In this document: piece by piece, positions 1-64,000 of the stretch
Position numbering within the stretch: the first letter of the stretch is position 1
Layout: each line of letters opens with the position of its first letter
Origin: Trichothermofontia sichuanensis B231
Lineage (GTDB): Bacteria > Cyanobacteriota > Cyanobacteriia > B231
Assembly: GCF_026240635.1 (NCBI RefSeq)
Contig: NZ_CP110848.1
Span: forward strand, 2,871,741-2,935,740
Length of the DNA stretch: 64,000 nt
Direction: 5' to 3'
Notes under the pieces: generated by a model
The model's input: the letters and a program-made list of their open reading frames with translations, nothing else
Told to the model about the DNA's origin: nothing
Databases searched by the model: none
Translations under genes and position numbers: made by a program

Positions 1-1511
1 ACGTGTAGGTGATGTTCAAAAACCTGGGTTGTACCCGACTGAATGGCAGCTTGAATCGCGTCGAGGTATTGCTGGGCCAAGTCTGGAGGTAAGACATCCT
101 GCAATTGTTGGCCAATCCGTTCTGTTGGGGTCATGACCAGTCCCACCCCTTTGGCCGGTTCGACATCAAGATAGGTCCCATCCTCATGCACCCGTAAAAT
201 CAGGTCTGGGATCGCATTCAAAATGGCCTGGTGACGGGCTTTACTTTGGTGCAGAGCGGTAATCGAATGCTTCAGGCTGGTGGCCATGCGGTTAAAAGCA
301 GTGGCCAAGCGATTGATTTCAATGAGATGACTCGGAGCGACCTGCTGATTCACATCTCCCTGCGCGAGCGCGACTGCCGCCTCCGAAATTTGTAGAATCG
401 GACGCGTTACCCAGGTAGCCGTCACTCCCCCAATTAAGATCGCTAGGATCAGAGCACTGCCACAGAGCCACAAGGTATTGTAGGTATTGGCCGTAATCTG
501 GGTCATGAAATCGGCTTCGGGAATCACGACCACCACCAACCAGTCCAACCCCAGACCGTCCTGCCAGGGGGTAACCGAGACAAACGCCTTTTGGTCATTA
601 ATCGGTAGAGACAGCAAAGAGGCGGTCGTAATTTGGGCGAAACTGCCAAAGCGATCGCGTAACTGGGTTGCCGTCAGTCGGATGAGTGGGTCCTGACTGT
701 GTAGGACATTCAACCGTTGCGCCTCACCCCGCACCTTCCGGTAGGGGGGTTCTGGGCTGGAACTGGCCACAATCAGGCCATCCCGTTCAATTACAAACAC
801 CTGCCCCCCGGGACTCACATGGATCGTGCGCAGAAAATCGCTGATCTGCGACAGGATTAAATCCACCCCGGAGACACCCACCAACCGCCCCGACGCATCG
901 TAAAGGGGATAGCTGGCAGACAGGGACAGGATTTCTGGACGATCAGACCATTGATAGATCGAACTCCATAGAGGTTTACCTGCAACTACGGCGTTGTAAT
1001 ACCAGGCATCTTCCTGAAAACGGTAGACTTCCGTTGCCAACCAGCGGCTGGGGTTACCGGTCTCATCCAGGGCATAGCGTTGATATTCAAAGCGATCGTT
1101 GGGCAGCATCCGTTCCACGTACAGGGTGCCGTCGTTCTCGCGACCCACGCCTAAAAAAGCCCCGCCTTCATTGCCGATATTGATGTAGCTCAAGTGTTTA
1201 AAGGTCTGCATCTGCTCCCAGAAAAAGCGGGTCATGGTTTCCTGGTCAGCCGGATTCAGAATGCCCAACCTAATCGCCTGCCCATTTAGACGGCTGATCT
1301 GGGCTGGGGTAGCCAAATAGTTGCTAAGTTGTTGCCGAACCTGATTGCTAGCCTGGGTACTCAGTTGGGTCGCCAGATCAGTCACCGCCTTCTGGCCATT
1401 GCGGAAGGAAAGATAGCCCACCAAGCCAACCATTACAACAATTTGCAGGACAAAAGGGACTACTAGGGTTGTCCGTAGTCGTAATTTAGGCATGGCAGGT
1501 AAGTGCGGCAT
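1..1511 (-). CDS. Membrane sensor protein (dCACHE-HAMP-PAS), C-terminus beyond the left edge
   Basis: Reading leftward from ATG 1511 (or in-frame ATG 1493, whose product begins MPKLRLRTTLVVPF) the frame stays open to base 1. A first membrane helix lies in the first 30 residues. A periplasmic sensor region follows with the Cache-like signature AWYYNAVVAGKPLWS and later ASYPLYDASGRLVGVSGVD. A second membrane helix near residues 338-360 leads into a HAMP segment (VTRPILQISEAAVALAQGD) and the start of a PAS domain (ALHQSKARHQAILNAIPDLI). The output domain, probably histidine kinase or cyclase, is outside the window. The N-terminal half resembles the kinase at 41129. The sensor class is clear; ligand and output are unknown. 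Confidence 0.8.
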   Translation of the reverse strand, partial: MPHLPAMPKLRLRTTLVVPFVLQIVVMVGLVGYLSFRNGQKAVTDLATQLSTQASNQVRQQLSNYLATPAQISRLNGQAIRLGILNPADQETMTRFFWEQMQTFKHLSYINIGNEGGAFLGVGRENDGTLYVERMLPNDRFEYQRYALDETGNPSRWLATEVYRFQEDAWYYNAVVAGKPLWSSIYQWSDRPEILSLSASYPLYDASGRLVGVSGVDLILSQISDFLRTIHVSPGGQVFVIERDGLIVASSSPEPPYRKVRGEAQRLNVLHSQDPLIRLTATQLRDRFGSFAQITTASLLSLPINDQKAFVSVTPWQDGLGLDWLVVVVIPEADFMTQITANTYNTLWLCGSALILAILIGGVTATWVTRPILQISEAAVALAQGDVNQQVAPSHLIEINRLATAFNRMATSLKHSITALHQSKARHQAILNAIPDLILRVHEDGTYLDVEPAKGVGLVMTPTERIGQQLQDVLPPDLAQQYLDAIQAAIQSGTTQVFEHHLH

Positions 1512-1953
1512 GGTGCTTCGCTAGCTCTCAAGGATCACTCCAAAACCCGTTGGCTTCAGGGATAACGACTCCAAGCGCGATCGTCGCCAGGGTTTGACTC
1601 CAGAACAACTCCCCCACAGAGTGGCAGCGAAACAGCCCAAAGACTTTTGCCTGCGCAATCCCCCTTAGCAGTGTGTGTGTCGGTAAATGGTTGCTCAACC
1701 ATGACTCCTTGCCGGATAACATTTTTGCTCAGTTGGTGTTATACCCCTGGGGCTTGATCGCGGTAGGGTCTTTATTCTAGCAAGCCTAATCTCACCCCTC
1801 CCATCCCACCCCTTGGGGTTTTCAACGGTACAAACCCTCCTTAGGCCATCATGCGATGGGCACTTAGCCTTGATTGCCTTAAGTTTAGCAGTAAGACATT
1901 TATCCTTGTTGACTATCCAAAAACCGGAGCTTTTCAACAATTCTAGGCCATAA

Positions 1954-1983
1954 AAGTTGATTTTCTTAAAGTTGATTTTCTTA
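1954..1983. repeat. 15-bp tandem duplication
   Basis: AAGTTGATTTTCTTA occurs twice head to tail with no mismatch. It lies in a non-coding gap. Confidence 0.85.
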
Positions 1984-2213
1984 ACGAATAGATTCCCGAT
2001 CGCATCACTGCCTGCCACACGATCACCGATCCGGAATCACCTGCTAATGAAATCAGCTTCTCGATCAGGTTAAAAATAGCTAGGATCTAGCATACTTGAT
2101 AGTCAGCAAGTCGTATTCTTATTGTTTAATTGTCTGCTTAAAAGCGGAGTCGGATTGCCTAGTTCGGATGGAAGCGAGTCATCTATCACAACACTATTAC
2201 AAAAATCCAAATG

Positions 2214-2247
2214 TTCACCTAACTTTCACCTAACTGTTCACCTAACT
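2214..2247. repeat. Three copies of TTCACCTAACT
   Basis: The 11-mer TTCACCTAACT starts at 2214, 2225 and 2237, the last two separated by one extra base. The function is unknown; direct repeats of this kind can be regulator sites, but no gene start is nearby. Confidence 0.8.
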
Positions 2248-2323
2248 TCTTAACTAACCTCCTACTGGTGTCGCGATCGAGCGAACCATGAGGAAAAGTC
2301 TAGTCCGATTGCGGCGGTATCCC

Positions 2324-2347
2324 TGTCACTAACTTAAGTTAGTGACA
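2324..2347. repeat. 24-bp perfect palindrome
   Basis: TGTCACTAACTT is followed directly by its reverse complement AAGTTAGTGACA with no spacer or mismatch. This looks like a dimeric-repressor operator or the remnant of an element end. There is no T-tract, so it is not a typical intrinsic terminator. Confidence 0.8.
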
Positions 2348-2468
2348 CGAGCCTATCTCCCACCTCCTTTTGCGCCCTTGCAGTCAGCGATATCTATCCT
2401 CTTGTTAAGCACCCTTCTTGTTATGTGCTATTGAGGCACTGAGAGTACTGTAAATTGAAACATAAGCT

Positions 2469-2688
2469 CTGGTTGGTTGACAAATCCTTTCCCCTTTCAC
2501 GAGGAGAGGACAGGAAACAGGAAACAGAGACAGTCGATCAGTTGCCCTGACTTCTCCCTGCTCTATCCTCACTCCTAAATTCCTTATCCAACCAGGGGCG
2601 AAGTTTACCTAAAACCTTCACCCCAACCCCTCTCCCCCTTTGGTAGAGGGTTAGGGTGAGGGTAGTCTGAGTGTTGTCAGTCAATCAG
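2469..2688. mobile_element. MITE-like element, family 3
   Basis: The left end CTGGTTGGTTGACAAATC and the reverse complement of the right end, CTGATTGACTGACAACACTC, form imperfect terminal inverted repeats. Inside are a GGAAACAG-rich tract and a CCCTCTCCC...GAGGGTTAGGG stem. Related copies lie at 27822-28108 and 30016-30244, with a half copy at 49151-49212. It has no coding capacity. Confidence 0.6.
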
Positions 2689-3137
2689 AACATCAGCCTT
2701 ATCAATGCAAATTTTATTAAAGAAAAGAAAAGAAAAGATAAGTCTTGTCCTGATAAACAGCCTTCTTACCTCCACTAGGTCAGTTCAACACCCAAACTTC
2801 ACCACCGCAGAAAAGCCTAAGGGAGAATAGTGATAGGTAACCAAGTGTTGTCAACTATTCTCCCTCAAATCGTGCGTTGATTCCAAAGACTACTTCGGCA
2901 TCGACGTTTTCCATTAAAGCAACCAAATGTGGAAAAGTTGTGGAGTCCTGGCTGGCCGACCCAGCCGGCAATCGATGTTGAGTAGCACAGGCCCCCCACC
3001 CAAGATTGGTGACGATTCGACGGCCACTGAGCGATCAGCGGCTGTGCCACCCCCCAAGTATCTATCAAAATTCAGTCTTTTCACTGAGTCAGGTTCAGTA
3101 TTTTCACGTAAGTAGGGATGGATCGGCTGGAAGGCGG

Positions 3138-4232
3138 TTAAGGTACCTGTGATGCTTCCCAGTACTGCTCTACCTGGGCTTGATCCAGATCCCGGCCAAT
3201 CAACACCAATCGGGTTTGGCGAACCTCATCTGCCCGCCAGGGCCGATCGTAGAAATAATCAAACCGGGGGCCGACCCCTTGCAACACCAACCGCATGGGC
3301 TTGCCGGGCACGGTTACAAAACCCTTGATCCGATAAATTTCCATCGTTTGGACGAGGTGCGTGAGGCGATCGACCAAGGGTTTTGGCTCGAAGGCACGAT
3401 CGCTCTGGAGATAGACTGCATTGATGTGATCGTCGTGCTCGTGATCTTCCTCCGTATCGTGGTGGCTGGGGCGTTGCTCCAGGTTGTCTTCAACGGCTGC
3501 ATTAAAACCCAGGAGGAGTTCGGATTCAATTTGGCCCTGGTGGCAGGGAAGCACCCGTACACCCGCCGGGATCTGATCGGCTAACCAAGTTTGGACTTGG
3601 GTAATCGTAGCGGCCTCCAGACGATCAGTTTTCGTCAATAACACCAGATCGGCACAATTGAGCTGATCTTCAAAGAGTTCGGCGATCGGGGTTTCGTGTT
3701 CCAGGTTGGGATCAGCCTGTCGTTGGGCTTCCAGTTGCGTCAGATCGCCGACCAACTGCCCAGCGGCCAGTGCCTCCCCATCAACGACCGCAATTACCCC
3801 ATCCACGGTTGCCCCTGTACGAATTTCTGGCCAGCGGAAGGCTTGTACTAGGGGTTTGGGGAGGGCCAGACCAGAGGTTTCGATCAGGATGCAGTCGATG
3901 TGATCGCGCTGTTTTAGCAGGGCTTGCATCGCGGGGAGAAATTCCTCCTGAACCGTGCAGCATAGGCAACCATTGGTTAGTTCAACAATCTGGGGGACGG
4001 TTGGGGTCGGATGGGTCCCACCCTTGGCCTGACCATTGGCTTCCGGCTCGACCGCAGAGTCCTCGCAGATTTGACAGGCGCGCAGCAGTTCCCCATCAAT
4101 ACCAACTTCCCCAAATTCGTTGACCAGCACAGCAATCCGGCGACCTGCTGGGTGTTGGAGCAAGTGGCGTATGAGGGTGGTTTTCCCGGCTCCCAGGAAG
4201 CCCGTAATCACGGTAACGGGAATTTTATGCAT
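3138..4232 (-). CDS. cobW: CobW-type G3E GTPase / metallochaperone
   Basis: This 364-residue protein has the G3E GTPase layout of COG0523. The P-loop GFLGAGKT is at residues 11-18, the metal-binding NGCLCC motif follows an ELT segment near residue 100, and a TKTD nucleotide-specificity motif lies near residue 200. A histidine/acid-rich stretch (SHHDTEEDHEHDDH) near 254-267 precedes the C-terminal CobW domain. Such proteins use GTP hydrolysis to deliver Co, Zn or other metals to client proteins. The clustered His and Asp are a likely metal-binding loop. It lies 67 bases downstream of ycf51 on the same strand. Which metal it handles cannot be told from the sequence, so the symbol reflects family naming rather than proven cobalamin function. 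Confidence 0.85.
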   Translation of the reverse strand: MHKIPVTVITGFLGAGKTTLIRHLLQHPAGRRIAVLVNEFGEVGIDGELLRACQICEDSAVEPEANGQAKGGTHPTPTVPQIVELTNGCLCCTVQEEFLPAMQALLKQRDHIDCILIETSGLALPKPLVQAFRWPEIRTGATVDGVIAVVDGEALAAGQLVGDLTQLEAQRQADPNLEHETPIAELFEDQLNCADLVLLTKTDRLEAATITQVQTWLADQIPAGVRVLPCHQGQIESELLLGFNAAVEDNLEQRPSHHDTEEDHEHDDHINAVYLQSDRAFEPKPLVDRLTHLVQTMEIYRIKGFVTVPGKPMRLVLQGVGPRFDYFYDRPWRADEVRQTRLVLIGRDLDQAQVEQYWEASQVP

Positions 4233-4299
4233 CTTAAAAATTGGGTTAATGGCGTTAGATGGTCACAATTCAGGGTATCTCCTCCGCCAATCCCTGCGC

Positions 4300-4827
4300 T
4301 TAGCTAGCAATAGGTGGGGGGAGTTGACGCAGGCGATCGCCGTAAATGTCAATTTTGAGATCGGGATCATTGCGTTGTGCCAGCGATCGTTGGACTTGGC
4401 CAAGGATCAAGGGTTGGGAGATACCCGGTTGTGGGTGGAGAATGGTGCGAGCGCGGATAGTGAGTTTGGCATCATTCTGACTACCGCGACCGAGGGAGTA
4501 GAGGTCACTGGCCGCCTGCTGGAGGGTGGCCTCTAATTCAGACCGCGTAATCGTATTGGGGACGCTGATCACGGCCTGGTTGGCCCCATTGTCATAGACA
4601 ACCACATAGCGGACTGCGCCAGGAACACTGGTGCGGGCAATGGGAAAGAGGCTGAGGGCGAACAGGCCAGTGGTTAACACGAGCATAAAGCCCGTAGTCC
4701 CCACTAGCCGGAAGCGAATTCCCCACTTTAGGGCAAAGCTAATCCCGGCCACAACCGCACACACAATCGTCAAGATCCCCGCCCATTGGGTCAGGGTCAG
4801 AAAGGTTTCTGGACTGAGGGTCATCAT
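4300..4827 (-). CDS. ycf51: Ycf51 family membrane protein
   Basis: The start at 4827 (or the adjacent ATG at 4824) gives about 175 residues. The protein opens with TLSPETFLTLTQWAG and two hydrophobic segments (about residues 8-28 and 38-58), with RFRLVGTTGFMLVLTTGLFA between and through them. This is the pattern of the cyanobacterial/plastid Ycf51 family. The soluble remainder ends in a proline-rich tail. The frame stays open to an ATG at 4878, but those extra 17 codons are partly encoded by a MITE-like repeat that begins at 4870, so the internal start is preferred. The molecular function of Ycf51 is not established as far as I know. Confidence 0.8.
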   Translation of the reverse strand: MMTLSPETFLTLTQWAGILTIVCAVVAGISFALKWGIRFRLVGTTGFMLVLTTGLFALSLFPIARTSVPGAVRYVVVYDNGANQAVISVPNTITRSELEATLQQAASDLYSLGRGSQNDAKLTIRARTILHPQPGISQPLILGQVQRSLAQRNDPDLKIDIYGDRLRQLPPPIAS

Positions 4828-4869
4828 AGCGTTTGATCGCGCTCCCTTAGCGATGGCTTTCTCACTATA

Positions 4870-4974
4870 TATAGTCATTACAATTTAGGCTGAAACAGCA
4901 CCCTCACCCCCCCTCTCTCCCTCACTGGGAGGAGGGAGTCAAAAATTGTATCGTTCTTATTTGAATTTACCATA
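4870..4974. mobile_element. MITE-like element, family 1
   Basis: This 105-bp element runs from TATAGTCATTACAATTTAGG to TTTGAATTTACCATA. The ends are imperfect inverted repeats (TATAGTCAT / TATGGTAAAT) beginning and ending in TA. The interior has GGCTGAAACAGCACCCTCAC and a CCCTC...GGGAG stem. Other copies are at 24996, 25968, 32369 (nested), 49230 and 62186. Confidence 0.7.
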
Positions 4975-5030
4975 TTTCTGATTTCTGTACGGATATTTCT
5001 AAATGGGGATCTCTCAATGGCTTAACAATT

Positions 5031-5082
5031 CCCCATTCCCTGTTGCCTGTTCCCCGTTCCCTATTCCCTATTCCCTATTCCC
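5031..5082. repeat. Degenerate CCCTATT / CCCTGTT tract
   Basis: Directly downstream of sufU lies a run of ATTCCCTGTTGCCTGTTCC and repeated CCCTATT units. Its reverse complement reads as GGGAACAG/GGGAATAG repeats. The same motif has entered the coding sequence of rsmB (35621-35700). Confidence 0.75.
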
Positions 5083-5580
5083 TCAAGCCTCCTCCCCTTC
5101 ATTACTAACGTAGCCCTCCTCAGGGGTTACGGCCTGAGGTTCGAGGGCGGCTCGCAGCGTATGCCAGGACAGGGTGGCACATTTGATCCGTACAGGGAAC
5201 TGGGCAACGCCTTGCATCACATTGAGTTTACGCAGTTCCTTGGGAAATTCTGCCTCCCCCTTCATCATGCGTTGGAAACGCTGCACCATTTCTAACGCTT
5301 CGGCAACGGTCTTACCGCGCAGGGCTTCGGCCATCAGGTCAGCAGACGCGATCGCGATCGCGCACCCTTCACCCTCAAATTTGACATCGGCAATCCGGCT
5401 CTCTCCATTGTCCGCATCCGGTGGGGCAAGGTGCACGGTCAGTTCGATCGTATCGCCGCAGGAAGGGTTATGGCCGCGTTGCTGGCGATCAATGGGATTG
5501 GTTTTGCCTTTGTGGCGCGGTTTTTTGTAGTGGTCAAGGATGACCTGTTGGTAGAGGTCGCGCAGGTTGCCCAGGGTCAT
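5083..5580 (-). CDS. sufU: SufU/IscU-type iron-sulfur cluster assembly protein
   Basis: This 165-residue protein starts MTLGNLRDLYQQVILDHYK, the usual opening of SUF-system NifU-like proteins. The three cluster or zinc-binding cysteines are in place: NPSCGD near residue 41, GEGCAI near 72 and RIKCATL near 134. SufU accepts sulfur from SufS and passes it to the SUF machinery. The family is usually about 145-150 residues, so this one has a short acidic C-terminal tail (EEGYVSNEGEEA). Its start overlaps the end of the 5-formyl-THF cyclo-ligase frame by 47 bases, suggesting co-transcription. Confidence 0.88.
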   Translation of the reverse strand: MTLGNLRDLYQQVILDHYKKPRHKGKTNPIDRQQRGHNPSCGDTIELTVHLAPPDADNGESRIADVKFEGEGCAIAIASADLMAEALRGKTVAEALEMVQRFQRMMKGEAEFPKELRKLNVMQGVAQFPVRIKCATLSWHTLRAALEPQAVTPEEGYVSNEGEEA

Positions 5581-6220
5581 GGCCTGTCAAGTTTTGTCCC
5601 GTCAAGGTTTGTCCAGTTTGCCTCTCTGATCCTAGCAGGGCTGACTCCCCTCTTGGAGACAGAAAGAGACCCGTTTCCGTGCAGACAGCATGTAGGGGAC
5701 GATCCCACGGGTCAATTGGGAGGCTAGGCACATAGGCGTTGTCAAATACCAGCCCGATCGTCGGTTGGGTTTGCCAGTCCGGATCCGCCAGCAGGCGATC
5801 GTAGTAGCCACCGCCATACCCCAGACGATAACCCCGGCGATCGCAGGCTACCGCCGGAATGAGGATCAAATCGATATCGGCGGGATAGAGGCGCGGTGCG
5901 GTGGGCAGGGGTTCTTGAATGCCATAGGGTCCGCTTATCAGAGGATCAGCGGGTGACCAATGATGCCAGATCAATGTGTTGTCTTGGCAGCGGGGGCAGC
6001 CCCAGCAGCGATCGGTACTGGCGATCATTAGGGGCATGAGGTCCGGTTCCTGGCGAATGCTGAAGTAGGCTAGAATGGTTCGCGCCCGTTGAAACCACGG
6101 CGACGATCGCAGGTGGTCGCAAATTTGCTGGCTTTTGCGCTGCCATTCGTTGAGAGACAAGGCCCGCCGCTGCTGTAGCCATTGGCGCCGCAGAATGGAT
6201 TTGGACACGAGAGATGACAT
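5534..6220 (-). CDS. 5-formyltetrahydrofolate cyclo-ligase
   Basis: From ATG 6220 this gives 228 residues (an in-frame TTG lies at 6235). It has the MTHFS/YgfA pattern: a basic N-terminus KSILRRQWLQQRRAL, ILAYFSIRQEPDLMPL, and the signature GYRLGYGGGYYDRLL that binds ATP and folate. The enzyme converts 5-formyl-THF to 5,10-methenyl-THF in one-carbon metabolism. The C-terminus is about 35 residues longer than usual and contains a low-complexity TGQTLTGQNLTG stretch encoded by GTCAAGGTTTG-like repeats; this extension overlaps the sufU start. The assignment is firm; the extension is unexplained. Confidence 0.88.
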   Translation of the reverse strand: MSSLVSKSILRRQWLQQRRALSLNEWQRKSQQICDHLRSSPWFQRARTILAYFSIRQEPDLMPLMIASTDRCWGCPRCQDNTLIWHHWSPADPLISGPYGIQEPLPTAPRLYPADIDLILIPAVACDRRGYRLGYGGGYYDRLLADPDWQTQPTIGLVFDNAYVPSLPIDPWDRPLHAVCTETGLFLSPRGESALLGSERQTGQTLTGQNLTGHDPGQPARPLPTGHP

Positions 6221-6370
6221 AACGGGATCAGCCAATATCCTCTAGGTTGGGCGGGTTTACAAAGGTGTTCGGTTTCTAGGAGAGAGTTGAGGGCAACCCG
6301 CCCCTACAAAGATGTGATAACGCATCAATCCCATGCGTCAATTTGAGGGATCAAGAGACATCAACCTTCA

Positions 6371-6424
6371 TGGGTACTCGTGGGTACTCGTGGGTACTCG
6401 TGAGTACTTATGGGTACTCATGGG
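6371..6424. repeat. 10-bp tandem repeat at the 3' end of speA
   Basis: Five units of TGGGTACTCG (the fourth and fifth with changes) plus a partial sixth run head to tail. The tract covers the speA stop codon (TAA at 6410-6408) and the last codons of the gene. Because of the gene orientation, the repeat encodes the C-terminal HEYP and continues downstream. Confidence 0.9.
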
Positions 6425-8420
6425 TCAAATAGGTATAACGGCTTAGACTGCGTTCATAGTTCGAGAGCAATAACTGGGATTCCTGAAGCGTAATCCGATG
6501 ATCTTGCAGGGCTTGCTCCGTTTGTTTACGGATATTTTCTACCAGATCTTCCGAGTTATATTGCACATAACTCAGAACCTCAGTCATGGTATCCCCTTTA
6601 ACAACATGTTCAATAGCATACCCCTTAGGGGTAAGCTTAATATGAATCGCATTGGTATCGCCAAACAGGTTATGGAGATTACCCATAATTTCCTGATAGG
6701 CTCCTCCCAAAAAAAGACCTAGATAGTAGGGTTCACCAGGTTTGAGCGGATGCAATTCCAGCACTGATTTCACATCCCGCAGATCAATAAATTGATCGAT
6801 TTTGCCATCACTATCGCAGGTGAGATCTGCGAGGGTGGCTCGTTCTGTCGGTTCTTCATCCAGACGGTGAATTGGCATGATCGGAAAAAGTTGATCAATA
6901 GCCCAACTATCCGGTACCGATTGGAAGACGGATAAATTGATGTAGTAAATCGATGCCATGATTTTTTCCAAATCTTCCAGATCATCGGGCACATAGTCCT
7001 GTTGACGGACAATCTGTTGAATCTTACGACAACAGGCCCAGTATAACCGTTCTGCCTTGGCCCGATCGCGCAAACTTAGATACCCAAATGCAAACAGACT
7101 AATCGCCTCTTCCTTAAATTGGGTAGCATCATGGTAGGCTTCTTGATAATTCTCTTCACTGATGGACTGATAGGTTTCGTAGAGATTGCGCACAATCAGA
7201 TGATCCCCACTCTGCACCGGATCGGGCGTTTCAGTCGGGACTTCACTAATCCCTAAAACGTCAAAAATCAAGACCGATTGATGGGAGGCGATCGCGCGTC
7301 CACTTTCGCTAATCAGGGTTGGTACAGTAATCGCCTGTCCCTCACAGGCTTCCTTAACTTCTGCCACGATGTCATTGGCGTAGTTTTGCATATTGTAGTT
7401 TTTCGAGGCATGGAAGTTAGTTTTGGAGCCGTCGTAATCAACCCCCAGCCCTCCCCCAACGTCAAGGTAGCGCATATCAGCACCCAGCTTGGCTAGCTGA
7501 ACGTAAATCTGACTCGCTTCCCGAATGGCATCTTTAATCACACTAATGGCCGAAATTTGCGAGCCAATGTGAAAATGTAATAGTTGTAAACAGTGCAGCA
7601 ACCCCGCTTCCCGTAACTGCTCAACCGCATCCAGGATTTCGGGAATCGTTAGCCCAAATTTAGCCCGATCGCCCGTGGAGCATCCCCAACGCCCCACGCC
7701 CTTACTGCTGAGTTTGGCCCGGACCCCGACGATCGGTTCAATCTTCAACTTGCGACTGGCTGCAATCACTAGGGGGACCTCTTCCACCTGCTCTAGGACA
7801 ATAATCGACAACTTGCCCAACCGTTGAGCCAGCATCGCTGTTTCAATATATTCCCGATCTTTATAGCCATTACAAATCAGCAAGGCTCCTGGCGTATCCA
7901 ACAGCGACAGGGCAATCAGTAACTCTGGCTTTGATCCGGCTTCCAGACCAAACTGGTGAGGCTTACCAAAGCGTACTAAATCTTCCACTAAATGGCGGTG
8001 TTGGTTACATTTAACCGGAAATACCCCCTGATAGGTACCCGCATAGCTGTAGCGGGCGATCGCCTTGGCAAAACACGCATTTAACCGTTCAATCCGATCT
8101 TCCAAAATGTCAGAGAAACGAATCAATAGCGGCAGTTCCAAGTTGCGCTGCTTAAGCGCATTGACCAATTCAAACAGGTCTAATGACCCCCCGCGATCGG
8201 CCTTGGGGGAAACCGTCACATGGCCGGCGGCATTGATCGAAAAGTATGGCTCGCCCCAACCATTGATACGATAAAGTTCCTCACTGTCCTCGATCGTCCA
8301 TGCCGAGGTGGCTAACCCAGGTACTGATGTCGATCGCGCCGCTCCATCTGTAACCAGCAGCGATGGCACATCCCCATTCTCCTGAGCAACAGCCGTCGAT
8401 TGTTCCAACTTTGAACCCAT
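6408..8420 (-). CDS. speA: Biosynthetic arginine decarboxylase
   Basis: This 670-residue PLP enzyme has an alanine-racemase-fold barrel. The PLP-lysine motif is in [15 protein letters not shown] near residue 137, the glycine-rich phosphate loop is [13 protein letters not shown] near 320, and [20 protein letters not shown] follows. The length and order match bacterial SpeA, which makes agmatine from arginine and CO2 in polyamine synthesis. The gene is divergent from ndk across a 90-base gap that must hold both promoters. The stop codon lies in a 10-bp tandem repeat, so the exact C-terminus may vary between strains. Confidence 0.95.
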
Positions 8421-8510
8421 GTACGCAATCTCCCTCGCCTATGCGACCGACTGTCAGTGTATCGTATCTATATTTGCCCAGTCTTAGTGAGTCGCCAGGA
8501 GCACAGTGTC

Positions 8511-8960
8511 GTGGAAAGAACGTTTATTGCCATTAAACCCGACGGCGTTCAACGGGGATTAGTGGGGGAGATCATTGGCCGTTTTGAGCGCAAAGGCTTC
8601 ACCTTGGTGGGCCTCAAGCTCCTCAATGTAAGCCAGGAACTGGCCGAATCCCACTATGCCGTTCACCGGGAACGCCCCTTCTTTAAAGGCTTGGTGGAAT
8701 ACATTACGTCTGGTCCGGTAGTCGCAATGGTGTGGGAAGGCGATGGGGTCGTCGCTGCCGCCCGCAAGTTGATCGGGGCCACCAATCCCCTAACGGCAGA
8801 ACCCGGTACGATTCGGGGCGATTTGGCCATCAACATCGGTCGTAACCTCATTCACGGCTCGGATGCGATCGAGACCGCCCAACAGGAAATCGGCCTCTGG
8901 TTTACCGACGCCGAACTGGTGGGCTGGGAACCGACCCTCAGCCCCTGGCTCCATGAATAA
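8511..8960 (+). CDS. ndk: Nucleoside diphosphate kinase
   Basis: The GTG at 8511 is preferred: it gives the standard 149 residues starting (M)[19 protein letters not shown] and has AGGAG nine bases upstream. The active-site histidine is H115 in [15 protein letters not shown], and the nucleotide-binding residues are in the usual places ([19 protein letters not shown]). The enzyme balances NTP pools by phosphate transfer through the histidine. A longer frame from 8457 adds 18 residues with no family match. Confidence 0.95.
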
Positions 8961-9377
8961 CCCTGGGGCGCGGGATTAGAAAGATTCACGCAGATTCACG
9001 CCATTGACCATCAATCCCAATTGTTTAACTGCTTGATGGCTGCATAAGTGAACCTCGCGGGTGAGATAAGAAAGTCTAAAGCTTGTCTCGCTGCAAATCT
9101 GGCAACCTAAATTTGATGGGTTGGGTTAAACACAGAGCAACCCAACCCATTGAATCGCTTGGGCCTTGCAGGCTCGACACCCACCTGCCATCCCTGATTT
9201 CCATCCCGGCATCGCTTACCACCAGCCTGCCCACTGCATCAATTCCCCCCACGAACGGGTAGTCATTTCACCGCTAATTACCGCCATAACCAAGGGAGAT
9301 TTCCGAAACATTTGGCAAAAATACTTAATGTTTTTTAATATAGAGAAAGCGGTCTAGCGGGGGTTAAGACATTAGTT
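8961..9377. other. Intergenic region with a 12-bp hairpin
   Basis: No gene is seen. The main structure is a perfect inverted repeat at 9116-9150. Short GATTCACGC direct repeats occur near 8984-9000. Confidence 0.5.
9116..9150. repeat. Perfect 12-bp inverted repeat (hairpin)
   Basis: ATGGGTTGGGTT at 9116-9127 pairs with AACCCAACCCAT at 9139-9150 across an 11-base loop. It lies between ndk and the next gene. There is no U-tract, so it may be a processing or attenuation hairpin rather than a classic terminator. Confidence 0.7.
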
Positions 9378-10139
9378 GTGCTAGGAACCCTACCATTTCC
9401 AGGACAAGCCCAAGGTGGCGAACGGCTCCTGAGCCAGGTGGTCACGCGGGCGATCGCGGCCCTGTTTCGGCGTACCGAGCACCTGGAGGCCACGGTGCGG
9501 GTGGAGCCAATGGCCAAGCTCTTGCAGGGCAGCGTCGATGGCTTTGAGCTGCTCGGCAAGGGGATGTTGATGTACAACGGCCTGCGCATCGAGGCGATGG
9601 AGTTGTACCTGGAGGCTGTGGCGATCGACTTTGGCGGTATCCTGCGCGGCCAAGTGCATCTGCGCCAACCCACCCAGGCAACGATGCGGGTGGTGTTAAC
9701 GGAAGCCGATTTGACCACTGCGTTTAATACGCCCTTTGTGGTAGAAAAATTGCAGCGGCTCCAGTACGAGGGAAAACCGCTCTATTTCCGCGAGACAGTG
9801 ATGACGATCGATGGCGAGACGAAATCGCTGCGGCTGCAAACCCAGATCCAGGTGGGCAATGCCGATCAACCGCTGGCGGTCGATTTAACGACCCAGTTAG
9901 CCATCGAAGCCCGTCGGAAGTTACAGTTTGTTGAGGTGGAATATCGAGGGGAACCCGCGGCGATTGCCCTGGGGCAAGCCCTGATTGCCCATGTCAACCA
10001 ACTGCTGGATTTAGACAAATTCGCCCTAGACGGAACCCAGCTACGGGTCGATCGCGCTCGCATTCAGCCTCACACGATCGTCTTCTACGGCACGGCTCGG
10101 ATTGACCACTTTCCCCAGAGCAAACGGCAGGCCGCCTAA
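9378..10139 (+). CDS. DUF2993 (LmeA-like) family protein
   Basis: A GTG start gives 253 residues; no ATG is available near the N-terminus. The alternating beta-rich pattern (GSVDGFELLGKGMLMYNGLRIEAMELYLEAVAID, read in shorter parts) and TEADLTTAFNTPFV match the DUF2993 proteins common in cyanobacteria, which resemble the actinobacterial lipid-binding protein LmeA. No clear signal peptide is seen from this start. An ORF antisense to it is a shadow. The function is unknown; lipid binding is only an inference from the family. Confidence 0.7.
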   Translation: MLGTLPFPGQAQGGERLLSQVVTRAIAALFRRTEHLEATVRVEPMAKLLQGSVDGFELLGKGMLMYNGLRIEAMELYLEAVAIDFGGILRGQVHLRQPTQATMRVVLTEADLTTAFNTPFVVEKLQRLQYEGKPLYFRETVMTIDGETKSLRLQTQIQVGNADQPLAVDLTTQLAIEARRKLQFVEVEYRGEPAAIALGQALIAHVNQLLDLDKFALDGTQLRVDRARIQPHTIVFYGTARIDHFPQSKRQAA

Positions 10140-10343
10140 ATCGGGCAAAGTGTGATACGCTTTGTTACGATAAGTAACGACTCGCCCATTCCGGTCTAAC
10201 GCGGGTCAATGGCAATCATCCCATCTGGGGATATCCCCGGTGTGGCTGCCATTTCGTTTTATCCGTTCACTGCTCTTTGGCTGGCCCAGACGATTGATTT
10301 GGGATAAGGGCACCCCAGGAGCACAATCATTGTTAAGGACTCT

Positions 10344-11714
10344 ATGACCTTTGAAACCCTCGGCCTTTCGACCGAAATTCTTCGTGCTGTCGCCGATCAG
10401 GGCTATAGCGAACCGACGCCTATTCAGCAGCAAGCGATCCCCCTAATTTTGCAAGGCCGGGATCTGCTGGCCAGCGCCCAAACAGGAACCGGTAAGACAG
10501 CCAGCTTTACGCTACCCCTGCTGCACCGCTTGGGCAGTAACCGTCGTCCCCAACGCCGCTCTTCCTCGCCACGGGCCTTGATCCTGGTACCGACCCGTGA
10601 GTTGGCAGCCCAGGTAGGGGAGAGTGTCCAAGCCTATGGTCAATATCTCCCCATGCGATCGGCGATCGTTTATGGGGGGGTGAAGATTGGCCCCCAAATT
10701 CAAAAGCTACGGCGCGGCGTTGACATCCTAATTGCCACTCCCGGTCGTCTGCTCGATCACCTCGGCCAGGGTACCGTTACCCTGGAGCAAGTGGAAATGC
10801 TGGTGTTGGATGAGGGCGATCGGATGCTCGACATGGGCTTCCTGCCGGATATTCGTAAGATTCTGGCGCAATTGCCCCAAACTCGGCAAACAATGCTGTT
10901 CTCAGCGACCTTCTCCCCAGCAGTGAAGAAACTGGCAGCAGATCTGCTGACTGATCCGGTCCAAGTGGAAGTGGCGCCCCACAATACAGCGGCGGAGACG
11001 GTGGAGCAACTGATTCATCCGGTCGATCGCCACCGCAAGCGGGAACTGTTGTCCCACATGATTGGCTACCGCAACTGGGGCCAAGTTTTGGTCTTCACCC
11101 GGACCAAGCACGGCGCCAACCGGCTAGCGGAACAGTTGGCGAAGGATGGTCTGAAAACCGAGGCAATCCACGGCAACAAGAGCCAAGCGGCCCGATCGCG
11201 TGCTCTGGCCAAGTTTAAGCAGGGAGCAGTTCAGGTGTTGGTGGCGACCGATATCGCGGCCCGGGGTCTGGATATTGATCACCTGCCCCACGTGGTAAAT
11301 TTTGAACTGCCGATGGTGCCGGAGGACTATGTGCACCGCATTGGTCGCACGGGTCGCGCCGGTAAGGCAGGGCAAGCCATCTCCCTGGTTAGTCCGGAAG
11401 AGTATACGCTGCTGAAGGGGATTGAACGCCTGCTCAAGCGCAATCTCCCCAAGGATGTGGTGCCGGGATATGAGCCGACCACTCCCCTCCCTGCGGGGGT
11501 GGAAATGTGCAGTCGCAAGCGTTCACCGCATCCCCGTTATCGAGGTAATCGTGACCAAGGGCGGGGAGTGACTCGTCCGACACGACTCCCGGAAGGAGAC
11601 CTGATGCGATCGTCGCGATCGTCGGTCCCAGTGAAACCGGCCAAGGTGCCAACGCCGCGCTTCTCGGGCACAGATGCGGCGCGATCGTCGGATAAGCACA
11701 TGCATTCTGCCTAG
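10344..11714 (+). CDS. DEAD-box family RNA helicase (RhlE-like) with DEGD in motif II
   Basis: This 456-residue protein has the Q motif ([14 protein letters not shown]), motif I AQTGTGKT at 45-52, Ia PTRELAAQV, Ib TPGRLLDH, motif III SAT, and C-terminal motifs including ARGLDIDHL and HRIGRTGR. Motif II reads [14 protein letters not shown], so the canonical DEAD is DEGD (residues 156-159). The Asp and Glu that coordinate Mg and activate water remain. The C-terminal 70 residues are basic and Ser/Arg-rich, typical of an RNA-binding tail. Expected roles are RNA unwinding and ribosome or cold adaptation. A palindrome overlaps the stop codon. Confidence 0.9.
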
Positions 11715-11731
11715 ACCCTAGCTAGGGTCTA
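11712..11731. terminator. 20-bp palindrome overlapping the helicase stop codon
   Basis: TAGACCCTAG is followed by its exact reverse complement CTAGGGTCTA. The first TAG is the helicase stop codon. The hairpin is followed by only a short AT stretch, so terminator function is possible but not proven. Confidence 0.45.
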
Positions 11732-11781
11732 ATCTGAAGTTGAGGGTAACCGGGGTATTTTGACAAGCGGTTGCCCTGTTT

Positions 11782-12957
11782 TCATTTTTGGGAAGGGCTG
11801 CCTTCACTGGGAGCCATAACTTGCAACAACTGCTCAACCACATGTTGCCAGGTAAACCGCTCCCGGACAAAGGCAGGTCCCCGTTGCCGCGCCTGGGCCA
11901 TAAACGCTGAATGCTCGATCGCCGTTTGCATCAAACTGATTAAATGCTCTAGGTCCGGGAACAAGCCATAGCGCTCCTCCCCCTCCAACTCGATCGCCCG
12001 CCGTTGGCTCTTAATCGTCAAGGCAAAATCAGGATGGGTAAAATCATCCGTGGGACCCCCCTGGGTACAAATGACCGGCAATCCGCACGCTGCGGCTTCT
12101 AAGACCGGCAAATTAAACCCCTCAGCCACATAGGGAGCCACATAGACATCTGCCGCCTGGTACAACTTCGCCACCTCGGCAAAAGCGAGCGTATCCCCCA
12201 TATATTGACACCGAGGCCGCACGCGATCGGCTTCTGCGGTACTCAAGATTGCCCGACTACTGGCCGCGATCGACTGACGCGAGCCGAAAATGGCCTCCCG
12301 GCCCTTTAAAACTAACCTGGCCTGGGGATAGTGCTGGACAATCTGGGCAAATGCCTTCAGCAGCAACCCAATCCCCTTCCGATTGCTCATCACACTGACG
12401 TTGAGAAAGACAAACTCATCCTGCCAGCCCAACTGGCAACGCAACGCTTGCCGCTCAGCTTCCTCCACAGGATGGTAGAGGTCAGGATCAAACCCGTGGG
12501 GAATAATCACAATGCGATCGGGATCAATTCCACTGAAGACCAGCCCGGCCTGTGACCACACCGAGGGCGTCACGATCGTGACCCTGGGGTCTAAAACCAG
12601 ATCTTTGAGGGACGCGATCTTCATCGCCCGTTGCATCACCGCTGTGACCTTGCCCCACTCCGTTACGGCACAGACCAGCGTCCGCTGCGAGGGAGCGGCT
12701 GCAAAATTAAAGGGGCCATAGAGACGGAGGGTGGCATCAGCAACTTGACCCGGTTGCGGGGCAGGGATCGCCGCGATCGCCGCTTCCTGTTCTGGTCTCA
12801 TCAGCCCACGCACGGGTTGCCAATCCGCGACGGCAAAGGGTGCATCCTGATGGAACAGTTCTAGCTGGGGATACGCTTGCAGGGCGAGTAATTGAAACTG
12901 GTTGACGATCGCATAGGAGTGGGGGATAAACCGCCAGCCTTCGACAATAAGTTGCAT
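11782..12957 (-). CDS. Glycosyltransferase, GT4 type
   Basis: This 391-residue protein has the GT-B fold pattern of family GT4. Nucleotide-sugar features are VIIPHGFDPDLYHP, FLNVSVMSNRKGIGLLLKAF and the E-x7-E motif AEGFNLPVLEAAACGLPV near residues 281-296. Such enzymes add sugars to lipids, exopolysaccharide or other acceptors; donor and acceptor cannot be read here. It starts 15 bases after the stop of the flavoprotein gene on the same strand, so the two are probably co-transcribed. Confidence 0.85.
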   Translation of the reverse strand: MQLIVEGWRFIPHSYAIVNQFQLLALQAYPQLELFHQDAPFAVADWQPVRGLMRPEQEAAIAAIPAPQPGQVADATLRLYGPFNFAAAPSQRTLVCAVTEWGKVTAVMQRAMKIASLKDLVLDPRVTIVTPSVWSQAGLVFSGIDPDRIVIIPHGFDPDLYHPVEEAERQALRCQLGWQDEFVFLNVSVMSNRKGIGLLLKAFAQIVQHYPQARLVLKGREAIFGSRQSIAASSRAILSTAEADRVRPRCQYMGDTLAFAEVAKLYQAADVYVAPYVAEGFNLPVLEAAACGLPVICTQGGPTDDFTHPDFALTIKSQRRAIELEGEERYGLFPDLEHLISLMQTAIEHSAFMAQARQRGPAFVRERFTWQHVVEQLLQVMAPSEGSPSQK

Positions 12958-12972
12958 GGTGAATGAGTTGAG

Positions 12973-14460
12973 CTAACTGCGTCGCCAACCGAAAAAACTC
13001 TCTAGGACATTCTGCCAGAAGGAACTGTGTTGTAACCGTTGTGCCTGCCACTGGGCGGCGGTTTGGCTGACAACGGCAGCCAGGGCTACCCCCGGAATGG
13101 TCAAATCAGCGGGGAGAGAGGGGGTTCCCTGGGCAAGGGCAGAGACCTTGAGGCCCTGACGCAGGGCAAGGACGATCGGCGCGATCAAACTGGTGGCCCC
13201 TGGTCCCACTAAATGGGCACCCAGGAGTTTACCGTTGCGGTGGACAACGAGTTTGCAAAAACCGCTCGTGCTGGCTCGCACCTGGGCCGCCGCGATCGTC
13301 GCAAAGGACTGTTGCAACACCCACACCTGATCCTGGCCATAGCGACGATAGGCTTGGGCTGGCAGGAGACCGATACTGGCCACTTCGGGTTGGGTCAGAA
13401 TCAGTTGGGGAACCGCTTGGGTAGGCGTGCGCCGCCACGGCCAAAACAGGGCATTACACAGGGCCACCCGCACGTATTGACGCAGCGCTTCCTCGGAGTC
13501 GGTTTGATGGCAGCCGTAAATCTGCGGGTGGGAGGTCTGGAGGTGACGGTTGAGCCGCAATTGGCCCCGGTCCTGCTTCAGCCCCAAGCTCTCAACATTC
13601 AAATCACGCCAGTCTAACTGCCAACCGGCTGCCACCACGATCGCGTCTACGCTCACCGCCGCCTGAATCCCTCCCGCTAACGCTGGCCGACCCAGTTCCA
13701 CCTGGATCTGGCTGCCCATCTGACGCACCTGGGTGACCCTCGTTTGGGTAAGCACCTCAACCCCTTCCGCCTCCAATTGGGCCTGGACCCCCAAGGCAAT
13801 ATCGGGATCGGTCTGGACTAAAAGATAGGGATCTGCGGTCACCAAGGTGACGGCAACGCCTAACCGATTTAAGGCTTGCGCTAGGACAACGCCACTGGGG
13901 TGATCCCCCACGATCGCTATCTGCGGCGGCAATTGGGTTACTCGTTGCCCCAGGGTAACGGGGGTGAGATAACCCACGGTTTGCAGGCCCGCGATCGCGG
14001 GCACGATCGCCTGGGAAGCGGGAGCCAGGAGATAGGCACGGGCCGTCAGCGATCGCGTGTTGGTCAGCAAGCGTAGCTGGGGCCGCCGTTGGAATTGTCC
14101 TGCTTCTGGTACCACATCGACACCTAATTGGGCGAGGCGATCGCGGCTTAGGGGGGCAAGCGTTTGGGCCGCGATCGCCTGGGACCAGGCCATGGTTTGC
14201 GACCAATTCAGGACCGTTAACGGGTCCTCATCCAGATGCGGTGCTGGTAACCCCAGTAAACCCGCCTGATAGCGATGTGTCTGGACTTGACCCACCTGTT
14301 GCCATGCCTGAAGCCAAACCTGACCCAGAAAATAGGCATCATCCTCAGCGGGGCGGGGTTCAACGAGGGCAACCCGTGCCCGCATAGTGGCAGCAGCGGC
14401 AGCGGCATAGCGTCCCGCGAGACTGCCCCCCCCAATCACCAGATCGTAGTCAACCCCCAT
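12973..14460 (-). CDS. FAD-dependent pyridine nucleotide-disulfide oxidoreductase family protein lacking the redox disulfide
   Basis: The 495 residues follow the dihydrolipoamide dehydrogenase/mercuric reductase plan. An N-terminal FAD loop (DYDLVIGGGSLAGRYAA), a second nucleotide-binding domain (IAIVGDHPSGVVLAQALNRLG), an HLQTSHPQIYGCHQ segment where the flavin motif is expected, and a C-terminal dimerisation domain (KLVVHRNGKLLGAHLVGPGA) are visible. Where the family has a CxxxxC redox disulfide, this protein reads DAYFLGQVWLQAWQQ with no cysteine. It is therefore unlikely to act as a classical disulfide reductase; another electron acceptor is possible. It is upstream of and probably co-transcribed with the glycosyltransferase. 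Confidence 0.8.
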   Translation of the reverse strand: MGVDYDLVIGGGSLAGRYAAAAAATMRARVALVEPRPAEDDAYFLGQVWLQAWQQVGQVQTHRYQAGLLGLPAPHLDEDPLTVLNWSQTMAWSQAIAAQTLAPLSRDRLAQLGVDVVPEAGQFQRRPQLRLLTNTRSLTARAYLLAPASQAIVPAIAGLQTVGYLTPVTLGQRVTQLPPQIAIVGDHPSGVVLAQALNRLGVAVTLVTADPYLLVQTDPDIALGVQAQLEAEGVEVLTQTRVTQVRQMGSQIQVELGRPALAGGIQAAVSVDAIVVAAGWQLDWRDLNVESLGLKQDRGQLRLNRHLQTSHPQIYGCHQTDSEEALRQYVRVALCNALFWPWRRTPTQAVPQLILTQPEVASIGLLPAQAYRRYGQDQVWVLQQSFATIAAAQVRASTSGFCKLVVHRNGKLLGAHLVGPGATSLIAPIVLALRQGLKVSALAQGTPSLPADLTIPGVALAAVVSQTAAQWQAQRLQHSSFWQNVLESFFGWRRS

Positions 14461-14512
14461 GTCCGTCCTCTCTACTCCCTTGCGTTAAATTTTCTTCATA
14501 ATTAAAACAGAG

Positions 14513-14530
14513 CGGGGTCGATCGACCCCG
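14513..14530. repeat. 18-bp perfect palindrome between divergent genes
   Basis: CGGGGTCGA is followed by its exact reverse complement TCGACCCCG. It lies between the divergently transcribed flavoprotein and msrA genes, 37 bases upstream of the preferred msrA start. It is a candidate operator shared by both, or a simple GC hairpin. Confidence 0.6.
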
Positions 14531-14566
14531 ATGTCACCCTTACGGATCATCACCATCGAAACCACA

Positions 14567-15232
14567 ATGGCCCTATTTGGACTTGGAAAAAAGTTATCCC
14601 TGCCCTCCCCTGCTGAGGCATTACCCGGACGGCAGACCCCCATGCCCCTGACCAATCGCCATTTCGTCAACGGTCATCCCCTACTTCCCCCCTTTCCCGA
14701 CGGGATGGAACTGGCGCTGTTTGGTTTGGGCTGTTTTTGGGGCGCTGAACGTAAATTCTGGCAACTAGAAGGGGTTTTCACAACGGCGGTTGGTTATGCA
14801 GGCGGTCTCACCCCCAATCCGACCTACCGCGAAGTCTGTAGTGGCCTGACAGGCCATAACGAGGTGGTGCGAGTAGTCTATGATCCCCAACAAATTAGTT
14901 ATGAAACCCTGCTGAAGGTGTTTTGGGAAAGCCACGACCCCACTCAGGGGATGCGCCAGGGTAATGATGTGGGTACTCAATATCGATCGGGGATTTACGT
15001 TTACTCACCAGAACAACGGCAGCTCGCCGAGGCCTCGCGGGATGCGTACCAGGTTCTCCTGAACCAAGCAGGCTTTGGTACCATCACGACCGAAATTCTG
15101 GATGCCCCCGTGTTTTACTACGCCGAAGACTACCATCAGCAATACCTGGCCAAAAACCCCAATGGCTATTGCGGCCTGGGAGGGACTGGAGTAAGCTGCC
15201 CCACGAGCGTGTTTGCCCAGACAACGTCCTAA
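14567..15232 (+). CDS. msrA: Peptide methionine sulfoxide reductase MsrA
   Basis: The start [20 protein letters not shown] gives 221 residues; an upstream in-frame ATG at 14531 adds 12. The catalytic motif is [10 protein letters not shown] with the nucleophile cysteine near residue 56. The family motifs [18 protein letters not shown] and [12 protein letters not shown] follow, and a resolving cysteine candidate is in the C-terminal [13 protein letters not shown]. The enzyme reduces methionine-S-sulfoxide in oxidised proteins. The N-terminal 40-residue extension is typical of cyanobacterial MsrA. Confidence 0.95.
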
Positions 15233-15269
15233 CCCCCCCTGATAACGCTCAGTCTGGCCACCACAAGAA

Positions 15270-16139
15270 CTATCCCAAGCTCACCGTCAGACTCACCTGG
15301 GCCGCTAACGTGCCACCGGGTTCTAAGTGCAGCAGATGATCCCCTGTATTCAGGGCATTGCGCGGCGCTGTCCACGGTTCCAAACACACAAATGGCTGCG
15401 CCTGGAGCGTCCAGAAAACCAAGATCGCATAGGGGGAACTGTAGTGGAGGCGCACCTGGAGTTGGCGGCTATCATCGTACATAGTCGCCTCCGACTGGAA
15501 CAGGGATCGGAAGGCCCAGTCAATTTCCTCCTGTTGGAAATTAAAACTCCCTGCAAAGGGCAACACCTTCCCCGTCCGCTGGTCGAGGGCCTGGGTGCTA
15601 GGGATCGTAAACCGGAGTTGGGATTTATTGGGAGCCAGGAAGTAGGGATGGAGGCCAAAGGCCAGGGGCATCGAATCCGGCGAGCGATTAGTATAGCGTT
15701 GCTGGATATCCAGTTGGCAGCCCCGAATGTGGTACGTAAAGTTCAACTCAAACTCAAAAGGATACACCGATCGCGTCTGTTCATTACTTTGTAATCTCAG
15801 GCTGATTGCCGCCCGATCGTCTGTTACCTGCTCAACCACCTCCCAGGGCAGATCACGAGCAAAACCATGTTGCTTCAGCACATAAGTCTTACCCTGATAG
15901 AGATAGGTATTGTCGGGCAGATTGCCACAAATGGGAAACAGAATGGGAATCCCCCCCCGTACCGTCAGTTCTGGGTTAGCGAAGCGATCCTGATCTAAAT
16001 AGAGTAACTCCTGATCCTGCACCTGCCAGCGGGTGATCATCCCTCCCCGCTCCGGGACAACTTCCAGACGCGATCGGGCCGCTTGATCAGACAACACATA
16101 GGTGCGGTATTGGCCCGGCTGGACAGCAATAGCAAACAT
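15270..16139 (-). CDS. Aldose 1-epimerase family protein
   Basis: This 289-residue protein matches the galactose mutarotase-like fold (COG2017). RGGIPILFPICGNLPDN carries the conserved substrate-binding region, followed by KQHGFARDLPWEV with the expected His, and LAFGLHPYF with a second His. It may interconvert anomers of free hexoses or hexose-6-phosphates. It is convergent with msrA and lies about 1 kb upstream of galT, which suggests but does not prove a galactose role. Confidence 0.85.
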   Translation of the reverse strand: MFAIAVQPGQYRTYVLSDQAARSRLEVVPERGGMITRWQVQDQELLYLDQDRFANPELTVRGGIPILFPICGNLPDNTYLYQGKTYVLKQHGFARDLPWEVVEQVTDDRAAISLRLQSNEQTRSVYPFEFELNFTYHIRGCQLDIQQRYTNRSPDSMPLAFGLHPYFLAPNKSQLRFTIPSTQALDQRTGKVLPFAGSFNFQQEEIDWAFRSLFQSEATMYDDSRQLQVRLHYSSPYAILVFWTLQAQPFVCLEPWTAPRNALNTGDHLLHLEPGGTLAAQVSLTVSLG

Positions 16140-16436
16140 AAACTCTCCCTGAGACGGCTGGATTCAGTCAGTGGTACATCGTTGCGCCCAGCATACCCTA
16201 GCGCATCAGGACTAATCGATTCTGATTAACAAGACTTCAATAGCTGGCCGATGAGCTAGCTGGCCGATGGCCAATAGATTGCCAGACTAAGTTATCAACT
16301 TGCCAACCACTCGCCACAGCTTGCTTGAACCGGTGACCTGGATTTTACCCTGATCTCACCTCGCGGTTGCCGAAAAAAAGACTATCCCCCCCAACGGGTC
16401 CTGCAGAGTGATCCTTGGGTATGCAACCGGAGGTGT

Positions 16437-16886
16437 ATGGTGACTCGTCCTTGGCAATCGCGACTGGGGCCGTCCTTAGTTGGGCCATCCCTATTGGCAA
16501 CGGTAAGCTTACTAACAACTGCAGGTAGCGCGATCGCGCGTTCCGTCTACGTTCCCGCTTGCGAACCAACCCCACCCAACCACTACGCCGTGATCGTCTT
16601 CGCCCCCACCTACCTCGACGACATACGGGCCGTTCTTCCCCCCGGAGCCACCGCCACGGTCTGTGCCGCTAACCCCTCCCGTCAAGATATTTTGATTAAA
16701 ATCGGCCACTTCCCACAGGCCAATAATGCCCACGGCTTTGCCGGACGCATCCGTGCTGATATTACCACTGCCGTCGAGGTGCGCAACGCGGCGGGCGAAA
16801 TCCTCCCCTCCCCCTTTACCCCGGCTAGTGGTCCCGCAGTTCCTCCCTCCCCGCCGAATTCTGCCGGTGTTCCCGCCCTATACTGA
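16437..16886 (+). CDS. Secreted protein of unknown function
   Basis: This 149-residue protein starts with a basic segment then a hydrophobic core (LVGPSLLATVSLLTTAGSAIA) and a probable cleavage site after ARS or SAIA. The mature part has YAVIVFAPTYLDDIRAVLP and a conserved-looking ILIKIGHFPQANNAHGFAGR, weakly like SPOR-domain phrasing, then a proline-rich tail. It contains two cysteines in the mature part, which could pair. No family is assigned. Confidence 0.55.
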   Translation: MVTRPWQSRLGPSLVGPSLLATVSLLTTAGSAIARSVYVPACEPTPPNHYAVIVFAPTYLDDIRAVLPPGATATVCAANPSRQDILIKIGHFPQANNAHGFAGRIRADITTAVEVRNAAGEILPSPFTPASGPAVPPSPPNSAGVPALY

Positions 16887-17217
16887 TTTGAGGAGAGAGA
16901 AAAGAGAAAAGAGAGAGGCAGGAAGCAAACCCTGCTTCTGCGGGTTGACTGACCCACCGTTTCCCTTACGTGAGGGGAGAGAAGCGAGGCAGGAGAACGG
17001 AGATCGTCGCTCAATTTTCCTCTCTGCTCATGCCTCTATCCCTGCCCCTAAATCAGTTCATCAACCTGTCCACCTAGAGTTTGCACCCGCAGCCTGCGTT
17101 TGGGCCGCCTGTCCCCAGACGCATCCCCAATTTAAATTTTTCTGTCAGTTCTTGTCCGTTACTCACGCCGTTTGTTAGCAGTAGAGTATAAAAACACGCA
17201 AGCTAAGCGGGTATTTC
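16887..17217. other. Gap with a GAGAAAAGAGAG-rich dispersed repeat
   Basis: No gene is seen. The segment around 16890-17050 (AGAGAAAAGAGAGAGGCAGG, then GGAGATCGTCGCTCAATTTT and CTCATGCCTCTATCCCTGCC) is a diverged copy of a repeat also found inside family-3 elements at 2520-2580 and 27890-27960 and, inverted, at 49350-49450. The galT promoter must lie in the last 160 bases. Confidence 0.5.
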
Positions 17218-18222
17218 GTGACTTACAATAATATTCGTCTGAATCGTGCCACCCGCGAGTGGGTTATTTGTGCTCCCAATCGTCAGGGACGTCCTCAGGA
17301 ATTTCTTAATCGTAAATCCTCGACGATCGTGGAGGCAAAGTCAACCGAGCCGTGCCCTTTCTGTGCGCATTCCCAACAGCCATCTGAGAAGATTTTGTTG
17401 GAAATCCCAGCATTATCCGGTAACGGCTGGCAGGTGCGGGTTGTTCCTAATAAATATCCTGTCCTATCGGCAGATGTCGCCATTAAGCGATCGCTGTCCG
17501 GCGTTTACTATCTCGAATTACCGGGCTACGGTCACCATGAGATTGTCATCGAAACCCCCGATCACAACACAACTTTAGCCTTGATGTCGGTGCCTGAAGT
17601 CGAAGCCGTTATTGACGCCTATTATCAACGCTATATGGAGCTGATGCGTATTCGGGAAAACCTCTGGATGATCATTTTCCGGAATCATGGGAAAAGTGCG
17701 GGCGCTTCGATGCAACATCCCCATTCCCAAATTATTGCCACACCGATCGTTCCCCGCCACCGCCGTTGGCACGAAGATGAAGCTCAACGCTATTTCGATG
17801 AGTGGGGTCGCTGTGCCTACTGTGATATGCTGGAGTTTGAGGAGAGTGAACAATTGCGGGTGGTCGGTGGTAATGAGCATTTTTTAGCCTTCATCCCCTT
17901 TGCGGCTGAAGTCCCCTTTGAAGTATGGATTTTACCTAAACGCCATCAAAGTGATTTTGGTGCGATGACCAAAGAGCACCGATCAGCTTTTGCCGATATC
18001 CTCAAAAACATCCTAGCTAGGCTCTATTATAAATTAAATAATCCTGACTATAACTACGCAATTATTACCGCTGCCCGCTATAAGATTGAAGAACCCCAAT
18101 TACATTGGTACTGCCAAATTCGTCCGCGGTTAACAACGGCTGCTGGGTTTGAAATCGGGTCTGGAATTAGTATTAATCCCTCACTCCCAGAAGTTGATGC
18201 CCTGTTCCTCAATGAAAATTAA
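17218..18222 (+). CDS. galT: Galactose-1-phosphate uridylyltransferase family protein
   Basis: A GTG start gives 334 residues. An N-terminal zinc-binding CPFC motif is at about 42-45, WQVRVVPNKYPVL follows, and the HIT-type active site is SAGASMQHPHSQIIATP near residues 160-176 with the catalytic His in HPH. A second FAAEVPFEVWILPKRHQ block matches the C-terminal lobe. GalT transfers UMP between UDP-glucose and galactose-1-phosphate in the Leloir pathway; related enzymes are ADP-glucose phosphorylases, so the exact substrate needs a tree. The downstream gene starts 21 bases after it. Confidence 0.85.
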   Translation: MTYNNIRLNRATREWVICAPNRQGRPQEFLNRKSSTIVEAKSTEPCPFCAHSQQPSEKILLEIPALSGNGWQVRVVPNKYPVLSADVAIKRSLSGVYYLELPGYGHHEIVIETPDHNTTLALMSVPEVEAVIDAYYQRYMELMRIRENLWMIIFRNHGKSAGASMQHPHSQIIATPIVPRHRRWHEDEAQRYFDEWGRCAYCDMLEFEESEQLRVVGGNEHFLAFIPFAAEVPFEVWILPKRHQSDFGAMTKEHRSAFADILKNILARLYYKLNNPDYNYAIITAARYKIEEPQLHWYCQIRPRLTTAAGFEIGSGISINPSLPEVDALFLNEN

Positions 18223-18243
18223 TCCTTCAGCGAAGCGTTTGCT

Positions 18244-18810
18244 ATGACTGTTGATGAAATCGAATCCCACCTAGTCCAGTTATTCGGAGAGACTGTCCAA
18301 ACAACCGCAGCCGGATTGTGGAAAGTTGAACAAGCGGGTAACCAGCTTCTGATCTTGCTCTCGGATGATCGCAGTTGGCTGCGGGTTTTGCTACCGATCG
18401 CCCCCTTCCAGGATGTGCGTCCCCTGCTCGAACAACTGTTTGCCTACAACTTTGATGCCAGTCAGGAGACACGCTATGCATTGCACCAGGATGTTCTCTG
18501 GGGTGTTTTTCAACATCCCCGTGAGAGTCTGACGCCAGAAGATTTGACGGCTGCGATCGGGCGCTTACAAGTCCTTAAACACCAAGGCTTAGCGGATTGC
18601 TTTAACGAATTTGTCGATAACCGTATTGGGCAAATTATCCAATCGGCCAAACAACAGGGGCAATCCCTGAGCGCAACGCTACAAACCCTGGAGCGCTTCT
18701 ACGATGAAGGGCTATTAGGCGATCTAACGCAATCCAGTGAACAACGCAGCGCGATTTTGGGGGCATGGCGTGCCCGCCTAGAGCAATTGTGGCCGAATAT
18801 CACCCCCTAG
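18244..18810 (+). CDS. Conserved cyanobacterial protein, CesT/YbjN-like
   Basis: This 188-residue soluble protein has no membrane segment. The first 100 residues alternate strands and helices (GNQLLILLSDDRSWLRVLLP, then PLLEQLFAYNFD) in a pattern like the YbjN/type III chaperone-like fold often found in cyanobacteria. The C-terminal half is helical. It follows galT by 21 bases and probably shares its transcript. The function is unknown. A similar layout is seen in the protein at 22194. Confidence 0.6.
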   Translation: MTVDEIESHLVQLFGETVQTTAAGLWKVEQAGNQLLILLSDDRSWLRVLLPIAPFQDVRPLLEQLFAYNFDASQETRYALHQDVLWGVFQHPRESLTPEDLTAAIGRLQVLKHQGLADCFNEFVDNRIGQIIQSAKQQGQSLSATLQTLERFYDEGLLGDLTQSSEQRSAILGAWRARLEQLWPNITP

Positions 18811-19000
18811 GGTGCGATTCCCCCCTTTCTCAAGTTCGGTTCAACCCACTTCACTCAGGGGATGCACTTGCTACAGTGTAAGGGAGGACTATCGCCTCCC
18901 TTCATTCCTGAGTCTGCAACCTGGCAAGGGTTGGGCTAACCCTCCCAAACCAGGAGCAAGGCCGGGGCGATCGCCCACCCGCTAACTGGAGTTGAATACT

Positions 19001-19360
19001 ATGTCTGATTCATCCAATAACACTACGCGCAACTTCTTTAATCGGGAACAGGAGTCGGAAGGGACACTGTGGAATTATGTGCAGTCCCTGAGTCCAGAAG
19101 CTGTGGCCCAACTCTCCCGCCCTGCTTCACCGGAAGTCTTTCAGGTGATGGAGCGCAACATTATTGGGCTACTGGGCAACCTGCCTTCGGAACACTTTGA
19201 TATTACGGTGACCACGAGTCGAGAAAACCTGGGCCGGTTATTGGCCTCGGCGATGATCAGTGGTTACTTCCTCCGGAATGCCGAACAACGGTTGACCTTT
19301 GAACAGGTCCTGCATGGCGCACACGATGGGGCCGAGGGGGCGAACCCAGATACCCATTAA
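19001..19360 (+). CDS. DUF760 family protein
   Basis: From ATG 19001 (TGGAG about ten bases upstream) this gives 119 residues. The blocks LWNYVQSLSPEAVAQLSRPA, EVFQVMERNIIGLLGNLP and SRENLGRLLASAMISGYFLR are characteristic of DUF760, a family conserved in cyanobacteria and plastids. No catalytic motif is visible and no function can be assigned from sequence. The GAF gene follows at 19446. Confidence 0.8.
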   Translation: MSDSSNNTTRNFFNREQESEGTLWNYVQSLSPEAVAQLSRPASPEVFQVMERNIIGLLGNLPSEHFDITVTTSRENLGRLLASAMISGYFLRNAEQRLTFEQVLHGAHDGAEGANPDTH

Positions 19361-19445
19361 CCCGTCGCCGGGTTGCATCCACTCGGGTGGCGCCACCCTG
19401 GCCCAACGTCAGCCCCTGTGTCCCTTCCCCTGCTCAATTCTGCCT

Positions 19446-19922
19446 ATGTCAGACGGATGGCAGTCTGATCCCCGCCTTCTTCCAGACTTAGAAACCCTCG
19501 CGCAGCGAGCGCAAGCCTTGGTTCAAGCAGAAACTGCTGTCGTCGCTTTAGCTGAGGCGGGGGGTACTCACGTCTACTATGCTGCTGCGGTGGGCAAACA
19601 TGCCGCTGCGATCGTGGGGAAGCGGGGCGCAGCCGCCACAGCAGGTCTGTGTGGTCTAGCCTTTGACAGCCAAACCCCGGTACGCGTGTGTCAGGCCAAG
19701 GGGGACGAGCGGTTGCGCCAAGATTACGTGACAGCATTGGGAATTGAAACCGCCCTCGCAGTGCCGATCGTCCATGCGGGGCAACTAATCGGTGCGCTCA
19801 TGGTCCTCAACCAGCTTGAGGGACGCCCCTTTGATGCGATGGCTGAGCAGCAATTGCAGAGCTATGCCCAGACGATCGCCCCTACAATCGCCTCTACATT
19901 AGACAAACTGAAGACAGACTGA
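19446..19922 (+). CDS. Single GAF-domain protein
   Basis: From ATG 19446 this gives 158 residues that are almost entirely one GAF domain: ETLAQRAQALVQAETAVVAL, GLCGLAFDSQTPVRVCQAKG, ALAVPIVHAGQLIGALMVLN and a C-terminal helix. A single cysteine in RVCQAKG could be functional, but the usual chromophore CH motif is absent, so bilin binding is not supported. It probably binds a small ligand or dimerises. The stand-alone GAF has no output domain. Confidence 0.75.
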   Translation: MSDGWQSDPRLLPDLETLAQRAQALVQAETAVVALAEAGGTHVYYAAAVGKHAAAIVGKRGAAATAGLCGLAFDSQTPVRVCQAKGDERLRQDYVTALGIETALAVPIVHAGQLIGALMVLNQLEGRPFDAMAEQQLQSYAQTIAPTIASTLDKLKTD

Positions 19923-20131
19923 TCGCATAAACTGGCATCACGCAGCGGGCAGGCCGAACTCCGAGCTAACGGCTACCCCGATGATGAAAAGAGGTTTCCA
20001 AAGGGCTAGACAATCCTTAGGAAACCTAATCAGCGTTAAAAACAAGCCTTGAATGGCGACCTGAGCCGTCGTCGGCAAGAAACCTCAATTTAGCTGCCAA
20101 CCCCCAGCGGCTTCTTGCCAAACGCAGGTTC

Positions 20132-20431
20132 TTAGTACAGGGCTTCTTCTTGGTGGGTGATAATGGTGCAGTCAGACGTTGGGTAAGCCACACAGGTTAG
20201 AACAAAGCCAGCAGCAATTTGATCATCATCCAGGAAGGATTGATCGGATTGATCAACTGTCCCTTCGGTGAGCTTTCCTGCACAAGTTGAGCAGGCACCC
20301 GCACGACAGGAGTAGGGAAGATCCAGACCCTGCTCTTCTGCCGCATCCAGGATGTAGGTATCGTCATCAACGTCGATCGTTGTGTTCAGACCTTCAGCCT
20401 CGTTAATTAGGGTGACCTTGTAAGTTGCCAT
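20132..20431 (-). CDS. petF: Plant-type [2Fe-2S] ferredoxin
   Basis: From ATG 20431 (GAGAGGA upstream) this gives the classic 99-residue photosynthetic ferredoxin [14 protein letters not shown]. Cluster cysteines are C42, C47, C50 and C80 in [15 protein letters not shown] and VLTCVAYP. It accepts electrons from photosystem I and passes them to FNR and other enzymes. A long untranslated or promoter region lies upstream (20432-21128), as is usual for the highly expressed copy. Confidence 0.97.
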
Positions 20432-21128
20432 GTACTTAATTCCTCTCAAGATTAAGATGAAAGCGGCGTCTCAAGCTGAACGGTAGCCGTGTCATGGGGT
20501 CTAGGTAACCCATCCTGGCAACAGGCTGACAACTGCCGCCCGCGTCAGCTTCAACTCTGATACTACGGGAAAAAAACCGTCTTGCAACCACAGATTACGG
20601 GTGAACCCTGTGGCAATTAGTAATAAAATTTAATGAGCTATTAAAAATAAGCAAATCTTATAAAAATAGCGAGAGTGTCTGGATTACAGTTGTCTGTTGG
20701 GACCAATCGCGCTATGGATAGCTTGGGCTAACTCAGATGTCCCAACGTTTGCTCCAATCCCCAAATCCCTGTGTTTCCTGAATTTCCATCCCTAGAGTTT
20801 GGACAATATCTATGCTTATCCTTGGGACGATCGCCCCCAATGAACGGTAGCAAAGATTGGCTAGATGGGATCCATTAGGTTTTATCTATTAGCTAACCTT
20901 ATGTTAACGATGGAGATCAGACGCCGCTCAACCGCCCGCATCTGCGGTGGGGGTCTAGCCCGGTTGGTATCGAAGTCGTACCCACTGGGGGAGTGATGGC
21001 AGCAAGGATACCACTAGGGCTAGGTTGGGCAAGAACGGCGTAGGATAGGCGTGCATACCCGTCAGTCTGTGATCAATCACATGTGATCAATTAAATTTAA
21101 TTGCCAACAGCAGCTTAGGATAGGTCAG
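20432..21128. other. Long gap between petF and bvdR, both promoters
   Basis: No coding frame is supported. AT-rich stretches near 20620-20665 are likely promoter sequence for petF. At the other end are two palindromes immediately upstream of bvdR (listed separately). A small RNA is possible but not shown. Confidence 0.4.
21076..21103. promoter_or_regulatory. Two adjacent palindromes upstream of bvdR
   Basis: ATCACATGTGAT (21076-21087) and CAATTAAATTTAATTG (21088-21103) are perfect palindromes lying end to end, 26 bases upstream of the bvdR start. TGATCA also flanks the first. They are candidates for a dimeric regulator; they do not match a TGTGA-N6-TCACA CRP site because the spacing differs. 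Confidence 0.5.
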
Positions 21129-22133
21129 GTGGTCATTAAATCAATCCGTTTCCCTTTGCAGGTCGGCGTGGTGGGGACAGGCTATGCAGCCAATGCCAGG
21201 GCAGAAGCGCTCAAAGCCGACGATCGGGTTCATTTGCGAGCCGTAGCCGGTCATAGTCCGGCTACAACCCAAGCCTTTGCCCAAACCTACGGGATGGAAC
21301 CCTGCGATACTTGGCAAACCCTCGTTGGCCGTCCTGATCTGGATTTAATTCTGGTGGCCACTGCCAATTATCTGCATGGCCCGATCGTCCGAGCGGCCCT
21401 GGAAGCGGGTAAACATGTTGTGGTGGAGTTCCCCCTCACCCTTGACCTGGCTGAGGCGGACGCACTGCTCACCTTGGCGCGATCGCAGCAGTGTCTCTTG
21501 CACATCGAACATATTGAGTTGCTAGGTGGGTTGCATCAGGCCAGTCGCCAGTTTTTACCCCAGGTGGGCGAGATCTTCGCCGTAGACTATGCCACCGTCA
21601 CGCCTCAACGTCCGGCCCCCCGGCGGTGGACCTACCACCGGGAGTGGTTCGGTTTTCCGCTGATGGGGGCCTTATCCCGTATTCACCGGCTTACGGACCT
21701 GTTGGGCATAGTCGCGACGGTGAGTTGTCAACTGCGCTACTGGGATGACCCTACGATCGCCCCCAGCAACCCCTACTACACGACCTGCCTGTGTCAAGCT
21801 CAACTTCAGTTTGATCAGGGCATTGTGGCCACGGTCACCTACGGCAAGGGAGAAGCCCTCTGGCAAACCGCGCGATCGCTGACGATCCAGGGGAAACAGG
21901 GTGCCCTCCTGTTTGAAGGTGATACCGGCCAGTTGGTGACCGCTGCCGGTACCCAGGACATCGCCCTCGGTAGCCGTCGGGGCCTTTTTGCTCAGGATAT
22001 GCAACAGGTGTTGGCCTACTTGCAGGCAGGGACACCCCTCTACGTGACTCCCGAAGCCAGTCTCTATGCCCTGAAAGTCGCGGATGCGGCGCGACGCTCA
22101 GCCGCTAGCCAACAGGTGATCGCGATCGCCTAG
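21129..22133 (+). CDS. bvdR: Biliverdin reductase (cyanobacterial BvdR type)
   Basis: A GTG start gives 334 residues of the Gfo/Idh/MocA fold with nucleotide loop VGVVGTGYAANARAEA. The segments LLHIEHIELLGGLHQASRQF, APRRWTYHREWFGFPLMGAL and GSRRGLFAQDMQQVLAYL align closely, as I recall it, with Synechocystis BvdR. That enzyme reduces biliverdin IXa to bilirubin with NADPH and influences phycobilisome assembly. The same fold covers sugar dehydrogenases, but these segments are specific enough to prefer BvdR. Confidence 0.85.
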   Translation: MVIKSIRFPLQVGVVGTGYAANARAEALKADDRVHLRAVAGHSPATTQAFAQTYGMEPCDTWQTLVGRPDLDLILVATANYLHGPIVRAALEAGKHVVVEFPLTLDLAEADALLTLARSQQCLLHIEHIELLGGLHQASRQFLPQVGEIFAVDYATVTPQRPAPRRWTYHREWFGFPLMGALSRIHRLTDLLGIVATVSCQLRYWDDPTIAPSNPYYTTCLCQAQLQFDQGIVATVTYGKGEALWQTARSLTIQGKQGALLFEGDTGQLVTAAGTQDIALGSRRGLFAQDMQQVLAYLQAGTPLYVTPEASLYALKVADAARRSAASQQVIAIA

Positions 22134-22193
22134 GTGTCCTGACTCTGGGGTACACTACAGACCATTGGCGTGGATCAACGACCACCGAATGCT

Positions 22194-22760
22194 ATGGGCG
22201 CAACCTTACAGCAAATTGCCAGCTATCTCGATCACCACGGTTGGACCTACCATATCGATGCGGCAGCGTCACAGATTATCACGGGTGTCCAGGCTGAGAA
22301 CATCGAGCGCTTTATCATCGTGATTGAACTCGGTGAGGAAGGGGAGTTTTTTGAGATCTACGCCCCGCAAGTCCTCACCGGCGTCAAAGACCATCCCTAC
22401 AAAGCTGCCATTTTGCAAACCATGCTCTGCATCTCCTGGGAAACCAAGATGTTGCAGTGGGAATATGATCCCTCGGATGGTGAAATCCGCGCCATTATTG
22501 AATTCCCCTTAGAGGACTCAACCCTGACAGAGCGTCAATTTAATCGCTGCCTCGATGCGTTAGTGCGCATTGTGGACGAAATTGCCATGCCCCGCCTGCG
22601 GGAAGTCATGCGCACAGGCCAAGATCCGGGTGATTTGGAAGAAGGGGAACGACTCCTGCTGCACCTCCAGGAAGAAGCACCGGGATTACTGAACTTGCTC
22701 GAACGGGCGATGGAAGCCCGTAAACGTCGCGGGCTGTCGCCCCCACAGGATGACCTTTAA
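22194..22760 (+). CDS. Conserved cyanobacterial protein, YbjN/CesT-like
   Basis: From ATG 22194 this gives 188 residues. The N-terminal part (ASYLDHHGWTYHIDAAASQI, RFIIVIELGEEGEFFEIYAP) and LQWEYDPSDGEIRAIIEFPL look like a YbjN/type III chaperone-like sensor domain. The C-terminal half is acidic and helical (EEGERLLLHLQEEAPGLLNL). It is 60 bases downstream of bvdR in the same direction. The function is unknown. Confidence 0.65.
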   Translation: MGATLQQIASYLDHHGWTYHIDAAASQIITGVQAENIERFIIVIELGEEGEFFEIYAPQVLTGVKDHPYKAAILQTMLCISWETKMLQWEYDPSDGEIRAIIEFPLEDSTLTERQFNRCLDALVRIVDEIAMPRLREVMRTGQDPGDLEEGERLLLHLQEEAPGLLNLLERAMEARKRRGLSPPQDDL

Positions 22761-22862
22761 CCCCCCCGCTCAACGCATCCGATCGCCACCCCCAATCCTC
22801 ATCCCCACCCCTCTCCCTGCCTAGCACCGAGTCAGGTTGCTGGGCTGGTTTAATCGTTTCAA

Positions 22863-22911
22863 TTTATTGAGAACCTTATTTTTATTGAGAAATTTATTGA
22901 GAATCTTTCTT
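22863..22911. promoter_or_regulatory. Three Fur-box-like sites upstream of fur
   Basis: TTTATTGAGAA occurs at 22863, 22881 and 22893. In reverse complement each resembles the cyanobacterial FurA box I recall as AAATAAATTCTCAATAAAT. They lie 70-120 bases upstream of the Fur-family gene start, consistent with autoregulation. Confidence 0.75.
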
Positions 22912-22979
22912 AAAAGAGCTAGGACTAGTATTCTGAGGAGGAAGTCAGTTATTCACAGGTATTAGCAATAAAGGGTAGT

Positions 22980-23447
22980 ATGGAAAACACCCAATCTAAC
23001 GGGGAACGCTTTAAGGCAAGGTTGCATCAGGAAGGCTTGCGCTTCACCCGCCAGCGCCAGAAGATTTTGGACCTGTTCCAAGACTTAGCCGCAGGCCAAC
23101 ACCTCAGCGCCGAGGAAATCCAGCAAACCCTGGCCCAGCAAGGGGAGCGGATCAGTCTCTCGACGGTCTACCGCACCCTGCACGTGATGGCAAGGGTCAA
23201 ACTGCTGCGGGAACTGGAACTAGCGGAGGGCAAAAAGCTGTATGAGTTGAGCGCTCCTTTCCTGAGCCAGCACCATCATCTGGTGTGTGTCCAGTGTGGC
23301 GCAGTTGTTGAGTTTGAGGCTGACAAAATCCGCCAGGTTGGGGGGCACCAGTCTGCGGAACGGGGCTATGCCCTGCTGGATTGTCAATTTACGCTCTATG
23401 GCATCTGTCCGCAATGTCAGCGGCAGACCGTTCACAGTGAAGAATGA
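22980..23447 (+). CDS. fur: Fur-family metal-responsive repressor (FurA-like)
   Basis: This 155-residue protein has the winged-helix DNA-binding half with RFTRQRQKILDLFQ and ISLSTVYRTLHVMARVKLL, then the dimerisation/metal half with the HHHLVCVQCG motif. Cysteine pairs 103/106 and 143/146 form the expected structural zinc site. LLRELELAEGKKLYEL is close to cyanobacterial FurA. Fur represses iron-acquisition genes with Fe(II). PerR or Zur identity cannot be fully excluded, but the Fur boxes upstream and in front of the next gene support FurA. Confidence 0.88.
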   Translation: MENTQSNGERFKARLHQEGLRFTRQRQKILDLFQDLAAGQHLSAEEIQQTLAQQGERISLSTVYRTLHVMARVKLLRELELAEGKKLYELSAPFLSQHHHLVCVQCGAVVEFEADKIRQVGGHQSAERGYALLDCQFTLYGICPQCQRQTVHSEE

Positions 23448-23512
23448 CCCTAGTGACCTGTCAAACCGTCGCTTTAGGCATGACAGACCATGCAATCGTT
23501 TCAGCGGCATCA

Positions 23513-23592
23513 TTTATTGAGAATAATTTTTACTAAGTTGACAAATATAATAGGCTTGTCCTTATACTTAATAAAAGTAATTCTCATTAAGG
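23513..23592 (+). promoter_or_regulatory. Promoter flanked by two Fur-box-like sites
   Basis: TTTATTGAGAATAATTTTT (23513-23531) is followed by TTGACA (23538-23543), then TATACT (23563-23568) as a -10 with a 19-base spacer. A reverse-orientation box, AAAGTAATTCTCATTAAGG (23574-23592), overlaps the ribosome site. By my count 14 of 19 positions of the second box match the recalled FurA consensus. Confidence 0.65.
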
Positions 23593-23601
23593 AGTGGTGT
23601 T

Positions 23602-24363
23602 GTGGGAAATAAGGTTCTCTGGCTGAATTTGAGTCGTCACCTTGGTTGCTTACATCGCCCTCTCTTGCGGGAGTTGGCCTACTGGACGCCGGTATTCCGG
23701 TGGGACTATGTACAGAGTCTGGATGAGTCGGCCTCGCTAGAGGTGCCCTTGGCGTTGCTGGATCGGTTTCTGCGTGATCAGGCGCAACCAGTTCATTTAG
23801 CAGGGCATGGCTTAAGTGGGGCATTAGGGTTGCTCTATGCTCGTCGCTATCCAGACCGAGTGAAATCGCTGACGCTGTTAGGGGTAGGCCCGCAACCAGC
23901 CCACTGCTGGCAGTCTGAGTATTACGCCCATCGTCGCCTGTTACGTTGCGATCGTGCTTTTGTCTTATCGGTGATGGTGTCCCAGTTATTTGGGGAAGCC
24001 CTGCGAGCGATCGGTCGGGAGTTGGTGGGGCGGCTTCAGCGGGATCTCGATGAAAGCCCTTCCCCCCACTCGTTATTCCAGCGCGGGGAAATTGAGGCAG
24101 GTGGTGCGCCGGTACCGTTACTGATCTGTGGCAGTGAGGATGATGCGATTGTGGGGCCAGATGTGTTAAGCCAGTGGCAATCCTACCTGGTTCGTGATCG
24201 TGGGGATACCCTTTGGTACTGTCCCAGTGGTCGACATTTCTTCCACTATGGTCAGGCAAAAGCGGTGAGCCGGGTGATGGTGCAGTGGTGGCAACAGCAT
24301 GAGCCTAGGGTGACTGCAACGCGGCCTGAGTTGTCTGCATTACCGGCGATCGCGGAAGTCTGA
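23602..24363 (+). CDS. Alpha/beta hydrolase-like protein, probably Fur-regulated
   Basis: A GTG start with AAGGAG seven bases upstream gives 253 residues. The alpha/beta hydrolase pattern is visible in HLAGHGLSGALGLLYARRYP, PLLICGSEDDAIVG (acid) and PSGRHFFHYG (histidine). The nucleophile elbow reads G68-H-G-L-S-G where GHSxGG is canonical: the usual Ser position (70) is Gly and a Ser sits at 72. Either the elbow is shifted or the protein is not a serine hydrolase. Fur-box-like sites surround its promoter, so expression in low iron is expected. Some iron-stress operons carry a hydrolase gene called isiC; I do not assign that name. The substrate is unknown. Confidence 0.75.
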   Translation: MGNKVLWLNLSRHLGCLHRPLLRELAYWTPVFRWDYVQSLDESASLEVPLALLDRFLRDQAQPVHLAGHGLSGALGLLYARRYPDRVKSLTLLGVGPQPAHCWQSEYYAHRRLLRCDRAFVLSVMVSQLFGEALRAIGRELVGRLQRDLDESPSPHSLFQRGEIEAGGAPVPLLICGSEDDAIVGPDVLSQWQSYLVRDRGDTLWYCPSGRHFFHYGQAKAVSRVMVQWWQQHEPRVTATRPELSALPAIAEV

Positions 24364-24711
24364 GACAGCTATCTTGCATTGAGGTGCGTCCTTCCCATGC
24401 CGTTCGTAAAGTTTTCCAACAATTAACTAAAAGCGATTTGCAGCAAGTTTCTGGTAGCCATTCAGAGAGAGAGTAGGACGCAGAAGGTCTCGATATCTAT
24501 CGAGCTTAGGGGCGTAAGATTTCCTGGAACAGTGAGTTTGGATCAATCACTGCAAGGTACTTCTAATTACTTCTAAAGCCAGGCATCTTGGGGTGCTTTG
24601 GACATCGTGGTACGCTAAAAGCGTGACCCGTTTGGTTGAGATATCTCTGTTGAGAGATATCGAAATTTCAGTCTATCCCATTCAGTAATGATGTCTGTAA
24701 GGAGACCCATT
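24364..24711. other. Gap with a 9-bp perfect hairpin
   Basis: No gene is seen. The strongest feature is the hairpin at 24640-24661 just upstream of the tetracysteine gene. Confidence 0.5.
24640..24661. promoter_or_regulatory. Perfect inverted repeat upstream of the tetracysteine gene
   Basis: GATATCTCT (24640-24648) and AGAGATATC (24653-24661) pair exactly around GTTG. The centre lies about 60 bases upstream of the start codon, so it could be an operator or a 5' UTR hairpin. Confidence 0.55.
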
Positions 24712-24954
24712 ATGGCTGAAGCAACCGTTGAAAAAATCGCCGCCCCTAGTGCGCTTTCTCTAACCACAAATTGTACTGCTTGTTTAACCCGTGATTGTCC
24801 CCTCGCAGGTCGTGTCGATTCCCCGGTCAGTTTGTGCAGCCGCTATCGGCAAGTTAATTGTTATCTGTGTACGCAGGCGGATTGCGCTTTGACGGGCACT
24901 CTCAATTCACCGGTACTGGCCTGTAGCCAATTCCAGCCGATCGCGATCGCTTGA
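24712..24954 (+). CDS. Small protein with two identical-spacing four-cysteine repeats
   Basis: From ATG 24712 (AAGGAG at 24699-24704) this gives 80 residues. Cysteines are at 21, 24, 29, 42 and at 50, 53, 58, 71: each half has C-x2-C-x4-C-x12-C, with shared DCxLxG and SPVxxCS phrasing and a repeat period of 29. This strongly suggests an internal duplication and a metal site, zinc or an iron-sulfur cluster, in each half. There is no signal peptide or membrane helix. It is not a recognised metallothionein or ferredoxin. It lies 350 bases downstream of the Fur-box-controlled hydrolase gene, behind its own hairpin. I do not recognise the family. Confidence 0.75.
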   Translation: MAEATVEKIAAPSALSLTTNCTACLTRDCPLAGRVDSPVSLCSRYRQVNCYLCTQADCALTGTLNSPVLACSQFQPIAIA

Positions 24955-24995
24955 ACACAGGACGCTGTTTGACTGACTACCGTTCTGCTTCAATA

Positions 24996-25110
24996 TATAG
25001 TCATGGCAATTGAGGTTGAAACAGCACCCTCACCCCCAGCCCCTCTCCCGCTCTGGGAGAGGGGAGTGAAAGACTGTATCATTCTTATTTGCTTATTTGG
25101 ATTGACTATA
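24996..25110. mobile_element. MITE-like element, family 1
   Basis: The ends are TATAGTCATGGCAATTGAGG and ATTTGGATTGACTATA, with an internal CCCCTCTCCCGCTCTGGGAG stem. It begins and ends with TA. It lies between the tetracysteine gene and the tRNA. Confidence 0.75.
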
Positions 25111-25366
25111 CTCACGATGATTGCCGGTGGGCAAGGACGCTGGACCTAACTCTTTCCTGCTGCCTCCCCGCCACCGCTTGTGGGTGAAGGGGAGACGGCT
25201 GCTAATCCAGCGATCGATGCCTTAACTGTCTATGCTTCGAAGGTTAGCTGACAGGCTGACCAGAGGGGAAAAGGCGATCGCAAGCAATGCAGACCACTAC
25301 GAAGATGAAGGTCGGTACCATCCAATGCTATAGTAGGAAATTATCATCCACAGTTATCTGCGTTTT

Positions 25367-25438
25367 GCCGATGTAGCTCAGCGGTAGAGCATCCGATTCG
25401 TAATCGGACGGTCGGGAGTTCAAATCTCCTCATCGGCT
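25367..25438 (+). tRNA. tRNA-Thr (anticodon CGU)
   Basis: The acceptor stem GCCGATG pairs with CATCGGC. The D arm is GCTC...GAGC, and the anticodon stem TCCGA/TCGGA encloses TTCGTAA with anticodon CGT. The T arm GGGAG-TTCAAAT-CTCCT is present. The discriminator is T, and CCA is not encoded. Confidence 0.95.
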
Positions 25439-25728
25439 TAGCTAAAACCTAGGCACAGTAAGGGTTATACGTTATCCAGCCCATTGATGGGGTAGATAAA
25501 ACTTGGTACTTAGTACCGCCATTCGGCACCGAATTGGTACTGAATTGCTACCGTATGTCTACCGCAGCAGACATAGGACGTTATCCAGAAAATAATCCAA
25601 ACTTATTACATTTATAACTAAAACTAATGCCAGAAGATTAGATACCTTATCTAGGGATGTAGAGAGATAGAACTACTTACACGAAAAACCTATCCCTGTA
25701 GCCAGACATCACTGTGAACTCACATCAT
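25439..25728. other. Gap downstream of the tRNA
   Basis: AT-rich sequence with the near-repeat TTGGTAC...TTGGTACTG around 25503-25545. No gene or convincing RNA is seen. Confidence 0.4.
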
Positions 25729-26004
25729 CTAGGTCTGTCTGGCAACCTTATAGGGGACAAACGTGATTGTAGGATTATTCTGATTACCCTGCGCAAACAC
25801 AGTGCTTACAATGTGATCGAGATTGTTATTCAGGGATGATCGGCTACAGGATTGCTCAGTATATTGCAAAATTATACCTACCATTTCTACCTGACTAAGA
25901 TCATAGAATTTAACTCTATCTTCATACATTAACCGATATAACCTTTCATTAGCTGTAGCAGATAGGATATGGTCAATCCCAATAAGAACGATACAGTTTT
26001 TCAC
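25729..26004 (-). CDS. Hypothetical protein whose start lies in a MITE
   Basis: This 91-residue frame has reasonable protein-like composition in its middle and end (ERLYRLMYEDRVKFYDLSQV and ITFVPYKVARQT) but no known family. Its first 12 codons are encoded by the family-1 element at 25968-26074. It may be the 3' remnant of a larger gene cut by the insertion, or spurious. Confidence 0.3.
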   Translation of the reverse strand: MKNCIVLIGIDHILSATANERLYRLMYEDRVKFYDLSQVEMVGIILQYTEQSCSRSSLNNNLDHIVSTVFAQGNQNNPTITFVPYKVARQT

Positions 26005-26074
26005 TCCCCTCTCCCGCTCTGGGATAGGGGCTGGGGGTGAGGGGGCTGTTTCAGTCTCAATTGAAATGACTATA
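25968..26074. mobile_element. MITE-like element, family 1 (inverted)
   Basis: It starts TATGGTCAATCCCAATAAGA and ends TTGAAATGACTATA, the reverse orientation of the copy at 24996. It overlaps the start of the hypothetical gene to its left. Confidence 0.75.
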
Positions 26075-26185
26075 AATCAAATTTTCTACTATATTCAATA
26101 GTGCCATCTTTAGCGCTTTTACAGTAATAATCAGCGTCAAAGAACTCAAGTATGTTACTACTATATCTATGGTAATTCCCTCAAC

Positions 26186-26446
26186 ATGGCGAAAAAACAG
26201 AAATTTCCTCACCTAGTCGGCTCCAAGTGGACTGCACAGCAGGAAACTTGGGGGTGGCGGCACTTCCAGGTTGTCAATCGCAAAAATCAAGGCCAATGGG
26301 TTTTTGCGGAACTGGTGGCGGCTTGTGATCCCTCAGTGCGCTTCTGGATGAATGCCAAACTCCTCAAGGATCGATCGCAATGGCAAGCGGGTTGGCAACC
26401 CCTGCAATCCCTCAGACTCGATCAGGCGTCCGATCAAAAAACGTGA
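26186..26446 (+). CDS. Small tryptophan-rich protein (TIGR02450-like)
   Basis: This 86-residue protein has WTAQQETWGWRHFQVV, GQWVFAELVAACDPSVRFW and LKDRSQWQAGWQPL, with seven tryptophans, matching the small Trp-rich TIGR02450 family. The function is unknown. It is basic and has no signal peptide. Confidence 0.75.
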   Translation: MAKKQKFPHLVGSKWTAQQETWGWRHFQVVNRKNQGQWVFAELVAACDPSVRFWMNAKLLKDRSQWQAGWQPLQSLRLDQASDQKT

Positions 26447-26496
26447 CTTTGATACGGCAGTCCAAGGGCTAACACGCCCACTGCCCTACCAACGCC

Positions 26497-27138
26497 CTAA
26501 CGTCGCCGTTCTTGCAATTTGCGATAAACCGCCTTGAGGTCAACCTGGTGCTGGGCGAGGGCCACCAGAGTGTGATAGAACAAATCCGCGACTTCCCCGG
26601 CAATTTGATCGGGATCATCATCTTTACAGGCCATCACCACTTCTGCCGCCTCTTCACCTACTTTTTTGAGGATTTTGTTATCCCCACCCGCCAGGAGTTT
26701 ACAGGTATAGGAATCTGGGTTGGGGTGGTCGCGCCGATCGCAGATCACCTGGAACACCTGGGAAAGGGTATCGGCAGGGGGTGGTGCGATGGCCCCCTCG
26801 ATTTGGTGGAAACAACTGCGCTCGCCCGTATGGCAGGCTATATCGCCCACCTGCTCGACGGTGACCAAGAGCGCATCACTATCACAGTCGTAGCGGATGG
26901 TTTTCACCTGCTGGACATGTCCAGAGGTTGCACCCTTGGGCCACAATTCGGCTCGCGATCGACTCCAGAACCAGGTTTGCCCGGTTTCCAGGGTTTTTTG
27001 CAACGATTCCCGGTTCATCCAGGCCAACATCAGCACCGTACCATCTAAATAATCCTGGACGATCGCGGGGACGAGGCCCTGGTCGTTATAGCGAATTTGG
27101 TCAAGGGGGATCGCCGAGGCAAGGGAGGCAAGGGTCAT
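26497..27138 (-). CDS. hisI: Bifunctional phosphoribosyl-AMP cyclohydrolase / phosphoribosyl-ATP pyrophosphatase
   Basis: This 213-residue HisIE fusion catalyses steps 2 and 3 of histidine synthesis. The N-terminal PRA-CH half carries [20 protein letters not shown], the DCDSD metal motif and CHTGERSCF. The C-terminal PRA-PH half (about residue 120 onward) carries [16 protein letters not shown] and [13 protein letters not shown]. The gene is stand-alone and divergent from the GST gene. Confidence 0.95.
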
Positions 27139-27249
27139 AGTGAATTGGGATTTAACATTTGGCTGTATCTTGGGGTTAGGAACTTGGGGTTAGGAAACTC
27201 CTCCTAGCCCAGATACCTTTCCCGCCCAGATAATTGTCGCTTAACCACC

Positions 27250-27795
27250 ATGCTAAAACTTTACGGTGCGGTTCGCAGTCGTTCGGCCATTGTGCAGTGG
27301 TACCTGGAGGAATACCAGATTCCCTATGAGCTGGTGATGCTGGATATGCAAGCCGGGGAACATCGGCAACCCGCCTACTTGGCCGTAAACCCAATCGGCA
27401 AACTCCCCGCGATCGATGATGATGGGTTTATCCTCTGGGAGTCCGGGGCAATTCTGCTCTACTTAGCCGAAAAATATGGCCATCTCCCCGCTACCCTACC
27501 GGAACGGGCGATCGCGACCCAATGGGTCCTCTATGCCAATGCCACCCTCGGACCTGTCCTGTTTATTGAAGCCAGCCGGGAGCGGGAACTGCCGAAGCAG
27601 TTGCCTGCGCTCAACACGATCCTGACCCAGCGTCCCTTCCTCTTAGGCAACGAATTCAGTGTGGTCGATGTAGCGGTTGGTTCCATGCTGATCTATGGGG
27701 TTACCCTCCTGAAGTTAGACTTCAGCGCCTATCCTGCGATCGTGGATTACGTGACTCGCCTATCTCAACGGCAGCAGCAAGCCTTAAAGGGATAA
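27250..27795 (+). CDS. Glutathione S-transferase family protein
   Basis: This 181-residue protein has the thioredoxin-like N-terminal domain (MLKLYGAVRSRSAIVQWYLE, NPIGKLPAIDD, ESGAILLYLAEKYG) with the glutathione gamma-glutamyl ES motif, then a short helical C-terminal domain with FSVVDVAVGSMLIY. It is shorter than typical GSTs. The catalytic residue is probably a Ser near position 10-12. The substrate is unknown. A nested repeat pair follows eight bases after the stop. Confidence 0.85.
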   Translation: MLKLYGAVRSRSAIVQWYLEEYQIPYELVMLDMQAGEHRQPAYLAVNPIGKLPAIDDDGFILWESGAILLYLAEKYGHLPATLPERAIATQWVLYANATLGPVLFIEASRERELPKQLPALNTILTQRPFLLGNEFSVVDVAVGSMLIYGVTLLKLDFSAYPAIVDYVTRLSQRQQQALKG

Positions 27796-27802
27796 AAGTA
27801 AT

Positions 27803-28168
27803 GGCTCTCCTGAGTTTATGGCTGGTGGATGGACAAATCTTTGCCCCTTGCACGACCCCGTGCACGAGGAGAGAGGAGAGGGAAAAGGGAACAGGAAACA
27901 GGAAACAGAGATAGTCACTCAGTTGCCCTCACTGCTCACTGCTCTATCCTCACGCCTAAATGCCTTCTCCCGCTAGGGGTGAAGGGACTTTTCTGTTCCC
28001 CTCATCCCTAAATCCCTTCTCCCACTAGGGGCGAAGGGACTTTAACCATCGCCCTGCTCTGGGAGAGGGGTGGGGCTGAGGGCAGTCCGAGTTTTATCAG
28101 TCAATCAGGCGTTATGGTGATTTATTGGTATTTGCTTATACTGTTTACACCTAAATCTCAGAAGAGCC
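27803..28168. mobile_element. MITE-like element, family 4, interrupted by family 3
   Basis: The left end GGCTCTCCTGAGTTTATGG and the reverse complement of the right end, GGCTCTTCTGAGATTTAGG, are inverted repeats. The intact 112-bp relative is at 49623-49734. Here a family-3 element (27822-28108) sits inside. Confidence 0.65.
27822..28108. mobile_element. MITE-like element, family 3, nested
   Basis: The ends CTGGTGGATGGACAAATC and GTTTTATCAGTCAATCAG match the family-3 ends at 2469 and 30016. The interior has GGAAACAGGAAACAG and duplicated AGGGGCGAAGGGACTT modules. Confidence 0.65.
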
Positions 28169-28230
28169 AAAGTAACGGCATCAGCGATCTTGCTGCGAAA
28201 TTGGTCAATCAATAGGAGTGCCCAGTCCAG

Positions 28231-29232
28231 ATGCTATTTATTACCAACCGCGTTTTTAATGAGGGGCCAACCCCGATTACTCAGAATGGGACGTTTCAAA
28301 TTCCGCGATCGCTGACCTTTGCTCTGCAAAATAATCAGGCAGAACAATCTGTTTATTTTTGTCAGCGGCGGCGGGAAAATGATTACCGAGAGATTGGTAA
28401 TCGTGCTTTTTTCACTGCTATCAAAGAAAGTCCCGTTGAACAGGTGTTGCTCTATATTCACGGATTTTCTAACTTTCCGGAATCGTCGATCTTTCGGACA
28501 ACGGCAGAATTACAACGCCTGTTTAACCAAAAGTCACCCAACGCCGTGCTCGTCATCCCGATCATTTGGCCCTGTGATAACAAGGTGGGACTTGTACGGG
28601 ATTATTTCGATGATCAGAAATCTGCTGATGCTAGTGATGTCGCCTTTATGCGATTGATTGAAAAGTTTTTGGAATGGCGACAACAAAATAGTACGCTGCA
28701 AAATCCCTGCCTGAAGTGGATCAATGTTCTGGCCCATTCTATGGGTAATCGGGTACTACGGGGTGCCCTGAATCGGGCAGTGGATTATTATCAGGTGGGC
28801 GGGATTCCCCAGATTTTTCGCAATGTGTTTATGGTGGCGGCAGATGTGATCAACGAGGCCCTAGAACCGGGCAAAGAAGGCCAATATATCCCCCATGCAG
28901 CTCGTAATGTGGTGGTTTACTACGCTGCCGATGATTTAGCCCTACGGGCGAGTAAGGTGGCGAATGTGGGCAATATGATTGCCTCACGTCGCTTGGGCCA
29001 TACAGGTCCCGAACGCATAGCGGCAGTGCCCCGCAATGTCTATGCGATCGACTGCGACGATTTCAATAATCTCTATGATTCACCGACCGGGCATGGCTAT
29101 TTCAGTGCTGATCCCACGGGTGCCCCTGGGTTACTATTTGACCACATGTGGGAGTGTATGCGCACGGGCCGGGTACCCATGAATCCAGCCGGTGCCCGGA
29201 CAACGATCCTCAGTCATCGCTTCTGGCTCTAG
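28231..29232 (+). CDS. Alpha/beta hydrolase, DUF900 family
   Basis: This 333-residue protein has LLYIHGFSNFPESSI (oxyanion region), the nucleophile elbow NVLAHSMGNRVLRGAL with Ser near 171, VFMVAADV, and late DDL and HGYF segments for the acid and His. This is the DUF900 alpha/beta hydrolase pattern. The first 35 residues (MLFITNRVFNEG) are typical of the family. There is no signal peptide. The substrate is unknown; esterase or lipase activity is only inferred. Confidence 0.8.
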   Translation: MLFITNRVFNEGPTPITQNGTFQIPRSLTFALQNNQAEQSVYFCQRRRENDYREIGNRAFFTAIKESPVEQVLLYIHGFSNFPESSIFRTTAELQRLFNQKSPNAVLVIPIIWPCDNKVGLVRDYFDDQKSADASDVAFMRLIEKFLEWRQQNSTLQNPCLKWINVLAHSMGNRVLRGALNRAVDYYQVGGIPQIFRNVFMVAADVINEALEPGKEGQYIPHAARNVVVYYAADDLALRASKVANVGNMIASRRLGHTGPERIAAVPRNVYAIDCDDFNNLYDSPTGHGYFSADPTGAPGLLFDHMWECMRTGRVPMNPAGARTTILSHRFWL

Positions 29233-29297
29233 CCCTAACCGCAAGCAGCGCCAGTACAATCAGCCTGGGGTGCCGAACGTTACGGTACCCTGTTCAA

Positions 29298-29960
29298 CTA
29301 AGGCGGTGAGAGGGGCTGACGATAGGCCATTGCGAGCGAGAGCAGCCGTTGCACTTCAGCATCAGAGGTTTGTGAAAAATCATCGTACCAAAGCCCGATC
29401 GCCTGCAAGGACGGGGGAATCAAGGTGCAGATCACCTCATCCACCTGCTCGCGGAGTTCCTGACAAACAGCGCTGGCGGCAACGGGGACAGCCACCACTA
29501 ACCGTTGGGGGTGTGCCGATTGCACAACCGCGATCGCGGCCCGCATTGTAGCTCCGGTCGCTAGCCCATCATCTATCAGGATGACCACCTGTCCTTCAAG
29601 ATGGGGAGGGGGCCGATCGCCCCGATAGAGCCGTTCACGCCGATCCAGTTCCTGGAGTTCCCGCTGGGTGATCGCTTCAATGGTGGCTTCACTAATGCCT
29701 AACTCCTGAATCAGGGCCACATTGAGAATGCGCACTTCCCCCGCCGCGATCGCCCCCATTGCCAACTCCGGTTGGCCCGGTACGCCCAACTTACGCACCA
29801 CACAAATATCCAGGGGGACGGCCAACGCCTGGGCTACCTCAAAGGCAACAGGAACACCCCCACGGGGTAAGGCTAAAACCCACACCTTCGGATCACCAGC
29901 ATAGGACACTAACTGGCGAGCAAGGTGCTTTCCGGCCTCGTGACGATCGCGAAATCGCAT
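29298..29960 (-). CDS. Phosphoribosyltransferase (COG1926 type)
   Basis: This 220-residue protein has the PRPP-binding loop VVILIDDGLATGATM near residues 125-139, the upstream VLALPRGGVPVAFEVA, and DICVVRKLGVPGQPELAMGA. Proteins of this type are annotated as predicted phosphoribosyltransferases; the base substrate is not known. It has no close operon partner. Confidence 0.85.
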   Translation of the reverse strand: MRFRDRHEAGKHLARQLVSYAGDPKVWVLALPRGGVPVAFEVAQALAVPLDICVVRKLGVPGQPELAMGAIAAGEVRILNVALIQELGISEATIEAITQRELQELDRRERLYRGDRPPPHLEGQVVILIDDGLATGATMRAAIAVVQSAHPQRLVVAVPVAASAVCQELREQVDEVICTLIPPSLQAIGLWYDDFSQTSDAEVQRLLSLAMAYRQPLSPP

Positions 29961-30015
29961 AGCCTGCCTCTGCTGGCGAGATCTTGGCTGTATGCCCCCA
30001 GCTTAACTCTGGAAG

Positions 30016-30244
30016 CAGGTTACTTGACAAATCTTTCCCCCCCATCCCTAAATCCCTTCGCCCACCAGGGGCGAAGGGACTTGAACCGCAAATTAGACTT
30101 GACGTGTCCACTGGCTTTACCAGTGGACACTTCGCCCACCAAGGGCGAAGGGACTTGAGCTGCAACCCCTGGGTTGATGAGCACTTCCCCGGCTCTGAGA
30201 GAGGGGTTGGGGTGAGGGTACTGCGAGTTTTGTCAGCTAATCAG
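30016..30244. mobile_element. MITE-like element, family 3
   Basis: It starts CAGGTTACTTGACAAATC and ends GAGTTTTGTCAGCTAATCAG. The interior holds three AGGGGCGAAGGGACTTG modules and an 11-bp perfect hairpin, GTGTCCACTGG/CCAGTGGACAC, at 30104-30130 with a 5-base loop. Confidence 0.65.
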
Positions 30245-30305
30245 CCCTGGGAGTCGCAACTGGGTTGAGGTAATTTTATCCTCCCCGCTCGCACCGCCGG
30301 GTTGT

Positions 30306-31310
30306 CTAACCCGGTCCCCACTGGAAAATGACCGCCCCCCAGGTCAGACCAGCCCCAAATCCGGCTGCCGCGATCGTATCTCCTGGCTGAATTTTGCCCT
30401 GACGCACGGCTTCATCGAGGGCAATGGGAATCGAGGCTGCCGAGGTGTTGCCATATTGGGCAAGATTACTCAACACTTTTTCGGCGGGAATTTTTAAGCG
30501 TTGCGCTACAGCATCGAGAATGCGCTGGTTTGCCTGATGTAATAACAACCAATCGATGTGTTCAACTGATCGTGCTGCCCGATACAGGGCTTTTTCAATG
30601 ACCTCCGGCACCCGTTTAACTGCGAAACGATAGACCTCTTGACCATTCATCGCAATGGGTTGATAGGTGCCTTTGGCCACGGCTACTGGCCCTGTCAGGC
30701 TTTGGGGATCCCCCTGGTAGGCCAGGGTTAGGCAGGCGTTTTGTGTCCCATCACTGCGTAGTTCAAACCCCAACAGGCGATCGCGATCGGCTGTCTGAAG
30801 TACTACTGCCCCGGCACCATCGCCAAACAGTACGCACGTCCGGCGATCGCCCCAGTCCACCCAGCGCGAGAGGATATCTGCCCCAATCAGGAGTGCATTT
30901 TGATAGGTACCCGCTCGCAGATATTGCGCCCCTGTCACTAGGCCAAAAATGAAGCCAGAGCAAGCTGCCGTTAGATCAAACGCTACAGCCTGGGTGGCAC
31001 CCAACCGCGCCTGGATCATGGAGGCACTGCCAAACAAGTCATCCGGCGTCGAGGTCGCCAGGATAATTAAATCAACATCCGTTACAGCTAGGCCAGCCAT
31101 TGCGATCGCGGCTTCGGCAGCCGGAACGGCGAGATCAACCAATGATTGGGGGGGGGCAGCCAGACGACGTTGACGAATCCCTGTGCGGGTTGTAATCCAT
31201 TCATCCGAGGTGTCCACGATCTGACTCAGTTCCTGATTGCTTAAGGCCATCGTTGGAACCGCCGAACCACTTCCCGTGATGACTATTCCCCGTCCGGCGT
31301 GCTGCACCAT
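30306..31310 (-). CDS. fabH: 3-oxoacyl-ACP synthase III
   Basis: This 334-residue protein has the Cys-His-Asn triad of FabH: C117 in FDLTAACSGFIFGL, His in LLLHQANQRILD near 259, and Asn in QYGNTSAASIPIAL near 289. The N-terminus SGSAVPTMALSNQEL is typical. It condenses acetyl-CoA with malonyl-ACP to start fatty acid synthesis. It is monocistronic here. Confidence 0.95.
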   Translation of the reverse strand: MVQHAGRGIVITGSGSAVPTMALSNQELSQIVDTSDEWITTRTGIRQRRLAAPPQSLVDLAVPAAEAAIAMAGLAVTDVDLIILATSTPDDLFGSASMIQARLGATQAVAFDLTAACSGFIFGLVTGAQYLRAGTYQNALLIGADILSRWVDWGDRRTCVLFGDGAGAVVLQTADRDRLLGFELRSDGTQNACLTLAYQGDPQSLTGPVAVAKGTYQPIAMNGQEVYRFAVKRVPEVIEKALYRAARSVEHIDWLLLHQANQRILDAVAQRLKIPAEKVLSNLAQYGNTSAASIPIALDEAVRQGKIQPGDTIAAAGFGAGLTWGAVIFQWGPG

Positions 31311-31622
31311 GTTTCTCCATCAAGTCACAATAGGCTGTCAGCAGACAGCTTCTCACAAATTGGGTACCCCTGTTCACTCCTGATGGGGGACCGATCGCGA
31401 CGCCCTGCCAAGGGCCGATCGCACTTTTATCCTGATGCCTAAAATTGCCCGGTGAAAGTTGCTGCTGGTAACCCTCAGCCTGGGATTGCCCTCTGGATGT
31501 AGTCATGTCTAGTCTTGTCCAATACCAACGGGGCTGCGGCACGATCGCGTTCGGCAAGGCCCGTTGGGTGATGTGTCCTGGACTGGAGCTAAGCAACCCC
31601 CTCAGCGCAGGAATTTAGAAAG
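31311..31622. other. Promoter gap between fabH and the repeat protein
   Basis: About 310 bases between divergent genes. No gene is supported; a frame at 31201-31596 overlaps fabH and has no protein-like features. Confidence 0.4.
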
Positions 31623-32318
31623 ATGAAGATTTCAACGGCGGCAATCTGTACTCTGGCAGCCCTCACAGCCCAGGAAGTGCTCCAGGATGTCACAATCGCA
31701 GCAGCGAGCAATGGGATACACCCTCAAGCTAGCGAGACAACCCCAACCCCCAAAATGAAGCGGGTGGTGGTCAGTGCTGCCCCCGTGGCGATCGCCCAGC
31801 CGGAAGTATTGCCCGTCACCCCAGCCATGCGGACCATCCCCGCTGCTGGGGAACACGCCACCCTCAGGCAGTCCCCATCAACACCACCGCTACAAGCCTA
31901 TGATCCCAGCGCAGGCCGCCGGTTAGTGGTGCGGCGACGTTTCCGCAACCTGGCTTCCCCCCAGGTCATTGCCCAGGCCCCCGGTCGTCCTGTCCACATC
32001 GCCCAGCAAGGGGCGTCCACCACTCCCATTAGCGATCGCTTTGGTGTCCGGGGAACCGAACCCAATGCCGAGGCTTGGCGAGCCGGGGTCAAACAACGCT
32101 ATGGCATTCCCACGGTTCCGACCCCGATTACCGATCGCTTTGGCGCCACCGGCACCGAACCCAACGCCGAGGCTTGGCGGACCGCGATCAAGCAACGCTA
32201 TGGCATTCGCACTATTCCGACCCCGATTACCGATCGCTTTGGCGCCACCGGCACCGAACCCAACGCCGAGGCTTGGCGGACCGCGATTAAGCAACGCTAC
32301 GGCATCCGGATTCGGTAG
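31623..32318 (+). CDS. Tandem-repeat protein, probably exported
   Basis: This 231-residue protein starts with a weak signal-like segment (MKISTAAICTLAALTAQEVL). A Pro/Ala-rich linker leads to a basic GRRLVVRRRFRNL patch and three C-terminal repeats of 33 residues at 134-166, 167-199 and 200-231. Each repeat reads TPI-S/T-DRFG...GTEPNAEAWR...KQRYGI. Copies 2 and 3 differ by very few bases, so the last duplication is recent or homogenised. The function is unknown; the repeat may be an adhesion or scaffold module. Confidence 0.65.
   Translation: MKISTAAICTLAALTAQEVLQDVTIAAASNGIHPQASETTPTPKMKRVVVSAAPVAIAQPEVLPVTPAMRTIPAAGEHATLRQSPSTPPLQAYDPSAGRRLVVRRRFRNLASPQVIAQAPGRPVHIAQQGASTTPISDRFGVRGTEPNAEAWRAGVKQRYGIPTVPTPITDRFGATGTEPNAEAWRTAIKQRYGIRTIPTPITDRFGATGTEPNAEAWRTAIKQRYGIRIR
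32022..32318 (+). repeat. 99-bp coding tandem repeat, three copies
   Basis: The units begin at 32022, 32121 and 32220 (first codon of TPI). The second and third are nearly identical at the DNA level and the first is more diverged. They encode the 33-residue protein repeats. Confidence 0.9.
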
Positions 32319-32347
32319 GTTTCTTAGATTGGGCATTTGGCAATAGA

Positions 32348-32650
32348 TACAGCCTTTACCTCAATCACATAGTACTTTAGGCTGAAACAGCACCCTCACC
32401 CCCAACCTCTCTCCCAGAGCGGGAGAGGGGCTTAGGCATCTCTTTCTAATCTGAAATAACTATAAAGTACCGTTTTACAACGGTAGAATGGGTGCAGCCC
32501 GTTGGTGTGGCACTCACCCTAAATCCCTCTCCCAGAGCGGGAGCGGGACTTGAAAATCCACTTGGAACAAGGGGTTGGGGGATGAGGGCTGTCACTAGGA
32601 TCAAGATCCAAACCTTAATTGTGTACTGAGTCAATTCGGTAAAGGCTGGC
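32348..32650. mobile_element. MITE-like element, family 2, interrupted by family 1
   Basis: It starts TACAGCCTTTACCTCAATCA and ends near GTGTACTGAGTCAATTCGG with a decayed GGTAAAGGCTGG terminus. A family-1 element (32369-32464) sits at the TA of the ATCATAAAGTAC stretch seen uninterrupted in the copy at 36720. Confidence 0.75.
32369..32464. mobile_element. MITE-like element, family 1, nested inside family 2
   Basis: It carries the family core TTTAGGCTGAAACAGCACCC and the stem CTCTCCCAGAGCGGGAGAGG, and ends AAATAACTATA. The flanks join to give a family-2 left end, showing insertion at a TA. Confidence 0.75.
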
Positions 32651-32693
32651 TTGCCAAGCTGGATACTCCCATCAAACCTTAGGATTTTGCTGC

Positions 32694-33599
32694 CTAAGCC
32701 TCGCGTTGGATGGCGCTTTCGTGCCAGTGGCGCAACAGGAAATCGGAGATCATCGATAGGATCACAAAAATTAAAACCCCCAGGGCCGTAATCAGGGTTA
32801 ATGCTGCGAACATACGGGGGATTTGCAGGTTATAACTGGCCATCAAAATTTGGTAGGCTAGCCCTGCTTTTTGGCCGCCTGTTCCGGCCACAAACTCAGC
32901 CACTACGGCTCCAATGAGTGCTAAACCACCACTAATGCGCAATCCTCCCAAGAAATAGGGCATCGCCGCCGGCAGTCGCAAGTAAATTAACGTTTGCCAG
33001 CGGTTCGCGCGATAGAGCTTGAAGAGATCCAACAAATTACGATCGACACTATTTAATCCCAATGTCGTATTTGACAAAATCGGGAAAAAGGCCACAATCC
33101 AGGCACACACAATCATGGCTGCGAAGGTACTATTGCGCAGCCAAATGATAATCAAGGGCGCGATCGCAACAATCGGCGTGGTTTGCAGGATGATCGCATA
33201 GGGGAAAAAGCTGCGCTCAATCCACTTACTTTGGGTAAACACAATCGCAATCAACAACCCCAGAACCGCTGCCGTGATGAATGCCACGATCGTGATCTTC
33301 AACGTAACCAGCAGAGAAGGCCAAAGAATCGGCCAATCCTGAATCAGCGTTTGGAACACCAGCAGCGGTCCCGGCAACAGATAGGTTGGCATGTGGGCTA
33401 CCCGCACAAACCCTTCCCACAGCACTAAGAATAAAATCCCTACAATGGCTGGGGCAATCACTTCAGGAGCCGTCACCTTAGTCAATAGCATTGACCACCC
33501 CCAAGGGGACGGATCGGCTGCCAATGCCCTGGGCACGGTTGGTAAGGGCGGTTGGGCCTGGGAAGGACGGGTGGCGGCGGTGGGGTGATCTTGACTCAT
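32694..33599 (-). CDS. ABC transporter permease (nitrate/sulfonate/HMP type)
   Basis: The preferred start at ATG 33599 gives 301 residues; an in-frame TTG at 33650 would overlap the previous gene by four bases. After a Pro-rich N-terminus, about six membrane segments follow, with the BPD_transp_1 coupling region FKLYRANRWQTLIYLRLPAAMPYFLGG. This family imports nitrate, taurine/sulfonate, or thiamine precursors. No ATPase or binding protein is adjacent. The neighbouring permease belongs to a different transporter family, so the pair is unusual. Confidence 0.8.
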   Translation of the reverse strand: MSQDHPTAATRPSQAQPPLPTVPRALAADPSPWGWSMLLTKVTAPEVIAPAIVGILFLVLWEGFVRVAHMPTYLLPGPLLVFQTLIQDWPILWPSLLVTLKITIVAFITAAVLGLLIAIVFTQSKWIERSFFPYAIILQTTPIVAIAPLIIIWLRNSTFAAMIVCAWIVAFFPILSNTTLGLNSVDRNLLDLFKLYRANRWQTLIYLRLPAAMPYFLGGLRISGGLALIGAVVAEFVAGTGGQKAGLAYQILMASYNLQIPRMFAALTLITALGVLIFVILSMISDFLLRHWHESAIQREA

Positions 33600-33646
33600 G
33601 GATACCTGACGATTCCTAATAGCTGAGTATAGCAAGCCCCACTCGC

Positions 33647-34576
33647 TCAATCCTCCTTGACATAGGGGACTCCCAATGCAGCAGGGGGGACGGATTTCCC
33701 GGCTAGTCCCAAGAGGGCTAGGAGGGCGATCGCGTAGGGCAACATCACCAGAAACTGGTACGGGATTTGCAGGTTCAGGGCCTGAATGCGCAACTGTAAT
33801 GCCTCAGTGGCACCGAACAAGACACAGGCCAGGAAAACGCCGATCGGGTGCCAACGGCCAAAAATCACCGCTGCGAGGGCAATAAACCCTTTACCCGCCA
33901 CCATGCCCTCGGCAAAAAACTTCACATGGACCAGGGTTAAATACGCCCCACCTAAACCGCAGAGAAGACCACTTAACCCAACGCTCAGATAGCGAATCAG
34001 GATAACCGATACCCCCGCCGTCTCCGCCGCCTGAGGGGCCTCCCCCACTGCTCGCAGGGCTAAGCCATAGTGGGTGTAAAACAGCAAATACAGGCTGACG
34101 CCGATGCCCGCCCATAACCCATAGGTGAGCCAATCCTGCGCGAAGACCAATGGCCCCAGGAGGGGCAGGTGTTGTAGGAAAGCGGGTAGGGGGAGCGGCC
34201 CCAGGGCGGGCAGCCCTTGTGTGGTGCCTTCCCTAAAGACTAACCGTGCCCCAAAGGCGGTCAGCCCCGCCACCGATAGATTAATCGCCAACCCAGAAAC
34301 CAGTTGATTCACCCGCAAGCTGACACAGAGGGCCGCATGACCGAGACCAACCAAGCCTGCTGCCAGACTCGCCGCCGCGATCGCTAGCCCCACTTGGCCT
34401 GTGGTTGCTGCCACTGCCGCACTCACAAACGCCCCCGTCAGCAGCATCCCCTCTAGGGCAATGTTGATCACGCCCGATCGCTCGGACCACAACCCCCCCA
34501 GGGCCGCAAACCCCAGGGGCACTGCGACACGTAAACTGGCCACGAGATAGTCAGTCAGAAAGGCAAGATCGGACAT
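33647..34576 (-). CDS. ABC transporter permease (nucleoside/simple-sugar, NupQ-like)
   Basis: This 309-residue, roughly nine-helix protein has LWSERSGVINIALEGMLLTG and RAVGEAPQAAETAGVS, typical of BPD_transp_2 permeases of the BMP-type nucleoside uptake systems. Its usual partner permease (NupP-like), ATPase and lipoprotein are not next to it. It lies directly upstream of, and probably co-transcribed with, the nitrate/sulfonate-type permease. Confidence 0.8.
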   Translation of the reverse strand: MSDLAFLTDYLVASLRVAVPLGFAALGGLWSERSGVINIALEGMLLTGAFVSAAVAATTGQVGLAIAAASLAAGLVGLGHAALCVSLRVNQLVSGLAINLSVAGLTAFGARLVFREGTTQGLPALGPLPLPAFLQHLPLLGPLVFAQDWLTYGLWAGIGVSLYLLFYTHYGLALRAVGEAPQAAETAGVSVILIRYLSVGLSGLLCGLGGAYLTLVHVKFFAEGMVAGKGFIALAAVIFGRWHPIGVFLACVLFGATEALQLRIQALNLQIPYQFLVMLPYAIALLALLGLAGKSVPPAALGVPYVKED

Positions 34577-34770
34577 GGTGGGGAGGGGGTGGGGAGGGGT
34601 ATTCCGGCGACCAAGCGGCTGACAGCGAGATCCTTGGCGAGATCCTTACCAGGGGCAGCGATCGCACCGAGAACATGGTAGGACTTAAAGATTGACCGCT
34701 TGCATCGCGTCGGCGCAGACGCATGGCGTTGCGTCATTGTCCCACTATCCCGCTGTCCCAACTGGTCACT

Positions 34771-35211
34771 ATGTCCTTAACCCTTGCGAAAGAACGCCTC
34801 CAATCCCTCAAAATTGGCCTGTTGGCGGCGGGTGTCGCCCTGCTTAGCTTTTTGGGCCTGGATCGCGCGGTCCGGTTCCTGCCCTTACCAACGGTCACCG
34901 GGGGGATGGCGCAGGGGATGGTTCCCATTGGTATTGAAGCTGCGATCGTGCTGCTTTCTGGCTTCCTCTTTGGGGTGACCTATCGGTATGTCGTGCGCCA
35001 TGATCGCAATCCCCATCTTAAATCGGGAGTGGTACTAGCCTTTGGGTTGGTTCGAGGTTTAGGACAACTGGAAGTCGGGATACGATTAGCGGATGGATGG
35101 CTGCTGTTGGGATGGTTCGTGATTGAGAGTTTAATCCTATTCGCGATCGTTGGCGGGGTGGTGGAGGTGGCGCTGACGACCGGAAAAGTGGCTCGCTTTC
35201 CGGCAGAGTAG
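34771..35211 (+). CDS. Conserved membrane protein
   Basis: From ATG 34771 this gives 146 residues with about four hydrophobic segments (KIGLLAAGVALLSFLGLD, GIEAAIVLLSGFLFGVTY, LLLGWFVIESLILFAIVGG and a weaker one). The basic YRYVVRHDRNPHLKSGV loop is notable. No family is identified. The stop codon is three bases before the rsmB start, so the two are co-transcribed. Confidence 0.65.
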   Translation: MSLTLAKERLQSLKIGLLAAGVALLSFLGLDRAVRFLPLPTVTGGMAQGMVPIGIEAAIVLLSGFLFGVTYRYVVRHDRNPHLKSGVVLAFGLVRGLGQLEVGIRLADGWLLLGWFVIESLILFAIVGGVVEVALTTGKVARFPAE

Positions 35212-35214
35212 GGT

Positions 35215-36714
35215 ATGCCAAGCGCACGCCAGATAGCGTTTCAAGTGCTGCGGGCGGTTGCACGGGGGGCCTTTGCCGATGTGGCCCTCGATCGGGAACT
35301 GCGCCAGCAGTCCCCCACCCGCGATCGTCCTCCTACCGATATCGCCCGCGATCATCGCTTGGTCGCCGAACTGGTCTACGGCACGATTCGTCGCCAGCGC
35401 ACCCTGGATTGCCTCATCGATCACCTCGCTACCAAACCGGCCAGTCAACAACCGCCGGCTTTACGCCTAATTTTGCATTTGGGTCTCTATCAACTCACCT
35501 ATCTCAGTCAGATTCCGGCTTCGGCAGCGGTGGATACCACAGTTGAACTGGCTAAGGCGAATGGCTTTGAGGGATTGGCGGGGTTTGTCAATGGGCTGTT
35601 GCGCCGGTATGTGCGCTGGCAGGAGACCGAAGACCGGAGACTGGAGATAGAAAATAGGGAACAGGGAACAGATGATAGGGAACAGGGAACAGGCGGGAGG
35701 CCAGTGGTTGAGGGGGTGCCCCGTTTGCCGTTGGCTTTGCCCAGTGAGCCGGTGGAACGGTTGGGGATTGTCCATAGCTACCCCGATTGGATCATTCGGG
35801 TCTGGTTAGAGCAACTGGGGGAGGCTGAGACGGAACGCCTGTGTCAGTGGTTAAATCAAACCCCGGCGTTGGATCTACGGGTGAATCCCCTGCGGGCCTC
35901 GCTGGCACAGGTGACCCAAGCCCTGGCCGATCGCGGCATTACGGCTCACCCTGTGACGCTCCAGTCGGGTGATGCCGCCTACACCCTACCCCAGGCGTTG
36001 CGGTTATCGGGGAATGTGGGGGCGATTCCGGCCTTACCGGGTTTTGCCGAGGGGTGGTGGTTGGTGCAGGATAGCAGTGCCCAATTGGTCAGCCATCTGC
36101 TCGATCCCCAGCCGGGGGAAACGGTGATTGATGCCTGTGCGGCGCCGGGAGGGAAGGCAACCCATCTGGCTGAGTTAATGCAGGATCAGGGGGTGGTTTG
36201 GGCCTGCGATCGCTACCCATCCCGCTTGCGTAAGATTAAGCAAAATGCCCAGCGGTTAGGGCTGCGATCGCTGCGGCTCCAGGTGGGTGACAGTCGAAAT
36301 TTACCCCAGTTTACCCAGCAGGCCGATCGGGTCTTGGTGGATGCTCCTTGCTCTGGCCTGGGGACCCTCCACCGCCATGCCGATGCCCGTTGGCGCCAGA
36401 CCCCCGACACGGTGCAAGCCTTGGTCCAACTCCAATCCGAATTACTTGACCAGGCCGCCACCTGGGTGAAACCGGGCGGTGTCCTGGTTTATGCGACCTG
36501 TACACTACATCCTGCCGAGAATGAAGACATGGTGACCCAATTTCTGGCCACCCATCCCCACTGGCGACTCGATCCGCCGCGTTTAGAGCCGATCTCCCCA
36601 GGCGAATCACCCTCACCCCTCACCCCCTTTGTTGATCCAGCGGGTTGGCTAAAACTGTGGCCCCAGCAAACGCAGATGGATGGCTTTTTTATGGCCCGGA
36701 TGGTATGTGGTTAG
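35215..36714 (+). CDS. rsmB: 16S rRNA (cytosine-967-C5) methyltransferase with an in-frame repeat insertion
   Basis: This 499-residue protein has a NusB-like RNA-binding domain (residues 1-135), then the SAM-dependent methyltransferase. Key motifs are VIDACAAPGGKATHLAE (SAM), VDAPCSGLGTLHRHADARW with the conserved Cys, and VYATCTLHPAENEDM with the catalytic Cys. Between the domains, residues about 138-160 are charged low complexity encoded by GGGAACAG repeats. RsmB methylates C967 of 16S rRNA. The family is usually about 430-450 residues, so the insertion explains part of the excess. Confidence 0.92.
   Translation: MPSARQIAFQVLRAVARGAFADVALDRELRQQSPTRDRPPTDIARDHRLVAELVYGTIRRQRTLDCLIDHLATKPASQQPPALRLILHLGLYQLTYLSQIPASAAVDTTVELAKANGFEGLAGFVNGLLRRYVRWQETEDRRLEIENREQGTDDREQGTGGRPVVEGVPRLPLALPSEPVERLGIVHSYPDWIIRVWLEQLGEAETERLCQWLNQTPALDLRVNPLRASLAQVTQALADRGITAHPVTLQSGDAAYTLPQALRLSGNVGAIPALPGFAEGWWLVQDSSAQLVSHLLDPQPGETVIDACAAPGGKATHLAELMQDQGVVWACDRYPSRLRKIKQNAQRLGLRSLRLQVGDSRNLPQFTQQADRVLVDAPCSGLGTLHRHADARWRQTPDTVQALVQLQSELLDQAATWVKPGGVLVYATCTLHPAENEDMVTQFLATHPHWRLDPPRLEPISPGESPSPLTPFVDPAGWLKLWPQQTQMDGFFMARMVCG
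35621..35700 (+). repeat. GGGAACAG repeats inside rsmB
   Basis: ATAGGGAACAGGGAACAGAT and ATAGGGAACAGGGAACAGG occur in tandem after GAGACCGAAGACCGGAGACT. The reading frame is kept. The same repeat type, on the other strand, is at 5031-5082. Confidence 0.85.
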
Positions 36715-36719
36715 GGGCT

Positions 36720-36943
36720 TACAGTCTTTACCTCAATCATAAAGTACAGTTTTACAGAAGTAGGCTGGGTGCAGCCTGCTGGTACGGCCCTCACCCTCAA
36801 TCCCTCTCCCAGAGCGGGAGAGGGACTTGAAAATCCGGCCCCCCTTCGCCCCACTTGGGAGAAGGGGTTGGGGGATGAGGGCTGCGGGTCGGATCGAGAT
36901 CCAAACCTTAACTGTGTACTGAGTAAATTAGGTAAAGGCTGTA
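36720..36943. mobile_element. MITE-like element, family 2 (uninterrupted copy)
   Basis: This 224-bp element runs from TACAGTCTTTACCTCAATCA to AAATTAGGTAAAGGCTGTA. The ends are inverted repeats: TACAGTCTTTACCT against TACAGCCTTTACCT. The interior has two GC-rich stems. It starts five bases after the rsmB stop and ends four bases before the stop of the convergent gene. Confidence 0.8.
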
Positions 36944-36947
36944 TCAA

Positions 36948-37691
36948 TTACCAGATCAAGAGCAGTTCCCGTTGTTGCCATAGCATCCAGAGGCCGCTCA
37001 TGCCCACAAAGCCGAGCACAACCTGCCGAAATTGGGCTGCCGTCATGTGTTCCAGAATTAATTTGCCGACCCAGTTCGCCGGGATGGCCGCTAACCCAAT
37101 CAGGAGGCCATAGAGGCAATAGGGGACGGTCAAAATGCCAAAAATCAGGTAGGTGACCAGCTTAATCACATGGATCAGAACCACCGTAGCTGACTTTGTG
37201 GAAATCAGTTGTTCTTTTTCCAAACCGTAGTGCAAATACACGGGATTGAGGATGGGACCTGTACTCCCCACTAGGCCCGACACAAAGGAGTTGAGGAAAG
37301 ATAGGGGTAAAAAATGCCAGTCCTTAATCTTCAGCGCATAGGCTGGACCGCCAAACCAGGCATTCGCCGCCATCAACACGAGGGCGATCGCAACCACCAC
37401 TTGTAGCCCCTCCACGTGAATCCGCGAGAGGAGATAGGACCCCAGCGTAGCCCCCACGAGGGTGCCGGGCAGGTGCCACAGGGTCACCCGCCAGTGAATC
37501 GATCGCCAAAAAAAGAGGGTGCGCTGTAAATTGCCCACCAGCATCCCGATCGTGATCGTGGGTGCGATCGCCTGGGAACCCAACAGAAAATTGACGACTG
37601 GGATCAAAATGAGCGGGCTACCCCCCCCCGCCAGCATACTCATCAACCAGGAAAGAAAACTGATCAGGCCCAAACTCACTAATGCGATCAT
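36948..37691 (-). CDS. TauE/SafE family membrane transporter
   Basis: This 247-residue protein of about seven to eight membrane helices has the family signature SWLMSMLAGGGSPLILIPVV near the N-terminus and its repeat GLVGSTGPILNPVYLHYG in the middle. TauE/SafE proteins are proposed exporters of sulfite or organosulfonates. The stop codon is next to a family-2 element. Confidence 0.85.
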   Translation of the reverse strand: MIALVSLGLISFLSWLMSMLAGGGSPLILIPVVNFLLGSQAIAPTITIGMLVGNLQRTLFFWRSIHWRVTLWHLPGTLVGATLGSYLLSRIHVEGLQVVVAIALVLMAANAWFGGPAYALKIKDWHFLPLSFLNSFVSGLVGSTGPILNPVYLHYGLEKEQLISTKSATVVLIHVIKLVTYLIFGILTVPYCLYGLLIGLAAIPANWVGKLILEHMTAAQFRQVVLGFVGMSGLWMLWQQRELLLIW

Positions 37692-38023
37692 GCCCCTGCC
37701 TTTGACCAGAATGACTTTTTTACTTTAACTTTTTACTTTAACTTATATTAAAAAACAATGCGACTCTTGTTGAATGCTCTCGCTCTGCCCGTCAAGTAAT
37801 CCCGAACACGTCAGGCTGCCCACGTCAGGTTGATCGAGGGACCTGAATTCAGAAGGAACACCGCGTCGATGGATAGCGATAACGTCTAACCCAAAAGTTT
37901 AGGGAGGCGTTCTGAAACGTTTTCGGATAATGCGTGTTATTGTCAGTCTCATAACTAGCTCGCTTGGTAGCCCCTAGCTTGAGTCCCTAGGGCACTTTTC
38001 GTTAACCCCTAGCATTATTACTA
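37692..38023. other. AT-rich gap between divergent genes
   Basis: It contains the direct repeat TTTTACTTTAACTT near 37719-37743, and a TATATTAAAA stretch that could be a promoter element. No gene is seen. Confidence 0.4.
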
Positions 38024-38285
38024 ATGAAACCGCTTTTTAAGCTCTTTCAAAGGATAAATAAAAATGAGCATAAGTTTTTATCTTTATGCTCACTCTCATT
38101 AGTGTAATGTTATTTATGGCTTTTCCAGTTATTTCAAAAACTGGGGAAATTATTCTTTCGATATTGATCACTTTTATTGTTTTCTTATTGTTTTCGCTGA
38201 GATTTATATCGCAAGCTATCGTAAAAAGTATTTTTATACTGCCGGAATAACTGGTATTTTATCAATTGTATTTAACTGGCTAGAA
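38024..38285 (+). pseudogene. Frameshifted 5' part of the ion-channel gene
   Basis: From ATG 38024 the frame reads MKPLFKLFQRINKNEHKFLS...LSLV and stops at TAA 38105. A second frame from 38107 reads MLFMAFPVISKTGEIILSIL...SIFILP and stops at 38248. A third, from about 38241, reads AGITGILSIVFNWLE and runs directly into the intact part at 38286. Together they form a plausible N-terminus with membrane segments, so two single-base losses are inferred. Sequencing error is the alternative. Confidence 0.6.
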
Positions 38286-38762
38286 ATGCTAGAGTTTTCT
38301 GCCTTTATTGAACGGCATTTTTATGATCAATCTATTATTATTATTTATATTTTTAATCTTTTGATGTTGGGCATTTATACAGTCTTTTTTGTTTTCGTTA
38401 CCATCAGGTTAGTTTCTTTCATCTCTCAACAGAAATATGTCAACTCTGATGTGATTTATGGTTCGATTTCTGGTTATCTATTGCTGGGAATTACAAGTGC
38501 ATTCCTCCTATCTTCTGTCGAATATCTCATGCCAAACTCATTTGCCATAAACACTGATGTGAGTACCCATGAAGAGATGTTCCGAACACTGTTTTATTAC
38601 AGCTTTGTCACACTGGCGACGATCGGGTATGGCGATATCACCCCCGTCACCCCCCTGGCTCGCACCCTCTCGATCACCCTGAGGATCGTAGGGCAAATGT
38701 ATCTGACAATCCTCATCGCGATCCTGGTCAGTAAGTACCTGAATTCCCAACGGCCTGACTGA
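38286..38762 (+). CDS. Potassium-channel-like protein (pore part intact)
   Basis: This 158-residue frame has three hydrophobic segments and the pore signature FVTLATIGYGDITPVTPLAR near residues 111-130, followed by the inner helix LRIVGQMYLTILIAILVSKYL. TIGYGD is a K+-selective filter. The natural protein probably began about 87 codons earlier; that part is broken by two frameshifts (38024-38285). If translated from 38286 it still contains a helix-pore-helix unit. Codon use is AT-rich compared with the neighbours. Confidence 0.75.
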   Translation: MLEFSAFIERHFYDQSIIIIYIFNLLMLGIYTVFFVFVTIRLVSFISQQKYVNSDVIYGSISGYLLLGITSAFLLSSVEYLMPNSFAINTDVSTHEEMFRTLFYYSFVTLATIGYGDITPVTPLARTLSITLRIVGQMYLTILIAILVSKYLNSQRPD

Positions 38763-38932
38763 GGAAAATTAACTGAGCGAGATTGACTGCAGGGGGTGAT
38801 CGCTGATTCCCCGTATCTTAACTGCGATCGCGATCGTCTAGCTGGCTGGAGTACCAACAAGCACCCTGCCAGTAAACTTGCTAGAATTAAGCTCTTAACG
38901 CAAGCTATTGCGCACGATAGGACTGATTGTGC

Positions 38933-39397
38933 ATGAGTGGGGACGAAGGCTATAAGGTAGTGGCGGATAACCGTCAGGCGCGGCATCTGTACGAAATTTT
39001 AGAAACCTACGAGGCTGGTCTTGTCCTCCAGGGGACCGAAGTTAAGTCTGTGCGGGCAGGGAAGGTAAACCTGAAGGATGGGTATGCTCTGATCCGCAAT
39101 GGGGAGGCGTGGCTACTGAATGTTCACATTTCCCCCCATGCCACCACGAGCGAATACTTTAACCACGACCCCCGCCGCACGCGCAAATTACTCTTGCACC
39201 GTCAAGAATTGCGCAAACTCATTGGCAAAGTTGAACAGAAGGGCTTGACCCTTGTCCCGCTAAAAATGTACCTCAAACGGGGGCTGGTCAAAGTGTCGAT
39301 CGGTCTGGCACGGGGTAAAAAGATTCACGATAAGCGCGAGGATCTCAAACGCAAGGAAGCGAAACGCGATGTGGAACGGGCGCTGAAGAATTTTTAG
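38933..39397 (+). CDS. smpB: SsrA-binding protein
   Basis: From ATG 38933 this gives 154 residues. SmpB motifs [37 protein letters not shown] and a C-terminal basic helix ([20 protein letters not shown]) are intact. SmpB loads tmRNA on stalled ribosomes. The tmRNA gene is not in this window. Part of a family-2 element follows about 37 bases later. Confidence 0.95.
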
Positions 39398-39433
39398 GAC
39401 ATAACGAGACGATCGGGTACATCCCACGTTTGC

Positions 39434-39537
39434 TACCCTTACCCTGAATCCCTTTCCCAGAAAGGGAGAGAGACTTGAAAATCCGGCTCCCCTTCGCCTC
39501 TTTTGGGAAAAGGGGTTGGGGGATGAGGGCTGCCTTG
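39434..39537. mobile_element. Truncated MITE-like element, family 2
   Basis: It has the internal family-2 stems (CCCTTTCCCAGAAAGGGAG, then CTTGAAAATCCGGC and GGGGTTGGGGGATGAGGGCT) but lacks both terminal TACAG ends. Confidence 0.65.
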
Positions 39538-39648
39538 TTACCAAACTGGGATGCTCCCAGACGATCGCTGGGTGTTTAACACGATCGTCGATCGCAACGG
39601 CACAATAGGAAGAGTCCCCTGTTGATTGCCCTTGGCCGATCGCGACCC

Positions 39649-40149
39649 ATGAGCCTTGTCCGTTCCAATCCCAACCGGATTGCCATTTCCTATGTCCTTT
39701 GGGCTGCCATCTTCTTGGGTTTTTGTGGCCTCCATCGAATCTACAACGGCAAAATCGTGACGGGGATTCTCTGGTTCTTTACCTTCGGCCTGTGTGGCAT
39801 CGGCCAGGTGATTGATCTGTTCCTGATTCCCAGTATGGTGGAACGCCACGACCTCAAATTACAACGACAATTGGGTTACGGCTCTTCAGACTTTTTTCCC
39901 ACGCCTCCCCTGGAACCAGCCCCCAATCCGGTTCCCCCCAACCTCACCCCTGAGCAACAGATGGTCTTGCTCGTGAAGGCTGCCGCGAAACGCGGGGGGA
40001 AACTCACGGTTACCCAGGGGGTACTGGCGTCGGGGTTGAGCTTTGTTCAGGTGGAAACCCTGCTGATGGAGATGGTGCGATCGGGGTATGCCCACATTGG
40101 GAATGATCCCATTACCGGAGCCGTCACCTATTATTTTGATGAGTTGTAA
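39649..40149 (+). CDS. TM2 domain protein
   Basis: From ATG 39649 this gives 166 residues. The TM2 domain is clear: AISYVLWAAIFLGFCGLHRI and YNGKIVTGILWFFTFGLCGI, with two helices joined by the GLHRIY loop. The C-terminal part (QMVLLVKAAAKRGGKLTVTQ, then VLASGLSFVQVETLLMEMV) looks like a small winged-helix domain. The function is unknown. Confidence 0.8.
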   Translation: MSLVRSNPNRIAISYVLWAAIFLGFCGLHRIYNGKIVTGILWFFTFGLCGIGQVIDLFLIPSMVERHDLKLQRQLGYGSSDFFPTPPLEPAPNPVPPNLTPEQQMVLLVKAAAKRGGKLTVTQGVLASGLSFVQVETLLMEMVRSGYAHIGNDPITGAVTYYFDEL

Positions 40150-40277
40150 GTATACGCACTGGCGGGGGATCAGTCCTGAATTAACCTTAATTCACCCCGT
40201 TTGCCGCTAATCCACTCGTTTTAAGCGAACGCACTGGTCAGGAACAAACGATCGCAAGGTCTTGTGGGTCATTGTCT

Positions 40278-41132
40278 ATGTCAGAGCCTCGACTCCCTGA
40301 ACCCTCCCCAGCCGGACGGGCTGTCCCCCTGCCCCCCCTGCCAATGCCGCCCCGCCCCAATCGGTGCGCGGGTCCTCTGTATCCCTTCCGGGCGATCGCG
40401 GTTCTCTGGCAACATCGCCATCTCTGGGTGTATGTGCTAGTCCCCCTGCTAATCAACCTGATTCTGGGGGGCATTCTCTATGTCTGGTTATTGGGGCAGG
40501 GCCTCCAAGCGATCGACCTTTGGATTAGTGGCTTGCCGGATTGGCTACTGGCGATCGTCGTCATCCTCTTACGGGGCCTCCTAGTCATCCTCCTGCTGAT
40601 CGGGCTAGGATTTCTCATGGTCCAGTTCGGCACAATTTTGGGTGCGCCTTGGTATGGGGTTCTCTCGGAAAAGCTTGAACGCCTGCGCTTGGGGAGTTTG
40701 CCGACGGTGGGTAATCACCCGCTGCGGATTGTGCGCGATATCTGGCGGGCACTCTTGTTTGAGGGGAAAAAACTGCTGCTGGCGATCGGGGTGGGCAGCC
40801 TGCTGCTAGGGTTGGGCCTGATCCCTGGTGTGGGGCCATTGGTCACCGGCACTGGCTGGCTGGGGTTGACCGTCTTACTGATCTGTCTCGACTTTCTGGA
40901 TGCCCCCCTCGAACGACGGTATCTGTCCTTTCGCCGTAAATTAGGGGTGATTTTTGGGGGCCTGCCGGGAACGATCCTGTTTGGGCTAGTGTGCTTGGGA
41001 TTGGTGAGCATTCCCCTGGTCAACCTGGTTACGATTCCCTTGTGCGTGGCGGGGGGAACCTTGTTCTTTTGTGATCAGCTACGATTACGGGTTGATGTAC
41101 CGGATAACCAGGTTGATTCGAGGCAAGGGTGA
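40278..41132 (+). CDS. EI24/CysZ-like membrane protein
   Basis: From ATG 40278 this gives 284 residues. After a proline-rich start come PLYPFRAIAVLWQHRHLWVY and about six hydrophobic segments, with FLDAPLERRYLSFRRKLG near the C-terminus. This matches the EI24/CysZ-like family in cyanobacteria; CysZ of other bacteria is linked to sulfate uptake, but that role is not shown here. It overlaps the next gene by four bases (GTGA). Confidence 0.75.
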   Translation: MSEPRLPEPSPAGRAVPLPPLPMPPRPNRCAGPLYPFRAIAVLWQHRHLWVYVLVPLLINLILGGILYVWLLGQGLQAIDLWISGLPDWLLAIVVILLRGLLVILLLIGLGFLMVQFGTILGAPWYGVLSEKLERLRLGSLPTVGNHPLRIVRDIWRALLFEGKKLLLAIGVGSLLLGLGLIPGVGPLVTGTGWLGLTVLLICLDFLDAPLERRYLSFRRKLGVIFGGLPGTILFGLVCLGLVSIPLVNLVTIPLCVAGGTLFFCDQLRLRVDVPDNQVDSRQG

Positions 41133-44100
41133 ACACGATGCCAACTTGCAAAGTTCACAGGCGATGGCTAGGTAATGTGCCACTCAAGTTGATGCTAGTG
41201 GTTCCCTTCATCCTGCAAATTATTGTTGCAGTTGGCTTGACGAGTTGGCTATCGATTCGCAATGGACAACGTGCGATTAACAATGTCGCCCTGCAACTCC
41301 AACAGCAACAGGCCGATCATATTGAAGAGAAAGTCTTGGATTATTTAGAAGATCCTATTCTCATCAATCAATTTATTGCTGATACCGTTCTCTCCAATGT
41401 TATTGATATTAAAAATTTACAAGATTTACAACCTTACCTAGAAGCACAACTACAAAAATATGTAACCTTAGCAGCTATTACCATTGGCACAGAGAAACCT
41501 GATTATATTGGTATCAGACGACGAGAAAATGCGGGGGAATTCTCGATCGCAACCTGGAATCAGGAGCAGGGGGGGATTACCATCCGTGTCTTGAATGTCC
41601 AGGGGCAGCAGTTATCGGTTGAAAATCGCCCCGATTACGATCATCGCCAACGCCCTTGGTATTACAACAGTCTAGCCGTTGGCAAGCCGATCTGGAATCC
41701 ACCCTATGCAACGTTTCAAACTAAAGAATTGATCATTTCCGCTGACTATCCTCTCTTCGATGCGTTAGGTAATCCCTTAGGGGTTATCAGTTCTGATTTT
41801 TCTCTTGCCCAGATTAACACGTTTCTCCAAACCCTCAAGGTTGATCGCATGGGGATTGTCTTCATCATGGATCGCAATGGTGATTTAATTGCAACCTCAA
41901 GTGGTCAATTGCCTTTTATAGTCAATTCCAAAACCCAGGAAGCTACACGTATCTCGACCTTTGATAGTCCTGATTCTCTGGTGCGATCGACCAGTGAATA
42001 TCTCCGTCAATACTTCCCGAATTTTGAACAGATCTATCAACAACAGCAACTCAACTTTCAGTTTGATCGGGAGCGTCATTTTGTTTATGTTAAACCCTTA
42101 AAATCTAATCCATACCTAGATTGGCTGATAGTTGTCGTCACGCCCGAAGCTAACTTTCTAGCTCAAGTTTATCAAAACGCTCGACTGACAATTGCTTATG
42201 GCCTAATGTCTCTTGGCTTGGCAATCGCAATCGGGATGTTAGCAGCGAATTTAATTAACCGGCCTATTCAGCGCTTAGTTACCGCCTCAACAGGTCTGAG
42301 TCAGCAGGTAGCGACCGGTAACCTGGCCAAAATTCCTTTTGATCCTCGACTCACTCAGGAAACGATTAAGGAATTTCGGACTCTGGCCCAAGCCTTTCAA
42401 CACATGGCTCTACAACTGCAAGACTCTTTTCAAGCCTTGGCCGATGCAAAAGCAGAACTGGAAATTCGAGTTGAGGAGCGTACCCAGGAACTGCGCCAAT
42501 CGGAAGAAAAATTTGCTAAAGCCTTTCGTTCTGGCCCCAGCGCTATTGCCATTACCCGTCTAGCTGATGGTCGTCTGCTGGAAGCTAATGGGGTGTTTCT
42601 CGCCATGACTGGGTATCGCCTAGATGAGGTCATTGAACGGACACCCACAGAATTAAATTTATGGGAAAACATTGCCGATCGTGATCGCTTACTCCAAATT
42701 ATTGCCGACCAGGGAGTCATCCATAACTATGAATTTCGGTTACGCACTCGACAGGGTCTAATTAGAACCAGCTTGCTATCGGCAGAAGTGATTAATTTGA
42801 ATGGAGAAGATTGTTTGCTTACGATCGCCATTGATATTAGCGATCGTAAGCAAACCGAGTTAGAATTCCAACAGGCCAAAGAGGCAGCAGAGGCAGCCAA
42901 CCGGGCGAAAAGCGAATTTCTGGCAAATATGAGCCATGAACTGCGCACTCCCCTCAACAGCATTCTCGGCTACGCCCAACTGCTGCAACGGGACCCCGAT
43001 CTGTCTGACTCCCAACTCAAGGGGCTGCAAACGATCCAACAATGTGGAAAACATCTTCTTACCCTGATAAATGATATCTTAGATCTTTCAAAGGTAGAAG
43101 CACAAAAGCTAGAACTCCATATTGAGGAATTCGCTTTACCCGAATTTTTGGCAAGCATTGCCGATCTATTTTATCTACGAGTTGAAGAAAAAGGGTTATT
43201 CTTTTTGTATGAGTGCCTGTCCCCACTGCCCAGTCGTGTTCTAGGTGATGAAAAACGTCTGCGCCAGGTACTGATTAATCTCCTGAGTAATGCCGTTAAG
43301 TTCACCGAGCGCGGCGGAGTCTTCCTCAAGGTTGGTCTTGTTGGGGCACAAACTATCCGTTTTCGTGTGGAAGATACGGGCCAAGGCATTGATTCGGCCT
43401 ATCTAGAAGTCATTTTCCAACCCTTTCGTCAGGTCGGTGATCCAGCCCGTCGCTCAGAAGGAACTGGTTTAGGCTTAGCCATTAGTCGGCACTTGGTTCA
43501 GCTAATGGGAGGGCAGTTACAGGTTACCAGCCAATTGGGCCAGGGCAGTCAGTTTTGGTTCGATATTGAGTTACCCGTGGTTGCGGAGGTCGTCCCGGCT
43601 AACTCAACCCATTGGGATCTCAAAATTATCGGTTTTCAAGGTCCCCCGCGACGTATCCTGGTGGTGGACGATCGCCCGGAAAACCGCACCTTATTGGTTA
43701 GTCTCCTGGCTCCCCTCGGCTTTGAGGTGCAGGAAGCTATGGATGGGGCTGACTGTCTGGCCAAAGCAGTCCACTGCCGCCCGGATGCAATTCTGCTTGA
43801 CCTGGTCATGCCCACCTTAAATGGGATTGAGGCTACCCGACGGCTCCGTCAGCTTGCCACTCTGCAAACCACGGTTATTATTGCCACTTCTGCCAGCGCC
43901 TTTGAGAACGATCGCCAAGCCAGTTTAGAGGCAGGTTGTAATGACTTTATCCCCAAACCTATCCAGGAAAAGGAACTGTTTACCTGCTTGGGCTACCATC
44001 TCGGTTTAGAGTGGATTTACCATAACGAGCCAATGCTCCCGGCGCTGGCGGCACCATCAGTCAGCCTGATCCTCCCCCCCCGTCAGACCCTTATCCACCT

Positions 44101-44281
44101 CGAAAAGTTGGCCAAACTGGGGGACATTCAAGGCATTCGTGACCAACTGGCGCACCTCAAACAAACTGAGCCACACCTGCTACCATTTTTAAGTACTTTG
44201 GAAAAACTGGCGAAAAATTTTCAGATTAAAAAAATTCAGCAGTTTCTTCGGCAGTACACGATCGAGGACAGGCAGGTATGA
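41129..44281 (+). CDS. Hybrid sensor histidine kinase (dCACHE-HAMP-PAS-HisKA-HATPase-REC)
   Basis: This 1050-residue protein starts at GTG 41129 (or ATG 41138). A first membrane helix (17-43) and a Cache sensor with QRPWYYNSLAVGKPIWNPP near 172-190 are followed by a second helix (352-376), HAMP to about 430, coiled coil, and PAS (about 457-575). HisKA has the phospho-His near 603 in NMSHELRTPLNSILGYA; HATPase_c (about 700-820) has the N box NLLSNAVKFTE and G boxes. REC (about 841-960) has phospho-Asp 891 in AILLDLVMPTLNG. The C-terminal 90 residues are helical. Start/stop overlaps on both sides imply an operon. Confidence 0.92.
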   Translation: MNTMPTCKVHRRWLGNVPLKLMLVVPFILQIIVAVGLTSWLSIRNGQRAINNVALQLQQQQADHIEEKVLDYLEDPILINQFIADTVLSNVIDIKNLQDLQPYLEAQLQKYVTLAAITIGTEKPDYIGIRRRENAGEFSIATWNQEQGGITIRVLNVQGQQLSVENRPDYDHRQRPWYYNSLAVGKPIWNPPYATFQTKELIISADYPLFDALGNPLGVISSDFSLAQINTFLQTLKVDRMGIVFIMDRNGDLIATSSGQLPFIVNSKTQEATRISTFDSPDSLVRSTSEYLRQYFPNFEQIYQQQQLNFQFDRERHFVYVKPLKSNPYLDWLIVVVTPEANFLAQVYQNARLTIAYGLMSLGLAIAIGMLAANLINRPIQRLVTASTGLSQQVATGNLAKIPFDPRLTQETIKEFRTLAQAFQHMALQLQDSFQALADAKAELEIRVEERTQELRQSEEKFAKAFRSGPSAIAITRLADGRLLEANGVFLAMTGYRLDEVIERTPTELNLWENIADRDRLLQIIADQGVIHNYEFRLRTRQGLIRTSLLSAEVINLNGEDCLLTIAIDISDRKQTELEFQQAKEAAEAANRAKSEFLANMSHELRTPLNSILGYAQLLQRDPDLSDSQLKGLQTIQQCGKHLLTLINDILDLSKVEAQKLELHIEEFALPEFLASIADLFYLRVEEKGLFFLYECLSPLPSRVLGDEKRLRQVLINLLSNAVKFTERGGVFLKVGLVGAQTIRFRVEDTGQGIDSAYLEVIFQPFRQVGDPARRSEGTGLGLAISRHLVQLMGGQLQVTSQLGQGSQFWFDIELPVVAEVVPANSTHWDLKIIGFQGPPRRILVVDDRPENRTLLVSLLAPLGFEVQEAMDGADCLAKAVHCRPDAILLDLVMPTLNGIEATRRLRQLATLQTTVIIATSASAFENDRQASLEAGCNDFIPKPIQEKELFTCLGYHLGLEWIYHNEPMLPALAAPSVSLILPPRQTLIHLEKLAKLGDIQGIRDQLAHLKQTEPHLLPFLSTLEKLAKNFQIKKIQQFLRQYTIEDRQV

Positions 44282-45546
44282 CGGCGCAGACGATCGGGTG
44301 TATTCTCCTAGTGGATGACAACCCCACCAACCTGGAGGTCCTCTTTAATTCTTTGAGTAACTCTGGGTTTAAGCTGCTCATTGCCGAAGATGGCGAAAGT
44401 GCGATCGCACTGGCCCACGAGGCCCAGCCCGATATGATTTTGCTGGATGTGATGATGCCGGGGTTAGATGGCTTTACTACCTGCCAACGCCTCAAGGCGG
44501 ACGCGGCCACCCAAGCAATCCCCATCCTCTTTATGACAGCCTTATCGGAAACGATCGATAAGGTCAAGGGTTTAAGCCTGGGGGCCGTAGATTACATCAC
44601 CAAACCTTTTCAACCTGAAGAGGTTTTGGCCCGTGTTAAAACCCATATTGCGCTGCGCCAGTTGCAACACCAGCTTCAAGTCCAAAATCAGCAACTTCAG
44701 CAGGAGATCGCTGAGCGGCAACAGGCAGAGCAGGCCCTGCGCTTCTTCCTCCATGCGGTGTCCCATGACCTGCGCAATCCGGTCACTGGCACCTTACTTA
44801 TCCTCAATCAGCTCCGACAACAGGCTGGGGAACAAGCCCAGATCGGGGTATCCACCCTAGTTCTTGATCGTCTGCTCCAGGGGTGCGATCGCCAACTCAA
44901 GCTCATCAATTCCCTGGTAGAAACCCAGGCTAACGAACTGACGGGCATCCGCCTCCAGCCCTGTGTTCTCCCGCTCCATCCGTTCATTCAGCAGCTTACA
45001 GAGACTTGGGAACCCTTGATCGCTCAGAAGCAGGCCACCTTAATTAACGCCGTACCGGCAACCCTACCCCCTGTCCATGCTGATCCAGACCAACTGTGGC
45101 GCGTGTTTGAAAATCTGATTGCCAATGCTCTCAAACACAACTCCCCTGGGTTGACCCTGCGACTGGAAGCGACGGTAAAGGCGGCGCCAACCTCTGAGGT
45201 AGCAGGTGGCAGGTGGCACTCGGACATTCAGCATCAGACGCCAGATCTTGAGATTAGGGTGCAACGGCAGTCAATAGCGATGCCCCACTCCCCGTCCTGG
45301 GTAACCTGTCGGGTTTCGGATAATGGTCGGGGGATTCCCCCGGAACAGATGGCTGAATTGTTTGAACTCTACAAGCGCGGAAGGTCTGCCTATCGCACGC
45401 AGGGATTGGGGATTGGCCTCTACCTGTGCCGTCAAATTATCCAGGCCCACGGTGGTGAGATTGGGATTGCGCCGCAGGCAAAAGGCACAACGTTCTGGTT
45501 CACTTTACCCGCGATCGCGGCGGGCGAGCGGGCGATTCCTGCCTAG
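44278..45546 (+). CDS. Response regulator-histidine kinase (REC-HisKA-HATPase)
   Basis: This 422-residue protein begins with REC (CILLVDDNPTNLEVLFNSL and MILLDVMMPGLDGF, Asp near 62), then a coiled coil, then a kinase with phospho-His in FLHAVSHDLRNPVTGTLL near 162. HATPase_c has the N box VFENLIANALKHNSP, G1 VSDNGRGIPPEQM and G2 GLGIGLYLCRQII. Between N and G1 boxes lies an insertion (GGRWHSDIQHQTPDLEIRVQ) encoded by GCAGGTGGCAGGTGGCA-type repeats. ATGA overlap with the previous gene suggests coupled translation and a phosphorelay. It has no DNA-binding domain. Confidence 0.9.
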   Translation: MTAQTIGCILLVDDNPTNLEVLFNSLSNSGFKLLIAEDGESAIALAHEAQPDMILLDVMMPGLDGFTTCQRLKADAATQAIPILFMTALSETIDKVKGLSLGAVDYITKPFQPEEVLARVKTHIALRQLQHQLQVQNQQLQQEIAERQQAEQALRFFLHAVSHDLRNPVTGTLLILNQLRQQAGEQAQIGVSTLVLDRLLQGCDRQLKLINSLVETQANELTGIRLQPCVLPLHPFIQQLTETWEPLIAQKQATLINAVPATLPPVHADPDQLWRVFENLIANALKHNSPGLTLRLEATVKAAPTSEVAGGRWHSDIQHQTPDLEIRVQRQSIAMPHSPSWVTCRVSDNGRGIPPEQMAELFELYKRGRSAYRTQGLGIGLYLCRQIIQAHGGEIGIAPQAKGTTFWFTLPAIAAGERAIPA

Positions 45547-45617
45547 AAGGCGTTCTGGGGGCGTATTGCCCCTGCTATCGTGTTGGGAAGAGATCCCCCG
45601 CCCGGTTGCCCCTGCCT

Positions 45618-47480
45618 ATGACTGATTCGCCGCTAAAACTCGTTTTGGTTGAACGAGACCCGATTTTTCGGCTGGGTTTGCGCACCTGGCTGACCCAGTT
45701 TGACGACCTGGAGATTCGGGCGGAGGCCGATAGTGTCGCCACAGCCCTAGCGACGATCGCTCAGCAGATGGAACAACCCATTGCTCCACCTGACACCCCC
45801 CTGTCCGCCGATGCTGCTGCGATCGCCCAACCGCTGGATTTAGTGATCACTGATTTTGATCTGGGGGAAAGTCGGGCGACCCCACCCCCTGGGATCCAAC
45901 TGTGTCAGCAATTGCAGCGGCAGTTTCCCGACTTGCCGGTTTTGCTGCTCAGTACAGTGGATGTGCCAGAGCGGGTGGCGATCGCCCGTGCCGCCGGTGC
46001 CCAGGGGTATTGCCTGAAGGGGATAGGGGAACGGGAACTGGTCGGCGTGATCCGACAGGTGGCTGCCGGAGAAACCGTTTGGCCAGAGCAGCGAGACGGC
46101 GCAGCCATCCGCCCCCTGGACCTGCCCTCTTCACCTCCGACTGCCTTAACTTGGCTTGACCAGGTGCGGCTCACCTGGCGACAGTCAGGTCTTCAGGAAA
46201 TTGACGCCGCCCTGGCAACCATCCGTCAGCAGCTTGATTGCCTTGCCAACTCCCCGGCCACTCGGTGGGACCGCTGGATCTTGCAAGGACGCCAACGGGA
46301 ACTGCGTCTGGCGCGATCGCTAGTGGATTGGCTGCTCCCCCCCGTCCTGCTCCCCCCTGACGCCAGCAGAGAATCGAGTTCGAGCCAAAGCCTAGCGAGA
46401 ACAGGGCCGCCGACAGGAGCAGCAGCCCCCCCGTCGACCTCACCCCCGATGTCCCCGGCATGGCTCGCCCTGGCAACCTCAGAGACGGGGGTCACGCCAG
46501 CGGATCTGCGACTGGTGCAGACGGCGTTGTTTGATGCCATGTTTCGCAAGTTGCAAACCAATTTACAAAACCTGACTAATATCCCCTTAGAAATTGATAT
46601 TCTCCGGGTTGAAAAACGCCGCGAACTGCTATCGATGATTTTGCGCAAACTCGAAGCCCTACTCGATGAACTGCGTTTCTCCCAAGTTCAACCCGAACAA
46701 TTATTAGCAAAACGATCGCTCATCCTGCGCGATCTATGGACGCTGACCATTAATGACTTTTTTGGCCGCTATTATTCCCTCACAATCGCGGGGCAAGAAA
46801 CGCCGGTCGTCTCTGTCCTGCTGGCAGAGGTGGAATCAGTAGAGGCCGCGATTCTCGACAAAATTCCTGGCGTGAGCGATGCCCTAGCCCATTTGCTCTT
46901 CCGAGTTCCTATCACGGTCGATAATATGACTTATGCCGTGGGGACGCCCGATGCCATGTCCCGGATGGAGACCCTATTGGAAAATTGCATGATTGCGATT
47001 GCCAATGCCGTCATTTACCCCCTCCTCAATCACTTTGCCGATGTGGAGGAAATTAAGCAAGGGTTTTACGATCGTCGTCTGCTGTCTAGTCGCGAGATTG
47101 AGCGGTTTCGGAACAACCTCACCTGGCACTACCGCATGGAGGCATGGATCGGGGAACCCACTGCTATTTTTGAAAGTAGTTACCGGTTATTTGTCCTCAG
47201 TGAACGGGGTATTAAACGCATTTCGATCTATGCACCACGCCGGGATGAGTTAGAACAACTGACGGGATTACGTCTGGCTGTGACCCTGGTGCTCGAAACC
47301 CGTGATGCGGTCTCTCCCCAACTGCGATCGCTGCTGGCCTTTCTCGGCAGTGGGGTGGTCTACCTCCTCACCCAAGTGATTGGGCGGGGCTTGGGTCTGA
47401 TTGGTCGCGGGATTTTGCAGGGAATTGGCAGTTCACTCCAGGATACAAAGCTGGGGCGCAACGCCGAACGCCAGCGATAA
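45618..47480 (+). CDS. REC domain fused to DUF3685 (Ycf55-like)
   Basis: From ATG 45618 this gives 620 residues. The N-terminal REC reads LKLVLVERDPIFRLGLRTWL, DLVITDFDLGES (Asp) and GAQGYCLKGIGERELVGVIR, NarL-like. The rest (from about residue 170) is the DUF3685 domain related to plastid Ycf55, with a conserved AIANAVIYPLLNHFADVEEI and a C-terminal hydrophobic stretch. The usual DNA-binding helix-turn-helix is replaced by this domain, so the output is probably not transcription. It is third in the signalling run. Confidence 0.8.
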   Translation: MTDSPLKLVLVERDPIFRLGLRTWLTQFDDLEIRAEADSVATALATIAQQMEQPIAPPDTPLSADAAAIAQPLDLVITDFDLGESRATPPPGIQLCQQLQRQFPDLPVLLLSTVDVPERVAIARAAGAQGYCLKGIGERELVGVIRQVAAGETVWPEQRDGAAIRPLDLPSSPPTALTWLDQVRLTWRQSGLQEIDAALATIRQQLDCLANSPATRWDRWILQGRQRELRLARSLVDWLLPPVLLPPDASRESSSSQSLARTGPPTGAAAPPSTSPPMSPAWLALATSETGVTPADLRLVQTALFDAMFRKLQTNLQNLTNIPLEIDILRVEKRRELLSMILRKLEALLDELRFSQVQPEQLLAKRSLILRDLWTLTINDFFGRYYSLTIAGQETPVVSVLLAEVESVEAAILDKIPGVSDALAHLLFRVPITVDNMTYAVGTPDAMSRMETLLENCMIAIANAVIYPLLNHFADVEEIKQGFYDRRLLSSREIERFRNNLTWHYRMEAWIGEPTAIFESSYRLFVLSERGIKRISIYAPRRDELEQLTGLRLAVTLVLETRDAVSPQLRSLLAFLGSGVVYLLTQVIGRGLGLIGRGILQGIGSSLQDTKLGRNAERQR

Positions 47481-47518
47481 GGGGACCTCTCGGATCGTTG
47501 CGGTGTGGTTGGGAAACC

Positions 47519-49018
47519 TTAATCCGCTTTTTTACGCCGTTTTAATTCCCGCTCGATCGCATCGGAGACCGTATCAAGGATCTTGACACGGGCATAGTAC
47601 TTATCATTGGCTGCTACCAGGGTCCAGGGGGCGGTGGGGGTGCTAGTGCGCTGGATCATCTGGTTCACCGCCACCTCATATAAGGTCCATTTCTCCCGAT
47701 TACGCCAATCCTCAGCGGTGAGCTTATAGGTCTTAAAGGGATCATTCTGCCGTTCTTCAAAACGCCGGAGTTGCTCTTCTGGGCTAATATGCAACCAAAA
47801 TTTGACCAGTACATACCCCGCCCCCGTCAGTTGGGCCTCAAATTCGTTAATCTCGCGGTAGGCCCGTCGCCATTCCTCATCCGTAGCAAAGTTTTCAATC
47901 CGTTCGACTAACACCCGCCCATACCAACTGCGATCGAATATCCCAATTTGGCCCACTGTTGGCAACCGTCGCCAGAACCGCCAGAGATAATGGTGTTCCT
48001 TCTCCTCATGGGTGGGAGCTGCAAACGGGTACACAAAATAGCTGCGGGGATCGAGAATATCCGTTAGCCGTTTAATGGCTCCACCCTTACCCGCCGCATC
48101 CCACCCCTCAAACAGGATCAGCACGGGTACATTTTCTTTAAAAACGCTGATTTGCAGTTGGCGTAGTCGCACCTGTTCCTCGCGCAATCGCTTTTTATAC
48201 GCATCTGCACTGAGCGCTTTGCTCAAATCGACTTGCGCCAGGAGATCGGGTTCGGTGGGTTCTAGCTTTTCTTGAGGGGGATAAATCAAAGGCGTTGGTT
48301 TGATTTTCAGCCGATCGAGGGCTTCCGTCAGGGTGGCGGCCATTTGGCTGAGGACCTTTACCCGTGCCCAGCGCTCGCAGTTGCCCTCCACTAGCGTCCA
48401 GGGGGCCTGCCCACTGCTAGTGCTGATCAACATGTCCTCAGCAAGAGCGCAGTAGCGATCGTAATTTTTCTGCTGCTGCCAGTCTTCGGGTCGCACTCGC
48501 CAGGATTCGAGGGGATGTTCGGCATAATGCTTGAGGCGGCTTTTGAGTTCCTGACGACTAAGGTGAATCCAGTATTTGACGATCGCAACCCCATCATCAA
48601 ACAACTGTCGTTCAAAGGCATTAATATCCCGGAATAGGTTTGGAATTTCGCTTTCTGAAACCCGGCCAAACAGGCGATCCTCCAGAACATGGGTATACCA
48701 GCTATGGTAAAATACCGCCAGATTGCCCCGTGCCGGTAATCGTTGCCAAAAACGCCAGAGGAAGGGATAGTAACGCTCCTGCTCAGTGGGTGGCCAGATG
48801 GGATGGACCGTAAAGCCTCTGGGATCCATGTATTGCACCATCTTGCGCACCAGCGCTCCTTTGCCCGCCGCCGCCCAACCTTCCAAGACCACCACGATCG
48901 GCAATTGTTTATCGCGACAGATACTTTGCAAGTTATGCAACTGTTGCATGAGGGTTTCGATTTGCTGGCGGTAGCTAGCCTTATCCAGCGTTAAGCTTAG
49001 GTCAAGGGTCTCTAACAT
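47519..49018 (-). CDS. pap: Two-domain PPK2, polyphosphate:AMP phosphotransferase-like
   Basis: From ATG 49018 this gives 499 residues with two PPK2 domains. The C-terminal domain has an intact Walker A LFEGWDAAGKGGAIKRL and lid motif IFDRSWYGRVLVER. The N-terminal domain has VLEGWAAAGKGALVRKM and VFYHSWYTHVLEDR, so the catalytic Asp positions are Ala and Tyr, suggesting it is structural. PPK2 class II enzymes use polyphosphate to phosphorylate AMP to ADP. It points left, convergent with the signalling operon. Confidence 0.85.
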   Translation of the reverse strand: MLETLDLSLTLDKASYRQQIETLMQQLHNLQSICRDKQLPIVVVLEGWAAAGKGALVRKMVQYMDPRGFTVHPIWPPTEQERYYPFLWRFWQRLPARGNLAVFYHSWYTHVLEDRLFGRVSESEIPNLFRDINAFERQLFDDGVAIVKYWIHLSRQELKSRLKHYAEHPLESWRVRPEDWQQQKNYDRYCALAEDMLISTSSGQAPWTLVEGNCERWARVKVLSQMAATLTEALDRLKIKPTPLIYPPQEKLEPTEPDLLAQVDLSKALSADAYKKRLREEQVRLRQLQISVFKENVPVLILFEGWDAAGKGGAIKRLTDILDPRSYFVYPFAAPTHEEKEHHYLWRFWRRLPTVGQIGIFDRSWYGRVLVERIENFATDEEWRRAYREINEFEAQLTGAGYVLVKFWLHISPEEQLRRFEERQNDPFKTYKLTAEDWRNREKWTLYEVAVNQMIQRTSTPTAPWTLVAANDKYYARVKILDTVSDAIERELKRRKKAD

Positions 49019-49150
49019 AGGTGCGCCGCATCGCAACGAAAACGTTCTCCCACGTTAGCAGGCGATCGTGGGGGGGCGTGGATTTATCCAGATTTTGTTA
49101 GACTTCCAACGCCGAACGCTGACACCAGCCCCTAGCGAAAGCGGGATGCG

Positions 49151-49212
49151 ACTGACAAAACTCGCAGTGCCCACACCCTAACTCCTCTCCCAGAGCGGGC
49201 GAGGTGCTCATC
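49151..49212. mobile_element. Half MITE-like element, family 3 (inverted)
   Basis: ACTGACAAAACTCGCAGTGC to GGGCGAGGTGCTCATC matches the reverse complement of the right part of the copy at 30016-30244. The other end is missing. Confidence 0.6.
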
Positions 49213-49229
49213 GAGCTAAGGCTTTGGGT

Positions 49230-49335
49230 TATAGTCATTGCCATTTAGGCTGAAACAGCACCCTCACCGCCAGCCCCTCTCCCAGAGCGCGAGAGGGGAG
49301 TGAAAAACTGTATCGTTCTTATTTGGATTGACCAT
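49230..49335. mobile_element. MITE-like element, family 1
   Basis: TATAGTCATTGCCATTTAGG to ATTTGGATTGACCATA, 106 bp. The internal stem is CCCCTCTCCCAGAGCGCGAG. Confidence 0.75.
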
Positions 49336-49622
49336 AAAATCCCTTCTCTCCTTGTGGGAGATAGGAGTGAGGATAGAGGAGTGAGCAGTGAGGGAAACTG
49401 AGCGACTATCTCCGTTCTCTTTTCTCTCTCCTCACTCCTAGACACTCTCCTCACTCCTAACAATAACAGCCAGAAAACGATCCTCCCAATCAGGATCCGG
49501 CCAAACAGTTGTTGCTATTGTAGCGTTGGAAGTGTTAACTTTGATGCAAATGTACGGGCGTGAAATCAGGGTCAAAAATAGCTTGCCGCTGCACCTACCT
49601 GAAAAATCAGCCAATGCTTTCA

Positions 49623-49734
49623 GGCTCTCCTGAGTTTATGGTGGGGGCGCTACGCGCCCCCACCATAAACTCAACGTTTGCGATCGTTTATTTGTAGTTG
49701 CTGATACTGTTTACCCCAAAATCCCAGAAGAGCC
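49623..49734. mobile_element. MITE-like element, family 4, with a 20-bp hairpin
   Basis: The ends GGCTCTCCTGAG and CCCAGAAGAGCC are inverted repeats. Inside, 49631-49650 and 49654-49673 form a perfect 20-bp stem around a 3-base loop. TTTGTAGTTGCTGATACTGT matches the copy at 27803-28168 (TTGGTATTTGCTTATACTGT). Confidence 0.7.
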
Positions 49735-49908
49735 TGCTTTCATACGAGATTGACCCCTGTCAATAAGCAAACGAAGCAAACGAGGTTTTCGAGCCAAAAA
49801 TTTTAACCTCAAGATAATCCATACTGTGACGCAGCTTTACGGCTAGGGTTTCCAATGGATAGTGAAATCCAAGATTGCGCCAGCGACGTCTTAATCTAAG
49901 GATAACCT

Positions 49909-50814
49909 ATGCAGCGACGTAACCTTTTGTTGTATTCTGTCCTATTCATCGTATCCGGTTGTACCACGGCAATCACTAACGTCAACGATCGGGCACCAGC
50001 AACTGGGACCGCCAGCACGATCATCCAAAAGCCAGCAAAGCTCCGGTTTGCCGTCTCTGATGTGCAAGGGATGGAAGATTTACAGAAAGATTATGAAGCC
50101 CTACGGGTAGTCTTAAGCGAGATGCTAAATATCCCGGTTGAATTTTTCCCTGTTGATAGCTATATTGCCGCAGCGGCAGCGTTGCAACAGAATCAGGTTG
50201 ATCTGGTGTTTACCGGTCCTTCAGAGTATGTTGTGATGCGTGCTCGCACCAATGCTACGCCGATCGCCGCGATTAAACGGGAACGGTATTACCCTGTAAT
50301 TGTGGTAACAGCAGGGAGCGAGATTAAAGCGGTAAATGATTTAAAGGGCAAAGCCATTGCGATGTGGGAAGTAGGTTCTACCAGTGGCTATTTAGGGCCA
50401 ACCAAGCTCTTAATTGATGCCGGCTTAGATCCCAAAACCGATGTCAAGATTGAGTTATTAGCCAAGCAAGGATTGCCTGCCCTCAAGGCGGGGAAGGTAG
50501 ATGCTTGGGCTGGCTCAATCCGTCGCTATGATAAGTTTCTAGAGTCTGAAAAACTAACAGAGGCAGATCTTCCTATTTTAGTGAAGGGACCGGATTTACC
50601 TCCTGATCCATTTGTAGTCAGCAGTGGGCTGGATGCTGGGTTTGTAGATGAGACGCGGAAACAGTTTTTCCAAAATCAGGATAGGATTCTAAAGGCGATC
50701 GCACCGGCAGATGGGGCTAAGTTTACAGGAGCGACGATGGTTGAGGTTCAGGATGCTGATTACGACATGATCCGTGAAGCCTATCGAGCAGTCGGTCAAG
50801 GATCATTTTTATAA
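49909..50814 (+). CDS. PhnD-like periplasmic binding lipoprotein
   Basis: This 301-residue protein has a signal peptide with lipobox IVSGC (Cys18). The mature part follows the phosphonate/phosphite-binding PhnD pattern: LRFAVSDVQGMEDLQKDYEA, QVDLVFTGPSEYVVMRARTN, LKGKAIAMWEVGSTSGYLGP and VEVQDADYDMIREAYRAVG. No ABC permease or ATPase is adjacent. Instead a histidine kinase follows 33 bases downstream, so it is likely the ligand sensor for that kinase. The ligand may be phosphate- or phosphonate-like, but that is inferred. Confidence 0.82.
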   Translation: MQRRNLLLYSVLFIVSGCTTAITNVNDRAPATGTASTIIQKPAKLRFAVSDVQGMEDLQKDYEALRVVLSEMLNIPVEFFPVDSYIAAAAALQQNQVDLVFTGPSEYVVMRARTNATPIAAIKRERYYPVIVVTAGSEIKAVNDLKGKAIAMWEVGSTSGYLGPTKLLIDAGLDPKTDVKIELLAKQGLPALKAGKVDAWAGSIRRYDKFLESEKLTEADLPILVKGPDLPPDPFVVSSGLDAGFVDETRKQFFQNQDRILKAIAPADGAKFTGATMVEVQDADYDMIREAYRAVGQGSFL

Positions 50815-50847
50815 AGATCACTGCATAGTCCTTAAAAACTTTTTTCT

Positions 50848-52758
50848 ATGAATGGTTTCCTGAAACGGGGAAAAGTCAAATGCACGCAGGTAGGCTATCA
50901 CTTAAGGATACCCACCTTAATCAGATTGACCAACAATAGCTGGTGGGTAAAGATCTGGCGACCAGGAATTGTCCAAAAAATTGCCTATGGTTATGCACTG
51001 GCGATCGGGATCGCCACGCTGGGAGCAACGATCGGCCTCATTATTGGTGATTACTACCAACAGCAGTCCCAAAAAAAGTTACTGATTACCCGTCAGCAAC
51101 AGGCAATCCTCAATAATCTCGATAAGGAAATTTTGCACGTACGATCGCATCCGCAACGCCTCATGATGGCCTTTGGAGATCCGATCTGGTTTGACTTTGA
51201 ACGAACCGCGTTTTTAGGACATACCGATAAGGCCGAAGCATCTATCCAGGCACTAAATGCCTTTGTTAAAGAGAATCCCAACTTCCTGGCAGTTGCAGCC
51301 AGTGATCTACAAGCCCTTGCCCAGGGATATGCAACCAATATCGAGAACTACAGCCTGTGGATACGGTCTTTTTGGCAACAGGTCAATCCAGGTAATCTGA
51401 CACCCCAAGAGATCCCGGTTGTTCAACAACGTCTTTTGAGTGCCCTGCGCCAGGAGCCGATGATTGGCTTAGAACTCCAATTTGAACGGCTGACTGAGCA
51501 ACTCGATCAAATACTGGTGGTTGCCCAGCGACAGCAGACACTCGCCGATGCCGAACTCGCAGCAGCCAAAAACCTGCGTCTACAAATTATTTTAGGGATG
51601 ATGGCGATCGCCGCTGCCATTGCGATGACGTTGGCCTTTTATACCAGTCGCGCGATCGCTCGACCGATTCAAGCTGTGACCGAGGTTGCCCAACAAGTCA
51701 GCCGCGAATCTGACTTCAGTTTGCAAGCGCCAGTCCTAACCCAGGATGAAGTGGGCATCTTAGCCATTGCCTTTAACCGTTTAATTCAAACTGTGGCGGA
51801 ATATACCCAGGCGCTCGAACTGAGTCGTCAAACCTTGGAAGAGCGAGTTGAGGAGCGTACCCAAGAACTTCAGGAGGCATTGAAAAATATACGGCAGGCA
51901 CAATCGCAACTGATCCAGGCAGAAAAGATGTCCAGTCTGGGGCAGTTAGTGGCAGGTGTCGCCCATGAAATTAACAATCCCGTTAATTTTATCCACGGTA
52001 ATCTGGTCCATGCTGATGAGTATATCCAGGAGTTACTAGAGTTGCTGGATCTTTACCGATCGCACCTTCAGAATCATCCCCTCCCCATTCGCGAGAAGGA
52101 AGAGGAGATTGATCTAGAATTTCTGCGACAGGACCTACCCAAGTTACTAAATTCAATGAAAGTTGGCGCCGATCGTATTCGGGATATCGTCCACTCGTTG
52201 CGTAATTTTTCGCGTCTAGATGAAGCCACCCTCAAGGAGGTAGATATTCACGAAGGATTGGACAGCACATTGATGATCTTACAAAATCGCTTGAAGGCAA
52301 AGCCGAAACATCCAGAAATTCGCGTCATTAAACAGTATGGCCAGTTGCCCCTCGTTGAATGTTACGCTGGGCAACTCAATCAAGTTTTTATGAATGTCTT
52401 AACCAATGCAATCGATGCCCTAGATGAATATGCCGGTCAGCGCTCTCCCACCGATCTAGCTGCACATCCCGGTACTATTACCATTCGTACCGCGGCGATC
52501 GACGATTCCCAAGTGGTTATTCGTATTGCCGACAACGGTCCCGGTATGACGCCTGAAGTCCAGCAGCGACTCTTCGATCCCTTTTTCACGACGAAACCGG
52601 TGGGCAAAGGGACCGGCATGGGGATGTCGATCAGCTACCAGATCATTACCGAATATCACAATGGTCACATAGAGTGCCGATCGGAGCCGGGGCAGGGGGC
52701 AGAATTTATCATCACCATTCCCACCCGGCAGGATAAGCCAAGCAGCCAAGGCACGTGA
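50848..52758 (+). CDS. Membrane sensor histidine kinase paired with the binding protein
   Basis: This 636-residue protein has one membrane helix near 42-68, a periplasmic helical domain of about 175 residues, a second helix (LQIILGMMAIAAAIAMTLAF, about 247-268), HAMP (about 270-325), coiled coil, then a kinase. The phospho-His is in LVAGVAHEINNPVNFIHGNL near 373, and HATPase motifs VFMNVLTNAIDALDE, IADNGPGMTPEVQQ and GKGTGMGMSISYQII follow. No REC is attached and no response regulator is adjacent. A family-2 element begins 13 bases after the stop. Confidence 0.9.
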   Translation: MNGFLKRGKVKCTQVGYHLRIPTLIRLTNNSWWVKIWRPGIVQKIAYGYALAIGIATLGATIGLIIGDYYQQQSQKKLLITRQQQAILNNLDKEILHVRSHPQRLMMAFGDPIWFDFERTAFLGHTDKAEASIQALNAFVKENPNFLAVAASDLQALAQGYATNIENYSLWIRSFWQQVNPGNLTPQEIPVVQQRLLSALRQEPMIGLELQFERLTEQLDQILVVAQRQQTLADAELAAAKNLRLQIILGMMAIAAAIAMTLAFYTSRAIARPIQAVTEVAQQVSRESDFSLQAPVLTQDEVGILAIAFNRLIQTVAEYTQALELSRQTLEERVEERTQELQEALKNIRQAQSQLIQAEKMSSLGQLVAGVAHEINNPVNFIHGNLVHADEYIQELLELLDLYRSHLQNHPLPIREKEEEIDLEFLRQDLPKLLNSMKVGADRIRDIVHSLRNFSRLDEATLKEVDIHEGLDSTLMILQNRLKAKPKHPEIRVIKQYGQLPLVECYAGQLNQVFMNVLTNAIDALDEYAGQRSPTDLAAHPGTITIRTAAIDDSQVVIRIADNGPGMTPEVQQRLFDPFFTTKPVGKGTGMGMSISYQIITEYHNGHIECRSEPGQGAEFIITIPTRQDKPSSQGT

Positions 52759-52770
52759 AGCCGCCTGAGC

Positions 52771-53019
52771 GCAGTCTTTACCTAATTTACTCAGTACACA
52801 ATTAAGGCTTGGATCTCGATCCGACCGTCAGCCCTCATCCCCCAACCCCTTCTCCCAGCCCCCTAACCCCCCGTTTGCGGGGAGATGGGGCGAAGGGGAG
52901 CCGGATTTGCCAGTCCCTCTCCCGCTCTGGGGAAGGGATTTAGGGTGAGGGCCGCACCAGCGGGATGCACCCAGCCTACCCCTATCAAACTGTACTTTAT
53001 GATTAAGGTAAAGGCTGTA
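52771..53019. mobile_element. MITE-like element, family 2 (inverted)
   Basis: GCAGTCTTTACCTAATTTAC to TTAAGGTAAAGGCTGTA, 249 bp. The internal GGGGCGAAGGGGAGCCGG and GATCTCGATCCGACCG parts match the copy at 36720 in reverse complement. Confidence 0.8.
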
Positions 53020-53454
53020 AGTCCCTCCCCCTTACTCGAATCAATAAGTTTTTCTTATAAAAAGATTTGAAGGTTAGTTCTTCCAAATAAATATTTTCTT
53101 CAGGTTTTGCATTAGATTTTGTGTATGAAAAAGCAAGTTTCATAGATTCTAGTCTATTTGCAGGAGATAGTTTAGGGGTGAGCGGAACGGGTGATCGTTG
53201 GCTTTAGATTCAGATCGACCTTGCCTGTGATTGCGCGGACTGATTCCCAAAGCTGAATCCCCGGATTAGCGCAATCACGCGTATCCACTGGCATGAAACC
53301 TGACCTTGGCGCACAAGTGGCATCAGGATGCCGATGTGATGGCGTCAGCCTGGGCGTTGGCTCACTTGGACCCGCGAAGCCGGTTTGTGTCTCCTGGAGG
53401 GCAAACTTGCTTACCGTCCTGCCCCCTAAGATCTGATTAAGGAGGAATTAAGAC
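53020..53454. other. Gap upstream of the sbtA remnant with a structured segment
   Basis: No coding frame is supported. 53227-53236 (GTGATTGCGC) pairs with 53269-53278 (GCGCAATCAC), with the inner GATTC...GAATC pairing. GGCATCAGGATGCC near 53321-53334 forms another small hairpin. It may be the leader of sbtA or remnant DNA. Confidence 0.4.
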
Positions 53455-53846
53455 GTGGATTTCTTGTCCAATTTCTTAATGGACTTTGTTAAGCAGTTGC
53501 AGTCGCCAACCCTTAGCTTTTTGATTGGGGGTATGGTTATTGCGGCGCTGGATAGCCAACTGCAAATCCCAGAATCCATTTGTAAGATCATCATCTTCAT
53601 GTTACTGACAAAAATCAATCTGACGGGTGGGATTGCCATCCGCAATTCCAACCTGACCGAGATGATTTTACCGGCTTTGTTTTCTGTCACATTGGGGATT
53701 TTGGTTGTATTTATTGCCCGCTATACGCTAGCTAAGCTGCCAAAGGTCAAAATGTAGATGCGATCGCCACTGGCGGGTTATTTGGGGCCGTGAGTGGTTC
53801 AACGATGGCTGCTGCCCTGACACTCTTAGATGAACAAAAGATGAAA
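53455..53846 (+). pseudogene. sbtA: Truncated and frameshifted sbtA (Na+/bicarbonate symporter)
   Basis: A GTG start with AAGGAGG nine bases upstream begins MDFLSNFLMDFVKQLQSPTL, the SbtA N-terminus. The frame reads FLIGGMVIAALDSQLQIPES and IAIRNSNLTEMILPALFSVT, then ends after 100 residues at TAG 53755. One base further the SbtA sequence resumes (VDAIATGGLFGAVSGSTMAA, then ALTLLDEQKM) up to about 53843, where it changes abruptly to IS630 transposase sequence. SbtA normally has about 370 residues, so only the first third remains. The first 100 codons could still be translated. Confidence 0.85.
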
Positions 53847-54432
53847 AGGAGAGTGAAGCCGTCCAGGAAAAACGGTTCCAATTTTGGCAGTTAGTGCAAG
53901 GCATTCTCGCTCAAGACATGATTTCCATCGATGAATCTGGCATTAACCTAGCCTTAACTCGTTGACGTGCCCGATCACCTAAAGGCAAACGTGCTCATGG
54001 TAAACGTCCTCAGAAGCGGGATCAAAATGTGTCCGTGTTGGCGCCATTGGCTTACAGGGGATGATTACTCATGTTGCTGTGATGGGCAGCGTTGATAAGT
54101 TGACTTTTGCAGCCTTTATTGCCTGTAAGTTAGTACCGAAACTATGGGCCGGAGCTTGCGTCTTTGTTGATAATTGCTCCATTCATATTAATGAGGAGAT
54201 TACCAAAATGATCACGGCGGCAGGTGCCCAGTTGATTTATTTACCACCCTATTCACCTGATTGCTCACCCATTGAGAATTTCTGGTCTAAGATCAAGGCC
54301 ATATTACGTGCGCTTCAGGCGCGTTCATATCCCGACCTTGCTGAGGCGCTTGAGACAGCTTTTAGTCAAGTTTCTGATGCGGATATTGAACACTGGTATA
54401 CTCATTGTTGTTATTGTACCTCACCAGACTAG
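53847..54432 (+). pseudogene. IS630-family transposase remnant
   Basis: Starting at the sbtA junction the frame reads ESEAVQEKRFQFWQLVQGIL and MISIDESGINLAL (first catalytic Asp), then TGA at 53963, then RSPKGKRAHGKRPQKRDQNV. After a frameshift near 54050, the open part 54061-54432 carries CVFVDNCSIHINEEI (second Asp) and LPPYSPDCSPIENFWSKIKA (Glu). The N-terminal DNA-binding part is absent. It is 5'-truncated, with a stop and a frameshift, so it is dead. Confidence 0.85.
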
Positions 54433-54588
54433 GAAATATTGTATCTACATTTGCGATGCGGAGGTTCTGTACGCACACACATTTTGTGGCCCAGAGGGCT
54501 GTTAAATCAAGACACGGCAACCCACAAAGCCAAGCTAGTATCGTCGCTTTTTGGGTCTGCTTGCCATAGGAAACCTAACTGCCATGAC

Positions 54589-54913
54589 TACAGCTTTTAC
54601 CTCAATCATCAAGACAGCTTTCCCTGGGTAGGATGGGGGTATCCCCCTCGTGCGACCCTCACCCTAAATCCCTCTCCCAGAACGGGTTCTTCTTCTGAAG
54701 ATTCTGAGTATGTAGCAGGCCGCTGGTATGACCCTCACCCTAAATCCCTCTCCCAGAACGGGAGAGGGACTGGCCAATCCAACTCCCCTTCGCCCCTACC
54801 CCCCGCAAACGGGGGGTAGGGGGGCTGGGAGAAGGGGTGGGGGGATGAGAACTGCCGGTCGGATCCAGCTCCAGACTTTAATGGTGTACTGAGTCAATTA
54901 GGTAAAGGCTGTA
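54589..54913. mobile_element. MITE-like element, family 2, with internal duplication
   Basis: TACAGCTTTTACCTCAATCA to CAATTAGGTAAAGGCTGTA. It is longer (325 bp) than other copies because the CCCTCACCCTAAATCCCTCT module is present twice. Reading frames through it are spurious. Confidence 0.75.
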
Positions 54914-54983
54914 TCTACAGGGGACTATCCACAGTCAATCATCAAGCAGTTAATTATCAACTGATCACCCTGGAGCAAGCACC

Positions 54984-55229
54984 ATGAACAAGTTTGATCC
55001 CACGAAACTACGAACTCAAGGGTATAACTTCAGCGAAGGCTGGCTGGTACAAGTATACGGCAGCGATCGTCGCCTGCTCTGTGTCCTCGAATCGTCCCAC
55101 GCCTGGACGTTCTTACTGGGCTGTGGGTTTGGTCTGCTTCTGGGGTTGGGATGGTTTACTCTCGCCCGCTCCACCCCCGCCCCGACCGATGAGGCGACAA
55201 CAACGCCCTCTGTTGTCTGGATTGATTAG
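54984..55229 (+). CDS. Small membrane-anchored protein
   Basis: This 81-residue protein has a soluble N-terminal part (GYNFSEGWLVQVYGSDRRLL) and one membrane helix (AWTFLLGCGFGLLLGLGWFT, about 40-60), then a Thr/Pro tail. No family is recognised. It ends 11 bases before the ADP-ribosylglycohydrolase start, suggesting co-transcription. Confidence 0.6.
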   Translation: MNKFDPTKLRTQGYNFSEGWLVQVYGSDRRLLCVLESSHAWTFLLGCGFGLLLGLGWFTLARSTPAPTDEATTTPSVVWID

Positions 55230-55239
55230 TGGGGAACAT

Positions 55240-56151
55240 ATGCAACTATCAGACCGCTTGCGGGGGTGTTTGCTGGGTCTGGCGGTGGGGGATGCGGTGG
55301 GGACCACGGTGGAATTTCGGCCACGGGGATCATTCCCACCGGTGACGGATATGGTTGGGGGTGGGCCGTTTGGGCTGCAACCGGGACAGTGGACTGACGA
55401 TACCTCAATGGCCCTCTGTTTAGCGACCAGTTTGCTGGAGTGCGGTGGGTTTGATGCGGTCGATCAAATGGATCGCTACTGCGACTGGCGCGATCACGGC
55501 TATCTCAGCAGCACTGGGCAGTGTTTTGATATTGGCAATACGGTCAATCAGGCCCTCACGCGCTACTGCGAGTCGGGCAATCCATTTAGTGGCTCAACCC
55601 ACCCGCGATCGGCGGGCAATGGGTGCTTAATGCGGTTGGCGCCGGTGCCTCTGTTTTATTTCCCCGATCGCGATCGCATCATTCATTTTGCTGGTGAAAG
55701 TTCGCGGACAACGCATGGGGCAGCGGAATGTATTGATGCCTGTCGGTTGTTTGGGGATATCTTCTACCGTGCCCTGGCGGGTGCTGATAAGGCTGAGATT
55801 CTCTGGGGGGAATTTCCTGCCACGCTGGATTCACCCTCTATTCAAGCGATCGCTGCCGGTGGATACCGGGAGAAATCCCTTGAGCAGATTCGCGGTTCTG
55901 GGTATGTGGTCGAAAGTTTGGAAGCGGCCCTGTGGTGTTTCTGGCAAACGGATAGCTTTGCGGCTGCGGTGCTGATGGCGACAAATTTAGGCGACGATGC
56001 GGATACGACGGCGGCCATTTGTGGTCAGGTCGCAGGGGCCTACTATGGCAGCGATGGTATCCCGCCAGCATGGTTAACCCAACTCACCCTGCGGGAAGAG
56101 ATAACGGCCTTGGCGGACGCCCTAGGCAAAAGCGTTGGCAGAGGGGATTAA
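55240..56151 (+). CDS. ADP-ribosylglycohydrolase family protein
   Basis: From ATG 55240 this gives 303 residues beginning LSDRLRGCLLGLAVGDAVGT. The DraG/ARH metal motifs are present: WTDDTSMALCLATSLL, with the paired Asp near residue 50, and ATNLGDDADTTAAICGQVAG near 250. The fold removes ADP-ribose from proteins or small molecules. A frame reaching back to 54994 overlaps the small membrane protein and is not preferred. The target is unknown; DraG-type nitrogenase control is not implied, as no nif genes are seen here. Confidence 0.88.
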   Translation: MQLSDRLRGCLLGLAVGDAVGTTVEFRPRGSFPPVTDMVGGGPFGLQPGQWTDDTSMALCLATSLLECGGFDAVDQMDRYCDWRDHGYLSSTGQCFDIGNTVNQALTRYCESGNPFSGSTHPRSAGNGCLMRLAPVPLFYFPDRDRIIHFAGESSRTTHGAAECIDACRLFGDIFYRALAGADKAEILWGEFPATLDSPSIQAIAAGGYREKSLEQIRGSGYVVESLEAALWCFWQTDSFAAAVLMATNLGDDADTTAAICGQVAGAYYGSDGIPPAWLTQLTLREEITALADALGKSVGRGD

Positions 56152-56262
56152 GAATTGTGGGGATTTTCCCCTGCCGCCGGCGCAATTCGCTATCACAGGG
56201 AAAAGATCGACGCCGATCGCCATTGGCATGGATAGACAATTGCGGGTGAGGGAAGCGGGGTT

Positions 56263-59200
56263 ATGGGGTGGCAGCGAGTGGGGCAACGGGTGTGGGTGGG
56301 GCTGCGGCGCGGCTGGCAATGGCTATCCCGACGGCGGGCAGGGTGGTTTGTTCTGGGTTTGGTCCTGGTGTTGGGGATTCATGCCTGTCAGGTGGCTGAG
56401 ATCCGACCGGAGCCAGAACCAGCAATGGTGGTGGAGGCGGTACCAACGCCCGAACTGCCGGATTGGATTGAGCAGATCAGTCCCACGGATGAGGCTGACC
56501 CCCTGGCCCAGATCCGCATTCGCTTTAAGCATCCCCTGCTCCCAGTGACCAGCCTGGAAAGTCCTGAGGTTGAGAAAATCCTCAAACAGGTGCAGATCCA
56601 GCCGAAATTGCCGGGACAATTCCGGGTGTTGACGCCGCGCATGATTGGCTTTCAGGGCGATCGTGCGCTCCCCGGCGCCACCCGTGTGCGCGTTACCCTG
56701 AAGGCGGGGCTAGGGGATCTCGAAGGCAATCGTCTAGAGGAGGATCTCGCCTGGACGTTCAACACACCCCTAATTCAGTTAACAAACTTGCCGGGAACGG
56801 ATTGGGAGGGCAAGCCTGATCCCACCCCGATCGTCCTGGAACCCGCGCTTAAGCTGACGTCCAATGTCGAACTGAATCTGGCGTCTCTGGAGAAACATGC
56901 TAAGCTCACTTCCGAGGACGCGGAAACGACGATTGGTCTCAAGGCCAGCCTGGATGAACAGACAGCCGACTTTACTGATCCGCAAACCGAATTCAATCCG
57001 GCGAGTCGCACCTGGCAATATACCCTGACGCCCCGACGATCGCTCCAACGGGCCACGAATTACACCTTTGTGGTTGAGGCAGGTCTAGAACCTGCTCAGG
57101 GCAATCTGGTCAGCGACATTCAGTACACCAGTCAGGTGCAAACCTACGGTCCCCTGGCTCTGGAAAAACTGGAATTTTACGGTCAACCCGATGCGGGCGG
57201 CACCTACGGACGGTTTGAAACCGGGGCGGCCCAGTTGCGCTTTAATAACGGTTTGGTGGCCGCGTCAGCGACAAAAGCGATTACTGTATCCCCCGCCCCT
57301 AAAGAAGGAATTCCCCTGGTTCGGGCCTATGATGGCGATAATCTGGTGGGTCTGAATCCCTATGCATTGGAACCGGCCACGCGCTACACGATTACGATCG
57401 GGGCCGATCTAGAGGATAAATATGGCCAAAAATTGGGTAAGACAGAAACGATTGCCTACGAAACTGGGAATGTGGCTCCGGAACTGTGGGCACCGACGGG
57501 GTTAAATATCTTCCCGGCTGGCCAAAATCTGCAACTGAATGTGTCGAGTGTGAACCTGCCGCAACCGCAATTTCAGGCCAGTTTTAAGGTCATGGAACCA
57601 GCGGATTTAGTGTATTTCGACTCGGCCTATCCCAGGGGCGAAGGGATGGAATTACTGCCAGCGGTGAGTCGGTGGTCTACGCAGACGATCGGGAATCAAC
57701 CGAAGAATGAAACGGTTGATACGGCGATCGACCTCAAACAACAACTGGGGGGCGATACGGGGATGCTGGCCTATGGGATTCAGGCCCGCACCAACCGCTA
57801 CGTTGAAGCAGGGGTGGAAAAGTGGCGGGAGGCGAGTTTTTACGGCATGGTGCAATTGACCAATTTGGGGGTCTTTGCCCAGTGGTTTCCGGAAAGCGGC
57901 CTCGTGCGGGTACATCACCTGAGCGATGGGCAGCCGGTGGCTAACGCAGCAGTGGAAATTTATCGATCGCGTCTGGCGGAAAAATCCCGCAGTCCGGTTA
58001 ATGCCTGTGCGACGGGGCAAACGGATGCAACGGGAATGCTGGTATTAAATGCGGCGGCGCTCCGGCAATGTATGGAAGAAGGTCATTCGACGTTCCAAAA
58101 GCCTCCAGAGTTGGTGGTCATCGCCCGTGAGGGTAGGGATTGGGCCTTTACGCGCACCTATGAATTTAGCGGTGGCTATGGCTATGGGATTGATGCCGAT
58201 TGGGATGGGGAAGGGCCGATTTCCCGCGGGGTGATTTTCTCCGATCGTCAACTCTATCAACCTAATGAAACGGCCTGGTTAACGGGGGTGGCCTATTACC
58301 TGGATCAGGGTAATTTGGTGCAAAGCCGAAATACGGCCTATCAAGTCACGCTGGAGCAGCCCGATGGCCAAAAGCGGGACTTGGGACGGCAAACCACGAA
58401 TGAATTTGGCACCTTTGCCCAGGAGCTTAAACTGGACCCGAATCAGCCGCTAGGCGTTTATGTCGTGCGGGCCAAGGCGGATAATGGCGTGGAACTGCGG
58501 GGTGAGTTTCGAGTGGCTGAATTTAAGCCACCTAATTTTAAGGTAGATCTCAGCCTGGACCGCGAGGCGAATAAAGATAATCAAATCCTGGCGGTGGCGG
58601 GCGATCGCCTCAATGCCACGGCCCAAAGTAACTATCTGTTTGGGCCTCCTGTGGAAGGGGGCAGGGCGAATTTCTATGTCACCCGGCGGCGATCGGACTT
58701 TCAACCCGCAGGCTGGCCCGACTTTCGCTTTGGTCGCCAGTGGATCTGGCCAGAGGAACAACCCACACTGACTGCCGATGTGCTGCAACGGTCAATGGCT
58801 TTGGATACAACGGGTAAGGCCAGCCAAACCGTCGAAATTGGCAAAGATCTGCCCTTTGCGGTGGACTATCGCATTGATGTGGAAGTGAAGGATGTCTCGA
58901 ATCTCACTGTGGCCGATTCCCAAACCGTGACGGCGCTGCCGAGCGATCGCCTGATTGGTCTCAAGACCGATTTCCTGGGAGAAGCCGGTAAACCCCTGAA
59001 CCTGGAAGTGATCGTGACCAATCCCGCTGGTCAAGCCCTGGCGGGGGAGGCAGTGAAACTGGAACTGCAACGGATGGAGTACCGCAGTGTGACCCAGGTA
59101 ATTGAGGGGGGCGAACGGGCGCGGAACCAGGTGGAATATACCACCGTGGCCGATCAGACAGTGCGATCGCGCAATCAGGCCACAACGGCAACCCTCACCC

Positions 59201-62112
59201 CCCCAGAAGCCGGTTCCTATCGGATTCGGGCCAGCTTTCCCAACCATAGTGAGGCCAGTGCTACCGATGTGCAGGTGTGGGTGACGGGTGAAGGCAGCGT
59301 GCGCTGGTGGGGCCGGGATAACAATCGTCTGGATCTGCGCCTGGATAAAGCCGAGTATCAGGTCGGGGATACGGCGACGGTATTGATCCAATCCCCCTAC
59401 CCGGAAGGTGAGGTGTATTTTGCGGTGGTGCGCCACGATCGCCTCTACGAACAGGTGATTCCCGTCAAGGGCAGTGCGCCCCAGGTGCAGTTCCAAATTA
59501 CGCCGGCGATGTTGCCCAATGCCGCCGTGCAAGCGGTGTTGGTGCGGCAAGGGAAGCCCCTGTCAGCCACGGAACCGGTTGAGGTGGAAAATTTGGCCCG
59601 TGTGGGGTTTGCGCCCTTTAAGGTCGGCATTGCCCAGAAACGACTTCAGGTAGACATTGTGCCGACCCAGGCCAGCCTCGCACCGGGAGCCAGTCAAACG
59701 CTGAATTTCCAATTGAAGGATGCGGCGGGTAATCCGACTGCCGGTCAATTGACGGTCCTGGTAGTCAATGAGGCGATCCTGCAACTGAGTGGCTATCGGC
59801 CCCCAGATCTGGTGGATACGGTGTATGCGCCCCAGCCGATCGCGACCCGTTTTAGCGACAACCGACCGAATGTCATCCTGTCCCAACTGGTCTCGCCGCT
59901 GGAGAAGGGCTGGGGCTATGGCGGCGGCTTTTCTGCTGGGGCGGCCAATACACGGGTGCGACGAGAGTTCCAACCCACGGCCTACTACAACGGCTCCGTG
60001 CTGACCGATGCCCAGGGCCGAGCGTCGGTGACCTTCTCGTTGCCGGATGATCTGACGACCTGGCGGGTGATGGTGGTGGCGGCGACGGCGGACACGCGCT
60101 TTGGTCAAGGCGATGCCACCTTCCAGACGACCCAACCCCTGGTGACGAACCCGATCCTGCCCCAGTTTGCCCGACCGGGCGATCGCATCGAAGCGGGCGT
60201 AGCGGTGACCAACACCACCGGCAGTGCGGGAAATCTACAAATCACCGGGTCCCTCCGTGGCCCGATCGCCTTTGCCGACGGTAAACCGGCCAGTCTCAAT
60301 ACCCGATCTTCAACGGGCACCCAAGCCTATCGCTTCCCGATCGTCGTCCAGCAGGCGGGGGAAGCCACGGTGCAATTTAACAGCCAGTTAGACCAAGCCC
60401 GTGATGCCTTTGAGGTGCCGCTGCCAATCCGGACGCTGGAAGTCACAGAACAGGTGGTGGAGACGGGGACAACCCGCGATCGGGCTAAGGTGGCCCTGAA
60501 CATCGATCGCCAAGTTAATCCTGATGCCGGGGGACTCGATATCAATCTCGCCAGTACGCTGTTGCCGGAAATGACCGTTCCCGCCCAGGAATTGCTGGCC
60601 ACCGAGCCGTGGCCATTTCTGGAAAGTTGGGCGAGTCGGCTGGCGATCGTCACCAGTCTGCAACAGTTGACCCAACGCTATCCCCAGTTGCAGGTCACCA
60701 CCAACACGCCCTTGGCCACGATCCAAAGTGACGCCCTAGCCCAATTGCAACGGCTCCAGCGTCCCGACGGGGGCTTTGCCACCTGGCCCGGTGCACAACA
60801 GTCGGACCCGTTGGTGACGCCCTATGTGGCCCAGGTGTTGGCCCAACTGCAACCCACCCCGGCCACGGGCGCAACTGGCGCAATTCCCCTGCCCACGACA
60901 ACACCTATCCCAGCCAATCTGGTTGAACCGCTCAAGGGCTATCTAGGTAAGGTGCTGGCTGATCCGGGCCAGTATGACTTCTGTAAGGAAGCGTTGTGTC
61001 AGGCCCAGGTGCGCCTGGAGATCCTGCGGGCCTTGGCTGCCCTAGGCGATCGTCGCACTGATTTCTTGACGGAAATCTATGGCCAACGGGATCAATTCGA
61101 TCTAGTGGAGCGGCTTAAACTAGCCCGGTATTTGCAAACCTTGCCCGACTGGCAGGCCGAAGCGCGATCGCTGAGTGCCCAAGTTCAAGAAAATCTAGCC
61201 GAATCCGGGCGATCGACCTCGGTAAACCTGCCCCGCACCTGGCGCTGGCTCAATTCCCCCACCGTGGCCCAAGCGGAGGCCTTACACCTGGCCTTGGCCC
61301 AAGCGGCGGATGCCACTACCGTGGACCGTTTACTGCAAGGGTTGCTCAACCGCCAACGGGAGGGCAGTTGGGGGAACAGTTACGATACGGCTTCAGCCCT
61401 CAATGCCCTAGTCGCCTACAGTCAAACCCAGGCCATCCCGCCCAATTTCACCGCCACGGCAAAGTTGGACCGCAAAACCCTACTGGAAGCAGCGTTCCAG
61501 GGTTATCGCCAACCCAATGCCAGCGTGAGTGTGCCAATGGCAGACCTGCCCAAGGGGAAACATGACCTCCACTTGCAAAAGCAGGGGGATGGCACCCTGC
61601 ACTATCGGGTGGCCTATCGCTATCGCCTGGCGGGCAATCCCCCCGGTCGGCTCAATGGCCTGCGGGTATCGCGATCGCTCCATCCCGCCAATGACAAAAA
61701 GGTGCTGCACCAGTTTGGTCTATTCGCCTCAAATCAACCCGTCTCACTAGCCCCTGGTCAGGTGTTTGATGTAGGAGTCGAGGTGATCACAGATCAACCC
61801 GTGGATCATGTGCTGATTACAGACCCATTGCCTGCCGGGTTAGAGGCGATCGATGCCAGTTTCCAAACGGCAACACCTGTTTTCCAAGCGCAATCAGATA
61901 GCTGGCAGATTACCTATCAAACGATTTATCGCGATCGTATCTTCGCCTATGCCGACCATTTAGAACCAGGGGTTTATACATTGCATTATTTAGTGCGATC
62001 GGTCACCCCCGGTACCTTCCTGTGGCCAGGTAGCGAAGCCCATTTGCAGTATGCGCCAGAGGAATTTGGCCGTGCCGCTGCCGCCACGCTGAAGGTTGCG
62101 GCGGCATCGTGA
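56263..62112 (+). CDS. Bacterial alpha-2-macroglobulin-like protein without thioester motif
   Basis: This 1949-residue protein has an N-terminal membrane or lipoprotein signal (LGLVLVLGIHAC, Cys42) followed by proline-rich spacer. MG-type beta domains span most of the chain, with bacterial A2M phrases VIFSDRQLYQPNETAWLTGV, ADTRFGQGDATFQTTQPLV and FARPGDRIEAGVAVTNTTGS. The thioester region reads EPWPFLESWASRL at about 1448-1460 where CxEQ is expected, so the thioester is absent. A helical domain with repeats of PDGGFATWPGAQQSD and a C-terminal receptor-like domain follow. It is probably a periplasmic protease trap or surface-defence protein, as in YfaS-like homologues. There is no penicillin-binding partner gene nearby. 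Confidence 0.88.
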   Translation: MGWQRVGQRVWVGLRRGWQWLSRRRAGWFVLGLVLVLGIHACQVAEIRPEPEPAMVVEAVPTPELPDWIEQISPTDEADPLAQIRIRFKHPLLPVTSLESPEVEKILKQVQIQPKLPGQFRVLTPRMIGFQGDRALPGATRVRVTLKAGLGDLEGNRLEEDLAWTFNTPLIQLTNLPGTDWEGKPDPTPIVLEPALKLTSNVELNLASLEKHAKLTSEDAETTIGLKASLDEQTADFTDPQTEFNPASRTWQYTLTPRRSLQRATNYTFVVEAGLEPAQGNLVSDIQYTSQVQTYGPLALEKLEFYGQPDAGGTYGRFETGAAQLRFNNGLVAASATKAITVSPAPKEGIPLVRAYDGDNLVGLNPYALEPATRYTITIGADLEDKYGQKLGKTETIAYETGNVAPELWAPTGLNIFPAGQNLQLNVSSVNLPQPQFQASFKVMEPADLVYFDSAYPRGEGMELLPAVSRWSTQTIGNQPKNETVDTAIDLKQQLGGDTGMLAYGIQARTNRYVEAGVEKWREASFYGMVQLTNLGVFAQWFPESGLVRVHHLSDGQPVANAAVEIYRSRLAEKSRSPVNACATGQTDATGMLVLNAAALRQCMEEGHSTFQKPPELVVIAREGRDWAFTRTYEFSGGYGYGIDADWDGEGPISRGVIFSDRQLYQPNETAWLTGVAYYLDQGNLVQSRNTAYQVTLEQPDGQKRDLGRQTTNEFGTFAQELKLDPNQPLGVYVVRAKADNGVELRGEFRVAEFKPPNFKVDLSLDREANKDNQILAVAGDRLNATAQSNYLFGPPVEGGRANFYVTRRRSDFQPAGWPDFRFGRQWIWPEEQPTLTADVLQRSMALDTTGKASQTVEIGKDLPFAVDYRIDVEVKDVSNLTVADSQTVTALPSDRLIGLKTDFLGEAGKPLNLEVIVTNPAGQALAGEAVKLELQRMEYRSVTQVIEGGERARNQVEYTTVADQTVRSRNQATTATLTPPEAGSYRIRASFPNHSEASATDVQVWVTGEGSVRWWGRDNNRLDLRLDKAEYQVGDTATVLIQSPYPEGEVYFAVVRHDRLYEQVIPVKGSAPQVQFQITPAMLPNAAVQAVLVRQGKPLSATEPVEVENLARVGFAPFKVGIAQKRLQVDIVPTQASLAPGASQTLNFQLKDAAGNPTAGQLTVLVVNEAILQLSGYRPPDLVDTVYAPQPIATRFSDNRPNVILSQLVSPLEKGWGYGGGFSAGAANTRVRREFQPTAYYNGSVLTDAQGRASVTFSLPDDLTTWRVMVVAATADTRFGQGDATFQTTQPLVTNPILPQFARPGDRIEAGVAVTNTTGSAGNLQITGSLRGPIAFADGKPASLNTRSSTGTQAYRFPIVVQQAGEATVQFNSQLDQARDAFEVPLPIRTLEVTEQVVETGTTRDRAKVALNIDRQVNPDAGGLDINLASTLLPEMTVPAQELLATEPWPFLESWASRLAIVTSLQQLTQRYPQLQVTTNTPLATIQSDALAQLQRLQRPDGGFATWPGAQQSDPLVTPYVAQVLAQLQPTPATGATGAIPLPTTTPIPANLVEPLKGYLGKVLADPGQYDFCKEALCQAQVRLEILRALAALGDRRTDFLTEIYGQRDQFDLVERLKLARYLQTLPDWQAEARSLSAQVQENLAESGRSTSVNLPRTWRWLNSPTVAQAEALHLALAQAADATTVDRLLQGLLNRQREGSWGNSYDTASALNALVAYSQTQAIPPNFTATAKLDRKTLLEAAFQGYRQPNASVSVPMADLPKGKHDLHLQKQGDGTLHYRVAYRYRLAGNPPGRLNGLRVSRSLHPANDKKVLHQFGLFASNQPVSLAPGQVFDVGVEVITDQPVDHVLITDPLPAGLEAIDASFQTATPVFQAQSDSWQITYQTIYRDRIFAYADHLEPGVYTLHYLVRSVTPGTFLWPGSEAHLQYAPEEFGRAAAATLKVAAAS

Positions 62113-62185
62113 GCAGCGAAACCATCCTCAGATTTTATGGAGAAGGGAGGTTCATTGACTCGCTTCTTCGTTGTCTGGTTATCTG

Positions 62186-62272
62186 TATGGTCAATCCAAA
62201 TAAGAACAATACAGTCCTTCGCTCCCCTCTCCCGCTCTGGGAGAGGGGCTGGGGGTGAGGGTGCTGTTTCAG
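62186..62272. mobile_element. Truncated MITE-like element, family 1 (inverted)
   Basis: TATGGTCAATCCAAATAAGA through the stem CCCCTCTCCCGCTCTGGGAG to GGGTGCTGTTTCAG. The other terminal repeat is missing. Confidence 0.7.
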
Positions 62273-62342
62273 ATGCCTGCTAGATGAGTAGAGTGATCGG
62301 ATGTTGAGTCATGGGAGGGTATCTTCTCTGTAGGGCTTAAAA

Positions 62343-62966
62343 TCAATGATCTAGACTACCAACTATTGTATCGGTTTGAGGTGCAACTGCGGATTCTGTC
62401 AGTATCTGTATTAGTTGTTCTAATTCGGTCAACTGAAGACCCGGTAGACGTTGACGATAAATCGTTATCAATTCTTGATAAAACCATAGGGTTTGCTCAC
62501 GTCCACCTTTGAAGACTTGCCACATTTGTTCGCCATAAATAGCTAGATCAGTGACCAGCGATCGCGCATTATCCAATTTATCGGCGAGGGAAACCCGTAG
62601 CACAGAAAGTGATGCTTGCCGTAATTGGTCAAGATAACCCTGTTTACGTTCTAACCACGGGGGTTTAGGTAGGGTATAAACTTCACTACAGCCATCCACG
62701 ATCGCGACGACTTTCTCCCCAAAACGGTGTTGAATTTCTGCCCGAATTGCTATTCCCCCTTGATCTTCGAGAGCGTCATGGAGGAGAGCCGCGATCGCTT
62801 CGTCTTCATCGCCACCGGCTGCTAAGACGAGGGCCGTCACACTGAGAAGATGGCCAATGTAGGGAGTACCGTTAATTTTACGGACCTGGTGGCGATGTAG
62901 TTGGAAAGCATAGGTGAGAGCTTCGGCAAAGCGATCGCTCAACTGGGTAGTGGGAGGGGTCATCAT
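62343..62966 (-). CDS. SpoT/Mesh1-type HD hydrolase
   Basis: This 207-residue single-domain protein has the metal- and (p)ppGpp-hydrolase residues of the Rel/SpoT HD domain: H39 in YIGHLLSVTAL, H63-D64 and E67-D68 in LLHDALEDQ, and D129 in SLADKLDNAR. There is no synthetase domain, so it resembles a small alarmone hydrolase; another nucleotide substrate is possible. Its ATG overlaps the stop of the upstream WYL-type gene by one base (TGATG), implying translational coupling. That association is unusual for a housekeeping alarmone hydrolase. Confidence 0.85.
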   Translation of the reverse strand: MMTPPTTQLSDRFAEALTYAFQLHRHQVRKINGTPYIGHLLSVTALVLAAGGDEDEAIAALLHDALEDQGGIAIRAEIQHRFGEKVVAIVDGCSEVYTLPKPPWLERKQGYLDQLRQASLSVLRVSLADKLDNARSLVTDLAIYGEQMWQVFKGGREQTLWFYQELITIYRQRLPGLQLTELEQLIQILTESAVAPQTDTIVGSLDH

Positions 62967-64000
62967 CAGGATTGATAGAGTTGATATTCTGCCTTAACTT
63001 CCTGGGCAAAGGCTTGACGCAGGTGCCAGGGTAACAGGATTTCGCCGTGGGGTCGCCATGCCCGCAGGCGTTGTCGGATATTGGTATCGCCATCACGGTA
63101 GATAGCTCGGTAATAGGCATCCGTGTTGGAGCGAGCATTGAGAATGGCTAGGAGGCGCTGTTGTTCAGCCGGACAATTATTCTGCTGGATTAACGCTCTG
63201 GCTTGTTGGTAGGAAATCCGGGTAAAGGTTTCATGGCGAAAGGTATCGCGAATATAGCGATCGTGGAAGTTACGTTCAAAACGTAGTAGGAGAGTTCGTT
63301 CAGGTAAATAAAAGTCGAATCCCCAGGCTGTTGACAATGCTTGGATAATATAATCGGGTGTAGGTAAAGCTCGCTGTTGATAAGACTGAATTAAGCAGTC
63401 TGGCAGTTCTGGATCTTCCCAGGTTAAAGGTTGTAGATCTTGAATACGATCGAGACGATAATTATACCATTGTGCTGTTGATAGGGGGGTTTGGCCAAAG
63501 GCGCAGAGATAGGCGGCGCGTTGCGCATAGTAAATACAAACGGGATAACTATAATAAGTATCTTCAGAGTCTATCCGAGCACTGTAATAGGTGAGGGCAA
63601 GAGGGGGAATGGGTTCCTGCGCCCAGATTTCCCGGAGTTGGGCGTACCAATCTTCGACGCGATCGAGAATCTCTTGAGAAACGATGTAGTCAACATGTAG
63701 GAAAAAGCGTTGGTATCCCCCAATGGTTTGGGAAAGCGATTGGGCCAGACTGGCAAGATCGGGGTTAAGGAAACTGAGGGCTTCATGCTGAAGCCGCACG
63801 TCAACACAGCTACCCACTCGACTGATGGGATAGGCGGGAAAGGCTGTGACTTTAACGTAGTCATTGCCTTGACGCTGGAGCCACTGAAGTTCAACCAGAT
63901 CTTGAAAATCAGCCTGGAGGGAACGGCGGGTACGGTCAAAGAGACGCTCGCTGAGCCAGGTCTCTACTTTAGAATCCCCTAACTGCGTGTGTTGTTGGAA
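62966..64000 (-). CDS. WYL-domain protein resembling CRISPR-associated TIGR03985, N-terminus beyond the right edge
   Basis: The frame is open from the right edge to 62966, giving at least 344 residues. The first visible part is helical and basic (RSLQADFQDLVELQWLQRQG). A WYL-like core follows (YYSYPVCIYYAQRAAYLCAF and QWYNYRLDRIQDLQPL), then LLLRFERNFHDRYI and a conserved C-terminus (AYYRAIYRDGDTNI and LLPWHLRQAFAQEV). I recall this layout from TIGR03985 proteins found in cyanobacterial type III CRISPR loci. A GTG at 63817 is internal. WYL domains sense nucleic acids or nucleotides and often regulate cas genes. Confidence in WYL is good, in TIGR03985 moderate. Confidence 0.68.
   Translation of the reverse strand, partial: FQQHTQLGDSKVETWLSERLFDRTRRSLQADFQDLVELQWLQRQGNDYVKVTAFPAYPISRVGSCVDVRLQHEALSFLNPDLASLAQSLSQTIGGYQRFFLHVDYIVSQEILDRVEDWYAQLREIWAQEPIPPLALTYYSARIDSEDTYYSYPVCIYYAQRAAYLCAFGQTPLSTAQWYNYRLDRIQDLQPLTWEDPELPDCLIQSYQQRALPTPDYIIQALSTAWGFDFYLPERTLLLRFERNFHDRYIRDTFRHETFTRISYQQARALIQQNNCPAEQQRLLAILNARSNTDAYYRAIYRDGDTNIRQRLRAWRPHGEILLPWHLRQAFAQEVKAEYQLYQS

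What the first reader, a model, noticed from the sequence alone, without database searches (positions are those of the whole stretch)
23513..24363. Hydrolase-like gene with an altered nucleophile elbow under Fur-box-like control
The promoter (TTGACA, TATACT) is bracketed by two Fur-box-like sites, one over the ribosome-binding region. The encoded alpha/beta hydrolase reads GHGLSG where GHSxGG is expected, while acid and His motifs remain. An iron-regulated, possibly non-catalytic hydrolase-fold protein would be new, perhaps in siderophore or pigment handling.
Basis: partly seen in the sequence, partly recalled or inferred. Interest (0 to 1): 0.6.

Follow-up and report, generated by a model that had tools for sequence, protein, structure and literature searches.

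The report
Solitary isiC gene under iron repressor
This cyanobacterial gene is isiC, an iron-starvation gene known from other cyanobacteria, standing on its own beside a Fur-type iron regulator; its protein keeps an enzyme fold but many family members, this one included, have lost the key catalytic residue, so it probably does something other than ordinary hydrolysis.

Summary
The published Anabaena FurA consensus has its five best matches in the 64-kb window in two adjacent promoters: that of a FurA paralogue (22980-23447) and that of this gene. The protein reads GHGLSG at the nucleophile elbow, with Asp181 and His212 kept.

The gene is not new. It is isiC, usually the third gene of the iron-stress operon isiA-isiB-isiC. 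Of 109 loci, 64 have isiA and/or isiB just upstream. isiC is already reported as strongly iron-starvation-induced in Synechocystis, function unknown.

What is less expected: (1) this genome has no isiB and no isiA that the searches could find, yet keeps isiC with its own Fur boxes. Elsewhere too, isiC outside the operon tends to carry a Fur box (16 of 35) and isiC behind isiB does not (1 of 56). (2) The canonical catalytic set is not conserved: position 70 is Ser in 52 and Gly in 50 of 102 proteins, the base is His in 66 and Tyr in 36, no member has the oxyanion HG, and only the acid Asp is invariant. Ser72 is not a replacement nucleophile.

Best reading: Fur-repressed, derepressed without iron, probably non-hydrolytic. 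Function remains inferred.

The parts
23602..24363 (+). isiC orthologue, alpha/beta-hydrolase-fold protein, 253 aa, elbow GHGLSG (residues 68-73), Asp181, His212, His215
23538..23568 (+). promoter-like hexamers TTGACA (23538-23543) and TATACT (23563-23568), 19-bp spacer
   Evidence: not listed by the 16-18 bp scan
23512..23532 (.). FurA-box-like site 1 of isiC (19-bp consensus match 23512-23530, 3 mismatches; 7-1-7 match 23518-23532, 2 mismatches)
23572..23592 (.). FurA-box-like site 2 of isiC, from just after the -10 to the ribosome-binding site (7-1-7 match 23572-23586, 3 mismatches; 19-bp match 23574-23592, 5 mismatches)
23590..23594 (+). ribosome-binding site AGGAG
22980..23447 (+). Fur-family regulator, paralogue of the genome's FurA (called Fur2 here)
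   Evidence: PF01475 3.9e-36; four Fur-family genes in the genome; tree
22862..22910 (.). three tandem FurA-box-like sites in the promoter of Fur2 (22862-22880, 22880-22898, 22892-22910)

Best explanation
The gene is a solitary isiC. When iron is plentiful, an iron-loaded Fur protein (FurA, or the neighbouring paralogue Fur2, whose own promoter has three such boxes) binds box 1 upstream of the -35 and box 2 over the transcription start and leader, and blocks transcription; when iron runs out the repressor lets go and IsiC is made (inferred from the sites and from published behaviour of isiC elsewhere). IsiC is an alpha/beta-hydrolase-fold protein that most likely does not act as a classical serine hydrolase: in this copy the nucleophile is Gly and the oxyanion HG is missing. 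I think it works as a binding protein, with conserved aromatic residues, that helps the photosynthetic apparatus endure iron and oxidative stress, and that it can do so without IsiA or flavodoxin, since this genome shows neither. The last sentence is inference.
For: isiC identity: 36-50% identity to proteins that lie in isiA/isiB clusters; 64 of 109 loci have isiA and/or isiB upstream on the same strand within 1.5 kb, including Picosynechococcus sp. PCC 7117. Fur control: best FurA-consensus matches of the window in two adjacent promoters; 19-bp consensus expected 0.01 times, found 2. Conserved across lineages: 7-1-7 Fur box (up to 3 mismatches) in 300 bp upstream of isiC in 16 of 35 loci without isiA, isiB or fur upstream (expected 1.09), 3 of 5 behind fur (expected 0.10; window included), 1 of 56 behind isiB (expected 1.59), and upstream of isiA in 20 of 36 (expected 1.21); with one locus per 70%-identity group and class 9 of 19, 3 of 4 and 0 of 40. 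Triad: Ser/Gly 52/50 at 70, His/Tyr 66/36 at 212, Asp181 102 of 102, Gly68 101, His69 102 and Gly73 102 of 102; at least 17 Ser/Gly and 9 His/Tyr changes on a quick tree built without those columns; no mixed state inside any of 66 groups at 70% identity. HG motif: His at position 9 is not among the residues listed for any of the 102 except at most 2 unlisted rows (register). Fold: pLDDT 92.2, Z about 20 to RsbQ, RutD, D14 and others. No isiA/isiB: with working controls.
Against: 36 of 102 relatives still have Ser70, His212 and Asp181, so hydrolysis may be the ancestral or a current activity in part of the family; an invariant Asp181 and a near-invariant elbow are also what a working enzyme would show. 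Gly70 does not forbid a different chemistry. No ligand or partner is shown. Fur binding and iron response were not measured; which of the two Fur proteins acts is unknown. The 7-1-7 consensus was written down after seeing the window, so the window's own match to it is not independent (the 19-bp consensus is). 19 of 35 solitary isiC loci show no box at that threshold.
Confidence: 0.72

Rival explanations
1. IsiC is a true but unusual hydrolase (or lyase): where Ser70 is lost, Ser72 or a water activated by His212-Asp181 does the chemistry.
For: Asp181 is invariant (102 of 102) and His212 or its neighbour His215 is kept (98 of 102 for 215); 29 of the 50 Gly70 proteins have Ser72.
Against: 21 of the 50 Gly70 proteins have Gly or Ala at 72; Ser72 also occurs next to an intact Ser70 (14 of 52); His212 is Tyr in 20 of the 50 Gly70 proteins; no canonical oxyanion HG.
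Confidence: 0.18
2. The Fur-like boxes serve only the fur paralogue or are AT-rich chance matches; the gene is not iron-controlled.
For: In number, 7-1-7 matches in the window do not exceed chance (3 found, 2.40 expected). The intergenic regions are AT-rich.
Against: Published 19-bp consensus: 2 matches, 0.01 expected, best sites all in the two promoters; boxes recur upstream of solitary isiC in other genomes and not behind isiB.
Confidence: 0.07
3. The gene is a decaying leftover of a lost isiABC operon, kept by chance next to fur.
For: The window protein is divergent (long end branch 1.0) and isiA and isiB are not found. Several conserved residues differ in the window copy (for example P12 to R, H106 to E, D102 to C).
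Against: Open frame intact, all 11 residues that are invariant over the 102 are present, own promoter and two boxes, and isiC without extra PF00421 proteins recurs in 7 of 29 isiC-bearing genomes.
Confidence: 0.08

Closest known systems
IsiC of the isiABC(D) iron-stress operon (Synechocystis sll0249; Synechococcus and Picosynechococcus isiC)
   Same: Sequence family and Fur-type control; the family sits behind isiA and isiB in many genomes. sll0249 is induced about 30-fold without iron (PMC11221513, passage) and is co-transcribed with isiA and isiB (PMC3516471, passage). The link of sll0249 to this family is by gene order and naming; its sequence was not held here.
   Different: Solitary, own promoter with two Fur boxes, next to a FurA paralogue, in a genome without detectable isiA or isiB; Gly70 instead of Ser70 (as in 50 of 102).
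Catalytic alpha/beta hydrolases with a short cap (RsbQ, RutD, meta-cleavage hydrolases, D14/KAI2)
   Same: Fold (Z 19-20 over about 220 residues), elbow turn, acid and base positions.
   Different: 12-17% identity; nucleophile Gly in the window protein, no oxyanion HG, base His not universal in the family.
Non-catalytic alpha/beta-hydrolase-fold proteins such as NDRG (recalled, not tested)
   Same: Fold kept while the nucleophile is lost.
   Different: No relationship shown; the comparison is from memory only.

Membership tests
IsiC (isiABC operon) | Full-length homology to proteins encoded directly behind isiA/isiB | tested here: met
   36-50% identity over nearly full length to relatives; 64 of 109 loci with isiA and/or isiB upstream
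IsiC (isiABC operon) | Lies in an operon with isiA and isiB | tested here: not met
   Neighbours are a fur paralogue and a Cys-rich ORF; no isiB and only PsbB/PsbC-type PF00421 proteins in the genome. This lowers 'isiABC operon', not 'IsiC protein'
IsiC (isiABC operon) | Iron-responsive, Fur-controlled transcription | not testable with these tools
   Sites only
Catalytic serine alpha/beta hydrolase | Alpha/beta hydrolase fold | tested here: met
   PF00561 30.3 bits over cut-off 25.8; model pLDDT 92.2, Z about 20
Catalytic serine alpha/beta hydrolase | Ser/Cys/Asp nucleophile in the elbow | tested here: not met
   Gly70 in the window protein; Gly in 50 of 102 relatives
Catalytic serine alpha/beta hydrolase | Oxyanion HG after the first core strand | tested here: not met
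   Window has N9-L10; position 9 is N 63, S 29, G 3, C 3, T 2 of 102 (two rows not listed); register from the 5mxp alignment
Catalytic serine alpha/beta hydrolase | Acid and base residues | tested here: met
   Asp181 and His212 in the window protein; base not universal in the family
FurA (Fur2, the neighbour) | Fur domain | tested here: met
   PF01475 124.3 bits
FurA (Fur2, the neighbour) | Orthologue of the main FurA clade | tested here: not met
   Separate from the clade holding the genome's other FurA (L032); pairs with a gene of G031 at 95/74
FurA (Fur2, the neighbour) | Fe2+-dependent DNA binding | not testable with these tools
   no binding assay can be run here

The most novel reading that the evidence does not exclude
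IsiC is a family-wide former hydrolase that has become a binding protein of the iron-starvation response: its elbow is held only as a small-residue floor of a ligand pocket (Ser or Gly at 70 in 102 of 102), the ligand perhaps a pigment or lipid, and its job is independent of IsiA and flavodoxin; in the window's lineage it has become the dedicated partner gene of a specialised FurA paralogue.
Probability: 0.35. Interest if true: 0.65.

Novelty: new variant of a known kind. Interest (0 to 1): 0.42.

Why it matters
isiA is one of the best-known iron-starvation genes of cyanobacteria, yet its operon partner isiC has no known function. Showing that the canonical nucleophile, base and oxyanion hole are not conserved tells experimenters not to look only for an esterase, and the genomes that keep isiC without isiA show that the function cannot depend on IsiA alone. 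The contrast between 'behind isiB, no box' and 'alone, own Fur box' is also a natural test that isiC is selected to be iron-controlled.

Tried and rejected
Its patterns do not include the elbow, so the Ser/Gly count was not selected for, but the 80 lean towards A2's close kin.

The first alignment was wrong because loci on the minus strand had not been turned; redone. Of 109 loci used, 3 duplicates, 3 with stops in frame (L067, L080, L119) and the degenerate L030 were left out of the 102-protein counts; L002 and L031 were weak matches and never used. Second copies in G009, G056 and G058 had no locus and were not counted.

Pattern TATTGAGAATNATT with 1 mismatch in the genome was not above its reversed control to speak of (14 v 12); TTATTGAGAAT exact was (10 v 2), but of the 10 only 4 are in fur or isiC promoters and several others lie in coding DNA, so I make no genome-wide regulon claim. 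The 7-1-7 count over the window is not above chance. Ser/Gly and His/Tyr states are not associated with each other (Fisher p 0.41).

Fur-isiC adjacency as a conserved pair: only 4 of 109 loci have fur directly upstream without isiA or isiB (one more has isiA then fur), and the Fur proteins there are not one clade (the one of L116 was not picked up); the association recurs in several genomes but is not a fixed module. In L019 the adjacent fur belongs to the main FurA clade.

isiC against isiA presence (counted by hand; 59 genomes including the window's): with isiC, 22 have more than two PF00421 matches and 7 have two; without isiC, 12 and 18 (Fisher p 0.008). G006 has three matches, one of them a partial frame, and was counted as having more than two.

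Negative literature statement: the searches isiC with isiA and isiB, sll0249, isiC with cyanobacteri and iron, isiABC, isiC with hydrolase, and isiC with isiD gave no paper that discusses the catalytic residues of IsiC, as far as the listings and the passages read show; the 2006 isiABC paper is not held and was seen only as a reference entry.

Full report
What was checked. The window is from a cyanobacterium (a 4.44-Mb single-contig genome, window at 2871741-2935740; 'cyanobacterium' rests on its PsbB/PsbC genes, and on its relatives); the nearest genomes held share only its class. The flagged gene runs 23602-24363 on the plus strand from a GTG with AGGAG in front of it.

Fur sites. I tested two patterns. 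The perfect 7-1-7 palindrome TGAGAATNATTCTCA, which I wrote down after reading the window, has 3 matches at up to 3 mismatches in 64 kb, no more than chance in number (2.40), but all three are in the promoters of the fur paralogue and of this gene. The independent test is the footprint-based FurA consensus of Anabaena, AAATAAATTCTCAATAAAT (PMC4005646, passages): 2 matches at up to 3 mismatches against 0.01 expected. The four best sites in the window start at 22862, 22880, 22892 and 23512; the next, at 23574 with 5 mismatches, ties with four sites elsewhere. Three are in the promoter of the fur paralogue and two bracket the promoter of this gene. The genome's own furA promoter has three related TTCTCAA/TTGAGAA stretches as well.

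What the gene is. The protein has relatives in 28 of the 58 other genomes searched at E 1.1e-30 or below. Clustering the neighbours of 29 loci showed a CP43-like protein (IsiA type) and a flavodoxin upstream again and again (both named by eye from the sequences, then used as queries). Over 109 loci, 28 have isiA and isiB upstream, 28 isiB, 7 isiA, 1 isiA and fur, 4 fur alone, 35 none of these and 6 are too near a contig end (1.5 kb, same strand; the 29 loci have at most 1.5 kb of flank). The family is therefore IsiC. In Synechocystis the gene (sll0249) is co-transcribed with isiA and isiB and among the genes up in all four iron studies compared (PMC3516471, passages), about 30-fold up without iron (PMC11221513, passage), and an isiC mutant is reported as sensitive to oxidative stress (PMC7968678, passage citing others). 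A review lists isiC and isiD as of unknown function (PMC8635728, passage).

A solitary isiC. A flavodoxin of the isiB type is not found in this genome although the same query finds it strongly in 4 of 8 other genomes and partly in a fifth. PF00421 finds only two proteins here, of PsbB and PsbC size, against more than two in 7 of 8 others. Over 59 genomes, 7 of 29 with isiC have only two PF00421 proteins. So isiC survives without isiA in several lineages. Where isiC stands without isiA, isiB or fur in front, 16 of 35 loci carry a 7-1-7 Fur box within 300 bp (expected 1.09); behind isiB 1 of 56 (expected 1.59); behind fur 3 of 5 (expected 0.10, the window included); in front of isiA 20 of 36 (expected 1.21). 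With one locus per 70%-identity group and class the counts are 9 of 19, 0 of 40 and 3 of 4. The 19-bp consensus gives the same picture: 19 of 35, 1 of 56 and 3 of 5 at up to 5 mismatches, expected 2.22, 2.48 and 0.17. IsiC outside the operon is thus under an iron box of its own in many lineages.

The elbow. In 102 distinct proteins position 70 is Ser in 52 and Gly in 50 and nothing else; position 72 is Gly 46, Ser 43, Ala 13; Gly68 101, His69 102, Gly73 102; Asp181 102; position 212 His 66, Tyr 36; His215 98. 21 of 102 have Ser at neither 70 nor 72. Alignments to solved hydrolases place Gly70 at the nucleophile, Asp181 at the acid and His212 at the base, and place N9-L10 at the oxyanion HG; position 9 is Asn in 63 and Ser in 29, never His among the 100 rows listed. 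On a quick tree built without the elbow and base columns (35 of 99 inner branches open) the Ser/Gly state changes at least 17 times and His/Tyr 9 times, yet within groups of more than 70% identity no mixture is seen, so the states are inherited rather than noise. Tyr212 is seen mostly in operon loci (31 of 61) and hardly in solitary ones (1 of 32), which I cannot explain. In place of the catalytic residues the family keeps Trp34, Tyr36, Asp41, Trp103, Tyr107, Tyr108, Trp192, Trp205 and Phe214. This looks like a protein that needs its fold and pocket, not its charge-relay set; whether these aromatics line the pocket was not measured.

The fold. The model of the window protein has mean pLDDT 92.2 (54 sequences). 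Foldseek and VIA-align give ordinary short-cap alpha/beta hydrolases: RsbQ Z 20.2, RutD 20.0, enol-lactonase 19.9, meta-cleavage hydrolase 19.8, D14 19.5, all tied. A shared fold shows no function.

The neighbour. The genome has four Fur-family proteins. By best score and tree two are of Zur and PerR type, one is in the main FurA clade, and the one in the window is outside it, pairing with a gene of G031 (95/74), a genome that also lacks extra PF00421 and isiB-type proteins. The names Zur and PerR are recalled labels. Fur genes also occur 2-3.2 kb from isi genes in L064, L078, L110, L132, L136 and L138.

Verdict. Its novelty is smaller than claimed because the gene is a known iron-stress gene, but two points seem worth a specialist's time: solitary isiC genes with their own Fur boxes in genomes without isiA, and a family in which the catalytic nucleophile and base are not conserved. 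Shown: the sites, the family, the residues, the gene orders. Inferred: repression by Fur, lack of hydrolase activity, a binding role.

Noticed in passing
window 24688-24954 (+): 88-aa Cys-rich ORF downstream of isiC with two similar repeats (NCTACLTRDC...C and NCYLCTQADC...C). No Pfam or NCBIfam match; elsewhere only short weak matches inside mostly long frames, 9 of 59 genomes with a match counting its own or not as the tally does.
   Followed up: partly
L036, G000:C1:663216-663229: The only other perfect TATTGAGAATNATT in the genome lies upstream of a frame that looks like a phosphoketolase (recognised by eye, not tested) and near a uroporphyrinogen-methyltransferase-like frame.
   Followed up: no
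L022, L025, upstream of isiC: The IsiA-like protein upstream of isiC carries a C-terminal stretch that looks like PsaL, a fusion recalled from the literature.
   Followed up: no
L003, L007, L012, L013, L023, L027 and many named loci, downstream of isiC (upstream in L020, L092, L094, L107, L137): A small conserved protein with a hydrophobic start and a C-x2-C...C...C pattern near isiC, probably the gene called isiD; also a Crp/Fnr-like regulator (recognised by eye) downstream in 23 loci.
   Followed up: partly
IsiC position 212 across loci: The base-position Tyr occurs in 31 of 61 operon loci but 1 of 32 solitary loci.
   Followed up: no
window 20132-20449 (-): A [2Fe-2S] ferredoxin-like frame about 2.5 kb from the fur-isiC pair (recognised by eye), of interest because no isiB-type flavodoxin was found in the genome.
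   Followed up: no

Follow-up and report, generated by a model that had tools for sequence, protein, structure and literature searches.

Why should the gene of a protein resembling alarmone hydrolases be joined to that of a CRISPR-associated WYL regulator, and does the pair take part in CRISPR immunity? The question arises at the right end of the window, by which we mean the entire 64,000-nt stretch of the Trichothermofontia sichuanensis B231 genome analyzed here. The original prediction, made from the sequence of this stretch, described an overlapping pair of HD and WYL genes and proposed that the two function together, possibly in type III CRISPR signaling. The source genome consists of one 4.44 Mb contig, and the right flank of the window is thus readable.

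The WYL-HD pair and its type III neighborhood

The predicted overlap was confirmed by the ORF coordinates: the TGA stop of WYL and the ATG start of HD have one base in common (TGATG). The WYL gene starts with an ATG at window-equivalent position 64324 and encodes a complete protein of 452 aa. The pair and the features to its right are as follows (window coordinates, or locus coordinates where prefixed with L003 or L004):

62343..62966, minus strand: HD gene, encoding a predicted RelH-type small alarmone hydrolase of 207 aa; second gene of the putative WYL-HD operon
62568..62882, minus strand: codons for the catalytic residues of the hydrolase (R29, H39, H63-D64, E67-D68, D129, N133), the full set being present
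62964..62968, minus strand: TGATG, WYL stop overlapping HD start (sequence reading)
62966..64000, minus strand: 3' portion of the WYL regulator gene (TIGR03985), which runs past the right edge of the window
L003:2363-2382 (window-equivalent 64363-64382): palindrome CTGGAAGAGGGTATTTCCAG, which separates WYL-HD from the cas operon and lies 38 bp upstream of the WYL start
L003:2864-20000 and L004:1-11588: type III locus right of the window, divergent from WYL (profile searches)
L004:8861-8880: second palindrome, upstream of csx3 (ATG at 8923), with a TAGAGT hexamer at a distance of 8 bp

Domain content, residues and modeled fold place the HD protein among the small alarmone hydrolases (SAHs) of the RelH type. 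Profile searches assigned it to Pfam HD_4 (2.1e-24), and RelA/SpoT models matched in their hydrolase part only, the synthetase domain being absent. The listed catalytic residues agree with those of solved alarmone hydrolases, as the original prediction had held in describing a full Rel/SpoT hydrolase set without a synthetase. The nearest solved relatives are RelH of Leptospira levettii (7QOE; 158 bits) and of C. glutamicum (7QOC), and the AlphaFold model (pLDDT 89.6) had its best fold match in 7QOE (rmsd 1.5 Å, TM 0.83/0.91). Combined profile and fold searches found the HD fold alone and no match to Csx3, CARF or Crn ring-nuclease families; likewise, no PADLOC model matched the protein. Among characterized SAHs, C. 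glutamicum RelH hydrolyzes (pp)pGpp, and others cleave (p)ppApp or NADPH too (PMC10434055, PMC9765508).

Relatives of HD with 50–56% identity to the window protein were seen in Chloroflexota and Thermomicrobiota (L219, L232, L237, L264), with no WYL or CRISPR genes nearby. Two putative viral contigs from IMG/VR also carry small alarmone hydrolase-like genes (L200:4920-5522 and L199:2057-3028), one of them near a DNA methyltransferase-like gene, with no CRISPR link in the stretches read.

The WYL protein, thought from its sequence to be TIGR03985-like, matched this model at 328–330 bits (cut-off 60) over positions 1–249 of 249, which marks it as a clear CRISPR-associated member of this family, and its gene is the only TIGR03985 gene in the genome. 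A sequence search detected no relative in the PDB. In a structure model built from the sequence of a relative (pLDDT 84.8), the closest folds were DriD, PafBC, CapW and BrxR, which regulate DNA-damage and phage-defense responses, at a TM by query of only 0.2–0.3 and a pTM of 0.56, so that a place among the wHTH-WYL-WCX transcription regulators is tentative; structures with ssDNA exist for DriD and CapW. Judged by these nearest folds, the modeled WYL protein resembles DNA-damage- or ssDNA-sensing regulators and need not sense the substrate of HD. A related WYL protein, Sll7009, is a repressor, acting as a negative regulator of a I-D system (PMC10212523), and PMC6789036 names Sll7078 as a repressor.

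Just right of the window, starting 540 bp from the WYL gene and divergent from it, a type III locus extends over about 29 kb. Its first module comprises, in order, a CARF-PDDEXK nuclease, Cas10d (GGDD), Cas7, Csx10, Csx7, Csx19 and a TIGR03986 RAMP; the second has a Cmr2-type Cas10 (GGDD), Csx7, Csx10, a small protein and three Csm3-like RAMPs, and is followed by a CARF-HEPN Csx1, Csx3, Csx3-AAA and a second CARF-HEPN. The locus thereby holds three CARF effectors (one CARF-PDDEXK, two CARF-HEPN) and two Csx3 ring-nuclease genes, and it is III-D-like genes (cas10, csx10, csx19 and RAMPs) that adjoin the HD-WYL pair. The expectation that extending the contig rightwards would reveal a type III system held for the cas genes, which are present at 1–20 kb. 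It failed for the CRISPR array, none turning up between about 42 kb on the left of the pair and about 58 kb on its right (roughly 100 kb).

The locus thus described carries a tandem of two type III effector modules, both complete, that have one set of CARF effectors and Csx3 genes in common. By-eye calls suggested Uma2-like and nucleotidyltransferase-like ORFs between the type III genes (L003:5763-6368, 10083-10757 and 11326-11895). Three Cas1 genes lie far from the locus (G000:C1:141995, 775704 and 1883648), one within a 568-codon open frame that is perhaps a fusion.

A conserved linkage and a palindrome at the −35 place

Across genomes, comparison shows both a conserved HD-WYL linkage and a palindrome at the −35 place of the associated promoters. 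TIGR03985 was present in 55 of 386 cyanobacterial genomes sampled, and in 12 of these 55 an HD gene lies directly behind WYL on the same strand; in one further genome of the sample (G008) it lies directly upstream. All 13 intact adjacent pairs have Csx3, CARF, Cas10, Cas6 or RAMP genes within the stretch read, versus none of the 67 HD loci without WYL (Fisher 3e-15, with loci counted as independent whatever their relatedness). Csx3 itself occurs at 11 of the 13 pairs and at 24 of 36 WYL-only loci, numbers too small to claim enrichment. A set of 80 named genome loci contributed 29 more adjacent pairs, 28 of them with Csx3, CARF or cas markers; since two repeat earlier genomes, these represent about 27 further genomes. 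Recurrence of the same arrangement in dozens of genomes argues against chance. Nearby cas genes, a conserved neighborhood and a CRISPR-type WYL match are in each case the opposite of the three findings named beforehand as refuting the original prediction, and the proposed functional pairing gains support from the conserved linkage together with the common promoter motif described below.

Intergenic spacing in the pairs runs from −8 to about 120 bp and is 23 bp or less in most of them, and the exact 1-base overlap is not universal among the pairs compared. In Allocoleopsis, HD lies near WYL with two crn3 genes in between. Plasmid-borne pairs were found in Synechocystis (PCC 6803 pSYSA, 7338, 7339, B12), Nostoc (three), Sphaerospermopsis and Gloeothece, and adjoin III-A, III-B and III-D modules. 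On pSYSA the HD gene stands behind sll7078 (gene name per PMC7283877), from which order we infer that it is sll7077. As about three quarters of TIGR03985 genomes have no HD, the hydrolase is optional to WYL loci; it can also outlive its partner, since in one genome (G078, contig C52; L070) HD is intact while the WYL gene in front of it has decayed to a remnant.

Trees of HD proteins separate the paired copies from a chromosomal stand-alone paralogue. Several genomes carry both; the genome studied here has no stand-alone paralogue. The catalytic residues are conserved alike in the CRISPR-linked set and the stand-alone paralogues. The paired HDs of Synechocystis share 72% identity with the stand-alone paralogue of the same genus versus about 50% with other paired copies, and group with that paralogue in the tree. 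A single clade of all paired HDs was rejected by an AU test, which is rough given a quick tree with long branches. Because of this rejection and the Synechocystis grouping, HD was probably brought to WYL in at least two separate recruitments, or WYL was lost several times.

The palindrome, YTGGAA-N8-TTCCAR, lies about 60 bp before WYL in 43 of 80 upstream regions (≤1 mismatch), against 0.23 expected from simple shuffles; it was first spotted as an inverted repeat and then scanned for, so the discovery and test sets overlap, and the specificity controls came later. These controls indicate that both spacing and half-sites are specific, since N8 gave 26 distinct sites in the loci scanned and other spacings 0–3, and permuted half-sites gave a median of 0. 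About 40 of 56 distinct sites precede WYL, Csx3 or HD, mostly in the divergent gap between WYL and Csx3. Of the 92 flanks belonging to 46 sites, 63 have a TANNNT hexamer 7 bp beyond the palindrome edge and 11 have one at 8 bp (74 of 92 together), all other offsets having 0–9 each. With a −10-like hexamer at this distance, the palindrome falls where promoters have their −35 box, in many cases for two promoters arranged back to back. Among divergent WYLs (about 35% identity) the exact palindrome is mostly missing.

The 4.4 Mb genome studied here contains two exact sites, both at the HD-WYL/type III locus. As a reversed control pattern was equally frequent, it is their position and not their number that counts as evidence. 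The site between the two operons is flanked at 8 bp by GATAAT on the WYL-HD side and by TAGAGT on the side of the CARF-Cas10 operon. In four Calothrix/Dulcicalothrix genomes, all with TIGR03985 elsewhere, a lone HD gene is directly preceded by the palindrome and TATACT. In a tree, these detached HDs fall, with moderate support, within the paired lineage; their four sites have one and the same sequence and may reflect a single inheritance. Because the own-genome sites lie at WYL-HD/cas and at csx3, and because detached HDs keep the site, HD and the ring nuclease probably form one WYL-controlled module. From position and co-occurrence alone, we infer that WYL would be the palindrome-binding protein.

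The Allocoleopsis plasmid pMIC7113.03 (L192) has palindromes upstream of cas10, at csx3/WYL, behind HD and, at a distance of about 55 bp, upstream of cas6; its cas10 and WYL genes are separated by TnsA-like, ATP-binding and TniQ-family genes (3644-8395).

Proposed role of the pair and alternative explanations

On balance, we lean towards a two-gene WYL-HD operon acting as the control and clean-up arm of cyanobacterial type III CRISPR, in which alarmone is cleared alongside cyclic oligoadenylate. A WYL dimer would bind the palindrome at the −35 position of the WYL-HD, Csx3 and, here, Cas10-operon promoters, and would switch these promoters, as either activator or repressor, in response to infection or DNA damage, the cue being ssDNA as with DriD and CapW. 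HD, co-produced with WYL, would be a Mn-dependent hydrolase taking the 3'-pyrophosphate off (p)ppGpp or (p)ppApp, as in the RelH family, while Csx3 would degrade cyclic oligoadenylate. With both dormancy-holding signals erased together, the cell would recover; alternatively, Rel-made alarmone might be kept from adding to the CRISPR shutdown. The arrangement suggests that this type III immunity includes, as a built-in element, the clearing of a nucleotide signal.

HD could instead act in type III signaling itself, by trimming the 3' (or 2') phosphate from linear oligoadenylates released by Csx3 or by hydrolyzing a Cas10 product. Co-regulation with Csx3, from which HD is often divergent, is consistent with this, as is the acceptance of 3'-/2'-phosphorylated adenine nucleotides by MESH1-type relatives: XccSAH cleaves NADPH (PMC9765508), and the fold matches include MESH1 structures with PAPS and NADPH. 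The closest solved relatives are nevertheless RelH (pp)pGpp hydrolases, and the catalytic set, where compared, is that of the stand-alone paralogue and gives no sign of a new pocket, so we consider this reading unlikely. Similarly improbable in our view is HD as a dedicated type III off-switch in series with Csx3, trimming the phosphorylated linear product of the cyclic oligoadenylate that Csx3 opens, or destroying a second messenger made by Cas10 or Rel. Recruitment of a small alarmone hydrolase as a CRISPR signaling enzyme was nowhere described in our literature search.

A further explanation holds that HD is a general protection gene, directed against (p)ppApp-making toxins or phage-triggered alarmones and hitchhiking under the regulator of a defense locus. 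SAHs often serve as toxSAS antitoxins (PMC9765508), the locus is a defense island with plasmid copies, and HD is found in merely a fraction of WYL loci. Yet the long Rel, about 195 kb away, carries the genome's sole synthetase domain, and no toxic alarmone synthetase was found adjacent to HD or elsewhere in the genome, for which reason a role as toxSAS antitoxin was rejected. HD is moreover linked to WYL in particular, in most cases immediately following it, and detached HD genes retain the promoter motif, which makes the explanation quite doubtful; hitchhiking in its simple form, without any link, was rejected by this motif and by the 13/13 versus 0/67 distribution of CRISPR markers.

That HD degrades the ligand of the WYL sensor in feedback on the regulator, as the operonic pairing of sensor and hydrolase with often overlapping genes might imply, is very improbable, as the closest WYL folds are DriD, PafBC and CapW, the ssDNA of the DriD and CapW structures would be no substrate for an alarmone hydrolase, and the pair is missing from most WYL genomes.

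For the control and clean-up arm that we favor, the parts are already known: the SAH family, TIGR03985, WYL regulation of CRISPR and Csx3. In the papers searched we found no HD-WYL pairing, CRISPR-linked alarmone hydrolase or YTGGAA-N8-TTCCAR motif; older accessory-gene surveys may mention the HD family as an unnamed one. The pair would tie a stringent-response alarmone family to type III CRISPR by operon, promoter motif and probable separate recruitments. It also predicts, for cyanobacterial type III systems, which regulator goes with which promoter, and this is testable in Synechocystis 6803 (sll7077/sll7078, pSYSA). Joint regulation of ring nuclease and alarmone hydrolase would, in addition, allow tests of how cells recover from dormancy induced by cyclic oligoadenylate.

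Comparison with known systems

HD is like the RelH-type SAHs (L. levettii 7QOE; C. glutamicum 7QOC/7QOD; MixSpo, formerly Mesh1-L) in fold and length, in its full catalytic residue set and in having no synthetase. It differs from them in being known from sequence and encoded behind a CRISPR WYL regulator, with a promoter motif in common with Csx3 and cas genes; our literature search found no CRISPR link for any known RelH-type member. As in toxSAS-antitoxin pairs (FaRel/ATfaRel), a small alarmone hydrolase lies within a defense-related operon, but unlike them it has no toxic synthetase partner in locus or genome. With the Csx3/Crn3 ring nucleases HD has the promoter motif and locus in common, and both are nucleotide-signal degraders by family, whereas HD differs in fold and is not a member of a ring-nuclease family.

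The regulator belongs with the TIGR03985/Sll7078-type CRISPR WYL proteins by its 330-bit match. DriD, PafBC, CapW and BrxR are the nearest matches to the modeled fold of its relative and are related in role, as is Sll7009. In the literature searched we met no operator-like YTGGAA-N8-TTCCAR with a fixed spacing to two −10 boxes placed back to back. Here too, as for these WYL regulators, the promoter is divergent and carries a palindrome; the motif of PafBC is non-palindromic (PMC6789036), in contrast to the palindromic YTGGAA-N8-TTCCAR of the TIGR03985 loci.
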